DNA of 47,077 bases, from the NCBI GenBank assembly GCA_938083135.1, contig CALLKY010000084.1:1-47077 (forward strand), read 5' to 3'. Within the stretch, counting starts at the first letter, position 1. Every line of letters begins with the position of its first letter. Below the pieces are notes generated by a model. It worked only from the letters and a program-made list of their open reading frames with translations, was not told the DNA's origin and did no database searches. This document shows, piece after piece, positions 1 to 47,077 of this stretch. The DNA is from an uncultured Alphaproteobacteria bacterium. Its GTDB lineage: Bacteria; Pseudomonadota; Alphaproteobacteria; Bin95. Made by a program: the position numbers and the translations under genes.

Positions 1-474
1 GGCACGGCCGCCAATCAGTCCTCTGCCAACCAGATTAGCCCTTCGGCAGCCATCAAAAGCAAAAGCCTTGCAGATCAAGCCTTTCCCAACCATGCTTTCC
101 TGGTTGGGACGATCCCACATGGGAAATCCCGGCTAAATACCGCATTCGCCGCCATGCGGAAGATCCGCCTCCGCGAACCTGAAATAAGTGAACAAGAGAA
201 CTCGGTAGTCGTTCACATTCGACATCAGCGACTTTCTAGTCCTGCCCAAATAGTTTTGGAATATCTCGATGATCACGACGAAATAACTAACCAGGTCGGT
301 CGCGAAATCACGGGGTTAAGGCGTGACGTCCAGATGAAAGACGTTTTCGTTGCATTGAGAAAGCGCGATCTGATCGAGCAAGTTCCTGGAAAACGTGGGC
401 GAGCGTCGGCGTGGCAAAAAACAGGTCGAGGAGAGGCACTCAAAGATGATGGGGAGCCAAAGCTACCGCTTTGA
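1..474 (+). CDS. C-terminal part of a probable AlbA_2-type ATP-binding/transcriptional regulator protein (5' end outside window)
   Basis: The reading frame is open from base 1 to the stop at 472-474, so the gene probably begins before the window; the first ATG inside it is at 154. From about that ATG the protein resembles the C-terminal winged-helix tail of AlbA_2/Schlafen-type ATP-binding proteins: a segment reading RIRLREPEI-like, then VVHIRHQRLSSP, then a helix-turn-helix-like stretch with EYLDDHDEITN and LIEQVPGKRGRASAW. This is recognition from memory of the family, not a search. The first 50 residues are less convincing, so a shorter gene starting at 154 (106 aa) is possible. Such proteins are often accessory genes in islands. 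The following 220 bp to position 694 hold only an overlapping short frame with no family resemblance. Confidence 0.5.
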   Translation, partial: GTAANQSSANQISPSAAIKSKSLADQAFPNHAFLVGTIPHGKSRLNTAFAAMRKIRLREPEISEQENSVVVHIRHQRLSSPAQIVLEYLDDHDEITNQVGREITGLRRDVQMKDVFVALRKRDLIEQVPGKRGRASAWQKTGRGEALKDDGEPKLPL

Positions 475-694
475 CCCTTGTGCGCCAGTTCATGATCTGC
501 GGTTGCCACAAAACACCAAGAGTCCCGCACTTCACCAGCTCCTTCGTTCAGGCACTTCGAGACGAACGTCAGCTTTCCGAATGTTCAAGGACAGCGGGAG
601 GCGCTGGACGAACTTCCGCTCTGGGCCGTAAGTGACGTTCGATATTAGGGGCGGGAGCCGGACTTTCGTTGCTAGCGATTAGCGTCGCAGTTGA

Positions 695-913
695 CTAAGC
701 ACCACCAGCCGTGTTGATCGGGCACACCTGACCACTTCCAACTTCACCACACACGGTACAGCGCACCGTGCGACCAATGTAAATCTCGCTGCCCCGTCCC
801 TCCGCAGCCAAAGCCGCAAGATTCACATCAACCCACCGCCTGCATGGCTGGCAATGATAGGCGAGCGTCAGGCCGTGCTGGAGTAGGTCGGCATAGGTTT
901 GGATTGTAATCAA
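695..913 (-). CDS. Small CxxC zinc-finger-like protein, function unknown
   Basis: 72 codons from ATG at 913. Two cysteine pairs are visible, CQPC near residues 17-20 and CTVC near residues 52-55, separated by about 30 residues, which suggests one small zinc ribbon. There is no signal peptide or membrane segment. Similar short proteins with a TYADLL-like N-terminus and two CxxC knuckles are common hypothetical proteins in alphaproteobacteria, but I know no assigned role. It stands alone, antisense to the gene at 1-474, and lies beyond the 3' end of tRNA-Thr. The 204 bp between it and the tRNA contain no gene; there is a 7-bp hairpin (975-997) and a repeated TTTCACGCT (1005-1013, 1016-1024) of unknown meaning. 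Confidence 0.6.
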   Translation of the reverse strand: MITIQTYADLLQHGLTLAYHCQPCRRWVDVNLAALAAEGRGSEIYIGRTVRCTVCGEVGSGQVCPINTAGGA

Positions 914-1117
914 GCTTTCTCTCGATCAGCGAGGATGGTGCATCAGGCCAAAAGAACCAATGTGGTCAACCTGGCGATAGTTTAGCGTTGACTATCGGAA
1001 AGTTTTTCACGCTGATTTCACGCTCTGGCGTGCCTCTGAGCGACATTCACGCGCCGCCACATGCCGTGAACAGAACGCTCATTTCGCTCTATTTACCACA
1101 TATTTCAATAAGATAGA

Positions 1118-1192
<75 letters not shown>

Positions 1193-1290
1193 GTACGAGC
1201 GACTGGGTTGACCCGAATTGGAATCACCCGGCGAATGCGGCGGGACAATGCCAGCGGGCGGGCTTTGAAGCAAGTGTAATTCGGGCCGGT

Positions 1291-2382
1291 TTACGAACGC
1301 TTACGAATGATCGCCATTAACCTGTTCGCCAGTGCCGTATCTGGCGGCGGCGGCGGGTACCAGTCCAGCGTGATTTCAGCCTCCGCCGTGAGGCACCGGG
1401 CATAGCCTGCGGCGGCTAAATCATCCAGGAATTGACCAAGGTCCCGGGGCGGCAACAGCACCCCTGCCGCCCAGACCTGCCGGATAGCCCATGCACAAGG
1501 CCCGCCAAGCCCATGCAGCCACGCCGCCGCCCGCTCCACCGCCATACGCGGACTGCTGCGCGTTGGTACGGGTGCCAGATAAGCTGGCAAGCCCGCCGCA
1601 ATCGCTTCAGCCGCCATGCTTTCGCTATCGCCAGTGACAATGGCTGCGTCCGCCGATGCCAACAGCGCCAGGAATGGGTTGGGCGTTTGGTCCCATGGAA
1701 AGAAAACGGCACCGGGCGCGGCTTTCTTTACCGCTTGCTCCAGGACCGCCCCACTCCGCCGACTGGACACAATGGCGAGGCTGCCGCCAAGGTGGGCTGC
1801 GGCCGCCCACGCCTGCACCGCAATACCAGCCCCAAGCGCTGGCGGCAGGTCATGATCAAAACACCGGCCGCCCAGGACCAACAGCAGCCAAGGGCCGCGC
1901 GCGGGATCAAGCAGGCCCGTATCTGCCACTTTGGCCGCCGCGAGCCGTGCGGGCGTGGCCCCAGTGGGCGGCGTCAAAATCGTCTCGCGCCGGGGATGTG
2001 GTGGCAGGCGCCAGTGGCCTGCAACAAACGCATGGTCAAGGCCCGCCATCAGGTTTGCCCCCTTCTGGCCGAACTGCACCGCCAGCGCTTGTCCGCCGCT
2101 CAACCGCTTCACGTGGCGAACCCAGGGCGCGGATCGGCGGCCAGTGCCGATCACCATATCTGGCCAGGGTGCGGCCAGCGCATCTGAGCGGCCTCGGTCA
2201 ATCGACACCCCGCTAGCGCCCAACAGTGCCGCCCCCAGCATGTGCCAACGGTTTGACTGCAAGCGCTTCACGTGGACATCCGCCCCCCGGTCAGCCAGGT
2301 GGGCCGCCAACCCCTCAATCTGGGTCAGGTTGCCGGGCTGGCCATCGGTCAGCAGCCAGATTGTGGGCGCGGGATCAGTCAT
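1291..2382 (-). CDS. Mitochondrial-fission ELM1-like family protein (DUF1022)
   Basis: 363 aa from ATG at 2382. The N-terminus WLLTDGQPGN and the later block GDSESMAAEAIAAGLPAYL are characteristic of the bacterial DUF1022/ELM1-like family. The fold is glycosyltransferase-B-like, with a nucleotide-sugar-type site around the GDSESM segment, but the biochemical function in bacteria is not established. There is no signal peptide. The gene is divergent from the glyoxalase-like gene, with starts 69 bp apart, so the two share an intergenic promoter region. Length is normal for the family. An enzymatic role in envelope glycan metabolism is only an inference from the fold. Confidence 0.8.
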   Translation of the reverse strand: MTDPAPTIWLLTDGQPGNLTQIEGLAAHLADRGADVHVKRLQSNRWHMLGAALLGASGVSIDRGRSDALAAPWPDMVIGTGRRSAPWVRHVKRLSGGQALAVQFGQKGANLMAGLDHAFVAGHWRLPPHPRRETILTPPTGATPARLAAAKVADTGLLDPARGPWLLLVLGGRCFDHDLPPALGAGIAVQAWAAAAHLGGSLAIVSSRRSGAVLEQAVKKAAPGAVFFPWDQTPNPFLALLASADAAIVTGDSESMAAEAIAAGLPAYLAPVPTRSSPRMAVERAAAWLHGLGGPCAWAIRQVWAAGVLLPPRDLGQFLDDLAAAGYARCLTAEAEITLDWYPPPPPDTALANRLMAIIRKRS

Positions 2383-2451
2383 GCCAGGGCGTATAGGGCC
2401 TATTCGCCCATCGTGCTAGCGTTTCTAAACGACAAAAGGATACGAGAACCG

Positions 2452-3333
2452 ATGCTGAGTAACGACGCGCCATCTTTGGACCACCTAGGATGGATTGGGC
2501 CAGACCTTGCCGCAGGGGCCGCCGCTTGGGAGCGCCTGGGCTTCACGCTGAGCCGCACCAGCCCGCAAATGGGCTTCACGGGACCAGACGGCGCGCTGGA
2601 GCCCTGGGCCTCCGCCAACCGCTGCGCCGTGTTCGAGCAAGGCTATCTGGAGCTAATCGGTATCATCGCACCGGAGCGCTTCAATCCCTGGACAGCCTAT
2701 CTCGTCCGCGGTGCCGGTGCTCATATTGCTGCTTTCCGGGTGGGTGAAGCTGATGCGGCCTATCCGCCACTCGCCGCCCGTGTGGATGGGTTAGACCCGC
2801 CAGTGCAACGTCGCCGCATGGCACCACTTGGGCTGCATGAGGGCGGCGGTGAAGCTGAAATGCGCTTCCGCAACATCTTCAGCCAGGACGATCACTGGCC
2901 CGAAGGCCGCTATATCGTGATCGAGCACCAGACGCCGGATATTCTTTGGCAACCGGACCTGTTGGTCCATGCAAATGGTGCCAAAGCCCTGGTCGAGGCT
3001 ATTTTCGCTGCACCAGATCCCGGCCCAACGCGGGACCGCCTGGCCCGCCTGGCGAATCGCCCCGCCATTGAAACGCCGGATGGATGGCGGATTGATACAG
3101 ATGGTGGCACCCTCACCATCATGACCCTCACCGCATTAGATGCTCGCTTTCCAGGCGTCGAAGCACCCGCCCGGCCAGCCGTCATCGGCGCTGTCGTTGG
3201 CGTCGACGACCTTGACGCTGCGAGAGCGTTCATGACCGCCAATGAGATCGAGCTGGAATCCAGCCGTGACGGCCTGGAATTCACCGCCGGGCCAGACGCG
3301 GCAGGCGGCATTATCGCCTTCAAGCAATTGTAA
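2452..3333 (+). CDS. Glyoxalase-like (VOC superfamily) protein
   Basis: 293 aa. The ATG at 2452 is chosen because the N-terminal LDHLGWIGPDL starts the first VOC beta strand, and a purine-rich AAAAGGA lies 11 bp upstream; the frame is open further upstream but that part overlaps the divergent gene. The protein has the Glyoxalase_3 layout: an LDHLG strand with the first metal-type His, GYLELIGI near residue 65, and VIEHQTPDILWQP in the middle, followed by a second half with VIGAVVGVDDLDAARAF. Substrate unknown. The next gene starts 16 bp downstream, so the two are probably cotranscribed and may act in the same catabolic route. Confidence 0.75.
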   Translation: MLSNDAPSLDHLGWIGPDLAAGAAAWERLGFTLSRTSPQMGFTGPDGALEPWASANRCAVFEQGYLELIGIIAPERFNPWTAYLVRGAGAHIAAFRVGEADAAYPPLAARVDGLDPPVQRRRMAPLGLHEGGGEAEMRFRNIFSQDDHWPEGRYIVIEHQTPDILWQPDLLVHANGAKALVEAIFAAPDPGPTRDRLARLANRPAIETPDGWRIDTDGGTLTIMTLTALDARFPGVEAPARPAVIGAVVGVDDLDAARAFMTANEIELESSRDGLEFTAGPDAAGGIIAFKQL

Positions 3334-3349
3334 AAACGGGAGCGCCCCC

Positions 3350-4462
3350 ATGGCCGATATCATCACCGACGTCACCTTGGATCTCTTCACGTGGGACGAT
3401 ATCCCCGCGACACGATATGGCCACCACACCGGCCTGTTCAGCGGCTCTACCAAGATGGGCCTGCTGACCATCCGCACCCGTGACGGTGTTGAAGGCCATG
3501 CGTTTCTAGGCTCCGCCAGCCGGGGGGCGGATATGGATGGCCTCAGCCTGATCCACTATCTCAAGCCGATCCTGATGGGCCAAAACCCATTGGACCGCGA
3601 GCGCCTATACCGCCAGATGTACCGCAAAAGCCGCATGACGACACTTCGGGCGATTGGTGCCGCAGACATAGCGCTTTGGGACATCGCCGGCAAAATGGCC
3701 AGCCTGCCAATCGCACGGCTGATCGGCCAATACCGGGACAAGCTGCCAGCCTATGCCTCCTCCGCCGTGCTGCAAGCGCCCGAAGCCTATGCTGAGGAAG
3801 CCGTGCAGTTCCGGGATGATGGATGGGCCGCATATAAAATTCATCCGCCAACAGTTCCGGCGGACGATATCAAGGTCTGTGAAGCTGTCCGCAAAGTCGT
3901 CGGCGACGACTACAAGATCATGCTGGATGCAACCTGGTGCTACGATTATCCGCAAGCGCTACGCGTTGGCAAAGCCATCGAAGGCCTTGGGTTCTATTGG
4001 TATGAGGACCCGCTGGATGAGGAGGACATGCTGAACTATCCAAAGCTCCGCCAGCAGCTCTCCATCCCCCTAATGGCGACGGAATATTCGCCCGGCGGCC
4101 TCTATTCCTATGCGCCTTGGATCATCCAACAGGCGACGGATTATCTGCGCGGCGATGTAGCGGTGAAGGCTGGGATCACCGGCATATTGAAGGCGGCGCA
4201 TCTGGCGGAAGCATTCAAGATGAACTTCGAAATCCACCACGGCGGCAACTCGTTGAACAATGTCGCCAACCTGCACGTCGCCATGGCGATCCCGAATACG
4301 GAATTCTTCGAAGTGCTATTGCCTTCAGGCGCGCAGAAATACGGCCTGAACCCAGACATTGAAATCATCGACGGCCACGTCCACGCCATCGAACGCCCTG
4401 GCCTGGGTGCCGATATTGATTTCGATCTGATCAACGCAAAAACCGTTGGGCGGATGGACTAG
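3350..4462 (+). CDS. Mandelate racemase/muconate lactonizing enzyme family protein (enolase superfamily)
   Basis: 370 aa from ATG at 3350. The enolase-superfamily layout is complete: an N-terminal capping domain, then a barrel with Lys163 (YKIHPP), metal ligands Asp193 (LDATW), Glu219 (YEDP) and Glu245 (ATEYS), Asp269 and a His pair at 296-297 (IHHGGN). The Asp269/His dyad places it in the mandelate racemase subgroup, whose members are mostly sugar-acid dehydratases or racemases. The second barrel strand has KxH instead of the usual KxK or KxR. The substrate cannot be read from sequence. It follows the glyoxalase-like gene by 16 bp and converges on znuA with only 4 bp between stops. Confidence 0.85.
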   Translation: MADIITDVTLDLFTWDDIPATRYGHHTGLFSGSTKMGLLTIRTRDGVEGHAFLGSASRGADMDGLSLIHYLKPILMGQNPLDRERLYRQMYRKSRMTTLRAIGAADIALWDIAGKMASLPIARLIGQYRDKLPAYASSAVLQAPEAYAEEAVQFRDDGWAAYKIHPPTVPADDIKVCEAVRKVVGDDYKIMLDATWCYDYPQALRVGKAIEGLGFYWYEDPLDEEDMLNYPKLRQQLSIPLMATEYSPGGLYSYAPWIIQQATDYLRGDVAVKAGITGILKAAHLAEAFKMNFEIHHGGNSLNNVANLHVAMAIPNTEFFEVLLPSGAQKYGLNPDIEIIDGHVHAIERPGLGADIDFDLINAKTVGRMD

Positions 4463-4466
4463 ACGC

Positions 4467-5387
4467 CTATTCCAAACACTGGCGAAGGTTTGTTCCAATC
4501 TGTTGAAGCAGGGCTGGATAAAGCGACCACCCGGCCTCTAAATCCCAACCAAGTGGGTCGAGAACGCCGGTGCGCACATCCGGCCCAGCCAGCCCAGCCG
4601 CCAGAGAGGATGCGTATTGCGGCTCCCGGAAGATGCAGCGCGCACCGCTGGCTTTGATCCCGCGACGCAGTGTTGCCAAACGGCGGGGGCTGGGTGCCGC
4701 GCCATCGGACAGGCGGATCGCGCCAAGGGCTGGAATGCGAAACCGGTCCTCAAAATACTGGAACCCATCGTGCAGGACCACGTAGGGCTGATTGCGGACA
4801 GGTGCTAATTCTGCGTTTAGCGCTTCTTTCAGCACCCGAAGTTCCGCCTCCCCTGCCGCAGCGTTGGCTGCATAGGGTCCGGCATTGGCGGGGTCGATGT
4901 AGCCAAGGGCTTGTGCGATTGCGCCCAGCCACCTGGCCCCATTCACCGGGTCCAACCAAGCGTGGGGGTCCACGGGTCCATGGTGGTGGTCGTGATCATG
5001 ACTATCAGCAGCATGGGCTGCGAAAACCGCTTCCTCCCGCGCCTCATGCCGCACAGTTCCTGGAACCCCAAGCAGAGTAAGGCTTTGCGCTTTTGCATTG
5101 AGCTTCCGGCGCGCCCGGTCCAGCCAAGGCGTGAGCTCTGGCCCGATCCAGATGAGGATATCCGCGTCTGCCAGTGCCGCCGCTTCTGACGGGCGCATAT
5201 GGTAGCCATGGGGTGATGCGCCTGGCGGCAGCAAGCGCACTGGCGCTCCAACACCCTCCATCACCTTAGACGCCAGCGCATGTACTGCCGGTATGTCTGT
5301 TACGACCTTCGGCGCGGCCGCCGCCGACCCGGCGATAACGCAGGCGGCGAGCAGGGATGATAGTATTCTGGGGATTTGCTTATACAT
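4467..5387 (-). CDS. znuA: Zinc ABC transporter substrate-binding protein ZnuA
   Basis: 306 aa, periplasmic. The ATG at 5387 gives a clear signal peptide (MYKQIPRILSSLLAACVIAGSAAAA); upstream in-frame codons would run into the operator. Zinc-binding features are visible: ASPHGYHMRPS near residue 60, a His/Asp-rich loop SHDHDHHHGPVDPHAW in the middle, HDGFQYFEDRF, and DPLGW near the C-terminus. ZnuA captures periplasmic Zn2+ and hands it to ZnuB. It is transcribed divergently from zur-znuC-znuB across 48 bp that contain a palindromic Zur-type operator, so both arms are probably repressed when zinc is sufficient. Confidence 0.95.
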   Translation of the reverse strand: MYKQIPRILSSLLAACVIAGSAAAAPKVVTDIPAVHALASKVMEGVGAPVRLLPPGASPHGYHMRPSEAAALADADILIWIGPELTPWLDRARRKLNAKAQSLTLLGVPGTVRHEAREEAVFAAHAADSHDHDHHHGPVDPHAWLDPVNGARWLGAIAQALGYIDPANAGPYAANAAAGEAELRVLKEALNAELAPVRNQPYVVLHDGFQYFEDRFRIPALGAIRLSDGAAPSPRRLATLRRGIKASGARCIFREPQYASSLAAGLAGPDVRTGVLDPLGWDLEAGWSLYPALLQQIGTNLRQCLE

Positions 5388-5400
5388 GGGCGCTGATATA

Positions 5401-5416
5401 TTATGTGATAACATAA
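5401..5416. promoter_or_regulatory. Probable Zur operator between znuA and zur
   Basis: TTATGTGATAACATAA is an inverted repeat, with arms TTATGT (5401-5406) and ACATAA (5411-5416). It resembles the AT-rich palindromes bound by Zur in alphaproteobacteria. It lies 14 bp before the znuA start and 20 bp before the zur start, in the only gap between the divergent arms. Binding is inferred from position and shape. Confidence 0.7.
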
Positions 5417-5435
5417 CAATCAATGGCCCTGCCCG

Positions 5436-5942
5436 ATGCCATCCAAATCCGATGCAGATCACAAACCGGTCGCCTTTGACAGCCACGACCACGGTCGCTG
5501 CGTGCAAAGCGCGGCGGCGGATGTTGAGGCCGTCTGCGCTGACCTGAACCTACGCCTGACACCGATCCGCCGCCGTGTGCTGGAAATTCTGCTGGAAGAC
5601 CATCGCGCGCTTGGTGCTTATGACGTGCTGGCCCGCCTCTCTGCAGAAGGGCAGCCTGCGCATCCACCTGTTGCCTACCGCGCGCTGGAGTTTTTGGTAA
5701 ATCACGGCTTCGCGCACAAACTAGAACGGATGAACGCCTTCGTCGCGTGCGCACAACCGGGGGAGGACCACCGGCCTGTGTTCCTGATCTGCAGCGCCTG
5801 CAATGCCGTCGCAGAAGATGCCGCCGCTGGCGTTGGTGCAGCCCTCGGCAAGGCAGCCGGTGCCGTCGGGTTTGCCATCGCCAGTACAGCGATTGAGGCA
5901 GAGGGCCTCTGCCCCGGCTGCCGCGGGAATGCCCCTATATGA
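5436..5942 (+). CDS. zur: Fur-family zinc uptake regulator Zur
   Basis: 168 aa from ATG at 5436. The winged-helix N-terminal domain (LRLTPIRRRVLEILLEDHRALGAYDVL, then PPVAYRALEFLVNHGFAHKLE) is followed by the metal-binding dimerisation domain with the two Cys pairs CSAC and CPGC that hold the structural zinc in Fur-family proteins. The N-terminus carries extra His residues (HDHGRC). Zur and not Fur is assigned because the gene is cotranscribed with znuC and znuB: its TGA overlaps the znuC ATG by 4 bp. It probably binds the palindrome just upstream and so represses itself as well as znuA. Confidence 0.9.
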   Translation: MPSKSDADHKPVAFDSHDHGRCVQSAAADVEAVCADLNLRLTPIRRRVLEILLEDHRALGAYDVLARLSAEGQPAHPPVAYRALEFLVNHGFAHKLERMNAFVACAQPGEDHRPVFLICSACNAVAEDAAAGVGAALGKAAGAVGFAIASTAIEAEGLCPGCRGNAPI

Positions 5943-6709
5943 GCCTGCTGACCGCGACCAATGCCGCCGTCCAATTGGGCGGGCGGACCGTGCTGCACGG
6001 CATAGACTTCGCTGTTGATCCGGGCGAGATCGTCACCATTGTCGGGCCGAATGGATCTGGCAAAACAACATTCCTACGCCTGCTCGTGGGTGCACTCCAA
6101 GCCGCATCTGGCACCGTCGCGCGCAAGCCTGGATTAGCGATTGGCTATGTCCCACAGCGCTTAGCCGTTGATGGCACAATGCCAATGACGGTCGAGCGCT
6201 TTCTGAATTTGCCCGTCCGGCGAGACCGTACTGCCATCACAGAAACCTTGGCATTGACTGGCTTGGAAGGCATGGAGCACCGCCAGCTTACAGCCCTTTC
6301 AGGCGGTCAGTTTCAGCGCGCACTCCTGGCACGGGCGCTCCTTGGCAGGCCTGATCTTCTGGTACTCGACGAACCGACTCAAGGCTTAGACCAACAGGGC
6401 GAGGCCGCGTTCTACAGCTTGCTTGAAACCGTCCGCCAAGACATGGGCTGCGCAGTGCTGCTGGTCAGCCATGATTTGCATGTGGTGATGCGGGCGTCTG
6501 ACCGCGTGATCTGCGTTAACGGGCATATCTGCTGCCAGGGTGCGCCGACGGTCGTTTCAGAAGCGCCGGAATACCGCGCCCTCTTTGGCCTCGGCAGTCA
6601 AGGTGCCCTGGCACTGTATCGCCATGACCATGACCACGCACATGATCACGCGCACGACCATAATCACGACCACGACCACAGCCATTTAGAAACTTCAGCC
6701 GATGTTTGA
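5939..6709 (+). CDS. znuC: Zinc ABC transporter ATP-binding protein ZnuC
   Basis: 256 aa. Walker A GPNGSGKTT near residue 38, signature LSGGQFQRALLARAL near residue 120, Walker B LLVLDEPTQGLD and the switch His in LVSHD are all present, so the ATPase looks intact. The start overlaps zur by 4 bp and the end overlaps znuB by 8 bp, which implies translational coupling. The last 30 residues form a tail of alternating His and Asp (HDHDHAHDHAHDHNHDHDHSH-type), presumably a cytoplasmic zinc-binding extension. The protein powers zinc import through ZnuB. Confidence 0.95.
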   Translation: MSLLTATNAAVQLGGRTVLHGIDFAVDPGEIVTIVGPNGSGKTTFLRLLVGALQAASGTVARKPGLAIGYVPQRLAVDGTMPMTVERFLNLPVRRDRTAITETLALTGLEGMEHRQLTALSGGQFQRALLARALLGRPDLLVLDEPTQGLDQQGEAAFYSLLETVRQDMGCAVLLVSHDLHVVMRASDRVICVNGHICCQGAPTVVSEAPEYRALFGLGSQGALALYRHDHDHAHDHAHDHNHDHDHSHLETSADV

Positions 6710-7517
6710 CGATTTCATAGTGCGGGCTGGGTTGGCAGGCATAGGCGTAGCACTGGCGGCAGGGCCGCTCGGCTGCTTTGTTGTATGGCGGCGGATGGCT
6801 TATTTCGGCGATGCAACCGCCCATGCCGCAATCTTAGGCGTGGCACTGGCCCTGGCGCTATCCGTATCGCCTTTCCTGGGCGTCCTGGCCGTATCCTTGC
6901 TGATGGCCGTCACTGTTGCGGGTCTGACCGGTAGGGGATACGGCACAGACACGTTGCTGGGAGTGCTAGCCCATACCGGCCTGGCGCTCGGCCTGGTCGC
7001 CGCATCCCTGGTAGCAGGCGCACAAGTCGATCTGATGGCATTTCTGATTGGCGATATCCTGGCGGTCGGCACAACAGACCTTGCGATCATTTGGGGCGGT
7101 GCGGCACTGGTTCTGGCGCTGCTTGTGTGGCGCTGGCGCGCCCTTCTGACTGCGACGCTCAATGCCGACCTCGCCTTTGCCTCCGGCCTGCCGCCACGGC
7201 GGGAGGAAATGGTGCTCACCCTAGCGCTGGCCATTGTCGTGGCCGTCGCTATCAAGGTCGTCGGTGCCCTGCTCATCACCGCATTGCTGATTATTCCAGC
7301 GGCCGCCGCCCGGCCCCTGGCTCGCACGCCGGAGATGATGGCGGTGTTGGCGGCAGGCATTGGTGCCATTGCAGCGATTTCTGGCCTCGTCGGCTCCTAT
7401 CTTGCGGATACACCGACGGGGCCGAGCATTGTCGCAGCCGCAGCGGCCCTGTTCGCGATCGTCAATATCGCCGCATCGCTCCACCGTCGCCTTGACAGAA
7501 GCAGCCCGAGCGCCTGA
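6702..7517 (+). CDS. znuB: Zinc ABC transporter permease ZnuB
   Basis: 271 aa, very hydrophobic, with about eight predicted membrane segments typical of the ABC-3 permease family. The N-terminal FIVRAGLAGIGVALAAGPLGCFVVWRRM, the GDATAHAAILGVAL segment and VVGALLITALLIIPAAAARPLA near residue 200 are family hallmarks. It overlaps znuC by 8 bp and ends the operon. It forms the inner-membrane channel for zinc delivered by ZnuA. Confidence 0.94.
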   Translation: MFDDFIVRAGLAGIGVALAAGPLGCFVVWRRMAYFGDATAHAAILGVALALALSVSPFLGVLAVSLLMAVTVAGLTGRGYGTDTLLGVLAHTGLALGLVAASLVAGAQVDLMAFLIGDILAVGTTDLAIIWGGAALVLALLVWRWRALLTATLNADLAFASGLPPRREEMVLTLALAIVVAVAIKVVGALLITALLIIPAAAARPLARTPEMMAVLAAGIGAIAAISGLVGSYLADTPTGPSIVAAAAALFAIVNIAASLHRRLDRSSPSA

Positions 7518-7527
7518 AAAGGCGGCT

Positions 7528-9228
7528 ATGGGTAGAGTATTCAACATCTTCTTCCGGGCGCGGGAGACGCGACCGTTCGTGGTGCTCGCCTGCCTTGTGC
7601 TGGGCGGCATCGCAGAATTGGCCAGCATCAGCACCTTGCTGCCGGTCGCGACGTCCATCGTCGGCGGGGATGATGAAAACTCCTCTCCGCTGAATCAGTT
7701 TGTGCGCGACACAATCCAATCAACTGGTCTTGAGCCTTCGCTTGGCATCATGATCGCCATTGTCGTAGTATTTATCGCCATTCGCGCACTGCTGTTGTTC
7801 GCGGCGCTGAGCTATGCGGGCATCACGGCAGCCAGGGTCTCGATCAGCCTCCGCCGCCGCTTGATCGCCGCTGTGTTCGACGCGCGCTGGCGCTTCTATG
7901 CGGACCAGAACAGCGGCCGATTTGCCAACACCATCGCCAATGATGCAGGCCGTGCGGGTGACGCTTACCAGCTTGCAGCCCGTGTCGTGGCCTATGGCGT
8001 GCAGGCCGTGGCCTATGTGATCGCCGCCCTTCTGCTGGACTGGAAGCTAGCACTGGCAGGCCTCGCTGCCGGTGTCTTTATCGCCCTGGCGCTCAGTTGG
8101 TTGATCCGCATTTCACGCAAAGCCGGATACAAGCAAACGGATCGTACCTCTGATCTGACCAGTTACATGGTCGACATGCTGGGCAATATCAAAGCGCTGA
8201 AAGCCATGGCGCGGCACGGCGCGATGCTGGCGCAGATGACACGCACACTAAAGCGATTGCGGAAGTCGCTGGTGACACGAGAAATCTCCCGCCAAGGCCT
8301 GTTGCAAGGTGGTGACGTCCTTGTCGCCGCACTGATCGGCGGCGGTGTGTATTTGGCGCATACGGTCTGGCAAACGCCCTTGCCGGAACTAATGGTCAGC
8401 GGCGTCATCTTCTTCCAGCTCGTATCCTTCGCCAACAAGCTGCAGAAGTTTCTGCAACAATCGGCACAGGTCGAAAGTGCTTATCTCCGCGCCGAACGCC
8501 TGATCGAGCGGGCCGAAGCCAACCAGGAAGAATGGACGGGCATCCGCGTGCCGCCGCTTGATAACGGCCTCCGCCTAGACAATGTCAGCTTCGCCCATGG
8601 CGATAATCAGGTGCTGGCAAACCTCAGCCTGGATATTCCGGCAAACGGCATAACCGTCTTCATGGGACCATCTGGGTCCGGAAAGACGACGATTGTGGAC
8701 CTTCTGATCGGCCTCAATACCGCCGACACGGGCCAGGTGATGATTGGCGACGCACCGATTGATGACGTCGATATCAAGGCTTGGCGTCGGCGGATCGGCT
8801 ATGTACCGCAAGAGCTTAGCCTCCTACATGCGAATATCCGTGAGAACATTACGCTCGGCGATGAGACAATTTCAGACGAACTGGTCTGGGCTGCATTGGA
8901 ACAAGTGAGCGCCAAAGAATTTGTCAGCGCGATGCCAGACGGCCTGGATACAGACGTCGGCGAAATGGGCGGCAAGCTCTCTGGCGGGCAGCGTCAGCGC
9001 ATATCTTTGGCGCGGGCGCTGGTCACGGGGCCGGAAGTGCTCGTGCTAGATGAAGTCACCAGCGCGCTTGATCCAACAAGCGAGGCAGCGATTGTAGAGA
9101 ACATCGCCGCGCTCAATGGCCGCTACACGATCATTGCCATCACCCACCGTCCCGCCTGGACGGAGATCGCAGACAAGCTGTATCAAGTGTCGCCAGGGTC
9201 CGTCACACTCATTGAGCAGCCACATTAG
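7528..9228 (+). CDS. MsbA-like ABC exporter (fused membrane and ATPase domains)
   Basis: 566 aa from ATG at 7528; the longer open frame upstream overlaps znuB and does not look coding. The N-terminal half has about six membrane helices. The C-terminal half carries Walker A GPSGSGKTT, the Q-loop region GYVPQELSLLHANIRENI, signature LSGGQRQRISLARAL, Walker B VLVLDEVTSALD and the switch His in AITHR, so it is a complete half-transporter that would act as a homodimer. MsbA and PglK-type exporters flip lipid-linked glycans. The gene is only 17 bp before the sugar amidotransferase gene, which suggests that its cargo is the modified glycan. The substrate cannot be read from sequence. Confidence 0.88.
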   Translation: MGRVFNIFFRARETRPFVVLACLVLGGIAELASISTLLPVATSIVGGDDENSSPLNQFVRDTIQSTGLEPSLGIMIAIVVVFIAIRALLLFAALSYAGITAARVSISLRRRLIAAVFDARWRFYADQNSGRFANTIANDAGRAGDAYQLAARVVAYGVQAVAYVIAALLLDWKLALAGLAAGVFIALALSWLIRISRKAGYKQTDRTSDLTSYMVDMLGNIKALKAMARHGAMLAQMTRTLKRLRKSLVTREISRQGLLQGGDVLVAALIGGGVYLAHTVWQTPLPELMVSGVIFFQLVSFANKLQKFLQQSAQVESAYLRAERLIERAEANQEEWTGIRVPPLDNGLRLDNVSFAHGDNQVLANLSLDIPANGITVFMGPSGSGKTTIVDLLIGLNTADTGQVMIGDAPIDDVDIKAWRRRIGYVPQELSLLHANIRENITLGDETISDELVWAALEQVSAKEFVSAMPDGLDTDVGEMGGKLSGGQRQRISLARALVTGPEVLVLDEVTSALDPTSEAAIVENIAALNGRYTIIAITHRPAWTEIADKLYQVSPGSVTLIEQPH

Positions 9229-9230
9229 CT

Positions 9231-9237
9231 AAAGGAG
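9231..9237 (+). promoter_or_regulatory. Strong ribosome binding site that decides a TTG start
   Basis: AAAGGAG lies 8 bp before TTG at 9246. No ATG occurs in frame near the N-terminus of the amidotransferase, and the conserved CTKC motif starts at residue 4, so TTG is the start. Confidence 0.75.
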
Positions 9238-9245
9238 CGCCGAAC

Positions 9246-10394
9246 TTGCGCTATTGCACGAAATGCCTTTACCCGGAAACCAAACCGGACTTGTGGTTCG
9301 ACGACGCCGGTGTCTGCAACGCCTGTAATAATTTCGCCTCCCGCAAGGAAGTCGATTGGGACGCGCGGCTGGATGAGCTGAAAGACGTGTTGGGCCGCTA
9401 CAAAATCAGCGACGGCTCCAACTATGATTGCATCGTGCCGGTTAGCGGCGGCAAAGACAGCCATTATCAGATCATCCGACTGCTTGAGCTTGGCATGAAC
9501 CCGCTCTGCGTGACGGCGACGACAGATGATTTGGCACCTATAGGCCGCCGCAATATCGAGAACATGAAGAAGCTTGGCGTGGACTTCGTTGAAGTGACGA
9601 CCAATCCCGTCGTCCGCCGCCGCATCAACAAGCTGACGCTGACCACCATTGGCGACGTCTCCTGGCCGGAACACGTGACCATTTTCACGATCCCAGTGCG
9701 CATGGCCGTGCAGTTCAACGTACCGCTGATCGTGTGGGGTGAAAATCCGCAGCATGAATATGGCGGACCTGCATCTTCCACGACTAAGAATATTCTAGAC
9801 CGGCGCTGGCTGGAAGAATTCGGCGGCCTGCTTGGTTTCCGCGTATCAGACCTGATCGGACAGGCAGGCATCACCGCCAATGATCTGGTGCAGTACCGCT
9901 ACCCCAGTGATGAAGACCTGGCGCGGGTTGGTGTCACGGGTATTTTCCTAGGCTATTACTATCCCTGGGATGGCTACCAGAACGCGATGATGGCCCAGGG
10001 CTATGGCTTTGAGACCTTCCCGACCATGGTTGAAGGCTCATTGGCGAACTATGAGAACCTGGATAACCACCAGATGGGCATCCACGACTATTTCAAATAC
10101 GTGAAATACGGGTTTGGTCGCGCCACCGATATCGCCAGCAACCATATCCGCCGTGGCCGCATGAGCCGCGACGATGGTATGGCGCTGATCAAACGCCATG
10201 ACGGCAATTTCCCCTGGAGCTATCTTGGCAAACCGCTTGCTGACATCCTGGGCGAATTCGACATGACCGTGGATGAGTTTGAGCGCGTTTGTGATCGCTG
10301 GACCAACAAAAAGCTGTTCAAAACGGACCAAAACGGCCAACTCGTCAAAGACCGGGACCGGAACCTGACCAAGCAATTCGACGATAACGTATAG
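9246..10394 (+). CDS. N-acetyl sugar amidotransferase, WbpG/WbuX/PseA type
   Basis: 382 aa from a TTG start. The N-terminus has a zinc-type double knuckle, CTKC at residues 4-7 and CNAC near residue 27, followed by the PP-loop ATP pyrophosphatase motif VSGGKDSHY near residue 64. GENPQHEYGG and GIHDYFKYVKYGFGR are typical of the family that converts an N-acetyl group on a sugar to an acetamidino group, using ATP and ammonia. In Pseudomonas aeruginosa WbpG works with HisH2 and HisF2, exactly the two genes that follow here, for O-antigen synthesis. No pseudaminic- or legionaminic-acid synthesis genes are in the window, so the sugar substrate is unknown. Confidence 0.92.
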   Translation: MRYCTKCLYPETKPDLWFDDAGVCNACNNFASRKEVDWDARLDELKDVLGRYKISDGSNYDCIVPVSGGKDSHYQIIRLLELGMNPLCVTATTDDLAPIGRRNIENMKKLGVDFVEVTTNPVVRRRINKLTLTTIGDVSWPEHVTIFTIPVRMAVQFNVPLIVWGENPQHEYGGPASSTTKNILDRRWLEEFGGLLGFRVSDLIGQAGITANDLVQYRYPSDEDLARVGVTGIFLGYYYPWDGYQNAMMAQGYGFETFPTMVEGSLANYENLDNHQMGIHDYFKYVKYGFGRATDIASNHIRRGRMSRDDGMALIKRHDGNFPWSYLGKPLADILGEFDMTVDEFERVCDRWTNKKLFKTDQNGQLVKDRDRNLTKQFDDNV

Positions 10395-10406
10395 CGGCCC
10401 CTTGGA

Positions 10407-11021
10407 ATGAGCGCTGTTACGATCATCGATTCAGGTCTCTCCAACATCGATTCTGTTGCCCGCGCACTGGAATATTGTGGTGCTGATGTCGTCATCACCC
10501 GTGATCCAGAAACGGTGCGAACTGCGGGCCGGCTACTACTTCCAGGCGTTGGTGCGTTTCCAGTTGCGATGGAACGGCTCAATGCGCTTGGCCTATCCGA
10601 TGCTATTCGTGACGCCGTGGTGCGCGCTGAGAGGCCAATCCTCGGCATCTGCCTTGGCATGCAACTGTTGGCGGATACAGGCCATGAAAATGAAACAACC
10701 CTTGGTCTTGGCTTGATCAAGGGCGATGTCAGGCGGCTAGAAAAAGCAACACCTGAAGAACGCATTCCCCATATGGGTTGGAATACCGTCGAAGACCAGG
10801 GCGGATGCCCGCTCTTGCAGGATGTGCCATCCGGTAGCGATTTTTATTTCGTCCATAGTTACTATTTCGCCGCTGTAGAAGAAGCCGTGCTTGCAACCAC
10901 CCCTAGCTATGGCGGCGTACCGGCCATTGTCGGGCAGGGCCAGGTTTTCGGGGCACAATTCCACCCAGAGAAAAGCCAAACGAATGGCTTTCAGCTCCTC
11001 AAGAACTTCCTGAAGGCGTGA
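10407..11021 (+). CDS. HisH2-type glutamine amidotransferase subunit
   Basis: 204 aa. It is a class I glutamine amidotransferase with the catalytic Cys82 in GICLGMQ and the His186/Glu188 pair in FHPEKS, so it should release ammonia from glutamine. It resembles histidine-pathway HisH, but its position between the amidotransferase and a divergent HisF-like gene, and the absence of any other his gene, point to the HisH2/WbuY role of feeding ammonia to sugar amidination. It starts 12 bp after the amidotransferase and ends 7 bp before the next gene, so the three are surely one transcript. A back-up role in histidine synthesis cannot be excluded from sequence. Confidence 0.88.
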   Translation: MSAVTIIDSGLSNIDSVARALEYCGADVVITRDPETVRTAGRLLLPGVGAFPVAMERLNALGLSDAIRDAVVRAERPILGICLGMQLLADTGHENETTLGLGLIKGDVRRLEKATPEERIPHMGWNTVEDQGGCPLLQDVPSGSDFYFVHSYYFAAVEEAVLATTPSYGGVPAIVGQGQVFGAQFHPEKSQTNGFQLLKNFLKA

Positions 11022-11028
11022 TCCTGCC

Positions 11029-11787
11029 ATGGTGAAAATCCGCGTCATGCCAACCTTGCTGCACAAAGGCATGGGCCTCGTCAAAGGTATTGGCTTCGAT
11101 AGCTGGCGGCGGACCGGCAGCGCCTTACAGGCCATCAAGGTCTACAATATGCGCGGAGTTGATGAACTGGTGTTCTTCGATATCTCCGCATCCCCTGATG
11201 ATGAAGCACCAGACTACGAGCAAATCGATGACCTAGCCGATGAATGCTTCATGCCAATGACCGTCGGCGGCGGCATCCGCACCGTTGAGGACATTGGCAA
11301 AATGTTGAGCGTCGGGGCCGATAAAGTCTCCATCAACAGCCAAGCCGTATTGGACCCTGGCTTGATCGCAGGTGGGGCCAAAAACTTCGGCAGCCAGTGC
11401 ATCGTCGTTGCCATTGACGCGATCCGCCGGGAGGATGGCGGGCTCGAAGTGCTAACCCATGGCGGCAAGCGCAGCACCGGCCTGGATCCCATTGAATGGG
11501 CCAAGCGCGCCGCAGCCCTGGGCGCAGGCGAAATCCTGCTGACATCCATCGACCGCGACGGCACCTTCGAAGGCTATGACGTAGCACTCACCGCCGCTGT
11601 CGCCGAAGCGGTATCCGTGCCCGTCGTGGCGTCCGGGGGTGCTGGACATTACGCCCATATGGCGGATGTATTGCGCAATGGTGGTGCCGCCGCCGTCGCC
11701 GCCGCCAGCATCTATCACTTCACCGAACAAACCCCCCAGGAGGCCAAGGCGTACCTGGCCGCTGAGGGGTTCAATGTTCGGCTATAA
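11029..11787 (+). CDS. HisF2/WbuZ-like protein, ammonia-channelling partner
   Basis: 252 aa, (beta/alpha)8 barrel of the HisF family, with phosphate-binding TVGGGIRT near residue 78 and VVASGGAGH near residue 198. Compared with true HisF, the first catalytic Asp (position 11, in the PCLD motif) is Leu here ([13 protein letters not shown]), while Asp130 (VVAID) is kept. The segment [33 protein letters not shown] in two parts matches the WbuZ branch. It is therefore unlikely to make imidazole glycerol phosphate and more likely forms the ammonia tunnel between HisH2 and the amidotransferase. It is the last gene of the module and converges on the next gene. Confidence 0.87.
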
Positions 11788-11806
11788 GATCTGGCTTTAA
11801 ATCCAG

Positions 11807-12847
11807 CTACAGTGCGGCTTCTGCGATGACGCGCATGGCGTCCTTACTCGCTCCGCCAAGCAGGATGGCACCAACGGACCCATCCTTGCCTGCGTCTTTC
11901 CAAACCTGCACCCGGTCCTTGATCCGGTCCGCCGGGCCGACGAGGCAGAGTTCATCCACCAATGCATCCGGCACTGCGGCCATCGCATCCTTGCGGCGGC
12001 CGCCGAGGAAATTGTCCTGAATCTCACGGGCGGCGTCTTCGTAGCCAAGGCGCTTGGCGTAATCGTTGTAGAAATTCTTCTCCCTGGCACCCATGCCACC
12101 GATATACAGTGCGAGTTCCGGCTTGATCTTGTCCCGGCAGGCCTGGAGGTCATCCCCCATCGCGACGCGGACATAGGGCGAAACGTCAAAGTCCGCCATG
12201 GTTTTGCCGTCCGTGCGCTTGGCGATACCATCTTGGACATGGTCCGTGATCAGGCCCGCCTGTTCTGGTGACATATAAATCGGCAAGGTTCCGTCAGCCA
12301 CTTCACCGGCTGTGCGGAGACCTGCGGGGGAGAATGAGGCCGTGTAGATCGGGTTTGTCGGGTCACCGTGCAGGATGCTCTTCAGTGGCTTGCCGAGGCC
12401 CGTCGCCCCCTCACCGGCATAGGGGATCTGGTAATGCTCGCCCTCATGCATCAGTGGTTCATCGCGTGCCAGGGCTTTTCGCAGGATCTCGATATATTCC
12501 CGCGTCCGCATCAACGGCTTACCAAACTTCTCGCCGTGCCAGCCTTCAATGACTTGCGGGCCAGACGGGCCAACACCCATAAGGAAGCGACCGCCAGACA
12601 TCGCATTCAGCGTCATCATCGTCATAGCGGCGCAGGCGGGCGTGCGGGCAGGCATCTGCATGATGCCAGCACCAGCCTTGATCTTCGTGGTCTGGGCCAA
12701 GACCCATGTCAGCGGTGTGACAGTATCAACGCCCCAGCTTTCGCCGGACCAAACGCTATCGAACCCAAGGCGCTCTGCTTCCAGCACCACATCCATATCC
12801 GGCCCACCGGCCTCACCCTTATATTTGAGCAGCATTCCCAATCGCAT
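11807..12847 (-). CDS. LLM-class flavin- or F420-dependent oxidoreductase
   Basis: About 346 aa with the ATG at 12847; ATGs at 12856 and 12862 are in frame and also possible, but the family normally begins with MRLG and a GGGGA lies before the inner ATG. The bacterial-luciferase barrel is evident: LEAERLGFDSVWSGE near residue 25, AGAGIMQMPARTP near residue 60, LSGGRFLMGVG-like NAMSGGRFLMGVGPSGPQ near residue 85, and GTLPIYMSP. These enzymes oxidise or reduce diverse substrates with FMN or F420; the cofactor is not decidable here. It is convergent with the HisF-like gene and stands alone. Confidence 0.85.
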   Translation of the reverse strand: MRLGMLLKYKGEAGGPDMDVVLEAERLGFDSVWSGESWGVDTVTPLTWVLAQTTKIKAGAGIMQMPARTPACAAMTMMTLNAMSGGRFLMGVGPSGPQVIEGWHGEKFGKPLMRTREYIEILRKALARDEPLMHEGEHYQIPYAGEGATGLGKPLKSILHGDPTNPIYTASFSPAGLRTAGEVADGTLPIYMSPEQAGLITDHVQDGIAKRTDGKTMADFDVSPYVRVAMGDDLQACRDKIKPELALYIGGMGAREKNFYNDYAKRLGYEDAAREIQDNFLGGRRKDAMAAVPDALVDELCLVGPADRIKDRVQVWKDAGKDGSVGAILLGGASKDAMRVIAEAAL

Positions 12848-12938
12848 CGCGCACATCCCCATCCGGTTTATTATCTTCAGGACATCATAGGCAGAGGCCT
12901 AAGGGTTCGGGAAGTGGCGGGCACTACCAGTAGAAACA

Positions 12939-12971
12939 CCCAGAGCGGCTTGAGGGGCAAGCTGCTCTGGG
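12939..12971 (-). terminator. Strong hairpin, probable terminator of the SnoaL-like gene
   Basis: CCCAGAGC (12939-12946) pairs with GCTCTGGG (12964-12971); inside, GCTTG pairs with CAAGC around an AGGGG loop, with one mismatched pair. It begins 20 bp after the stop of the leftward gene ending at 12991. Read leftward, a moderately T-rich TGTTTCT follows the stem, which fits intrinsic termination. Confidence 0.65.
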
Positions 12972-12990
12972 CAATCTATCAGCAATCGCG

Positions 12991-13470
12991 CTAATGCTTC
13001 TTAACGCCACCAGCGATCTGGTGCATGGCGCGAGCCCAGTCTTCAACATGATATGAGCGTACGATCCGACCATCCTTCACTGTGTGGATGTCGATGCTCA
13101 TAATCTTGAAGCCCGCCTTAGCCTCGATGCCGAATAATTTCCCCTTTGGCGTGCCCGTCGCAATACTGCGGACAATATAGCGATCACTATCTTGGAGAAT
13201 TTCCTGGGGTGTCCAATTTAGGTCTGGCACGGCTTTGCCAAAGCCTGCCAAAGTCTTGACCATGCCTTCAGCACCAGGTCCACCGCGCGGCTGGGGCGTT
13301 GAAACCCAGTCTTCCGCAACCACTTTCCGCACCCGGTCGCCCAAATCCTCGCCGCGTGGGTTGCTGAGTAAATCTTCGTAAAAGGCTTTAACGACAGCCA
13401 TATCATCTGCCGCAGCCGGCGCTCCCGCCAATAAAGCCATCGCCAAAAGCGCGCCAAATAGTTTCCTCAT
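12991..13470 (-). CDS. Secreted SnoaL-like/NTF2-fold ester cyclase family protein
   Basis: 159 aa from ATG at 13470, preceded by AGGAG with 8-bp spacing. Residues 1-21 (MRKLFGALLAMALLAGAPAAA) form a signal peptide with an Ala-x-Ala-type cleavage site, so the protein is periplasmic. The rest fits the SnoaL-like fold: a helix with VVKAFYEDLL, WVSTPQPRGGPGAEG, and a C-terminal strand with IHTVKDGRIVRSYHVEDW that is typical of this family. The reaction is unknown; many such proteins are polyketide cyclases or isomerases and many have no assigned function. It is divergent from a LysR-type regulator gene, which may control it. Confidence 0.75.
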   Translation of the reverse strand: MRKLFGALLAMALLAGAPAAADDMAVVKAFYEDLLSNPRGEDLGDRVRKVVAEDWVSTPQPRGGPGAEGMVKTLAGFGKAVPDLNWTPQEILQDSDRYIVRSIATGTPKGKLFGIEAKAGFKIMSIDIHTVKDGRIVRSYHVEDWARAMHQIAGGVKKH

Positions 13471-13524
13471 CGCGTAATCTCCTGTGTTGATCCGGTTCAC
13501 ACAGGCGCTGGACCGTTCAATCAT

Positions 13525-13553
13525 TAGCGCCCGTCAGTGAACAACTAGCGCCC
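13525..13553. repeat. Direct repeat TAGCGCCC, two copies 21 bp apart, between divergent genes
   Basis: TAGCGCCC occurs at 13525-13532 and again at 13546-13553. The 21-bp phase is two turns of the helix, which would put both copies on one face of the DNA. They lie in the 140-bp gap between the SnoaL-like gene and the LysR gene, where a LysR-type regulator would be expected to bind. That use is inference. Confidence 0.4.
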
Positions 13554-13610
13554 ATGAGTAATATCCGGTAGAACCCAAATCTCGAATTATTTCTTCGGTT
13601 TTAACGAACA

Positions 13611-14531
13611 ATGGCCTCACCAAAATCCCTGCGACTTCTCAGCTATTTCGTCCATATCGCGCGGGCAGGCTCAATCAGCGGCGCGGCCGCGGGGTTGCGA
13701 TTATCGCCAGCCGTCGTCAGTGAGGCCTTATCAGAACTTGAGGCCGAAATGGGCGCAACTCTGGCCCGCCGAACAACACGATCCTTCACGCTCACGGCCC
13801 TGGGCGAGGCTGTCTTAAAGAACGCCGCCGCATCGCTTGATGCCGCAGATGCCGCCCTGGCGCTCGCCACAGGTGCGCAGGCCAGTGTTTCAGGGATTGT
13901 CCGCATCACGGCCCCAACTGAACTGGCCGCAAACTGGCTCCCGCCGCTCCTAAAACGCTTCGAGGCAGCCTACCCTGATGTCCGGGTAGAAATGCAGGCG
14001 GATGACACACTGCTGCACTTAGGCTCCAGCCCTATCGACATGGCTGTTTCTGCTGGGTACGAGATCGCCGCACTTTCAAGCCGACGTCTATCCGCTAGAC
14101 TGCCGCTGGCCCTCGTCGCAACGCCTAGCATGATTGCTGGCGGCCCAGCGCGGGAGACGCTGCCAGCCCGCATCAAACGTATCGGCGTCGTAGGGTGCCC
14201 TGGCATTCGCCAAGATGCTGCCGAAATTTGGGCGCTCCCACTGAAACCAAAGCGCTCCAGCAGAGTGCTCAAACTGCCCGCCTCACAACGGTTTGCGGTG
14301 GATAATCAGCTGGTCGCGCGGGAGTTGGCGCTAGCGGGGCTTGGTGCCGCGCTGTTGATTGAACATTGCGTGAAAGACGCCCTCGCAGAGAATCGGCTGC
14401 AGATGGTTGATACCCGTTACAGCTATGGCCATGTCACTGTTAGAGTCCGTATGCGGGACCGGTATCCAACTGCAGCCGCCCGCACTTTCCAGCAATTTTT
14501 GGAATCCACCGCTGAACCACCCAACAGCTGA
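13611..14531 (+). CDS. LysR-family transcriptional regulator
   Basis: 306 aa. The N-terminal winged helix is typical (LRLLSYFVHIARAGSISGAA, SPAVVSEALSELEAEMGATLARRTTRSFTLTALGEAV in two parts, residues about 8-68), followed by a substrate-binding domain with GIVRITAPTELAANWLPPLL and AAYPDVRVEMQ. Inducer unknown. It is divergent from the SnoaL-like gene with 140 bp between them, the usual geometry for a LysR regulator and its target. The acyl-CoA dehydrogenase gene 64 bp downstream may also be under its control. Confidence 0.9.
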   Translation: MASPKSLRLLSYFVHIARAGSISGAAAGLRLSPAVVSEALSELEAEMGATLARRTTRSFTLTALGEAVLKNAAASLDAADAALALATGAQASVSGIVRITAPTELAANWLPPLLKRFEAAYPDVRVEMQADDTLLHLGSSPIDMAVSAGYEIAALSSRRLSARLPLALVATPSMIAGGPARETLPARIKRIGVVGCPGIRQDAAEIWALPLKPKRSSRVLKLPASQRFAVDNQLVARELALAGLGAALLIEHCVKDALAENRLQMVDTRYSYGHVTVRVRMRDRYPTAAARTFQQFLESTAEPPNS

Positions 14532-14595
14532 CTTGCCAGCCCTATCACGCCCATGCTGAATTAGAGCCAACCCACGCCGTACAGGATTACCCGCC

Positions 14596-15762
14596 ATGGA
14601 CTTCACTTTTACCGAACAGCAGCGCGAAATCCGCGATGCGATCATGAAACTCTGCGAAGGCTTCGGGCCAGACTATTGGCTGGACCGCGATAATACCGGC
14701 GAGTATCCGGAAGATTTCTATCAAGCGCTGGCTGCGGGCGGTTGGCTTGGTATCGCGATGCCGGAAGAATATGGCGGGTCCAATCTCGGCATCGCTGAAG
14801 GCTGCGTGATGATGGAGGCGATTGCAGAATCCGGCGCAGGGCTTTCGGGTGCGTCTGCGGTCCACATCAATATCTTCGGGCCGCATCCCGTCGTGAAGCA
14901 TGGCACCAAGGAGCAAAAGGACCGGTTTCTACCGCCCCTGATCGCTGGCAAAGAAAAAGCCTGCTTTGGCGTGACGGAGCCAAACGCCGGCCTCAACACA
15001 TCCGCTATTACCACCAAAGCTGAACGCACCGACACTGGCTATGTCGTGCACGGCCAGAAAATGTGGACGACAACTGCCCAACGCGCCGACAAACTCCTGC
15101 TACTCGCCCGCACCACCCCCAGGGACCAGTGCAAGCGCGCGTTCGATGGCATCACGCTGTTCTACACAGACCTTGATCGCAATAAGGTTGAAATTCGTGA
15201 GATTGCCAAAATGGGTCGTAAGTGCGTTGATACCAATGCGCTCTTTATTGATGGCCTGGAGATTAGAGAAGAAGATCGCATTGGGGAAGAAGGCCGTGGA
15301 TTCTACTATTTGTTGGATGGCTTGAACCCAGAACGCTGTCTGATCGCAGCAGAGGCCATTGGCATTGGCCGTTGCGCACTGGACCGCGCCGCTAATTACG
15401 CCCGCGAACGCGTTGTGTTCGACCGGCCCATTGGCCAGAACCAGGGCATTCAGCACCCGCTGGCCGATAGCTGGGCAAAGCTCGAAGCTACCCGCCTCCT
15501 CACTTACAAAGGCGCCTGGTTATATGATCAGGGCGAACCCTGTGGTGGTGAGGCCAATGCCGCGAAATATCTTGCTGCAGAGTTCGCGTTTGAAGCCTGC
15601 GAACGCGCTGTCCTGACCCATGGCGGCATGGGCTACGCTAAGGAATTCCACGTCGAGCGGTTATTCCGAGAGATCATGATCGCGCGCATTGCACCGATCA
15701 GCCGCGAGCTAGTGCTATCCTATATCGGTGAACGCCAGTTGGACTTGCCAAAAAGCTACTGA
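14596..15762 (+). CDS. Acyl-CoA dehydrogenase family protein
   Basis: 388 aa from ATG at 14596. The family layout is complete: N-terminal helices starting MDFTFTEQQREIRDAI, the middle domain with ACFGVTEPNAGLN near residue 125 and KMWTTTA near residue 155, and the C-terminal helical domain with ARERVVFDRPIGQNQGIQH and THGGMGYAKEFHVERLFRE. At the place where many members have the catalytic Glu in an EGT motif, this protein has APIS, so the base must lie elsewhere or the reaction differs. The substrate is unknown. It follows the LysR gene by 64 bp on the same strand and converges on parB. Confidence 0.88.
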   Translation: MDFTFTEQQREIRDAIMKLCEGFGPDYWLDRDNTGEYPEDFYQALAAGGWLGIAMPEEYGGSNLGIAEGCVMMEAIAESGAGLSGASAVHINIFGPHPVVKHGTKEQKDRFLPPLIAGKEKACFGVTEPNAGLNTSAITTKAERTDTGYVVHGQKMWTTTAQRADKLLLLARTTPRDQCKRAFDGITLFYTDLDRNKVEIREIAKMGRKCVDTNALFIDGLEIREEDRIGEEGRGFYYLLDGLNPERCLIAAEAIGIGRCALDRAANYARERVVFDRPIGQNQGIQHPLADSWAKLEATRLLTYKGAWLYDQGEPCGGEANAAKYLAAEFAFEACERAVLTHGGMGYAKEFHVERLFREIMIARIAPISRELVLSYIGERQLDLPKSY

Positions 15763-15770
15763 TTATCGTT

Positions 15771-15788
15771 CTAGGGTCAGGACCCTAG
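15771..15788. terminator. Perfect inverted repeat between convergent genes, possible two-way terminator
   Basis: CTAGGGTC (15771-15778) and GACCCTAG (15781-15788) are separated by two bases; folded, a 7-bp stem with a 4-base loop forms. It sits between the stops of the acyl-CoA dehydrogenase and parB genes and includes the parB stop codon. No T-run follows on either side, so termination is likely but not certain. Confidence 0.4.
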
Positions 15789-16738
15789 GGATCGACCAGG
15801 GCCAGCGGGTCATCCTCGACCCCAGCGCCTGGCCTTTGCGGACGGCCAGTTAAGCGCTGAACTAACAGATCAAGCTGGTCGAGGTCGGTATAGGAAAGGG
15901 TCAGCTTTCCGCCCTTTTTGCCAGTTGCAGCGAGATTAACACTGAGGCCAAGGGCTTCCGTCATCTCCCGCTCCAGCGCCCGGACATTCGGGTCCTTCAG
16001 TGCTGGTGCCGGTTTGGCGGCTGCTGGCATGCCACCCTCTTGCACCAAGCGCTCTGTCTGCCGAACGTTAAGGCCGCGCGCTTTTACGATGTCCGCCAAC
16101 CGCTCCGGATCATTCGCCATCAGCAATGCCCGTGCATGGCCGGCAGATAGCTCGCCAGAGGCCAATCGCGCTTGCGTCTTCTCCGGTAGTTTCAGCAGAC
16201 GCAGCATATTCGCGACATGGGGCCGACTTTTGCCGACTGCTTTCGCCAGATCATCCTGGGTATATTCAAACGTATCGATCAGGTTCTGATACCCGCCCGC
16301 CTCTTCAATCGGGTTCAAGTCTTCACGCTGGACATTCTCTACGAGCGCGATTTCCAACGCATCCCGGTCCGTCATCTCCCGCAGGATGACGGGTGCTTCT
16401 GCCAAACCAGCGCGCTGCGCTGCGCGCCAGCGTCGCTCACCGGCGACAATCTCATACTGGCCCGGCGCGCCATCAACACGGCGCGCAATAATTGGCTGCA
16501 GCATTCCGCGTTCACGGATCGACTGCGCTAGAGAATCAAGCGCATCCTCGTCAAAATGCCGCCTTGGTTGGCCAGCGCCAGGACGCAACGCCGCGATCGG
16601 AATTGCGCGGGCCAGGCGGGCGGATACCTCCTCGCCGCCCGCATCCATCGCGTCGCCATCATCGCCCAACAAGGCCGCAAGCCCACGGCCCAGTTTTGGT
16701 CGTGCGGCTTTACCACCGCTCTTCGCGTCGTCGTTCAC
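15785..16738 (-). CDS. parB: Chromosome partitioning protein ParB
   Basis: 317 aa from a GTG at 16738 that overlaps the parA stop by 4 bp (GTGA). The CTP-binding N-terminal domain has the conserved PGAGQPRRHFDEDAL near residue 55 and AGERRWRAAQRAGL near residue 98; the LVENVQREDLNPIEEA box follows, then the helix-turn-helix (TQDDLAKAVGKSRPHVANMLRLL), and a short C-terminal dimerisation domain. ParB loads onto parS and spreads, and works with ParA to move the origin region. Two perfect parS sites are 2-3.4 kb away in mnmG. The C-terminal linker is rich in Ala and Pro, as usual. Confidence 0.97.
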   Translation of the reverse strand: MNDDAKSGGKAARPKLGRGLAALLGDDGDAMDAGGEEVSARLARAIPIAALRPGAGQPRRHFDEDALDSLAQSIRERGMLQPIIARRVDGAPGQYEIVAGERRWRAAQRAGLAEAPVILREMTDRDALEIALVENVQREDLNPIEEAGGYQNLIDTFEYTQDDLAKAVGKSRPHVANMLRLLKLPEKTQARLASGELSAGHARALLMANDPERLADIVKARGLNVRQTERLVQEGGMPAAAKPAPALKDPNVRALEREMTEALGLSVNLAATGKKGGKLTLSYTDLDQLDLLVQRLTGRPQRPGAGVEDDPLALVDP

Positions 16739-17604
16739 GCTGCCTGCCCCATTCCCGATTGACCTTTTGGCGGCAAGACCTTCTCACGCCGCAGGAATTC
16801 CCGCGCCAGCTTCAAGTATGCCCGGCTGCCAGAGCACTGCAGATCATACAACAGCACTGGTTTTCCATGTGATGGCGCTTCGGAAACCCGTACATTGCGC
16901 GGAATTTCGGCCTTATAAACAATTTCGCCGAAATGCGACCGTACATCCGCAGCCACCGCTTCGGCTAAGCGCATCCGCCGGTCCATCATTGTCAGCACGA
17001 TCCCCTCAAGCGCCAAACGTGGATTGAGCCGTTCTGACACAAGGTCAATCGTGCGCTTCAGGTGGCTTAGCCCTTCAAGCGCCAAGAATTCCGCCTGCAA
17101 TGGTGCCAGCGCCCCGTCAGCCACAGTCAGCGCGTTCAGCGTCAACAAACCAAGCGATGGTGGGCAGTCAATGAGAATGTAGGCATAGTCCAGCGCGCCC
17201 GCACCAATGCTCGCGTCCAAGGCATCCGCAAGCCGACGTTCCCGGCGCGGCATGCTAACCAGTTCAATCTCCGCTCCGGACAGATCCATCGTCGACGGGA
17301 CAATATGAAAGCCAGGTGTTTCGGTTGGCATGGCTGCATCATGGAGTCCGGCCTCGCCAATCAGCACGTCATAAACGCCAATAGCGCGCTTGCTTGCAGG
17401 AATGCCGACCCCTGTGGACGCATTGCCTTGGGGATCCAAATCGATCACCAGCGTCTTCTTACCGCAAGCCGCAAGTGCTGCGGCCAGATTTATGGCCGTG
17501 GTCGTTTTGCCAACCCCGCCCTTCTGGTTGACGACGGCAATGATACGCGGACGCGGCGTGGCCTTTGCAGGCTGCCTCGATGGCGCGTCAAGAACCTCTA
17601 TCAT
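16735..17604 (-). CDS. parA: Chromosome partitioning ATPase ParA
   Basis: 289 aa from ATG at 17604. A GTG at 17643 is in frame but would overlap rsmG by 56 bp; with 17604 the overlap is 17 bp and the protein begins MIEVLDAP just before the conserved domain. The deviant Walker A motif KGGVGKTTTAINLAAAL, DLDPQGNASTG and LIDCPPSLGLLTLNAL identify a Soj/ParA ATPase. It binds DNA without sequence preference in its ATP form and is released by ParB, which drives segregation. It is cotranscribed with rsmG upstream and parB downstream. Confidence 0.97.
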   Translation of the reverse strand: MIEVLDAPSRQPAKATPRPRIIAVVNQKGGVGKTTTAINLAAALAACGKKTLVIDLDPQGNASTGVGIPASKRAIGVYDVLIGEAGLHDAAMPTETPGFHIVPSTMDLSGAEIELVSMPRRERRLADALDASIGAGALDYAYILIDCPPSLGLLTLNALTVADGALAPLQAEFLALEGLSHLKRTIDLVSERLNPRLALEGIVLTMMDRRMRLAEAVAADVRSHFGEIVYKAEIPRNVRVSEAPSHGKPVLLYDLQCSGSRAYLKLAREFLRREKVLPPKGQSGMGQAA

Positions 17605-18226
17605 GCTGCGCGATGCCCCATATTTTGACAATTTGACCGCCACCCCCAGTAATACTAGGCGTTAGAGCGTATTGCAGTGTCCAGGATTTCTGCGCCTCGG
17701 TCAATTCTTTTTCGGCCTGCGCCCCTTTCAGTAGCAGTGCATAACCCTGAGGTTTCAGCGCTTTAGTCAGGATCGGCATTAATTTCGTAATGCTGGCGAC
17801 AGCCCGGGCCGTCACGACATCGTAGGCGCCAGCTTCATTCGACAATGCTACATCAAACCGCTTTGCAACAATGCACGGTTTTACACCTGCGGCCCGTGCC
17901 GCTTCCCGCAAAAACACGGCTTTCCGCTGATCGCTATCAACGAGCGTGACATTGCGCGCGCCCAGGATGGAGAAGATCAGCCCAGGTAATCCTGCGCCGG
18001 AGCCAAGGTCCAATAATGGCCCATCCTTCGCTGATATATGTGGCCAGGCCTGCGCTGAATCCAAGACATGCCGCCGCCAAATGTCATCTATGGACCCTGG
18101 GCCAATGAGATTGATCCGCTGCCGCCACTTATCCAGCACTGCGACATAGGTCGTCAGCCCTTCAAAAGCGCTATCAGAAACACCCAGCTTGGTGAGGGCA
18201 TTTAAGACGTCCTTCGGTGGGCTCAT
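17588..18226 (-). CDS. rsmG: 16S rRNA m7G527 methyltransferase RsmG (GidB)
   Basis: 212 aa. The SAM-binding motif [17 protein letters not shown] near residue 70 and the C-terminal [11 protein letters not shown] are typical of RsmG, which methylates N7 of G527 in 16S rRNA. The N-terminal segment [25 protein letters not shown] is also conserved. The start overlaps the mnmG stop by 4 bp and the end overlaps parA, so the gene is inside one tightly packed operon with mnmE, mnmG, parA and parB. Confidence 0.96.
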
Positions 18227-20112
18227 CGCGCCGCTGCACGGCGTTTCGGGCCGTTCTGCATATAGCGCAATAGGGCGCTTATAGCGGCTGGTGTGATCCC
18301 TGGCATCCTTGCTGCAGCGCCAAGCGTATCTGGGCGCACACGCTCCAACCGTTGGCGGGCCTCGTTTGAAAGACTGCCAATGTCTGCATAATCAAGGTCC
18401 TTCGGCAGCTTTAGAGCTTCGTCACGCTTGAAGGCCTCAACGTCGGCGCGCTGGCGATCTAAGTAAGAGGCATATTGCGCATCCACTGTCAGGCTCTCAC
18501 GGGCCCAAAGCGGGATTTCCGCCAGCTCGGGCCAAAGCATACAGAGATGCCGGTCTTTAGCCCCAAAGCGCCCCATAAGCTCCAGGGCAGATCGACGACG
18601 CCCATCATCATTAGCGGGCGCTCCTATCCGGCTGAGTTCCCCAGGCGTGGCCGTCCATGCTTCAAGGGTCGTCCGTGCGCTCTGGAGTGCCGCATGTTTC
18701 ACGTGAAACAAATCAGTCCGGGCGGCACCGACACACCCAATCTCAATGCCACGCGCCGTTAGTCGGCTATCAGCATTGTCGGCGCGCAAGTGCAATCGAA
18801 ATTCAGCTCGGGATGTGAACATTCTGTAGGGTTCATCCACACCCCGTACAACGAGATCATCGATCAGAACACCCATATAGGCCTCCGAGCGATCAAATGT
18901 GACCTGTGCTTGCCCAGAAACCGCACAGGCCGCATTTAGACCAGCGATCAAGCCCTGCGCGCCCGCTTCCTCATAGCCTGTCGTGCCGTTGATCTGCCCC
19001 GCAAGGTATAAGCCGGGTATGCGCTTGGTTTGCAGGCTGTGATCAAGCTCACGAGGGTCAACGAAATCATACTCCACGGCATAGCCTGGTTTGGCGATTT
19101 CAACCTTCTCAAGACCCTCGATTGTTCGAAGGAATTCTATCTGGACGGCCTCAGGCAAACTGGTCGATATTCCGTTTGGATAGACCAAAGGACTATCTAA
19201 GCCTTCCGGTTCCAGGAAGATTTGATGCGCGTTCTTCTCCTGAAACCGAACCACCTTATCTTCGATAGAGGGGCAATAGCGCGGGCCTGGACCAGTAATT
19301 CCGCCACCATAAATCGCCGACTCATGCAGATGATCATAGATTATCTTGTGTGTCTGATCATTCGTGAAGGTTATATGGCAATCCAATTGTGGTGTTGTAA
19401 TTGCTTCTGTCATCGCAGAGAACGGTTCTGGTGGATCGTCCCCTGGCTGCGGCGTCAATGTTGAATAGTTGATGGACTCCCGCAGAAGCCGGGCAGGCGT
19501 ACCAGTCTTTAGGCGTCCCATTGCGAAGCCATGGGATTCAAGGCGCTGGCCGAAGGTGGTTGCGGCGTCCTCACCAATCCGTCCGGACGCGATCTGCGTG
19601 TGGCCTATATGAATGATACCTCGCAAGAATGTTCCAGTGGTCACCACGACGGCGCCAGCCCGAATCTCCTTACCATCCGCAATAAGCACCCCGCATGCTT
19701 GAGGCCCATCCATTAGGATGTCATCAACGGCACCAGCAACAAGCGACAAACCATCTTGTTCTTTAAGAGCTGCCTGCATTGCCGCCTTATATAGTTTCCT
19801 GTCAGCTTGCGCTCTTGGGCCGCGGACTGCTGGTCCTTTGCTCCGGTTGAGCAGCCTAAATTGGATTCCGGCTGCATCCGCAACACGCCCCATCAATCCA
19901 TCGAGCGCATCGATTTCCCGGACCAGGTGGCCTTTGCCAAGGCCGCCGATTGCGGGATTGCAGGACATCTCACCAATTGTGTCGAGCTTGTGCGTCACAA
20001 GCGCTGTGCGCGCGCCCATACGTGCAGCGGCAGCGGCAGCTTCGCAGCCAGCATGGCCGCCACCGACGACGATGACATCGTATTGATCATCATGATGTTT
20101 CACGTGAAACAT
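18223..20112 (-). CDS. mnmG: tRNA uridine-5-carboxymethylaminomethyl modification enzyme MnmG (GidA)
   Basis: 629 aa from ATG at 20112. FAD-binding [21 protein letters not shown], then [33 protein letters not shown], and the C-terminal ALLRYMQNG-type end are all family hallmarks. With MnmE it modifies U34 of several tRNAs. Two parS sites are built into the gene: one covers codons 2-6 (FHVKH) directly after the start codon, the other encodes the same peptide at residues 469-473 in a variable region. The N-terminal extension before VIVVGGG is therefore dictated by a DNA site. The gene starts 14 bp after mnmE. Confidence 0.97.
18695..18710. promoter_or_regulatory. parS: parS centromere site (internal, in mnmG)
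   Basis: TGTTTCACGTGAAACA, a perfect 16-bp palindrome identical to the general bacterial parS consensus. It lies within mnmG at codons 469-473 and is read there as FHVKH. It is about 2 kb from parB and 9.4 kb from the putative origin. Confidence 0.95.
20096..20111. promoter_or_regulatory. parS: parS centromere site (at the mnmG start)
   Basis: A second identical TGTTTCACGTGAAACA. It begins at the second base of the mnmG start codon and covers the first codons, which read FHVKH. ParB bound here would sit on the translation start region of mnmG as DNA, about 8 kb from the putative origin. Confidence 0.95.
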
Positions 20113-20126
20113 TGTCCTTGCTTATC

Positions 20127-21470
20127 CTACTTTCCAATGCAGAACGCACTAAATATGCGGTCTAACAGATCTTCAACATCAACCAGTCCGACCACACGCC
20201 CTAAGCTGCGCATCGCTAGCCGCAAATCCTCTGTCGCAAGCTCAGGTGCAGGTGCGTGTTCCCAGCGATGTAAAGCCGCGACACAATCTTCCAGCGCTAC
20301 TCTGTGTCGTGCTTGCGTGATACCTGGTGGTGGACCCGTTTCAAAGGCATGCCGCGCCACATGTCGTATGGCACCTTCCAAACGATCCAAGCCAGCACCC
20401 GTTTTCGCGGAGCCCCAGATTGCCTGCTTCGCATCATCCAGCAGTGGCCGCGCCTGAACTGCATCTGACTTATTCCAGAAGACGAGGTTTGGCGAGTCCT
20501 TTTCCGAAGAGCCCTGCATGAGGTCTGCCGGCGCATTCGGCCAGTTTTGGCATTCAGCGACCGTTACGACAAGATCAGCATTCGACGCAGCTATCCGCGC
20601 GCGGCGCATCCCTTCTTGCTCTACGACATCCGCGCTCTCACGCAGGCCAGCAGTATCGGCGATAAGGACAGGATATCCACCGATATCGAGGCGCACTTCC
20701 ATCACATCCCGCGTGGTGCCGGGGATATCTGTAACAATCGCAGCGTCACGGCCAGCCAGCGCATTCAGCAGGCTGGATTTTCCTACATTTGGCGGACCTA
20801 CCAATGCAACATACAGCCCATCGCGCATGCGCTCAGTAGGGCGGTTCGACCCAAGTTGCAGTTCAAGCTCAGTCCGTAGGGCCAGGATTGCTTCTCGGTT
20901 AGCAGCCTCCAGGTCATCCGGCAGAGGCTCATCCGCGAAATCCAAGCTGGCCTCAGCGAATGCCAACCTAACCGCTAAGCGCTCACGCCAATCCGCATAA
21001 AGCGCACTCAGCCCGCCTTCCAATTGCCAGAGCGCCTGGCGCCTGGCTGCAGCTGTATCGGCCTCGATCAAATCGCCCAGGCCCTCTGCCTCTGCCAGGT
21101 CCAGCTTGCCGTTTCGGAATGCTCTGCGCGTGAACTCTCCGGGTTCCGCTGGCCGAAACCCAGACATACCCGCCAATGCATCCATGACGCCTGTGATAAC
21201 CGCAGTGCCGCCATGCACATGCAATTCCACCGTATTTTCACCGGTAAAACTATGCGGGGCTGGAAACCAGAGCGTCAGTGCCTGGTCCAGCATAGCGCTA
21301 TCCGAAGGGTTTATTAAGCGGCGTAGGCTGGCCCTGCGTGCGGCTGGAGGGGATTGACCTGTCAGGACAGGAAACAAATCACCAGCTGCCACACCGGAAA
21401 CCCGAATGACGGCAACGCCTGCTTTGCCAGATGCTGTGGCGCAGGCGAATATGACGTCTCCGGCGCTCAT
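20127..21470 (-). CDS. mnmE: tRNA modification GTPase MnmE (TrmE)
   Basis: 447 aa from ATG at 21470; a GTG at 21482 is in frame but the family N-terminus (DVIFACATASGKAGVAVIRVSG) fits the ATG. The tetrahydrofolate-binding N-terminal domain is followed by the inserted G domain with G1 GPPNVGKSSLLNAL, G2/G3 IPGTTRDVMEV and DTAGLRES, and G4 NKSD, and the protein ends in the invariant CIGK whose Cys is essential in the family. With MnmG it installs the cmnm5 group at U34 of tRNAs. It is the first of the mnmE-mnmG-rsmG-parA-parB set, 15 bp after the DUF6489 gene. Confidence 0.97.
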   Translation of the reverse strand: MSAGDVIFACATASGKAGVAVIRVSGVAAGDLFPVLTGQSPPAARRASLRRLINPSDSAMLDQALTLWFPAPHSFTGENTVELHVHGGTAVITGVMDALAGMSGFRPAEPGEFTRRAFRNGKLDLAEAEGLGDLIEADTAAARRQALWQLEGGLSALYADWRERLAVRLAFAEASLDFADEPLPDDLEAANREAILALRTELELQLGSNRPTERMRDGLYVALVGPPNVGKSSLLNALAGRDAAIVTDIPGTTRDVMEVRLDIGGYPVLIADTAGLRESADVVEQEGMRRARIAASNADLVVTVAECQNWPNAPADLMQGSSEKDSPNLVFWNKSDAVQARPLLDDAKQAIWGSAKTGAGLDRLEGAIRHVARHAFETGPPPGITQARHRVALEDCVAALHRWEHAPAPELATEDLRLAMRSLGRVVGLVDVEDLLDRIFSAFCIGK

Positions 21471-21485
21471 ATTATCGCGCACCCA

Positions 21486-21776
21486 TCATTTATCGGTCGA
21501 TTTACCGCCGGTCATGGCCGTGCGCATAGCCTGTTCCCAGAACTGACGCATGGCATCCATACCGCCAGGTATGTCTGTGCCAGCGCCGCCAATGCCAGCG
21601 CCTGCCACGGGCATCCATTGCCGCCACATCTGCTCAGGGTCCATAGACCCTAACGCGTCCTGCATTTTGGCTGTCATATCTGCCACAAGGGCTTCCTGCA
21701 TCGGCGCGATGTCAGGCAGGCCGAAAAACCGACGGGCTTCGTCAGGCGTCGCATCGAAATCTATAGTGATCTTCAT
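21486..21776 (-). CDS. DUF6489-family small protein, function unknown
   Basis: 96 aa from ATG at 21776. The N-terminus MKITIDFDATPDEARRFFGLPDI, in two blocks, and an amphipathic helix with MQEALVADMTAKM are typical of a small alphaproteobacterial family often annotated DUF6489. There is no signal peptide or membrane segment. The family has no established function that I know of. The middle is Gly-rich and the last third helical. It lies directly before mnmE in the same direction and is probably the first gene of that transcript, divergent from the ogt-like gene. Confidence 0.7.
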   Translation of the reverse strand: MKITIDFDATPDEARRFFGLPDIAPMQEALVADMTAKMQDALGSMDPEQMWRQWMPVAGAGIGGAGTDIPGGMDAMRQFWEQAMRTAMTGGKSTDK

Positions 21777-21868
21777 CCCAGACCCATTCCTTGCTTGTGG
21801 CGCAGGTACTATATAGCCATTGAGGCATGCCGTGCCTACGGCTCATCAAAGGGCGCACAGGAGCGACA

Positions 21869-22339
21869 ATGGACGAGAACATCGCGAAGGCCATAGTAAA
21901 CTCACCCCTTGGCGGCCTTGAGGTCACTGCGGAGAACGGCGCAGTAACGGCTCTTAACTGGGTCGACGAAGAACCGACGACACCGGTCAATGCGCATCCG
22001 CTTGCGGACGTAGCGGCTGAGCTCCATGCTTATTTCGCGCGTGATCTCAAAGACTTCACCGTTGCCTGCTTGCCCACCGGTGACGCTTTCGAGCGCGCAG
22101 TATGGGCCGCGATGTGTGAGATTCCCTATGGGGACACAGCCACTTATGGCGACTTGGCAGCAATCGTCGGGAAACCCGCACGGGCCGTGGGCGGTGCATG
22201 TGGCCGGAACCCAATTCCGATCATCATTCCATGTCACAGGGTCGTCGGGGCAGGTGGCCGCATGGTAGGGTATTCAGGCAAAGGCGGCGTTGAAACGAAG
22301 CAATGGCTGCTACAACACGAAGGAGCGCTTTTACTGTGA
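21869..22339 (+). CDS. ogt: Methylated-DNA--[protein]-cysteine S-methyltransferase (Ogt type)
   Basis: 156 aa. The ATG at 21869 is preceded by AGGAG at 5-bp spacing; an upstream in-frame ATG at 21827 has no such site. The active-site motif IIIPCHRVVG near residue 126 holds the alkyl-acceptor Cys, and FERAVWAAMCEIPYGDTATYGDLA is the helix-turn-helix before it. The enzyme removes O6-alkyl groups from guanine by irreversible self-alkylation. No Ada-type regulatory domain is fused. The stop overlaps the next gene's GTG by 4 bp, which suggests translational coupling. Confidence 0.93.
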   Translation: MDENIAKAIVNSPLGGLEVTAENGAVTALNWVDEEPTTPVNAHPLADVAAELHAYFARDLKDFTVACLPTGDAFERAVWAAMCEIPYGDTATYGDLAAIVGKPARAVGGACGRNPIPIIIPCHRVVGAGGRMVGYSGKGGVETKQWLLQHEGALLL

Positions 22340-23091
22340 GAATGAATGGGATACCGGTCGGCCTCTACGCACTGGCCATGGCGGTGATACTGCCTATGAG
22401 CGGTGCGCAGGCTGATTTCAATACGGCCATGGACGCCTACAAGGCCGGCTCACCCGCCGCTGCCCGCGCCGTGCTGCAAAACCCATCCACACCGCAAGAA
22501 AAAGCGCTGCTGGCCCATTTGCTGCTGCGTGGCTTTGGCGGAGACCCGGATATCCCACGGGGGGAGGCCTTGCTTCTGGATGCAGCGATGGCTGGTTATG
22601 CACCGGCACAGTCCACGCTGGCGAATATGCTGGCGACAGGCGGTGTGATCACCAAGAACGAAGCGGCTGCCATCAACTGGGCAAAACGTGCGGCCGAGCA
22701 AAAGCGCCCTGAGGCAATGTCGCTGCTGGCCCGGCTGCTGCAAGCGAGCGAAGACAGTGAGGCCGCCCTGCGCTGGCGGAAAGCGGCTGCAGCCTATGGT
22801 GACGCCGCTGCACTGATCGCCCTTGCCAAAGAAGACCAAGCCGCTGGCGAAATGGCACCTGAGCGGCTGCGCAGCGCCTATGTTCGCTATTCCCTCGCCG
22901 CCGCCTTCGCCGCCCAGAGCTACCGGCGCACTAAAAGTGAGGCTGACGCCCTTATATCCCACGAAGCGCAGGCGCATCGGGCGTCACTCGACCTTACCCT
23001 CTCAGAAGAGCAACTCACACTTGGCGTTGAAGAAGCCAATGCTGAGTTGAAGGCGATTGTTGGACGATTGAAGGCGTTGCGTGCCAAGTAG
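22336..23091 (+). CDS. Secreted Sel1/TPR-like repeat protein
   Basis: About 251 aa from the GTG at 22336, which overlaps the ogt stop (GTGA) and has AGGAG 10 bp upstream; an ATG at 22342 is an alternative. Residues 1-25 (NGIPVGLYALAMAVILPMSGAQA) form a signal peptide. The mature part has Sel1-type helical repeats, seen in ALLAHLLLRGFGG, GYAPAQSTLANMLATGG, RPEAMSLLARLLQ and GDAAALIALAKEDQAAG. Sel1 repeats mediate protein-protein contacts, often in the envelope. The binding partner is unknown. The C-terminal 40 residues are helical and may form a short coiled coil. Confidence 0.75.
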   Translation: MRMNGIPVGLYALAMAVILPMSGAQADFNTAMDAYKAGSPAAARAVLQNPSTPQEKALLAHLLLRGFGGDPDIPRGEALLLDAAMAGYAPAQSTLANMLATGGVITKNEAAAINWAKRAAEQKRPEAMSLLARLLQASEDSEAALRWRKAAAAYGDAAALIALAKEDQAAGEMAPERLRSAYVRYSLAAAFAAQSYRRTKSEADALISHEAQAHRASLDLTLSEEQLTLGVEEANAELKAIVGRLKALRAK

Positions 23092-23142
23092 CGCCACGGT
23101 TATGCTTTCAGAAAGAACCAAGACTTCTGGAAGGATATGAGC

Positions 23143-23841
23143 ATGGCCGAGTGGATTGATATTCAGGCGAATGATGGCGGGTCTTTTAAGGCTTATGTGG
23201 AAAAGCCAGCGGGCGGCCAAGGCTCAGTCGTCATCTGCATCCAAGAAATCTTCGGCGTTAATCACGCCATGCGCGATATTGCCAAACATTGGGCGGATCA
23301 GGGCTATATCGCTGTAGCGCCTGATCTGTTTTGGCGCCAGGAACCAGGCGTCGACATCACTGACCAGTCCGAAGCGGAATGGAAGAAGGCCTTTGAGCTT
23401 TACCAGGGGTTTGATGTCGAAAAGGGCGTCGATGACCTGAAGGCGACCATCGCCCATGCCCGGCAAATGGACGGTGCCAATGGCAAAGTCGGTTCCGTTG
23501 GGTTCTGCCTTGGTGGTAAACTGGCCTATCTCATGGCAACGCGGACCGATGCGGATTGCAATGTCGGCTACTACGGCGTTGGGATTGAGGATCTTTTGGG
23601 TGAGGCAAGCAAGATCACGAAACCGCTTGTGCTGCACATCGCTGAAGAAGATGGGTTTGTGCCAAAAGAAGCCCAAGCCAAAGTCAAAGACGGGCTGGCA
23701 AACACCGGTGCAGCCAGTATTTTCAGCTATCCCGGCATGGACCACGCATTCGCCCGTATCGGCGGTATTCCTTATGACGAAGAGAATGCGAACCTTGCGA
23801 ATGGCCGCACGCTCGATGCGTTTAGAGCAGCACTTTCATAG
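23143..23841 (+). CDS. Dienelactone hydrolase family protein
   Basis: 232 aa from ATG at 23143, with GGAAGGA 7 bp upstream; an ATG at 23137 is in frame but too close to that site. The alpha/beta-hydrolase pattern is complete: ICIQEIFGVN near residue 35, the nucleophile elbow GFCLGGK (Cys instead of Ser, as in dienelactone hydrolases), the acid in EEDGFVP and the His in MDHAFAR. These enzymes open lactones or similar esters; the real substrate is unknown because no aromatic ring-cleavage genes are nearby. It is followed by the TauD-like gene 41 bp downstream. Confidence 0.9.
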   Translation: MAEWIDIQANDGGSFKAYVEKPAGGQGSVVICIQEIFGVNHAMRDIAKHWADQGYIAVAPDLFWRQEPGVDITDQSEAEWKKAFELYQGFDVEKGVDDLKATIAHARQMDGANGKVGSVGFCLGGKLAYLMATRTDADCNVGYYGVGIEDLLGEASKITKPLVLHIAEEDGFVPKEAQAKVKDGLANTGAASIFSYPGMDHAFARIGGIPYDEENANLANGRTLDAFRAALS

Positions 23842-23882
23842 AGCATACTGCTAAGTACGCACTCACTTGAAGGAGGTCTGAT

Positions 23883-24908
23883 ATGACGCACGAGATAGGT
23901 CCATTCCAGGGCGCTGTCGCATGGACTGCAGCTGATCTAGACCACGATCAAACTTGGCGGGTGCGTTTGACCAACGCAGAACGCGACGAGGTTCGCGCGG
24001 CGGCCAGAACCGCACTCCGCACCGGGAAGCCAATTACCACGCTGACGGCAACACATTTCCCGCTACCAACCCTCGCCCCGCGGCTCATTGGCTTTCGGAA
24101 TGATCTTGAGGGCGGGCGGGGCTTTATTTTGTTGCAAGGGCTGCCGGTCGAGGATTTCTCTGACGCTGAAGCGCCTGTGCTGCTATGGGGCATCGGGCAA
24201 TATCTGGGCATTCCTGAGCCGCAAGATAAAGCTGGCGCGCTTTTACATGTGGTGACGGATACCGGCGCTGAAGTTGATAAGTCAGACAATATCCGCGGGT
24301 TTCAAACCAACGAAGAACTGAATTTCCATACCGACGGCGCAGATATCTTTGCGCTGATGTGCCTTCGAACGGCTAAATCTGGCGGGCGATCCCGGCTCGT
24401 TTCATCCGTCGCGATCTATAATGCGATCTTGGAAGAACGGCCTGATCTGGCGGCTGAACTGCGCGAACCATTCCATTTTGATGCACGCGCGCAAAATCCA
24501 GATGACGCGAAAGTCCAGACATTGCCGGTATTTACCGCCCATGACGGGCTCATGTCAGCACTTTATAAGCGCCGATATATTGAAACCGCGCAGCGCTTTC
24601 CAGAATTGCCGCGTCTGACGGATAAACAGATTGAAGCGCTCGATTACCTGGATCAAACCGCGAATGATCCACGATTTCATCTCGCATTGACCCTGGCACC
24701 AGGCGACCTGGAGATTGGCAATAACGCGACCTGTTTCCACGCGCGCGACACCTATACGGATCATGCTGACCCAGCAGCCCGTCGATGCATGCTGCGCCTC
24801 TGGCTAACACTGCCGAACGGCCGCCCATTGCCAAAGATCTATGAAACAACCCGCGAGTGGGGGCCGACATATCGTCGCCGCATGTTGCAGCAGTCAGCCG
24901 CCGAATAG
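23883..24908 (+). CDS. TauD/TfdA-family 2-oxoglutarate/Fe(II)-dependent dioxygenase
   Basis: 341 aa, with GGAGG just upstream of the ATG at 23883. The iron-binding facial triad is visible: His and Asp in NFHTDGAD near residue 143, and the distal His in CFHARDTYTD near residue 283, with the 2-oxoglutarate-binding Arg in RCMLRLWL. A conserved GFILLQGLP precedes it. Such enzymes hydroxylate small substrates or cleave C-S or C-N bonds; which one is unknown. It converges on rho with 6 bp between stops. The gene may share a transcript with the dienelactone hydrolase. Confidence 0.88.
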   Translation: MTHEIGPFQGAVAWTAADLDHDQTWRVRLTNAERDEVRAAARTALRTGKPITTLTATHFPLPTLAPRLIGFRNDLEGGRGFILLQGLPVEDFSDAEAPVLLWGIGQYLGIPEPQDKAGALLHVVTDTGAEVDKSDNIRGFQTNEELNFHTDGADIFALMCLRTAKSGGRSRLVSSVAIYNAILEERPDLAAELREPFHFDARAQNPDDAKVQTLPVFTAHDGLMSALYKRRYIETAQRFPELPRLTDKQIEALDYLDQTANDPRFHLALTLAPGDLEIGNNATCFHARDTYTDHADPAARRCMLRLWLTLPNGRPLPKIYETTREWGPTYRRRMLQQSAAE

Positions 24909-24914
24909 CCTCTG

Positions 24915-26171
24915 CTACTGGTTCATCTGGTCGAAGAAGTCTGCGTTGCTTTTTGTCTCGCGCAGCTTGCCGACCAAGAATTCCATCGCGTCCTGGGTGC
25001 CCATAGGCATCAGCACCCGGCGGAGCATCCACATTTTGTTGAGGTCCTGACGGTCAACCAGCAGCTCTTCCTTACGCGTACCAGATTTGCCGATATCGAT
25101 AGCCGGCCAGATACGTTTATCCGCAAGTTTCCGGTCCAGCACGATTTCTGCGTTGCCCGTACCTTTGAACTCTTCAAAGATAACCTCATCCATGCGGCTG
25201 CCTGTATCGATCAGTGCCGTTGCGATGATAGATAAGCTGCCACCTTCTTCAATATTCCGGGCCGCACCGAAGAACCGCTTCGGGCGTTGCAGGGCATTGG
25301 CATCAACACCACCTGTCAGCACCTTGCCGGATGATGGCACGACCGTGTTGTAAGCGCGGGCAAGGCGGGTGATGGAATCGAGCAAGATGACGACGTCATG
25401 CTTATGCTCAACTAGGCGTTTGGCTTTTTCAATCACCATTTCAACGACTTGCACGTGACGCGAGGCTGGCTCATCAAAGGTCGAGGAAATAACCTCACCC
25501 CGAACGGAGCGCTGCATGTCCGTGACTTCTTCCGGGCGCTCATCAATCAGCAGCACCAGTAGCTTCACTTCCGGATTATTAGTCGCAATCGCATGGGCGA
25601 TGGACTGCAGCATGACCGTTTTACCGGTCCTGGGCTGTGCCACAACAAGGGCGCGCTGTCCCTTACCAATCGGCGACACAAGGTCAATTACCCGGGTCGT
25701 CAGGTCCTTTGAAGTCGGATCGTCGACCTCAAGCTTTAAGCGCTCTTCTGGATAAAGCGGCGTCAGATTGTCGAAATTAACGCGCTGGCGGACTTTCTCC
25801 GGCACCTCATAATTCACATGGTTCATTTTGACCAATGCGAAGTACCGCTCACCATTTTTTGGTGCCCGAATTTCCCCGCCGACCGTATCCCCGGTCCGCA
25901 GGCTAAACCGGCGGATTTGCGCAGGTGCCAGATAGATATCATCTGGTCCCGGCAGATAATTAGAATCCGGGGATCGTAAGAACCCGAACCCATCCGGCAA
26001 TAATTCAAGCACGCCATCGCCAGTAATGACGACGTCCTGGTCCGCCCATTCTTTTAGAATGGTGAACATCAGATCTTGTTTGCGGAGAGAACTTGCGTTT
26101 TCGATCTCAAGCTCTTCGGCGATCTCTAGGAGAGCTGCCGGTGTTTTCTGCTTGAGTTCTTGCAGGTTCAT
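24915..26171 (-). CDS. rho: Transcription termination factor Rho
   Basis: 418 aa from ATG at 26171, the usual length for Rho. A TTG at 26201 is in frame but adds residues not found in the family. The N-terminal domain starts [19 protein letters not shown]; the RNA-binding domain has [20 protein letters not shown] near residue 60; the ATPase domain has [15 protein letters not shown] (Walker A) near residue 170, [13 protein letters not shown] and the Q- and R-loops. Rho is the hexameric helicase that ends untranslated transcripts. The 228 bp between it and hemJ hold no gene and nothing I recognise; they may be a 5' leader. Confidence 0.97.
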
Positions 26172-26399
26172 CGACTGGGGAGCGTTATCCAGCACGATCA
26201 AATTCCATGTTTTGTGGCGTCAAGGTCGAATTTAGCACAAGGGTGGCTTGTCTGGTTACTGTTCAGCTTGCTGTCAGGCGGCGAATAGAACCAATCTGCG
26301 GCAGAAGGCGGGACCCTAAAAGGGCGATCACCGCAGGAACGCTGGCTTAGTGCGGCGTTTGAAGGCGTTTGTCAAGCAGATTGCTGTGGAGCCATCCAA

Positions 26400-26849
26400 T
26401 CAAAACGGCCGAACAATCACCATAATAACAATCACGATCATCGCCAAGGTCGGAACCTCATTGGCAACACGGAAATACCGGCTGGACCGCGTATTCTGAT
26501 CTGCCGCGAAATCCTTCCGCCAACGGCCCATCAGGTGATGGATATGACTAAGGCCCAGCACCAATACGAGCTTCACCCAAATCCATCCACTAGACCAGTC
26601 AATCACACCAGGTGTCGCCAATAAAAGACCACCAAACAAGAATGTCGCGATCATGGCTGGGTTCATAATTGCCCGCAATAATCGTCGTTCCATGATCTTG
26701 AACCGCTCCGATTCCGGCGATCCGACGGCGACTTCAGTGTGATAAACAAATAGGCGTGGCAAATAGAGCAATCCTGCCATCCATGCGATGATCGAGATCA
26801 CATGGAGCGCTTTCGTCCAGAGATAAATATCTGCCAGAAATTCCAGCAT
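26400..26849 (-). CDS. hemJ: Protoporphyrinogen IX oxidase HemJ
   Basis: 149 aa from ATG at 26849. Four membrane helices are visible, with the conserved KALHVISIIAWMAGLLYLPRLFVYH near residue 13 (in two halves), LLRAIMNPAM, and HIHHLMGRWRKDFA near residue 100. These are hallmarks of the UPF0093/TIGR00701 family now known as HemJ, an inner-membrane enzyme that oxidises protoporphyrinogen IX in bacteria without HemG or HemY. It starts 2 bp after the hemE stop, so the two haem genes form one transcript. Confidence 0.94.
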   Translation of the reverse strand: MLEFLADIYLWTKALHVISIIAWMAGLLYLPRLFVYHTEVAVGSPESERFKIMERRLLRAIMNPAMIATFLFGGLLLATPGVIDWSSGWIWVKLVLVLGLSHIHHLMGRWRKDFAADQNTRSSRYFRVANEVPTLAMIVIVIMVIVRPF

Positions 26850-26851
26850 AA

Positions 26852-27868
26852 TCAGCCTCGTACTGTCTCAATCAGGCGTTCAACATGGGCAATCGGTGTG
26901 TCTGGTGTAATGCCATGGCCCAGATTGAAGATATGGCGATGGCCTTCCGTTGCAGCCAAAATGCGACGAAGTTCACGGTCCAAAATATCGCCACCTTTAA
27001 CGAGCGCCGTCGGATCCAGATTGCCTTGCGGAACAGCCCCAGCATTGGCAACACGGGCCATCTGTTCAGCGGGTAGGCTTTGGCCGCAGGATACCGCATC
27101 GATCGATTTGGTCGCCGCATAGGCCTCCAGATAGGAATCTGCCCCCCGTGGGAATGCAATCACATAGGCATGGGGACGGGCCGCCTTAACCGCACCCGCA
27201 ATCCGTTGAATTGGTGCCAGACTCCACTGCTCAATCCCATAGGCTGGAAGTGCGCCGGCCCAGCTATCGAAAATCTGGACAATTTGGGCACCGGCATCGA
27301 TCTGGCGGATCAAATGATCGGCAATCACGGTTTCAAGCATGCTGATCAGGGCCATGAACGCATCCGGTTCATTGACAGCGAATTTCCGGGCAGTTGCATA
27401 ATCCCGGCTTCCAGAGCCTTCGACCATGTATGCGGCTAATGTCCATGGGGCACCAGCAAACCCGATCAGCGCCGTTTCATTTGGCAAAGCTGCGCGAGTT
27501 TGGCGAAGGGCTGTGTAGACGGGCTGCAAATGGTCTTCGACAGCACTTGGTGTGAGCGCCTGAATATCCGCCGGGGATTTGATGGTTTCCAATACAGGAC
27601 CCGTGCCTGGAATGAATTTGACATCCACGCCAAGCGCATCTGGAATGACCAGGATGTCGGAAAAAATAATCGCGGCGTCAAACCCAAAGCGCCGAATTGG
27701 CTGCAATGTTGCTTCCGTTGCCATATCAGGCGTGTAGCAGAAATTCAAAAAGTCACGGGCGGCTTTCCGTAATTCCAGATATTCAGGCAAGTACCGGCCA
27801 GCCTGGCGCATCAGCCAGATTGGTCGGCGTTGGGTGGGTTGGCCAGCCAGGACATCGCAAATCAGCAT
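26852..27868 (-). CDS. hemE: Uroporphyrinogen decarboxylase HemE
   Basis: 338 aa from ATG at 27868; a TTG at 27889 would add seven residues and cannot be ruled out. The N-terminal RRPIWLMRQAGRYLPEYLELR carries the substrate-binding Arg residues, GFAGAPWTLAAYMVEG is in the middle and FNLGHGITPDTPIAHVERLIE at the end. The enzyme removes four carboxyl groups from uroporphyrinogen III to give coproporphyrinogen III. It is the first gene leftward of the origin region and is cotranscribed with hemJ. In Caulobacter the same gene borders the origin, with one of its promoters lying inside it. Confidence 0.97.
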   Translation of the reverse strand: MLICDVLAGQPTQRRPIWLMRQAGRYLPEYLELRKAARDFLNFCYTPDMATEATLQPIRRFGFDAAIIFSDILVIPDALGVDVKFIPGTGPVLETIKSPADIQALTPSAVEDHLQPVYTALRQTRAALPNETALIGFAGAPWTLAAYMVEGSGSRDYATARKFAVNEPDAFMALISMLETVIADHLIRQIDAGAQIVQIFDSWAGALPAYGIEQWSLAPIQRIAGAVKAARPHAYVIAFPRGADSYLEAYAATKSIDAVSCGQSLPAEQMARVANAGAVPQGNLDPTALVKGGDILDRELRRILAATEGHRHIFNLGHGITPDTPIAHVERLIETVRG

Positions 27869-27955
27869 GGTGAAACTATCTGCCTTCAAACCAGGATCGG
27901 AGGAACGGAGAGAATGATACCTTTTCCACCGAACCCATAAACCCTTCCTTAACTA

Positions 27956-27975
27956 AAGATTCTAATTTGAATCTT
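27956..27975. repeat. AT-rich inverted repeat in the origin region
   Basis: AAGATTC (27956-27962) and GAATCTT (27969-27975) are complementary around a TAATTT loop. Each arm holds one GANTC site, so both possible methylation sites lie in one small palindrome. It is in the most AT-rich part of the region near hemE. Confidence 0.6.
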
Positions 27976-28128
27976 GATAGTGAAGGTAGTTGGGGGGTCG
28001 AGTCCCGTGGAAAACCCTGTCCAGCATTGAACTGGGGCTGGATATGCACAGCTTCAATTGATGAGCTTATATTGCGCATTTTGTGTGGATTTTCCAACTT
28101 TAGGCGGGGCTGTCCTACATTGATGGTA

Positions 28129-28141
28129 CCGTGAATCACGG
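28129..28141. repeat. Short palindrome centred on a GANTC site in the origin region
   Basis: CCGTG (28129-28133) and CACGG (28137-28141) pair around AAT; the middle reads GAATC (28133-28137). The right arm runs into the weak DnaA-type sequence CGGGGATAA (28139-28147), so a methylation site and a DnaA-type box touch here. Confidence 0.45.
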
Positions 28142-28236
28142 GGATAAAGATTAAATGGGGCTGGTCATCCCCAGCCTCTTAAACCCACCGTCAACATGTG
28201 AGAAACTCCATTGCTGAATCTGTCTGTTTTGGGTCC

Positions 28237-28245
28237 TTATCCCCA
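28237..28245 (+). promoter_or_regulatory. DnaA-box-like site
   Basis: TTATCCCCA differs from the consensus TTATCCACA at one position. It is the best of several DnaA-type sites in the origin region and lies about 90 bp before the PPSR start codon. Confidence 0.5.
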
Positions 28246-28337
28246 TGCATCTGCCAAGATGAAAGTTATGATCATTCCATGCCCGGGGTTTTCCTACTGT
28301 TATACAAGCTATCCACGCCGAATTTTGGACCTGATTG

Positions 28338-29174
28338 ATGCCCAATAAGCAAGTTCACCTCCATTTGGTCTCCGATTCGACGGGCGATACGGTGCGCAGC
28401 GTCGCCCGTGCATCCCTTGCGCAATTCCATCAGGCTGAAGTGACGGAGCACTTCTGGACCCTGGTGCGCAGCCCGGCTCAGATCGACCGGGTTATTGAAG
28501 GCATTGCAGACAAACCAGGCGTCGTATTCCTGACGATGCTGGATGATAACATGCGCAGCCAATTGCTGAGCGCTTGCCGGTCCATGAGCATGCCAGCCGT
28601 GTCCCTGTTGGATGGTGCTATTTCGGCGCTGGGATCTGTGTTGGGTGAGCAATCCAAAAATCAGCCTGGCCTGCAACATGCAATGGATGAGGCCTATTTC
28701 GACCGAATTTCAGCAATGAACTACGCCATGGCCCATGATGATGGTCAGTCACTTTGGTCACTGAATGAAGCGGATGTAATTTTGTGCGGTGTGTCGCGTA
28801 CATCAAAAACGCCGACATGCGTGTATCTGGCGAACCGTGGCCTCAAGGCTGCGAATGTGCCGTTTGTACCAACGTCACCACCGCCGCAAGAACTATTAGA
28901 CGCTAAGGATACGTTCGTTGTCGGGCTGACGGCAGATCCTGGCCGCCTCATCCAAGTGCGCCGACACCGCCTTGTGCATCTGCATGGGGAAGATACGGAA
29001 ACGGATTATGTGGATACAGACCAAGTGCGCCAGGAAGTGATTGAAGCAAGACGCTATTTTCTGGCGCGGAACTGGCCTGTGATTGACGTATCCCGACGGT
29101 CAATTGAGGAAACGGCAGCGTCAATCATCCAGCTATATGAACGGCACCAGGAGGCGCTGAATGCGAACGCATAA
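28338..29174 (+). CDS. Pyruvate, phosphate dikinase/PEP synthase regulatory protein (PPSR family, DUF299)
   Basis: 278 aa from ATG at 28338; the preceding in-frame TTG at 28335 is unlikely. The family signature starts right away (VHLHLVSDSTGDTVRSVARA), and the P-loop-like CGVSRTSKTPTCVYLANRG near residue 155 is the nucleotide-binding site. Members both phosphorylate (from ADP) and dephosphorylate pyruvate phosphate dikinase or PEP synthase. Which target is used is not clear because neither enzyme is in the window. It is the first gene rightward of the origin, as in Caulobacter, and overlaps maf by 14 bp. Confidence 0.93.
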   Translation: MPNKQVHLHLVSDSTGDTVRSVARASLAQFHQAEVTEHFWTLVRSPAQIDRVIEGIADKPGVVFLTMLDDNMRSQLLSACRSMSMPAVSLLDGAISALGSVLGEQSKNQPGLQHAMDEAYFDRISAMNYAMAHDDGQSLWSLNEADVILCGVSRTSKTPTCVYLANRGLKAANVPFVPTSPPPQELLDAKDTFVVGLTADPGRLIQVRRHRLVHLHGEDTETDYVDTDQVRQEVIEARRYFLARNWPVIDVSRRSIEETAASIIQLYERHQEALNANA

Positions 29175-29766
29175 ACCGCTCGTTTTGGCCACGGCCAGCC
29201 GTTCTCGGCGTCAATTGCTGGAAAACGCTGGTGTGGCATTTGAAGCACTGGCAACAAACGTAGATGAAGACGCGATCAAAGTGACAGCGCTGGCGGATGG
29301 TCTTTCTGTTGAAGATACAGCCCTTGCGCTGGCAGAAGCAAAAGCGCGCGCGGCACAATCAGCGCACCCAAATAGCTTGATCGTGGGGGCTGACCAAATG
29401 TTAGCCTTAGGGTCTGAAAGATTTGACAAACCAGTTAGTATGTCCGCAGCGCGCAGTCAGCTTCAAACCTTTCGTGGGAAGCGGCATACCTTACATTCGG
29501 CTGTCGTATTGCTTGGTCCTCAAGGTAAAATCTGGAGCCATGTGGAGCCTGCCCATATTCAAATGCGGGACTTCTCCGACACGTTCTTAGACAGATATTT
29601 GGCAGAGGTGGGAGAGGACGCTATGCGATCCGTAGGCGGATATTTCATGGAAGGCATTGGCGTACAGCTTTTTGACCGCGTGGATGGCGATTTTTTCACA
29701 GTTTTGGGCCTCCCATTAACGCCGCTCCTGGGTGCCTTGCGGGATGCCGGGGTGCTTGATCAATGA
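29161..29766 (+). CDS. maf: Maf-family nucleoside triphosphate pyrophosphatase
   Basis: 201 aa from ATG at 29161. The Maf signature is visible at the N-terminus (VLATASRSRRQLLENAGV), with GADQMLAL near residue 80, KRHTLHSAVVLL and VGGYFMEGIGVQLF near residue 157. Maf proteins hydrolyse non-canonical or modified nucleotides to prevent their incorporation; the exact subgroup (dTTP/UTP or m7GTP) is not decided here. The start overlaps the PPSR gene by 14 bp and the stop overlaps aroE by 4 bp. Confidence 0.94.
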   Translation: MRTHKPLVLATASRSRRQLLENAGVAFEALATNVDEDAIKVTALADGLSVEDTALALAEAKARAAQSAHPNSLIVGADQMLALGSERFDKPVSMSAARSQLQTFRGKRHTLHSAVVLLGPQGKIWSHVEPAHIQMRDFSDTFLDRYLAEVGEDAMRSVGGYFMEGIGVQLFDRVDGDFFTVLGLPLTPLLGALRDAGVLDQ

Positions 29767-30608
29767 CCGTTACCGGGAAAGCAAAAATCGCGGGCGTAAT
29801 GGGTTGGCCGATCAGTCATTCGCGCTCGCCCCTAATCCATGGTCACTGGTTAGAGCGATACAGCATTGATGGGGCCTATATCCCATTTGCGGTCGAACCA
29901 GAAAACGGCGCTGCCGCGTTCCGGGCACTGCCAAACCTGGGGTTTTCTGGAACGAACGTAACACTGCCGCACAAGCTGACAGCTTTTCAAACCGTGGATG
30001 TACGGGATGCAGCGGCAGAAGCCATTGGGGCCGTGAATACCGTTGTTGTGCAATCGGATGGCTCATTGCACGGGTCGAATACAGATGCGCCCGGCCTTTT
30101 GGCCCATTTGCAAGCATCAGCACCGAATTGGGATGCATCTGCAGCGCCAGTGATGGTCCTAGGGGCTGGTGGTTCTACCCGGGCCGCGATTTTTGCGCTG
30201 CTCCAAGCGGGCGCACCTGAAATTCGTTTGTCCAATCGAACCCGGGCAAAGGCAGAGATGTTGGCAGATGCATTCGGTGAAAACGTCAAAGTTATTGAGT
30301 GGTCTGAACGGTCTAGCGCGCTCGCAAGCTGTGGCCTTCTGGTGAACACCACCAGCCTTGGTATGACGGGACAACCGGCTCTGGATATCGTGCTGGAGGA
30401 CCTTCCCAGCACCGCCGTTGTCTATGACATTGTCTATAGCCCGCTAGAAACACCGCTATTAGCGGCGGCGCGGGCGCGGGGCAATCAAGGTGTTGATGGC
30501 TTGGGAATGTTGCTGCATCAGGCGACACCCGGTTTTGAAGCCTGGTTTGGCGTAAAGCCCGTTGTAGATACAACGCTCAGGGACGTCATTTTGGCGGATC
30601 TCACATGA
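29763..30608 (+). CDS. aroE: Shikimate dehydrogenase AroE
   Basis: 281 aa. The N-terminal shikimate-binding part has GWPISHSRSPLIHGHW near residue 15 and NVTLPHK near residue 65 with the catalytic Lys; NTDAPGLLAHL follows; the NADP site is VLGAGGSTRAAIFAL near residue 130 with SNRTRAKAE after it. The enzyme reduces 3-dehydroshikimate to shikimate in aromatic amino acid synthesis. It overlaps maf and coaE by 4 bp each, so translation of the group is probably coupled. Confidence 0.96.
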   Translation: MTVTGKAKIAGVMGWPISHSRSPLIHGHWLERYSIDGAYIPFAVEPENGAAAFRALPNLGFSGTNVTLPHKLTAFQTVDVRDAAAEAIGAVNTVVVQSDGSLHGSNTDAPGLLAHLQASAPNWDASAAPVMVLGAGGSTRAAIFALLQAGAPEIRLSNRTRAKAEMLADAFGENVKVIEWSERSSALASCGLLVNTTSLGMTGQPALDIVLEDLPSTAVVYDIVYSPLETPLLAAARARGNQGVDGLGMLLHQATPGFEAWFGVKPVVDTTLRDVILADLT

Positions 30609-31231
30609 AGAACGGACGATTTGTCATCGGCCTTACGGGCTCTATCGGCATGGGCAAAAGTGAGGCTGCGCGGATGCTGCGCCAGGTTGGAATTCCAGTG
30701 ATCGACGCGGACGCTGAAGTCCATAAGCTGTTGGCTAAGGGCGGCCGTGCAGTGGCACCCATTGAGGCAGCGTTTCCAGGTGTCGTCAAAGATGGTGCAG
30801 TTGATCGGCCATCCCTTGGCGCTCGTGTTTTTGGGGATGATGCAGCACTCAAGCAGCTTGAACGGATTATCCACCCGATGCTGGGGCGGGGCGAACGGGC
30901 ATTTATGGCCCGGGCTGCTCGGAACCGCCAACCGGTGGTAGCGCGTGATGTGCCATTACTGTTTGAAACGGGTGGCGAAAAGCGCTGTGACATGGTGCTT
31001 GTGGTCAGTGCGCCAAAGCATATTCAAACGCACCGCGTGCTTGCTAGGCCCGGTGTCACGCTGGAACGATTAGAGCAAATCCGCGCCAAGCAAACGCCAG
31101 ATGCTGTCAAACGCCGCCGGGCTGACCATATATTGCCAAGCGGCCTCGGCAAGCGCGTAACCCGGGAAGCGCTCGCGAAAGCGCTTCGGGTCGCTCGGCG
31201 CAAAGCGGCTAAACGCTACGCCAGAATCTAA
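30605..31231 (+). CDS. coaE: Dephospho-CoA kinase CoaE
   Basis: 208 aa. Walker A is in IGLTGSIGMGKSEAARMLR near residue 8, DADAEVHKL is the substrate-contact motif near residue 35, and DVPLLFETGGEKRCD near residue 118 is the conserved middle block. The enzyme phosphorylates the ribose 3' hydroxyl in the last step of CoA synthesis. The basic C-terminus (RRKAAKRYARI) is longer than in some homologues but not unusual. The start overlaps aroE by 4 bp, and dnaQ begins 13 bp downstream. Confidence 0.96.
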   Translation: MKNGRFVIGLTGSIGMGKSEAARMLRQVGIPVIDADAEVHKLLAKGGRAVAPIEAAFPGVVKDGAVDRPSLGARVFGDDAALKQLERIIHPMLGRGERAFMARAARNRQPVVARDVPLLFETGGEKRCDMVLVVSAPKHIQTHRVLARPGVTLERLEQIRAKQTPDAVKRRRADHILPSGLGKRVTREALAKALRVARRKAAKRYARI

Positions 31232-31244
31232 AGGATCAGACCAA

Positions 31245-31946
31245 ATGCGCGAGATCGTGCTTGATACCGAAACCACGGGCTTTGACCCTGAAACAGGCGA
31301 CCGTGTGGTAGAAATCGGCTGCGTCGAGCTTAATTTCCATGTGCCGACCGGGAATGAGTACCACTGCTATATCAACCCTGAACGGGATATGCCGGAAGGT
31401 GCGTTCGGCGTTCATGGCCTTTCCGAAGAATTCCTGTCCGACAAGCCAGTATTCGCTGATATCGTTGATGATTTTCTGGAGTTTATTGGCGATGACGCTG
31501 CATTGGTCATCCATAACGCCAGCTTCGATTCCAAGTTTTTAAACGCTGAGCTGAAATGGCTGAATCGCCCGCCGATCCCTGAAGTTCGTTTGATCGATAC
31601 GCTGGAAATCGCCCGCCGTCGCTTTCCGGGCGGTGCCAACAGCTTGGACGCCCTTTGCCATCGCTTTGACGTGGACCTAAGCGTTCGTGACAAGCACGGC
31701 GCGTTGGTTGACTGTCAGCTACTGGCGGCGGTTTATCTGGAACTCATTGGCGGGCGCCAGCCGGGTCTGTCACTTGTCGCAGATGCGCAGGATACATCCC
31801 AGCCGCAAAACCGGTCTGATCCTGGCCAAATGGCCCAGATCAGCCGAGAATTCCGACCAGCACGACCGCACACAGCGTCCGAAGCTGAAAAGGCCGCCCA
31901 TGCCGCATTCGTTGATGGTTTGAAGGAGCCGATTTGGCGCGCCTAG
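31245..31946 (+). CDS. dnaQ: DNA polymerase III epsilon subunit (proofreading 3'-5' exonuclease) DnaQ
   Basis: 233 aa from ATG at 31245 with AAGGA 9 bp upstream. The three exonuclease motifs are present: ExoI VLDTETTGFDP near residue 5, ExoII VIHNASFDSKF near residue 88, and ExoIII HGALVDCQLLA near residue 148. It proofreads for the replicative polymerase. The C-terminal 60 residues, rich in Pro and Gln, correspond to the segment that binds the alpha subunit. It ends the PPSR-maf-aroE-coaE-dnaQ series and converges on the chrR-like gene. Confidence 0.96.
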   Translation: MREIVLDTETTGFDPETGDRVVEIGCVELNFHVPTGNEYHCYINPERDMPEGAFGVHGLSEEFLSDKPVFADIVDDFLEFIGDDAALVIHNASFDSKFLNAELKWLNRPPIPEVRLIDTLEIARRRFPGGANSLDALCHRFDVDLSVRDKHGALVDCQLLAAVYLELIGGRQPGLSLVADAQDTSQPQNRSDPGQMAQISREFRPARPHTASEAEKAAHAAFVDGLKEPIWRA

Positions 31947-31959
31947 GTCAATTTATGCT

Positions 31960-32613
31960 CTAGAGCTTGGCGAAGAGCCCGGCTAGCTTTGGCAAGAGGC
32001 CAGTGAACTTCAGCGGGCCGTCCGTCACCAACAGACAAATACACACGTCTCCCGGCCCGGCGGCGGGCATGTGGGTCACATCCGCATCGGCCTGCTGCAC
32101 GTCGCCTGGACCATAGACCGCGTCCCCATCAACGACGCTGCCTTGCAGCACCAGAATGATTTCCTGGCCGCTATGGGTGTGTTCGGGCACTGCAGTACCG
32201 GGCGGGATGGTCAGCAGGCGGGCGGAAGCCTTGCCATCAGTTGTTGGCAGGATGCATTGCCGGACTTTGCCGCCAATTGACCGCCATTTGATCGCATCCA
32301 CATCCCCGCCGACATAGTCCGCTAAGGGCGGCGGTAGGACGGCGTTGGGACTGGCAGGTCTAGGTGGCTCTGGTTGCTGTTGCCGGGCGTCTTGAATAGC
32401 GGACAGGGCGTAGTCCAGCGCGGAATCTGTCATTGGGACAGCAGGTAGGCTGTCCAAAGCGGCACCACCAATAGCATCAAGTGCGATGGCGGCGGCTCTG
32501 CAGTCTGGGCACATGGCCAGATGCGAAGCCATGGCCAAGCTCCACCCTTCGGCCAAGGTGCCTGCGCCATAGTCCGCCAACAGATCATCACTTGGGTGCC
32601 AGTTCAGGCCCAT
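31960..32613 (-). CDS. ChrR-type zinc-binding anti-sigma factor with C-terminal cupin domain
   Basis: 217 aa from ATG at 32613, preceded by GAGGGG. With this start the zinc-binding anti-sigma residues fall at His6, His31, Cys35 and Cys38 (HLAMCPDC), the same numbering as in Rhodobacter sphaeroides ChrR. The C-terminal cupin has the metal set HTH and Glu in VPEHTHSGQEIILVLQG and a further His in VTHMP. ChrR holds the group IV sigma factor RpoE inactive until singlet oxygen or organic peroxide acts. Normally rpoE lies directly upstream; here the upstream gene is an rRNA methyltransferase, and no sigma factor gene is in the window. Confidence 0.88.
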   Translation of the reverse strand: MGLNWHPSDDLLADYGAGTLAEGWSLAMASHLAMCPDCRAAAIALDAIGGAALDSLPAVPMTDSALDYALSAIQDARQQQPEPPRPASPNAVLPPPLADYVGGDVDAIKWRSIGGKVRQCILPTTDGKASARLLTIPPGTAVPEHTHSGQEIILVLQGSVVDGDAVYGPGDVQQADADVTHMPAAGPGDVCICLLVTDGPLKFTGLLPKLAGLFAKL

Positions 32614-32705
32614 AAAAACCCCTCTCTCAGCCAATGCTGGAGCAGTGTAGGTCGCGTTTCAAGAAGAGCCTTTGGGCGGCTCAGTGTGTCAGCTATACGG
32701 GCGCA

Positions 32706-34037
32706 TCAGTCGGATGGATTAGTTTCTGCGGAATTATCTTCTGGTGCCTTTGGTGCCTCTGCGCGTGTAAGTGCTGCCGCGAAAAACCCATCACAGCCAT
32801 GTTGAGCTGGCGTTAGCTTCAAATAGGGGCCGGTGAGGGGGGCGGGAAAGCGTTTTGGCGGATCAAGGCGGAAGTCTGGATGGCTGCTCAAGAACGCATC
32901 GACCTGGGCTTCGTTTTCTTCCGGCAGCATGGAGCAGGTGGCGTAAACGAGGCGACCGCCTGGCCGAACGAGCCGTGCTGCCCGTTCCAGAATGACGGCT
33001 TGCAAGGCCACAAGCTCTGAGAGAGGCGGGCTCTTGCGGCTCCAACGGGCATCCGGATTGCGCCGCCATGCGCCAACACCGGTGCAGGGCGCATCGACAA
33101 GCACACGGTCAAAGCGGCGTTTCCGGCGTTTCAGCCAGGAATCAGCACCCGTTGAAATCTCCCGGCGCTGCACATTATCCACGCCAGCCTTAGCGTAGCG
33201 GGGTGCGGATCGTTCAAGCCGTCTGGCATCGCTATCGAGCGCATAAAGGCGGCCTTTGTTCTGCATATCTGCGGCGAGCGCCAAAGTTTTGCCGCCCGCC
33301 CCAGCGCAAAAATCAACCACGCTTTCACCAGGTTGCGCCCCAACCATCATGGCAACCAGTTGCGAGCCTTCATCTTGCGGATCAACAGCACCGTCCAGTA
33401 ATCCAGGCAATCGCCCCAGTGCGACGCGCTCCATCAACCGAATGCCATAGGGCGAATACGGCATGCCGCGGGCTTCAAATCCGGCAGCGCGGATATCGGC
33501 CAGGGCGTGCTCGTGGGTGGTTTTCAGCGTGTTGACCCTAAGATCGAGCGGGGCAGGTTCACGCAGTGCGGCCAGCTCATCGGCGGCATGCTCACCAAAA
33601 GCGGCATTGAATCCGGGCCACGCCCAATCTGGGCATTCAAGCTCTGCCTGAAGCGGCATGCCCGCACCTGCAAGTGGCGGATCGCCAAGCGCACCCAGCC
33701 AGCCCAGTTCTTCTGTCGTCAGCGGTGGCGGGCCGTATTGGGCATCGGCGGTCATAGCGCTTAGGTCGTACATGGATGCGCCACCGGTTAGCACGGCATC
33801 TGCCAGGATGCGCGCGCGCGGGCCGGGTTCAGCCCCTGCAGCCCGCAAGCGCCAATCCAGGCGACCCTGGCGCCGGACCGCGCCGAACACATGATCCCCC
33901 AAGGATGATCGATCCTTGGAGCCGATATAACGGCGCGCCCGAACATAGCGCTGCAAAATCAGGTCAAGCGGCCCAGGATTACTGGCCTGCTCGTCCAGAA
34001 TTTCGATAGCGGCGGCGATAATCGCACCTGGCTGCAT
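32706..34037 (-). CDS. RsmB-type RNA m5C methyltransferase (NOL1/NOP2/Sun family)
   Basis: 443 aa from ATG at 34037, whose A is the last base of the preceding stop codon (TAATG). The N-terminal NusB-like helical part is followed by the catalytic domain: DPQDEGSQLVAMM near residue 235, the SAM motif VVDFCAGAGGKTLALAA, VLVDAPCTGVGAWRRNPDARW with one catalytic Cys, and YATCSMLPEENE with the second. Both catalytic cysteines of m5C methyltransferases are present. RsmB methylates C967 of 16S rRNA in E. coli; the precise target here is unverified. It is coupled to the Smr gene upstream. Confidence 0.9.
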   Translation of the reverse strand: MQPGAIIAAAIEILDEQASNPGPLDLILQRYVRARRYIGSKDRSSLGDHVFGAVRRQGRLDWRLRAAGAEPGPRARILADAVLTGGASMYDLSAMTADAQYGPPPLTTEELGWLGALGDPPLAGAGMPLQAELECPDWAWPGFNAAFGEHAADELAALREPAPLDLRVNTLKTTHEHALADIRAAGFEARGMPYSPYGIRLMERVALGRLPGLLDGAVDPQDEGSQLVAMMVGAQPGESVVDFCAGAGGKTLALAADMQNKGRLYALDSDARRLERSAPRYAKAGVDNVQRREISTGADSWLKRRKRRFDRVLVDAPCTGVGAWRRNPDARWSRKSPPLSELVALQAVILERAARLVRPGGRLVYATCSMLPEENEAQVDAFLSSHPDFRLDPPKRFPAPLTGPYLKLTPAQHGCDGFFAAALTRAEAPKAPEDNSAETNPSD

Positions 34038-34591
34038 TAGTGTGCCCGATCTTTGCGGCGGAGGGTGACATAAAACGCGCCGGCGCCGCCGTGGCGCTGG
34101 TCTGCTTGGGCATGGCCGGCAACGATGTCTGGCATGCGGGCCAGCCATTGCGGCGTCTCTCGCTTTAGCACGCCTTTGCCAGCTCCTGTTGTATCAAGTC
34201 CGCGCCCGGTGATGACAAGCACGGCCCGGCGGCCCATTTGCTGGCTCGCGCGCAGGAAACTGCGAAGATTGCGCTCGGCCTCTCTGGCGGTCATGCCATG
34301 CAGGTCGAGCCTGCCTTCGATGGGCAGGCGGCCCCGTTTCAGGCGGGTAAGCTGCGCGCGGTCTAAGTGTTTTTCTGGTGCTGGTTTCAGGCTTGGTGCC
34401 AGATAATCAGTTTCCAGCGGGCGTGCGGCTGTTTCCGCCAAATGCTGGCGGACGGCTCTAGGATCAGGGGCGGGGCGCGCCAAATACGGCGTCCGGGCGC
34501 GATTACGCAGCGGCTTGGCACCTGATGTGGCCTGTCGCCATACGTCTGCTTCGTCTTCAGAGACGCTGCGCCTGGGTTTCTGACGTTTCAT
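34037..34591 (-). CDS. Smr/MutS2-type endonuclease domain protein
   Basis: 184 aa. The Smr domain is in the C-terminal half: GRLDLHGMTAREAERNLRSFL near residue 92, VLVITGRGLDTTGAGKGVLK near residue 125 and GGAGAFYVTLRR at the end. The LDLHG and TGRG motifs are the ones linked to nuclease activity. The first 80 residues are basic and low in structure. The stand-alone Smr domain's role in alphaproteobacteria is not firmly known; nucleic-acid cleavage is inferred from the domain. It overlaps the next upstream gene by 4 bp and the methyltransferase by one base. Confidence 0.9.
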   Translation of the reverse strand: MKRQKPRRSVSEDEADVWRQATSGAKPLRNRARTPYLARPAPDPRAVRQHLAETAARPLETDYLAPSLKPAPEKHLDRAQLTRLKRGRLPIEGRLDLHGMTAREAERNLRSFLRASQQMGRRAVLVITGRGLDTTGAGKGVLKRETPQWLARMPDIVAGHAQADQRHGGAGAFYVTLRRKDRAH

Positions 34592-35055
34592 CCCACCGGC
34601 TCATTGTCTGCGCGTGGCAGGTGCTGGCGGGCGAAGGCCAACCAGTCGCCATCGGGCGCCCTGACTTCGCTGGATGGATCGCCAACCATACGAATCGTCA
34701 GCCCGCCACCGGCCCAGAGCTCCTCGAAGCCCTGCCTGCCAGAAAGCGCATAAGCAAGCGTACGCTTACGCAGCCTGGACATCACGGCGAAACTAATTGT
34801 CGTCATCATCAAAACGGCCATGCTCGTAGAGATCGCCAGAAAGCCGACCCATCCAGCAATTCTGTAGCCCACAATCGACAGGCAGATGAACGCGACCCAC
34901 GGCAGCAGATTATCGCTCCGTTTGAACACAGGACTGCGCGGATGGTTCAGAACCTTAAGCTGGGCCCCGATATCCACCTTCGAATCGCGGTTCGCCAGCC
35001 AGATCCGCTCATAGAGAGCCTGTGCCTCAGCTGTTTGAGCGTCTTCGTCAGTCAC
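34588..35055 (-). CDS. Unknown protein with two membrane segments
   Basis: 155 aa from a GTG at 35055; there is no ATG in frame before the first membrane segment. Two adjacent hydrophobic stretches (about residues 51-68 LLPWVAFICLSIVGYRIAGW-like and 70-92 VGFLAISTSMAVLMMTTISF-like) suggest a helical hairpin in the membrane, with a soluble N-terminus and a C-terminal domain of 60 residues containing GFEELWAGGGLTIRMVG. I do not recognise the family. It overlaps the Smr gene by 4 bp and lies 8 bp after the GST gene, so it probably belongs to a GST-unknown-smr-rsmB transcript. Confidence 0.65.
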   Translation of the reverse strand: MTDEDAQTAEAQALYERIWLANRDSKVDIGAQLKVLNHPRSPVFKRSDNLLPWVAFICLSIVGYRIAGWVGFLAISTSMAVLMMTTISFAVMSRLRKRTLAYALSGRQGFEELWAGGGLTIRMVGDPSSEVRAPDGDWLAFARQHLPRADNEPVG

Positions 35056-35063
35056 CAGTCAGA

Positions 35064-35687
35064 CTACTCAATCGGAATGCCGGAAACGTGTTGCTGAAAG
35101 GCCGGGCGTTCGCACATCCGATCATACCAGGCCCGGACATTCGGCAGGTTCGGACGTTCAAAGTCCAAATTGAAGAAGCGGTGTACATTCGGCCCAAGCG
35201 GGATATCCGCTATGGAGAGCGCATCGCCACCGAGCCATTTCTGGCCTTTCAGCCGGTGCTCCAGCATTGCCATGGCGTTGCAGCTGGCACCGACGGCCGC
35301 CTTGATGGTGTCATGGTTCCGGTCTTCTGGTGCCGTGCGCACAAGGCCCCAAAAAACGGGTGTGAAGGCTGGGTTCAGGGTGGTTTGCTGCCAGTCCATC
35401 CAGCGGTCCAGATCAGCGCGGTGCGCTAAGTCTGACGGCCAGAGCGCCCCGCCGCCGTGTTTAGCCGCGAGATACCGGACAATCGCGTTCGATTCCCAAA
35501 GGATGAGGTCGCCATCCTGGATTGTCGGCACGCGGCCATTGGGGTTCATGGCCCGGTATTCTGGCGTGTCGACAACGCCGTAAGCCATGCCAGCATCAAC
35601 CCGGTCATAGTCCACGCCAAGCTCGCTCAACGTCCAGAGAACCTTCATCACATTGCTGGACGTAATCCGTCCGTAAACCTTGACCAT
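35064..35687 (-). CDS. Glutathione S-transferase family protein
   Basis: 207 aa from ATG at 35687, preceded by GAAGGG. The N-terminal thioredoxin-like domain has VYGRITSSNVMKVLWTLSELGV, with the Ser pair near residue 10 as candidate catalytic residue, NPNGRVPTIQDGD with the cis-Pro, and LWESNAIVRYLA. The all-helical C-terminal domain ends in RPAFQQHV. Conjugation of glutathione to an electrophile is the expected reaction, with unknown substrate. The gene starts a leftward run that includes the membrane protein, smr and the methyltransferase. Confidence 0.92.
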   Translation of the reverse strand: MVKVYGRITSSNVMKVLWTLSELGVDYDRVDAGMAYGVVDTPEYRAMNPNGRVPTIQDGDLILWESNAIVRYLAAKHGGGALWPSDLAHRADLDRWMDWQQTTLNPAFTPVFWGLVRTAPEDRNHDTIKAAVGASCNAMAMLEHRLKGQKWLGGDALSIADIPLGPNVHRFFNLDFERPNLPNVRAWYDRMCERPAFQQHVSGIPIE

Positions 35688-35714
35688 CTGCCGGCCCTTC
35701 CGAGAGTGAAAACT

Positions 35715-36899
35715 TTAGCGCCGCTTGGGCGCGAGGAGATAATAACGACCTTGGGCCGCCATGCGACCCGCTTTTTCGCCAGCAGCCTCACCGGTGCCCC
35801 AAAACAGGTCACCCCGTATGGGGCCTTTGATGGCACCGCCCGTATCTTCTGCTACTAAGAGGCGGCGAATGGGTGCCTGGTTTGGTTCCGGGTGCGGAAC
35901 ATCAATATAGACCAGCGCGCCCAGTGGCGCATATTTCGGGTCAATGGCAAGGCTGCGGCCTGCGGCCAGAGGTACGCCTGCGGCACCAATCGGTCCCCGG
36001 CCCTTCACTTCGCGGAAAAACACGACAGACCGGTTCAGGTTCATGACATCTTGGGCTTGGCCTGAGTTGGATGCGAGCCAGGACCGGATCGCCTGCATGG
36101 ACATATCCTGCCGTCGGATCGCACCGGATGCTATCAAATCCCGGCCAATGGCGCGGTATGGCCTGCCATTCTTGCCAGCATAGCCGATCCGCATGCGGGA
36201 CCCATCGGGCAGTTTGACCACACCGGACCCTTGGATTTCCAAGAAGAAACCCGCGACGGGTTCTGCCAGCCACACAAGCTCTAGGCCTTGGCCGTGTAGC
36301 GCGCCACGGGCGACGGCTGCGCGTTCGTGATAGGGTACGAAACGGCCATTCTCTACGCGGCCAAGTATGGTTTTGCCCTTGAGGTCCGCGTTAAAGGCAC
36401 CGAGATCTGCGCTGATGATATCAGCCGGTTTGCGGTATAGCGGCGTTTGGTAGGGGCCGCCACGGGTGCGGGATCCTGCGACTTCAGGCTCATAATAGCC
36501 GGTGAATAGGCCTGTCGATGCGGCATTGCCTACCTGATAGGGCTGAAACCAGGCTTCTACGAAAGCTTTTGGGTCTGTGTTGGGTGCGGCTTTTGCTGCG
36601 GCGCAGGCTGCAGCCCAATCGGCGTTCCGGCCAAGGGTGGGCCAGGTTTTGGATGCGGGATCGCCAGCGCTTTTGCGCCCGAAGCGTTTACAGACGCCGC
36701 GAAACTGCTGCAATGCGATGGTGGGATTGTCCGCAGACCATCCGGGCAATGCTAAAAAAGCAACGGGCTGAAGGCCCGGCGGTGGGGCTTTTTGCGCTTC
36801 GGTCGGTTCCGGTGTTGTGGTTTTAGGCGGCGGTTTCGCAGCGTCAGAACATGCCGCAAGCGCTATAGCGGCAGCGGCGAGAATAATGAAAGGACGCAT
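35715..36899 (-). CDS. mltA: Membrane-bound lytic murein transglycosylase A (MltA)
   Basis: 394 aa from ATG at 36899, preceded by GGAG at 9-bp spacing; a GTG at 36905 is in frame but less likely. Residues 1-17 end in the lipobox ALAAC, so Cys17 would be lipidated and the enzyme anchored in the membrane. The MltA domain has GLFTGYYEPEVAGSRT near residue 132 and ILGRVENGRFVPYHERAA; the 3D domain has the catalytic Asp residues in DPKYAPLGALVYID and VAEDTGGAIKGPIRGDLFWG. It cleaves peptidoglycan to 1,6-anhydromuropeptides. It follows the Tim44-like gene by 26 bp. Confidence 0.95.
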   Translation of the reverse strand: MRPFIILAAAAIALAACSDAAKPPPKTTTPEPTEAQKAPPPGLQPVAFLALPGWSADNPTIALQQFRGVCKRFGRKSAGDPASKTWPTLGRNADWAAACAAAKAAPNTDPKAFVEAWFQPYQVGNAASTGLFTGYYEPEVAGSRTRGGPYQTPLYRKPADIISADLGAFNADLKGKTILGRVENGRFVPYHERAAVARGALHGQGLELVWLAEPVAGFFLEIQGSGVVKLPDGSRMRIGYAGKNGRPYRAIGRDLIASGAIRRQDMSMQAIRSWLASNSGQAQDVMNLNRSVVFFREVKGRGPIGAAGVPLAAGRSLAIDPKYAPLGALVYIDVPHPEPNQAPIRRLLVAEDTGGAIKGPIRGDLFWGTGEAAGEKAGRMAAQGRYYLLAPKRR

Positions 36900-36925
36900 G
36901 GCCACTCGCTCCGGCGCGGGCTAGA

Positions 36926-37618
36926 TCACTCGCCCGGCTGGGTTTCGATCAGCAGCCAGTTCGGGTCATCCGAATGCATATCCCGTTCATAGGTCCAGAG
37001 ATCGACAATGGTCTCAACCTGGTTCGGCGCGCCATCAATCGGCTGACCATCAGCGTTGCGCAGCACGTTCGTCTGTTCAGATTTCAGACGAACCGTGACA
37101 CGCGCGATAGAGCCTTCGACCTCGACATCATCAATCCCAGCGGTCTGGATGGCGATGACAGTGGCGTCCAGGGTTTCGCCCCTGGATTCCCGGTCAGTGA
37201 TCGCAGCTTCCATTGGCTCATAAACATCGTCATGGGCAAGGCTGCGCAGTGTGTCCCGGTCACCGCTGGCATAGGCCGACAGGATGATGGCAAAGGCTTC
37301 ACGTGCGCCGCCAAGGAATTCGTCTGCGTTAAATTCAGGATCAAGCGCATGCAGTTTCGCTGCCGGGCCAAAAGGCGGGGCTGCGTCCATGCTCGGACGT
37401 TGAACGCCGGGGAAAGGCGTTACATTGTCTGCAGCTGAATCATTGGTGGACGCAGCATCGTCCGGCTTTGGACGCGTGCCGACATAGCGGTCCGCATCCT
37501 TGTAGCGCGGCCGTTCTTCACCGTGGCGTTTGCCCAGCACGCTGCGCAGTCGCAGGATCAAAAAACCTGCAACGACAGCCAGTATAATGACTTCGATCAG
37601 GGCGCTATCGCTCCCCAT
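36926..37618 (-). CDS. Tim44-like domain protein
   Basis: 230 aa from ATG at 37618. A single N-terminal membrane segment (about residues 6-23, ALIEVIILAVVAGFLILRL) is followed by a basic, then acidic and disordered stretch, and the Tim44-like domain from about residue 90 (FGGAREAFAIILSAYASGDRDTL-type, shown here as FLGGAREAFAIILSAYA). The C-terminal strand has VETIVDLWTYERDM and NWLLIETQ. In mitochondria Tim44 recruits the import motor; the bacterial role is not firmly established. It is next to mltA and divergent from fxsA, an arrangement common in alphaproteobacteria. Confidence 0.88.
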   Translation of the reverse strand: MGSDSALIEVIILAVVAGFLILRLRSVLGKRHGEERPRYKDADRYVGTRPKPDDAASTNDSAADNVTPFPGVQRPSMDAAPPFGPAAKLHALDPEFNADEFLGGAREAFAIILSAYASGDRDTLRSLAHDDVYEPMEAAITDRESRGETLDATVIAIQTAGIDDVEVEGSIARVTVRLKSEQTNVLRNADGQPIDGAPNQVETIVDLWTYERDMHSDDPNWLLIETQPGE

Positions 37619-37816
37619 GAACCGTCTTCCCTTCGCACCCGCTCCAGAACCACATTTGGCTTTGGAGTTTTGCACTAGCCTTTTATCTTAGGCTCGCGCT
37701 CCCTATGTTACATATAGGTCGTAAAGACAGGTTAGCGACCAATTGTTCCGTAACGGCGCAAAATCTAGCGCACATCGGATTTCGCCACCATAACGCCGGG
37801 ACGCCGCAAAGCAAGC

Positions 37817-38338
37817 ATGGGCTGGATACTGTTTCTTCTTTTCGTGGCGATGCCAATCGCTGAAATCGCAGTCCTGATCCAGGTCGGCGGGATAATCGGG
37901 ACGTGGCCGACGATTGGTATTGTGATTTTGACCGCCTTTACCGGCGCATTCCTCGCCAAGATGGAAGGCCGGGCTGCGATGCAACGGTTGGCCCAGGCGG
38001 TGCAATCTGGCCAAGCGCCGATTGTGCCTGTGCTGGATGCCGCCGCCGTATTTACCGGCGGATTGCTTCTTCTAACGCCCGGATTCATAACGGATATTCT
38101 GGGGCTTTCCCTCCTGTTTGGGCCAACGCGCCTGCTTTGGGGTAAGGCGATTGCAGGCATGTCCCGGCGCCATAGAAGCCAGCGGGGCCAGCGGGCGCCG
38201 GATGATGGCGTGATTGACGGGGTGTTTGTGGAGGTTGATCCGAATGCCCCAAGCGACGGTCCAACGCATTCTCAGCCGCCGATCGATTTGCCGCCTGGGC
38301 GCCCTGGCCCAAGTTCTCGGTATGAGCGCGACGAATGA
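37817..38338 (+). CDS. fxsA: FxsA family membrane protein
   Basis: 173 aa. The N-terminal 110 residues are strongly hydrophobic: MGWILFLLFVAMPIAEIAVL, GTWPTIGIVILTAFTGAFLA and a third region with TGGLLLLTPGFITDILGL, matching FxsA. The C-terminal tail is polar and rich in Arg, Pro and Asp. FxsA was named for suppression of F-plasmid exclusion of phage T7 in E. coli; its cellular function is unclear. It is divergent from the Tim44-like gene across 198 bp, and the stop overlaps the next gene by 4 bp. Confidence 0.9.
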   Translation: MGWILFLLFVAMPIAEIAVLIQVGGIIGTWPTIGIVILTAFTGAFLAKMEGRAAMQRLAQAVQSGQAPIVPVLDAAAVFTGGLLLLTPGFITDILGLSLLFGPTRLLWGKAIAGMSRRHRSQRGQRAPDDGVIDGVFVEVDPNAPSDGPTHSQPPIDLPPGRPGPSSRYERDE

Positions 38339-38916
38339 TTCTGCTGCGGCATGGCCAGACGGTCTTCAATCTGCATTTCAGCAAGACTCGCATTGACCCA
38401 GGTGTGCCAGACCCGCCGCTGACGCCCCTTGGTGAAACACAAGCGCGCGAAGCTGCTGAGCGGCTACAGGCCACGCCAATCCGCCGGATCGTCGCCAGCC
38501 CCTATGCGCGGGCGATCCAAACGGCGCTGATTGTGGCTGAGCCATTTGATCTTTCCGTGGAGATTGAGCCGGATATTCGCGAGCGCGCTGGATATTCCTG
38601 CGACATCGGTTCTGAACCAACGGACTTGGCAGACCGGTGGCCGGACCTAGACTTCTCTCACCTGCAGGTGCGTTGGTGGGCGCATCCTGGTGACCCAGCG
38701 CTGGACGGTCTTGATGAGCCGGAAGAGGTGCTGGATGCCCGGGTTCATGGGTTTCGCGCTCGTGTTGCCAGCCGTGATGATTGGGCGGAGACCCTGGTTG
38801 TGTGCCATTGGGGGCCGATACGCTCGCTGGTGGGGTACCGGGTCGAAAACGGCATGTTTGTTCAGCACGATCCCCATGCGCCGATAGCAGAAGTGAAGGC
38901 CGCTAAGCCGCGCTGA
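38335..38916 (+). CDS. Histidine phosphatase superfamily protein
   Basis: 193 aa. The active-site motif ILLRHGQTVFN is right at the N-terminus, with ASPYARAIQTA near residue 55 holding the second Arg, and VVCHWGPIRSL near residue 155 the second His. That is a full set for a phosphoglycerate-mutase-like phosphatase. The substrate is unknown. It overlaps fxsA by 4 bp, so the two are probably cotranscribed. Its middle section (RWPDLDFSHLQVRWWAHPGD) is longer than in the smallest members. Confidence 0.88.
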   Translation: MILLRHGQTVFNLHFSKTRIDPGVPDPPLTPLGETQAREAAERLQATPIRRIVASPYARAIQTALIVAEPFDLSVEIEPDIRERAGYSCDIGSEPTDLADRWPDLDFSHLQVRWWAHPGDPALDGLDEPEEVLDARVHGFRARVASRDDWAETLVVCHWGPIRSLVGYRVENGMFVQHDPHAPIAEVKAAKPR

Positions 38917-39022
38917 CGGTTGTTTCTACAGCCGTTTCTATGCTAACCGGGCGTTCATCATATATGTGCGGTATTAAACCGAGCATCCTTTCCAGTTATT
39001 GACCCGATTAGGAGACAGCCCG

Positions 39023-39505
39023 ATGGCTGAAGAAACCGCCGCGACCCAAGCCGTCGAGCAGGTACCGCCCCTTACGCTGACCGCACAATATGTCAAAGAC
39101 CTTTCCTTTGAGAATCCGGATGCGCCCCAGGCGCTGGGTGATCTGAACCCGCCGCCCTCGATCAAAGTCGATGTGGATGTCGAAGCCAAGCCGCTTGGCG
39201 GCCAGTATTATGAGGCCGTGCTGCATGTGCGCGCCACGGCAGAGCGCGATGACAAGACGTTCTTCGTCGTTGAAGTCAGCTATGGCGGTGTATGTGCCGT
39301 CGCTGAAGGCGTGCCGCAAGAACATGTGCAGCCGCTGGTGATGATCGAAGGCCCGCGTCTACTTTTCCCATTCGCCCGCGCCGTTGTCTCTGACGCCGTG
39401 CGCGATGGCGGCTTCCCGCCGCTGCTGATCAACCCAATCGATTTTGCCGCACTGTTTCAGCAGATGCAGGCCACCGCGCAGGCCGAGCCTGAAGGCGAAG
39501 CGTAA
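39023..39505 (+). CDS. secB: Protein-export chaperone SecB
   Basis: 160 aa from ATG at 39023, with AGGAG 8 bp upstream; the frame is open to 38999 but that part has no ribosome site. The conserved blocks are TAQYVKDLSFENPDAPQ near residue 22, KPLGGQYYEAVLHVRATAE, YGGVCAV, and LLFPFARAVVSDAVRDGGFPPLLINPIDFAALF near residue 115 (in two parts). SecB keeps precursor proteins unfolded and delivers them to SecA. It is monocistronic here, 106 bp after the phosphatase gene. Confidence 0.97.
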   Translation: MAEETAATQAVEQVPPLTLTAQYVKDLSFENPDAPQALGDLNPPPSIKVDVDVEAKPLGGQYYEAVLHVRATAERDDKTFFVVEVSYGGVCAVAEGVPQEHVQPLVMIEGPRLLFPFARAVVSDAVRDGGFPPLLINPIDFAALFQQMQATAQAEPEGEA

Positions 39506-39509
39506 GCGA

Positions 39510-39794
39510 TTACCGTCTGCGGCGGCCTGGCAGCATCAACAGCAAGCCAAGGCCGCTGAGGATGGGCCATGCCGGCCACAACAGGAATGTCTGAATCGCA
39601 GGGTCCCAAAGCCAGGCGGAAACATAACGCTGGATAACCGCCTGGGCTGTATTCAGCCATTCTGGGAACAGCCGGAAAGCGATTTCGCCGAAGACGATCA
39701 AGCTCCAGTCGCCATATTCAAAATAGCCAAGCGCCTCCCAAACGATCACCGCCAAGGCTAGGGCTAGAAAAAAGAGAGCGATAAAGCGGCGCAT
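39510..39794 (-). CDS. Small membrane protein, unknown
   Basis: 94 aa from ATG at 39794 with GGAAG about 9 bp upstream; a TTG at 39800 is in frame. One membrane segment is at residues 4-22 (FIALFFLALALAVIVWEAL) and another near the C-terminus (FLLWPAWPILSGLGLLLML), with an aromatic-rich loop between. It ends in RRRR. The layout suggests a periplasmic loop with both ends inside. I do not recognise a named family. It converges on secB with 4 bp between stops and lies 44 bp after fdsD on the same strand, so it may be read from the fds transcript. Confidence 0.65.
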   Translation of the reverse strand: MRRFIALFFLALALAVIVWEALGYFEYGDWSLIVFGEIAFRLFPEWLNTAQAVIQRYVSAWLWDPAIQTFLLWPAWPILSGLGLLLMLPGRRRR

Positions 39795-39838
39795 CGGCAA
39801 AGCTTCCCATAAACGCGTGTTGCCGGACTATACCACAG

Positions 39839-40051
39839 CTATTCTTGCAGTGCCTTCGCGATGGCGTGAAGCGGCGCACTCGCCTGATCGCCCTTAGCCG
39901 CAATCACCGCCAGAAAATCCGCGCGCATGCTCGGTGCCCAGAACTGCTTCAGGTGCGATGCCGCGGCTGCAGGGGCGGCGTCCCCTTGATGGCGGAAAAA
40001 CTGATAAATCTCCCCCGCCATCCGCAATAGCTTCTCGTCTTGCTCAGTCAT
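39839..40051 (-). CDS. fdsD: Formate dehydrogenase delta subunit FdsD
   Basis: 70 aa from ATG at 40051; a TTG at 40066 would overlap the fdhD stop. The short protein has the family pattern LLRMAGEIYQFFRHQ, then HLKQFWAPSMRADFLAV and a C-terminal ALHAIAKALQE-like helix. FdsD is a small component of soluble NAD-dependent formate dehydrogenases and is needed for activity in Cupriavidus necator, though its exact role is unclear. It closes the fds operon. Confidence 0.87.
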   Translation of the reverse strand: MTEQDEKLLRMAGEIYQFFRHQGDAAPAAAASHLKQFWAPSMRADFLAVIAAKGDQASAPLHAIAKALQE

Positions 40052-40062
40052 TGTATGCGCGC

Positions 40063-40869
40063 TCAATGTGGCGCTCCCTTGATCCGCTGGGCGTGGGCAT
40101 AAACGTCAAAGCCGGTGCCGCGCAAGGCTGCGGCCAGGGTGACGCCGGCGGCCTCTGCGGCGCGAACGGCGAGTTCGGTGGGCGATGATGCGGCGGCGAT
40201 GACGGGCGCTCCGGCGCGGGCGGATTTCAAGACCATTTCGACTGAGCAACGGCTGGTTAGGCAAATTGCGCCCGCTGATATGTCCTGGCCTTCCCGTATC
40301 AACGCGCCGATCAGTTTATCCAACGCGTTATGGCGGCCAATGTCTTCGCGCACTGCCACAAGGGTGCCAGTTCGGTTGATCCACCCGGCGGCATGAACAG
40401 CGCGGGTCTGGGCGTTTAGGCGCTGCGCTTCGGGTAGATTGGCGATCGCTTTGAGCAGAATTTCAGGACCATACTGATTGGTATTTGGCGTTATGATAGG
40501 CGCTGATGCGAGCAGGGCATCGAGGTGTTCCAGCCCGCAAAGGCTACAGCTGGTGCGGGCTGCGAAGGCGCGGCGCCGGTCCTGCAGGGCATCTGCGCGG
40601 GCGGATGGAATAGTAAGCCGGGCTTCATGGCCTTCATCAACCGCATGGATTGAAAGGGCCGAAATGTCCGCTGGATCGTCGACAATGCCTTCGGTCAGCG
40701 CGAAACCATAGGCTAGGTCTTCCAGGTCTGCCGGGGTCGCGAGGACGGCGGCGAAAGCCTGGCCGTTGCACGTGATGGCGAGCGGCGTTTCTTCCGGGAT
40801 CTGGCGCTCGACATGCGTCCACTGGCCAGCCTCATAGCGAATGGCCTGGCGGGCGCTGGCCGGCTTCAC
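40063..40869 (-). CDS. fdhD: Formate dehydrogenase accessory sulfurtransferase FdhD (FdsC)
   Basis: 268 aa from a GTG at 40869, which has GAGG 8 bp upstream; a TTG at 40899 in frame would give 278 aa. The conserved Cys pair is in TSCSLCGLEHLD near residue 106, and ADLEDLAYGFALTEGI, GWINRTGTLVAVREDIGRHNALDKLIGAL (in two parts) and SVEMVLKSARAGAPVIAAASSPT are typical. FdhD passes sulfur from a cysteine desulfurase to the molybdenum cofactor of formate dehydrogenase. In soluble-FDH operons the same gene is called fdsC. It starts at or just before the fdsA stop. Confidence 0.94.
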   Translation of the reverse strand: MKPASARQAIRYEAGQWTHVERQIPEETPLAITCNGQAFAAVLATPADLEDLAYGFALTEGIVDDPADISALSIHAVDEGHEARLTIPSARADALQDRRRAFAARTSCSLCGLEHLDALLASAPIITPNTNQYGPEILLKAIANLPEAQRLNAQTRAVHAAGWINRTGTLVAVREDIGRHNALDKLIGALIREGQDISAGAICLTSRCSVEMVLKSARAGAPVIAAASSPTELAVRAAEAAGVTLAAALRGTGFDVYAHAQRIKGAPH

Positions 40870-40879
40870 TGGGTGCGCC

Positions 40880-43720
40880 TCATTCTGCAGGTTCCGCAAT
40901 GCGCCGGGTTTCAGAGGACATCACAGCGTAGCTTCGTTGCCATGCTGATTCCTGGTTGGTTTTGCGCACTTCAACCGCCGTCACCTTGTATTCCGGGCAA
41001 TTGGTTGCCCAATCGGAATTGTCGGTGGTGACAACATTGGCTTGGCCTGCTGCATGGTGGAATGTCGTGTAGACGACGCCCGGCTGCATACGGTCTGACA
41101 ATCTTGCCGTCAGCGTGGTCTCACCCGCCCGGCTGGCGAGGCTGACCAAATCACCATCCCTTAGCCCGCGCTGTTCAGCGTCATGGGGATGCACTTCCAG
41201 CACGTCTTCATCATGCCAGGTGACATTGGCCGTGCGTGCCGTCTGCACGCCAACATTATATTGGCTGAGGATACGGCCCGTTGTGAGCAATAACGGGAAT
41301 TTGCGGGTAGAGCGCTCGCTGGTCGCGAAGAATTCCGTGATCATGAACAGGCCCTTGCCGCGCACGAACCCGTCCTCATGCATGATCGGCGTGCCTTGGG
41401 GCTGGGCATCATTGCAAGGCCACTGGACACTGCCCTCTGTTTCCAGCGTCTCATAGGTTACGCCAGCGAATGTGGGCGTCGTCATGGAGATTTCGGCCAT
41501 GATCTCAGACGGATGGCTATAATTCATTGGGTAGCCCAGCGCTTGCGCCAGGCCTTGCGTGATCTCCCAATCGGCCAATCCACCAACTGGTGGCACGGCT
41601 TTCCGGACCCGGTTGATCCGGCGCTCAGCATTGGTGAACGTGCCGTCTTTCTCCAGGAAGGTAGAGCCCGGCAGGAAGACATGGGCGAAATGAGCGGTCT
41701 CATTCAAAAACAGGTCCTGGACGATCAGGCAGTCCATCGCTTTCAGCCCGGCGACCACGTGGGATGTGTTCGGGTCTGACTGCGCGATATCTTCGCCCTG
41801 GATGTAGAGCGATTTGAACTTTCCGGAGACAGCACCGTCCAGCATGTTTGGGATACGCAAACCCGGCTCATTCCCAAGCTCAACACCCCACAAGTCTTCG
41901 TAGAGCTTGCGGGCAGCGTCGTCTGAAACATGACGGTAGCCTGGGAATTCGTGGGGGAATGAGCCCATGTCGCAGGCGCCCTGCACATTATTCTGGCCAC
42001 GCAGTGGGTTTACGCCAACACCCCGGCGGCCCAAATTCCCGGTCGCCATGGCCAGATTTGCCATGCCCATAACCATGGTTGAGCCTTGGCTGTGTTCGGT
42101 GACGCCAAGGCCATAATAGATCGCCCCATTGCCACCGGTCGCATAGAGGCGGGCGGCAGCGCGGACATCAGCCGCAGGAACCCCAGTATGGGCCCCGGCG
42201 GCTTCGGGGCTGTTGGCATTCTCGGCGACAAAGTCTGCCCAATGGGCGAAGGAGTCTGTGTCGCAGCGGTCTTTGATAAATGCTTCGTTCACAAGGCCTT
42301 CGGTGACAATCACATGGGCGATGGCATTGATCAGCGCCACGTTGGAGCCGGGACGGAGCGGCAGGTGATATGCGGCTTCTACATGGGCGGACCGCACGAT
42401 ATCTGTTTTCCGCGGGTCAGCAACGATCAGTTTGGCACCCTCCCGCAACCGCCGCTTCATGCGAGATGCAAATACGGGATGTGCGTCTGTCGGGTTGGCA
42501 CCGATCACCAGAATAACGTCTGCATCCGCGACGGATTTGAAATCCTGTGTGCCGGCGGATGTGCCGAATGCGGTTTTCAGGCCATAACCCGTTGGTGCAT
42601 GGCATACGCGGGCGCAGGTGTCGACATTATTGGTGCCGAATACAGCGCGGGTCAGCTTCTGGACCAGATAGGTTTCTTCATTGGTGCAGCGGGATGATGT
42701 GACGGACCCGACGGCGTCCTGACCATATTCCGCCTGGATTGCCTTAATGCGGCCCGCAGTGAACTCGAAGGCTTCCTCCCAGGAGACTTCGCGCCAAGGA
42801 TCGGTGATTTTCTCCCGGATCATGGGGGACTTGATGCGGTCTGGATGGTTGATATAGCCCCACGCAAACCGGCCTTTGACGCAGGAATGGCCTTCATTCG
42901 CACCGCCTGCTTTCAGTGGTGTCATGCGCAGCACCTGGTCGCCCTTAAGTTCCGCCTTGAAGGAACAACCAACGCCGCAATAGGCGCAGGTCGTGACGAC
43001 GCTGCGGTCTGGCAGGCCTTCCGCTTCAACGGGTTTTTCGATCAGCGTTGCGGTGGGGCAGGCATCCACACACGCACCGCAGGACACGCATTCGGAACCA
43101 AGGAAATCCATATCTGGCCCGCCAGCGGAAATTGTGCTGTCGAACCCGCGCCCCAGCGTTGTTAACGCGAACGTCCCCTGGACTTCGGCACAGGCGCGAA
43201 CGCAGCGATTGCAGACGATGCATTTGGCTGGGTCAAAGCTGAAATAGGGGTTGGACTGGTCCTTCTCCGCGACCAGATGGTTGGCACCCTCATAGCCATA
43301 GCGCACGTCGCGGAGGCCGGTTGCGGCGGCCATGTCCTGCAATTCGCAGTCATTATTGGCCGCACATGTCAGGCAATCCAGCGGATGGTCGGAGATATAA
43401 AGTTCCATCACGCCCCGGCGGAGGCGGCGGAGGCGATCTGTATCCGTGGAGACGCTCATGCCGGGTTCAATCGGCGTCGTGCAGGAGGACGGTGTGCCTT
43501 TCCGGCCATCGATTTCCACCAGGCAAAGCCGGCATGAGCCCCAGGCGTCGAGCCTGTCTGTTGCGCAGAGCTTGGGAATTTCTGTTCCGGCCAACATCGC
43601 GGCATGCATGATGGATGCGCCTTTGGGCGCGGTCACATCTTGGCCGTCAATGACGAGCGTGACGGTTTCCTCATTCAAGGGAGCGGGCGTGCCGTAGTCG
43701 ATTTCTTTCAAGATGCTCAT
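40880..43720 (-). CDS. fdsA: NAD-dependent formate dehydrogenase alpha subunit FdsA (Mo/W-bis-MGD)
   Basis: 946 aa, full length. The N-terminal 2Fe-2S domain has Cys52, Cys63, Cys66 and Cys80; a His/Cys cluster is at HPLDCLTCAANNDC (112-125); two ferredoxin 4Fe-4S motifs are at CIVCNRCVRAC (167-177) and CVSCGACVDAC (211-221); the 4Fe-4S of the catalytic domain begins CAYCGVGC at 245. The Mo/W ligand is Cys373 (RVCHAPT), so this is a cysteine and not a selenocysteine enzyme. C-terminal molybdopterin-binding domain has TTGRILSQYN. It oxidises formate to CO2 and sends electrons to FdsB and FdsG. The start overlaps the fdsB stop by 4 bp. Confidence 0.97.
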   Translation of the reverse strand: MSILKEIDYGTPAPLNEETVTLVIDGQDVTAPKGASIMHAAMLAGTEIPKLCATDRLDAWGSCRLCLVEIDGRKGTPSSCTTPIEPGMSVSTDTDRLRRLRRGVMELYISDHPLDCLTCAANNDCELQDMAAATGLRDVRYGYEGANHLVAEKDQSNPYFSFDPAKCIVCNRCVRACAEVQGTFALTTLGRGFDSTISAGGPDMDFLGSECVSCGACVDACPTATLIEKPVEAEGLPDRSVVTTCAYCGVGCSFKAELKGDQVLRMTPLKAGGANEGHSCVKGRFAWGYINHPDRIKSPMIREKITDPWREVSWEEAFEFTAGRIKAIQAEYGQDAVGSVTSSRCTNEETYLVQKLTRAVFGTNNVDTCARVCHAPTGYGLKTAFGTSAGTQDFKSVADADVILVIGANPTDAHPVFASRMKRRLREGAKLIVADPRKTDIVRSAHVEAAYHLPLRPGSNVALINAIAHVIVTEGLVNEAFIKDRCDTDSFAHWADFVAENANSPEAAGAHTGVPAADVRAAARLYATGGNGAIYYGLGVTEHSQGSTMVMGMANLAMATGNLGRRGVGVNPLRGQNNVQGACDMGSFPHEFPGYRHVSDDAARKLYEDLWGVELGNEPGLRIPNMLDGAVSGKFKSLYIQGEDIAQSDPNTSHVVAGLKAMDCLIVQDLFLNETAHFAHVFLPGSTFLEKDGTFTNAERRINRVRKAVPPVGGLADWEITQGLAQALGYPMNYSHPSEIMAEISMTTPTFAGVTYETLETEGSVQWPCNDAQPQGTPIMHEDGFVRGKGLFMITEFFATSERSTRKFPLLLTTGRILSQYNVGVQTARTANVTWHDEDVLEVHPHDAEQRGLRDGDLVSLASRAGETTLTARLSDRMQPGVVYTTFHHAAGQANVVTTDNSDWATNCPEYKVTAVEVRKTNQESAWQRSYAVMSSETRRIAEPAE

Positions 43721-45195
43721 TGTCTGGCCCCTTTATCGAAATCTTGCCTGAACCACTTTAGCGCACTTTCCACCGGTGTTGGCGTCAATCCGCCAAGCGC
43801 ACAAAGTGAGCCATCGCGCATGACCTCCAAAAGATCGTCGAGAACAGTGAAGTTGGCGTCAACATTGTCGCCCGCCGTGATCTTGTCGACCACTTCAACG
43901 CCGCGCTGGGCGCCGATACGGCAGGGCGTGCACTTACCGCAGCTTTCATGGGCGCAGAATGCGAACGCAAACCGCGCCTGCGTTGCCAGATCAACCGTGT
44001 CATCGAACACCACAACGCCGCCATGGCCCAGCATGCCGCCCGCTGCCGCAAAGGCTTCATAATCCATCGGCGTATCGAGCAGGCTTTCCGGGAAATAGGC
44101 GCCCAGAGGTCCGCCAACCTGTACAGCACGGACCGGTCTGCCAGACCGCGTGCCACCGCCGAAACCTTCAATCAATTGCCGTAATGTGATGCCGAACGGC
44201 GCTTCAACCAGCCCGCCCTGCTTGATATTCCCCGCGAGCTGAAAAGGCATCGTCCCACGTGACCGACCGGTTCCGAACGCATGGTGCGCCGCTGCACCCT
44301 CCGCCAGGATGATCGGCGCGGCAGCCAGCGTCAGTACATTATTGACGACCGTCGGTTGCCCAAATGCGCCTGCATGGGCCGGCAACGGCGGCTTTGCCCG
44401 GGAGAGGCCGCGTTTGCCTTCCAGGCTTTCCAACAGTGCCGTTTCCTCGCCGCAAATATAAGCGCCAGCACCCATGCGGAGTTCGATGGAGAAGCGGAAC
44501 CCGCTATCAAGTTCATTGTCCAGGAACGGCGCATTGGCGATGGCGTTGGTAAGCGTTTCCGCTGCATCCGGATATTCGCTGCGGAGATAGATAAAGCCTT
44601 TGCTGGCACCGACAGCATAGCCCGCAATCGCCATGCCCTCGAGCAACAGATACGGATCGCCTTCCATCAGCATGCGGTCCGCGAAGGTGCCGCTATCGCC
44701 CTCATCCGCATTACAGACGATGTATTTCTGCTGTTCTGGCGTATCCGCGACGGTGCGCCACTTAATGCCGGTCGGGAACCCTGCGCCGCCACGTCCGCGC
44801 AGGCCCGAATCGGCAATCGCCTGGATGACTGCATCCGGCGGCAACGCGAGTGCTGCGTTCAGGCCAGCCTCGCCGCCAGATGCGCGATAGGCGTCAATAT
44901 CCGTCGGATCCATAGCGCCGACGCGCTTGAACAGCATCCGGGTTTGCTGGGCGAATTCTGGAATATCAGCGAGCGGGCCGATGCGCTTCCGGCCGTCAGC
45001 CAGAACGCCAGCTGCGTCCTCCGGCGTGAGCGGGCCGTAGACCACACCGTCGATCTCCGCCATCGGCTCCAGCCAATAGAGGCCGCGCGATCCGGTGCGA
45101 ATTACGTCTGCGCCAACGGCCTCAAAAGCCGCGGCCACAGCATCCGCGCCAACGGATTTGGCACCGCTGTCCTTGGCGATCAGAACGGTCGTCAT
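43717..45195 (-). CDS. fdsB: Formate dehydrogenase beta subunit FdsB (FMN, NADH-binding)
   Basis: 492 aa from ATG at 45195, which overlaps the fdsG stop by 4 bp; the longer frame upstream is the fdsG region in another frame. A thioredoxin-like N-terminal part (residues 1-110) is followed by the NuoF-like core: GLRGRGGAGFPTGIKW near residue 133 (FMN/NAD), GAGAYICGEETALLESLEGKRG near residue 243 (in two parts) and the 4Fe-4S motif HESCGKCTPCRIG near residue 415. It passes electrons from FdsA to NAD+. Confidence 0.96.
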   Translation of the reverse strand: MTTVLIAKDSGAKSVGADAVAAAFEAVGADVIRTGSRGLYWLEPMAEIDGVVYGPLTPEDAAGVLADGRKRIGPLADIPEFAQQTRMLFKRVGAMDPTDIDAYRASGGEAGLNAALALPPDAVIQAIADSGLRGRGGAGFPTGIKWRTVADTPEQQKYIVCNADEGDSGTFADRMLMEGDPYLLLEGMAIAGYAVGASKGFIYLRSEYPDAAETLTNAIANAPFLDNELDSGFRFSIELRMGAGAYICGEETALLESLEGKRGLSRAKPPLPAHAGAFGQPTVVNNVLTLAAAPIILAEGAAAHHAFGTGRSRGTMPFQLAGNIKQGGLVEAPFGITLRQLIEGFGGGTRSGRPVRAVQVGGPLGAYFPESLLDTPMDYEAFAAAGGMLGHGGVVVFDDTVDLATQARFAFAFCAHESCGKCTPCRIGAQRGVEVVDKITAGDNVDANFTVLDDLLEVMRDGSLCALGGLTPTPVESALKWFRQDFDKGARQ

Positions 45196-45653
45196 GGCTT
45201 CACCAATGCAGTGAGGGTTTTGGCGTCGACCCGCCCAATCAACCGCCCATCGACCATGGCGGCAGGGGCGAGCGCGCAATTGCCGAAGCAATAGGCGTCT
45301 TCCAACGTGACGGCACCATCCCCGCGCGTTTCGCCAAATGCACACCCAAGTGCGGCTTCGACCTCTTTAACGACGCCAGCAACGCCCGCGGCCTGGCATG
45401 CTTCCGCCCGGCAAAGCTGGACAATTGTGCTGCCCGGCGGCGCACTCCGAAAATCGGAATAGAACCCGGTCACGCCGGCTACATCGGCCTGTGAAACATT
45501 CAACACCTCAGCGAGAATGGCCTGAGCTTCTTTGGGCACATAGCCAAAGCGTTGATTGATCCGCACCAGCGCTTCCATCAACGGTCCATCCAGCCCAAGG
45601 CAGTCGCGGGCAATAGCGTGGATGATGTCAGAGTTATCAGCGCTTTCATTCAT
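45192..45653 (-). CDS. fdsG: Formate dehydrogenase gamma subunit FdsG (NuoE-like 2Fe-2S)
   Basis: 153 aa from ATG at 45653. It is the NuoE-like thioredoxin-fold subunit with the four 2Fe-2S Cys in CRAEAC near residue 80 and CFGNC near residue 122. INQRFGYVPKEAQAILAEVLNVS is typical of the helical N-terminal half. It is the first gene of the leftward fdsG-fdsB-fdsA-fdhD-fdsD operon, all joined by 4-bp or small overlaps. No fdsR-type regulator gene is next to it; the 111 bp to the divergent MaoC gene must hold the promoter. Confidence 0.95.
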   Translation of the reverse strand: MNESADNSDIIHAIARDCLGLDGPLMEALVRINQRFGYVPKEAQAILAEVLNVSQADVAGVTGFYSDFRSAPPGSTIVQLCRAEACQAAGVAGVVKEVEAALGCAFGETRGDGAVTLEDAYCFGNCALAPAAMVDGRLIGRVDAKTLTALVKP

Positions 45654-45764
45654 CGTGCTTTGTTATGCGGAATCCGGGGAGACGGCAACTGATTGCTGTG
45701 GGCTGGACAGTACGCCTGCACATCGGCAGGCTTTTCATCAGCGTACGAGATGGAGGGCTGAATA

Positions 45765-46220
45765 ATGCCAAGCATGGTTTCCGATGAAGCGCGATCTTGG
45801 ATTGGACGGTCCCAGCCGCCTATTCATATGGAGGTGACGCGGCGGGATATTCAGAAATATGCGGTCGCGACCGAACAGCGGCAGCAAAAGTTTCTGAACG
45901 GGGATGAGGCACCGCCGATGTTCCTGTTCGGCTTGCTCCGCCCGATCGTGCCGCTGGAGGGCCTTGGGCCAGACGGCATTGCCAGGGATGGGTTCCTGCC
46001 GGATTTCCCACTGAAACGCATCATGGCCGGCGGCACGGAGATGACGTATCACCGCCCGCTCCGCCCTGGCGATAAGCTGATCGCCACCAAAACACTGGCA
46101 GATATTCAGGAAAAACAAGGCGGCACTGGCCCCCTGATTTTCGTTTCCTACGACCTGACCGTCGAGACAGAGGACGGCGAAGTCGTTGTTGAAGAACGCA
46201 GCACGAGGATCATCCGATGA
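45765..46220 (+). CDS. MaoC-like hydratase, N-terminal-type subunit (FAS1-like dehydratase domain)
   Basis: 151 aa from ATG at 45765. It fits the MaoC_dehydrat_N type hotdog fold: an N-terminal helix with WIGRSQPPIHMEVTRRDIQKYAVAT, APPMFLFGLLRP, MAGGTEMTYHRPLRPGDKLIA and a C-terminal strand pair with VSYDLTVETEDGEVVVEE. On its own this half usually lacks the catalytic Asp/His and pairs with the downstream subunit. The pair resembles mesaconyl- or methylfumaryl-CoA hydratases and related enoyl-CoA hydratases; the substrate is unknown. The stop overlaps the next gene by 4 bp. Confidence 0.85.
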   Translation: MPSMVSDEARSWIGRSQPPIHMEVTRRDIQKYAVATEQRQQKFLNGDEAPPMFLFGLLRPIVPLEGLGPDGIARDGFLPDFPLKRIMAGGTEMTYHRPLRPGDKLIATKTLADIQEKQGGTGPLIFVSYDLTVETEDGEVVVEERSTRIIR

Positions 46221-46633
46221 GCGCCCGTTTTGACGCAATCACCGTCGGCGACGCCCTGCCGGAGCGCGCCTTTACCGCCAGCAATGTCTCACTGTTTTTG
46301 TACAACGCCGCGATCTGGAATGCCCACCGCATCCACTATGACGCACCCTACACGACAGACGTGGAGAAACACCCGGCAGTCGTAATCGACGGTCCGCTGC
46401 AAGGTGATTGGATGAGCCAGTGCGTGCTGGATTGGATAGGTGAGGACGGTGCGCTGGTAAAGTTCCAATACGCCAACCGCCGCGCATCATACCTTGGTGA
46501 AACCCTGAAAACCGTAGGGCGCGTTACGGCCAAGGATGACGCGGCCAAAACCGTCACCATGGAACTGGGTGTCCAGAATGAGGCCGGGGATGTCATTGCG
46601 CCAGGGAGTGCAGTCGTGCGGTTTGGAGGTTAG
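46217..46633 (+). CDS. MaoC-like hydratase, catalytic C-terminal-type subunit
   Basis: 138 aa. Hotdog-fold protein with SLFLYNAAIWNAHRIHYDAPYTTD near residue 27 (in two parts); the NAHRIHYD segment corresponds to the catalytic loop of the hydratase-2 family. IDGPLQGDWMSQCVLDW is the central helix and VQNEAGDVIAPGSAVVRF the C-terminal strand. With the preceding subunit it would hydrate an enoyl-CoA. The gene ends in a single TAG at 46631-46633, after which the same frame stays open to the window edge (see the next entry). Confidence 0.87.
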   Translation: MSARFDAITVGDALPERAFTASNVSLFLYNAAIWNAHRIHYDAPYTTDVEKHPAVVIDGPLQGDWMSQCVLDWIGEDGALVKFQYANRRASYLGETLKTVGRVTAKDDAAKTVTMELGVQNEAGDVIAPGSAVVRFGG

Positions 46634-46693
46634 GTAAATTTATCCTCGAGTGTTCTTGTCCGGAAGGCTGAGGCGGCAGCGGCGAAGCGCTCT

Positions 46694-47077
46694 GTGGCTG
46701 TAACGGAGAGTAAGGCAGACCAGCTAACCTATGCGGATGAAATAGACCCAGCCGATATCGCTGCCCGCATTTGGGGCGCTAAGCCCGCAGACCGTGCCGA
46801 CGCAGAGGCAGATGCTGCCCGCCATTTACCACGACACCATGAGGATCGCCGCGCAATCCGTCGTGCGACAGAGCAGGCAGCACTCGCCGCAGAGTTCGAT
46901 TATCCGCCGCACGCCCCAACCATCGCCGCTGGTGCTAATGCTGCTCAGGCTGCCGCCGCAGAAATCCAAACTGAAGGCGCTGCTTTTCGGGATGGCGCGA
47001 ACGGCGCATATCGCATGGGTCTAGCCGAATCCGGGAAAACGACATTCTATGACGCCGAGGGTGCAGAAGCCCTGGCT
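46694..47077 (+). CDS. Unidentified Ala-rich protein, 3' end outside window
   Basis: The reading frame is open from directly after the MaoC stop (46634) to the last base of the window, in the same frame as the MaoC gene. No ATG occurs until residue 113; the first start-type codon is GTG at 46694, with no clear ribosome site before it. Translated from there it gives at least 128 residues, rich in Ala, Glu and Arg, with blocks such as IDPADIAARIWGAKPADRAD and RRAIRRATEQAALAAEF, which look like real coding sequence. I do not recognise a family. A GLAESGKT run near the end fits the loose P-loop pattern but lacks the usual preceding strand. Confidence 0.4.
   Translation, partial: MAVTESKADQLTYADEIDPADIAARIWGAKPADRADAEADAARHLPRHHEDRRAIRRATEQAALAAEFDYPPHAPTIAAGANAAQAAAAEIQTEGAAFRDGANGAYRMGLAESGKTTFYDAEGAEALA

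Follow-up and report, generated by a model that had tools for sequence, protein, structure and literature searches.

Gene content and composition of the hemE/PPSR interval

The stretch of DNA analyzed here (the window, 47,077 nucleotides) is contig C84 of a 4.15 Mb draft genome in 163 contigs from an uncultured alphaproteobacterium. In this window hemE (NCBIfam model TIGR01464) and the PPSR gene (NF003742; COG1806/DUF299) are divergently transcribed from either side of a 445-bp noncoding gap. The gene order assigned with NCBIfam models was parB-parA-rsmG-mnmG-mnmE and rho-hemJ-hemE on the left of the gap, with an insert of four genes between mnmE and rho (ogt, an ORF without a family match, a hydrolase-like ORF and a dioxygenase-like ORF), and PPSR-maf-aroE-coaE-dnaQ on the right. 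A preliminary description had proposed this divergent pair and its flanking genes on both sides, and the family models bore it out. The features of the region are as follows.

15785-17643, minus strand: parB (15785-16738) and parA (16735-17643), from gene calls
18695-18710, no strand assigned: perfect parS, TGTTTCACGTGAAACA, inside mnmG, from the parS search
20096-20111, no strand assigned: perfect parS at the start of mnmG, encoding MFHVKH, from the parS search
26852-27889, minus strand: hemE, left boundary of the gap, with its start at 27889
27890-28334 (445 bp), no strand assigned: putative oriC, the noncoding hemE/PPSR gap, from gene calls, composition and relatives
27922-27930, plus strand: DnaA-box-like TTTTCCACC, from the box scan
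27937-28004, no strand assigned: 68-bp block identical to that of the sister species G003 (permutation p = 0.0018)
27938-27977, no strand assigned: AT-rich block, probably the unwound DNA, with the inverted repeat AAGATTCTAA/TTTGAATCTT at 27956-27975, from the sequence
27978-27992, plus strand: degenerate DnaA-trio array TAG TGA AGG TAG TTG, 8 of 10 on the T-x-G measure
27993-28005, plus strand: G-rich spacer of 13 nt between the trio array and a DnaA box, from the sequence
28006-28014, minus strand: DnaA-box-like TTTTCCACG, 2 mismatches, adjoining the trio array, from the box scan
28042-28050, plus strand: DnaA-box-like ATATGCACA, from the box scan
28084-28092, minus strand: DnaA-box-like AAATCCACA, from the box scan
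28130-28147, minus strand: tandem box-like pair, TTATCCCCG (28139-28147) then TGATTCACG (28130-28138), from the box scan and relatives
28165-28173, plus strand: DnaA-box-like TCATCCCCA, from the box scan
28237-28245, plus strand: best DnaA box, TTATCCCCA, 1 mismatch, from the box scan
28309-28317, plus strand: DnaA-box-like CTATCCACG, from the box scan
28335-29174, plus strand: PPSR gene, right boundary of the gap

The gap was AT-rich as had been described, with a GC content of 0.463 compared to 0.584 for the window. The earlier statement that the window has no other long stretch free of genes did not hold: judged by the gaps between ORFs, positions 1-1290 and 39506-40062 are at least as long, and the latter, 557 bp without a long non-overlapping ORF, exceeds the hemE/PPSR gap in length. 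Two small inverted repeats were found by program rather than the three reported earlier, one at 27956-27975 and a palindrome at 28119-28136. No match to an Rfam structured RNA was found in the gap.

DnaA boxes, strand asymmetry and partition sites

Sites resembling the DnaA box were identified with the pattern TTATCCACA, allowing up to two mismatches, and dinucleotide shuffles (n = 1000) served as the control. There were eight such sites in the 445-bp gap, compared to 1.66 expected; none of the 1000 shuffles reached eight, nor did any other stretch of that length in the window. None of the eight sites was perfect. One, at 28237 (TTATCCCCA), had a single mismatch, in agreement with the preliminary description, and seven rather than the five weaker boxes given there had two. 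The single-mismatch box taken by itself was not significant (p = 0.16); in other words, the significance sits in the cluster. A strict pattern, TTATCCMCR, had 60 matches in the whole genome compared to 57 in the control, which is close to chance, so this pattern by itself does not distinguish the gap. Two further pairs, on contigs C96 and C120, were considered and are not box clusters.

The tandem motif CGTGRATCAYGGGGAT, common to G000, G003 and G002, consists of two weak DnaA boxes in a head-to-tail arrangement, and one of them overlaps a GANTC site. Sequences resembling CGTGRATCAYGGGGAT were also found after the trio array in many origins of the class.

Analysis of GC skew in this 163-contig draft covered the window, where the cumulative skew was lowest at 27473, less than 420 bp from the gap. 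The step from negative to positive skew in the window was significant in block shuffles (p = 0.002). In the closed genome of a class relative (G022), sampled skew was negative over one half-circle and positive over the other. Within 240 kb around its hemE/PPSR locus, the cumulative skew was lowest at 3,616,825, which is 11 kb from PPSR at 3,605,831, in a flat trough extending from about 3.6055 to 3.6455 Mb. The skew of another closed relative, G286, was unusable. Also near the gap were two perfect 16-bp parS sites, both within the coding sequence of mnmG and 8-9 kb to the left. One of these encodes the N-terminus MFHVKH, so the first residues of MnmG are set by a ParB site.

An origin that is nearby but outside the gap, for instance beside parAB or between other genes of the window, would fit the strongest single skew step of the window, which was at 21789, away from the gap. 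It would also fit the closed relative G025, in which the skew switched between samples at 2.10 and 2.15 Mb while PPSR is at 2.209 Mb, some 40-110 kb off. However, the density of boxes in the gap is unequaled elsewhere in the window, and the layout of the hemE/PPSR stretch is conserved across the class, which makes an origin outside the gap extremely unlikely. A location beside dnaA, which is encoded on a different contig, was also rejected: the 20 kb around dnaA contained at most four boxes per 445 bp and no switch from negative to positive skew.

Conservation and control of the interval

The divergent hemE/PPSR gap was present in every compared locus that held both genes, and in relatives across the class. 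Class relatives, the closed genomes G022 and G286 among them, also share the gene order of the hemE side and of the dnaQ side. In the sister species G003 the gap was 87% identical, and differences between the two species were nearly absent from the DnaA boxes: only 1 of 72 box positions differed, compared to 57 of 373 other positions (Fisher p = 0.0002).

Two genus-mates with genomes of 2.6-2.8 Mb, G001 and G004, have lost PPSR, and in these hemE faces maf. (The corresponding loci, L035 and L036, were assigned to these genomes by hemE identities of 65 and 63%.) In both, hemE and maf are still separated by noncoding DNA of about 590 bp that is rich in AT and in boxes, and its hemE end keeps a trio-like array followed by TTATCCCCG. 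The same TTATCCCCG replaces TTTTCCACG as the array-side box in all three genus-mates G001, G002 and G004. This natural deletion of PPSR is an argument for a chromosomal function of the stretch rather than one for PPSR, and because the noncoding DNA persists where the gene is gone, the gap is not merely the PPSR promoter. As a separate observation, G004, though 96% complete, yielded no match to the DnaA domain at E ≤ 1e-40, and two were found in G001 (L360 and L363); the absence from G004 may be a gap in the draft or a real oddity of the lineage.

Divergent genes do require promoters, and DnaA also acts as a regulator of transcription (PMC3193534). The gap could therefore be simply a double promoter of hemE and PPSR, kept for regulation by DnaA or another regulator, with the origin elsewhere. 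One sigma-70-like site was found in it, but this is what chance predicts (1 compared to 1.0 expected). A double promoter would also have to coincide with the skew minimum, the parS sites and the box cluster, and would have to survive the loss of PPSR. We consider this explanation highly improbable.

Taken together, the synteny, the box cluster, the local skew minimum, the parS sites, the conservation that extends to loci without PPSR, and the skew of a closed relative support the origin proposed in the preliminary description. Judged from sequence, positions 27890-28334 are very probably the origin from which the main chromosome of this uncultured alphaproteobacterium is replicated in a DnaA-dependent manner. 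The locus can be assigned with high confidence to the hemE/COG1806 origins already known from alphaproteobacteria, and is ordinary for the class.

The preliminary description called this origin Caulobacter-type, which holds for the location and the flanking genes and fails for control by CtrA. No exact TTAA-N7-TTAA site was found in the gap. An origin with CtrA control as in Caulobacter could draw on a site with one mismatch at 27938, but sites with up to two mismatches were at chance (4 compared to 2.5 expected, p = 0.25), and only 12 of 165 class origins contained an exact site. CtrA control is thus unsupported by the sites in the gap, and we regard it as unlikely. Origins of the hemE/COG1806 kind without CtrA sites are on record (PMC1914354), so their absence bears on control and not on whether the gap is an origin.

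GANTC occurred five times in the gap, compared to 1.9 expected (p = 0.04). CcrM sites were rejected as a conserved part of these origins: enrichment was 1.45 in 111 CcrM-positive and 1.36 in 19 CcrM-negative class origins (density p = 0.98), with CcrM presence scored by the RAMA domain. Enrichment of GANTC in intergenic DNA is already known (PMC3973325).

Trio arrays, DnaA residue 187 and comparison with known systems

The best array candidate in the whole gap was TAGTGAAGGTAGTTG at 27978-27992, which scored 8 of 10, a score reached by 14% of shuffles. Arrays of this type were surveyed in 165 non-redundant origins of the class by scoring runs of five T-x-G triplets with the middle base ignored. 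A score of at least 9 of 10 was found in 40% of the 165 gaps, compared to 0.7% of shuffles and 0.6% on the opposite strand. T-x-G arrays across these 165 origins are real. They sit 0.18 of the way into the gap from hemE (10-90% range, 0.13-0.24), and the DNA on their hemE side is 72% AT compared to 49%. Beyond the array, a box-like sequence in the TGTGGATAA orientation with up to two mismatches was found in 29 of 66 origins but in only 5 of 66 shuffled stretches. Spacings between array and box cluster at 4-5 and 12-14 nt; the published spacer between trios and box peaks at 10-13 bp (PMC8287927).

The array in the window is at relative position 0.198, compared to a class median of 0.182. Since this is where arrays are expected, and since the array lies within the 68-bp invariant block with 13 nt between it and the box at 28006, the unwinding end of the origin likely adjoins hemE. 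We propose that DnaA would assemble on the weak boxes clustered throughout the gap, and that a filament of DnaA starting at the 28006-28014 box would cross the G-rich spacer and capture one strand of the array at 27978-27992. The duplex would then open into the AT-rich block at 27938-27977 beside hemE, where replicative helicases would load for bidirectional replication, and ParB bound to the two parS sites in mnmG would segregate the new origin. For an uncultured alphaproteobacterium represented by a draft assembly, this assigns the origin to a contig and gives a map of the unwinding end that can be tested.

The middle base of the trios is not restricted to A. In 66 class arrays it was A in 181 triplets, T in 94, G in 53, and C in 2; outside a Reyranella-like group the counts were A 93, T 90, G 51, and C 1, with three consecutive middle A in only 5 of 47 arrays. 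The Reyranella contrast (Fisher p about 1e-20) represents essentially one lineage and is uncorrected for ancestry. In B. subtilis, Asn187 of DnaA holds the middle base through its amino group, which is why C replaces A better than G or T does (PMC10721633). The tolerance in alphaproteobacterial arrays is the reverse, with T and G accepted and C nearly absent.

Alignment of the organism's own DnaA to chain 8btg_A placed Tyr at the position of Asn187. Among 48 alphaproteobacterial DnaA proteins, including this one, residue 187 was Tyr in 40, Phe in three, Asn in three and His in two, while Glu183 and Glu228 were invariant and Arg202 was always Lys. In the Reyranella-like family f63, Asn187 goes together with arrays whose middles are nearly all A, and one of the three Asn187 genomes, G233 of this family, had an all-A array resembling those of the Reyranella loci, whose DnaA residue was itself assigned from f63 genomes with like-looking origin sequence. 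The other two, G252 and G280, have Asn187 yet mixed middle bases, so co-variation between the residue and the middle base, and with it a residue-to-base code, is suggested and no more.

It is possible, and we put this forward tentatively, that alphaproteobacterial DnaA reads another trio code, 5'-T(A/T/G)G-3' with C excluded, whose arrays, the one in this gap among them, are missed by a search that requires a middle A. A pocket with Asn187 replaced by Tyr or Phe would not require an amino group on the middle base, and a T(A/T/G)G trio would result. Because the published survey of origins required 3'-NAN-5' (PMC8287927), it could not have seen arrays with a middle T or G, and no paper on this pattern was found among the open-access papers searched. 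The class-wide pattern together with Tyr187 outweighs the single locus in importance, since the arrays with T or G middles and the Tyr at the Asn187 site make single-strand recognition by DnaA across bacteria directly testable with an existing assay.

In Caulobacter crescentus, the origin Cori lies between hemE and COG1806/CC0001 (PMC1914354). The gap described here resembles Cori and the origin of Rickettsia prowazekii in its flanking genes, its length of more than 400 bp, its cluster of DnaA boxes, its AT-rich block and the par locus nearby. It differs from both in that its boxes are weak, several being TTATCCCC-like, and from Cori in having no exact CtrA site where Cori has five. The basal unwinding system (BUS) of B. 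subtilis and other bacteria consists of a DnaA box, a GC-rich spacer, DnaA-trios and AT-rich DNA (PMC8287927, PMC10721633, PMC8235120). The window has these parts in the same order and orientation, with AT-rich DNA past the array and a 13-nt spacer in the published range; the box, TTTTCCACG with two mismatches, is thus inside the 16-bp limit of the BUS definition. Unlike the BUS, however, the array is degenerate: its middle bases are A, G, G, A and T, and on direct reading neither this frame nor the other two contains three or more consecutive 3'-NAN-5' triplets, and the DnaA that would read it has Tyr where that of B. subtilis has Asn187. The arrays of the class as a whole share both order and polarity with the basal unwinding system of B. 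subtilis (PMC8287927, PMC8235120).
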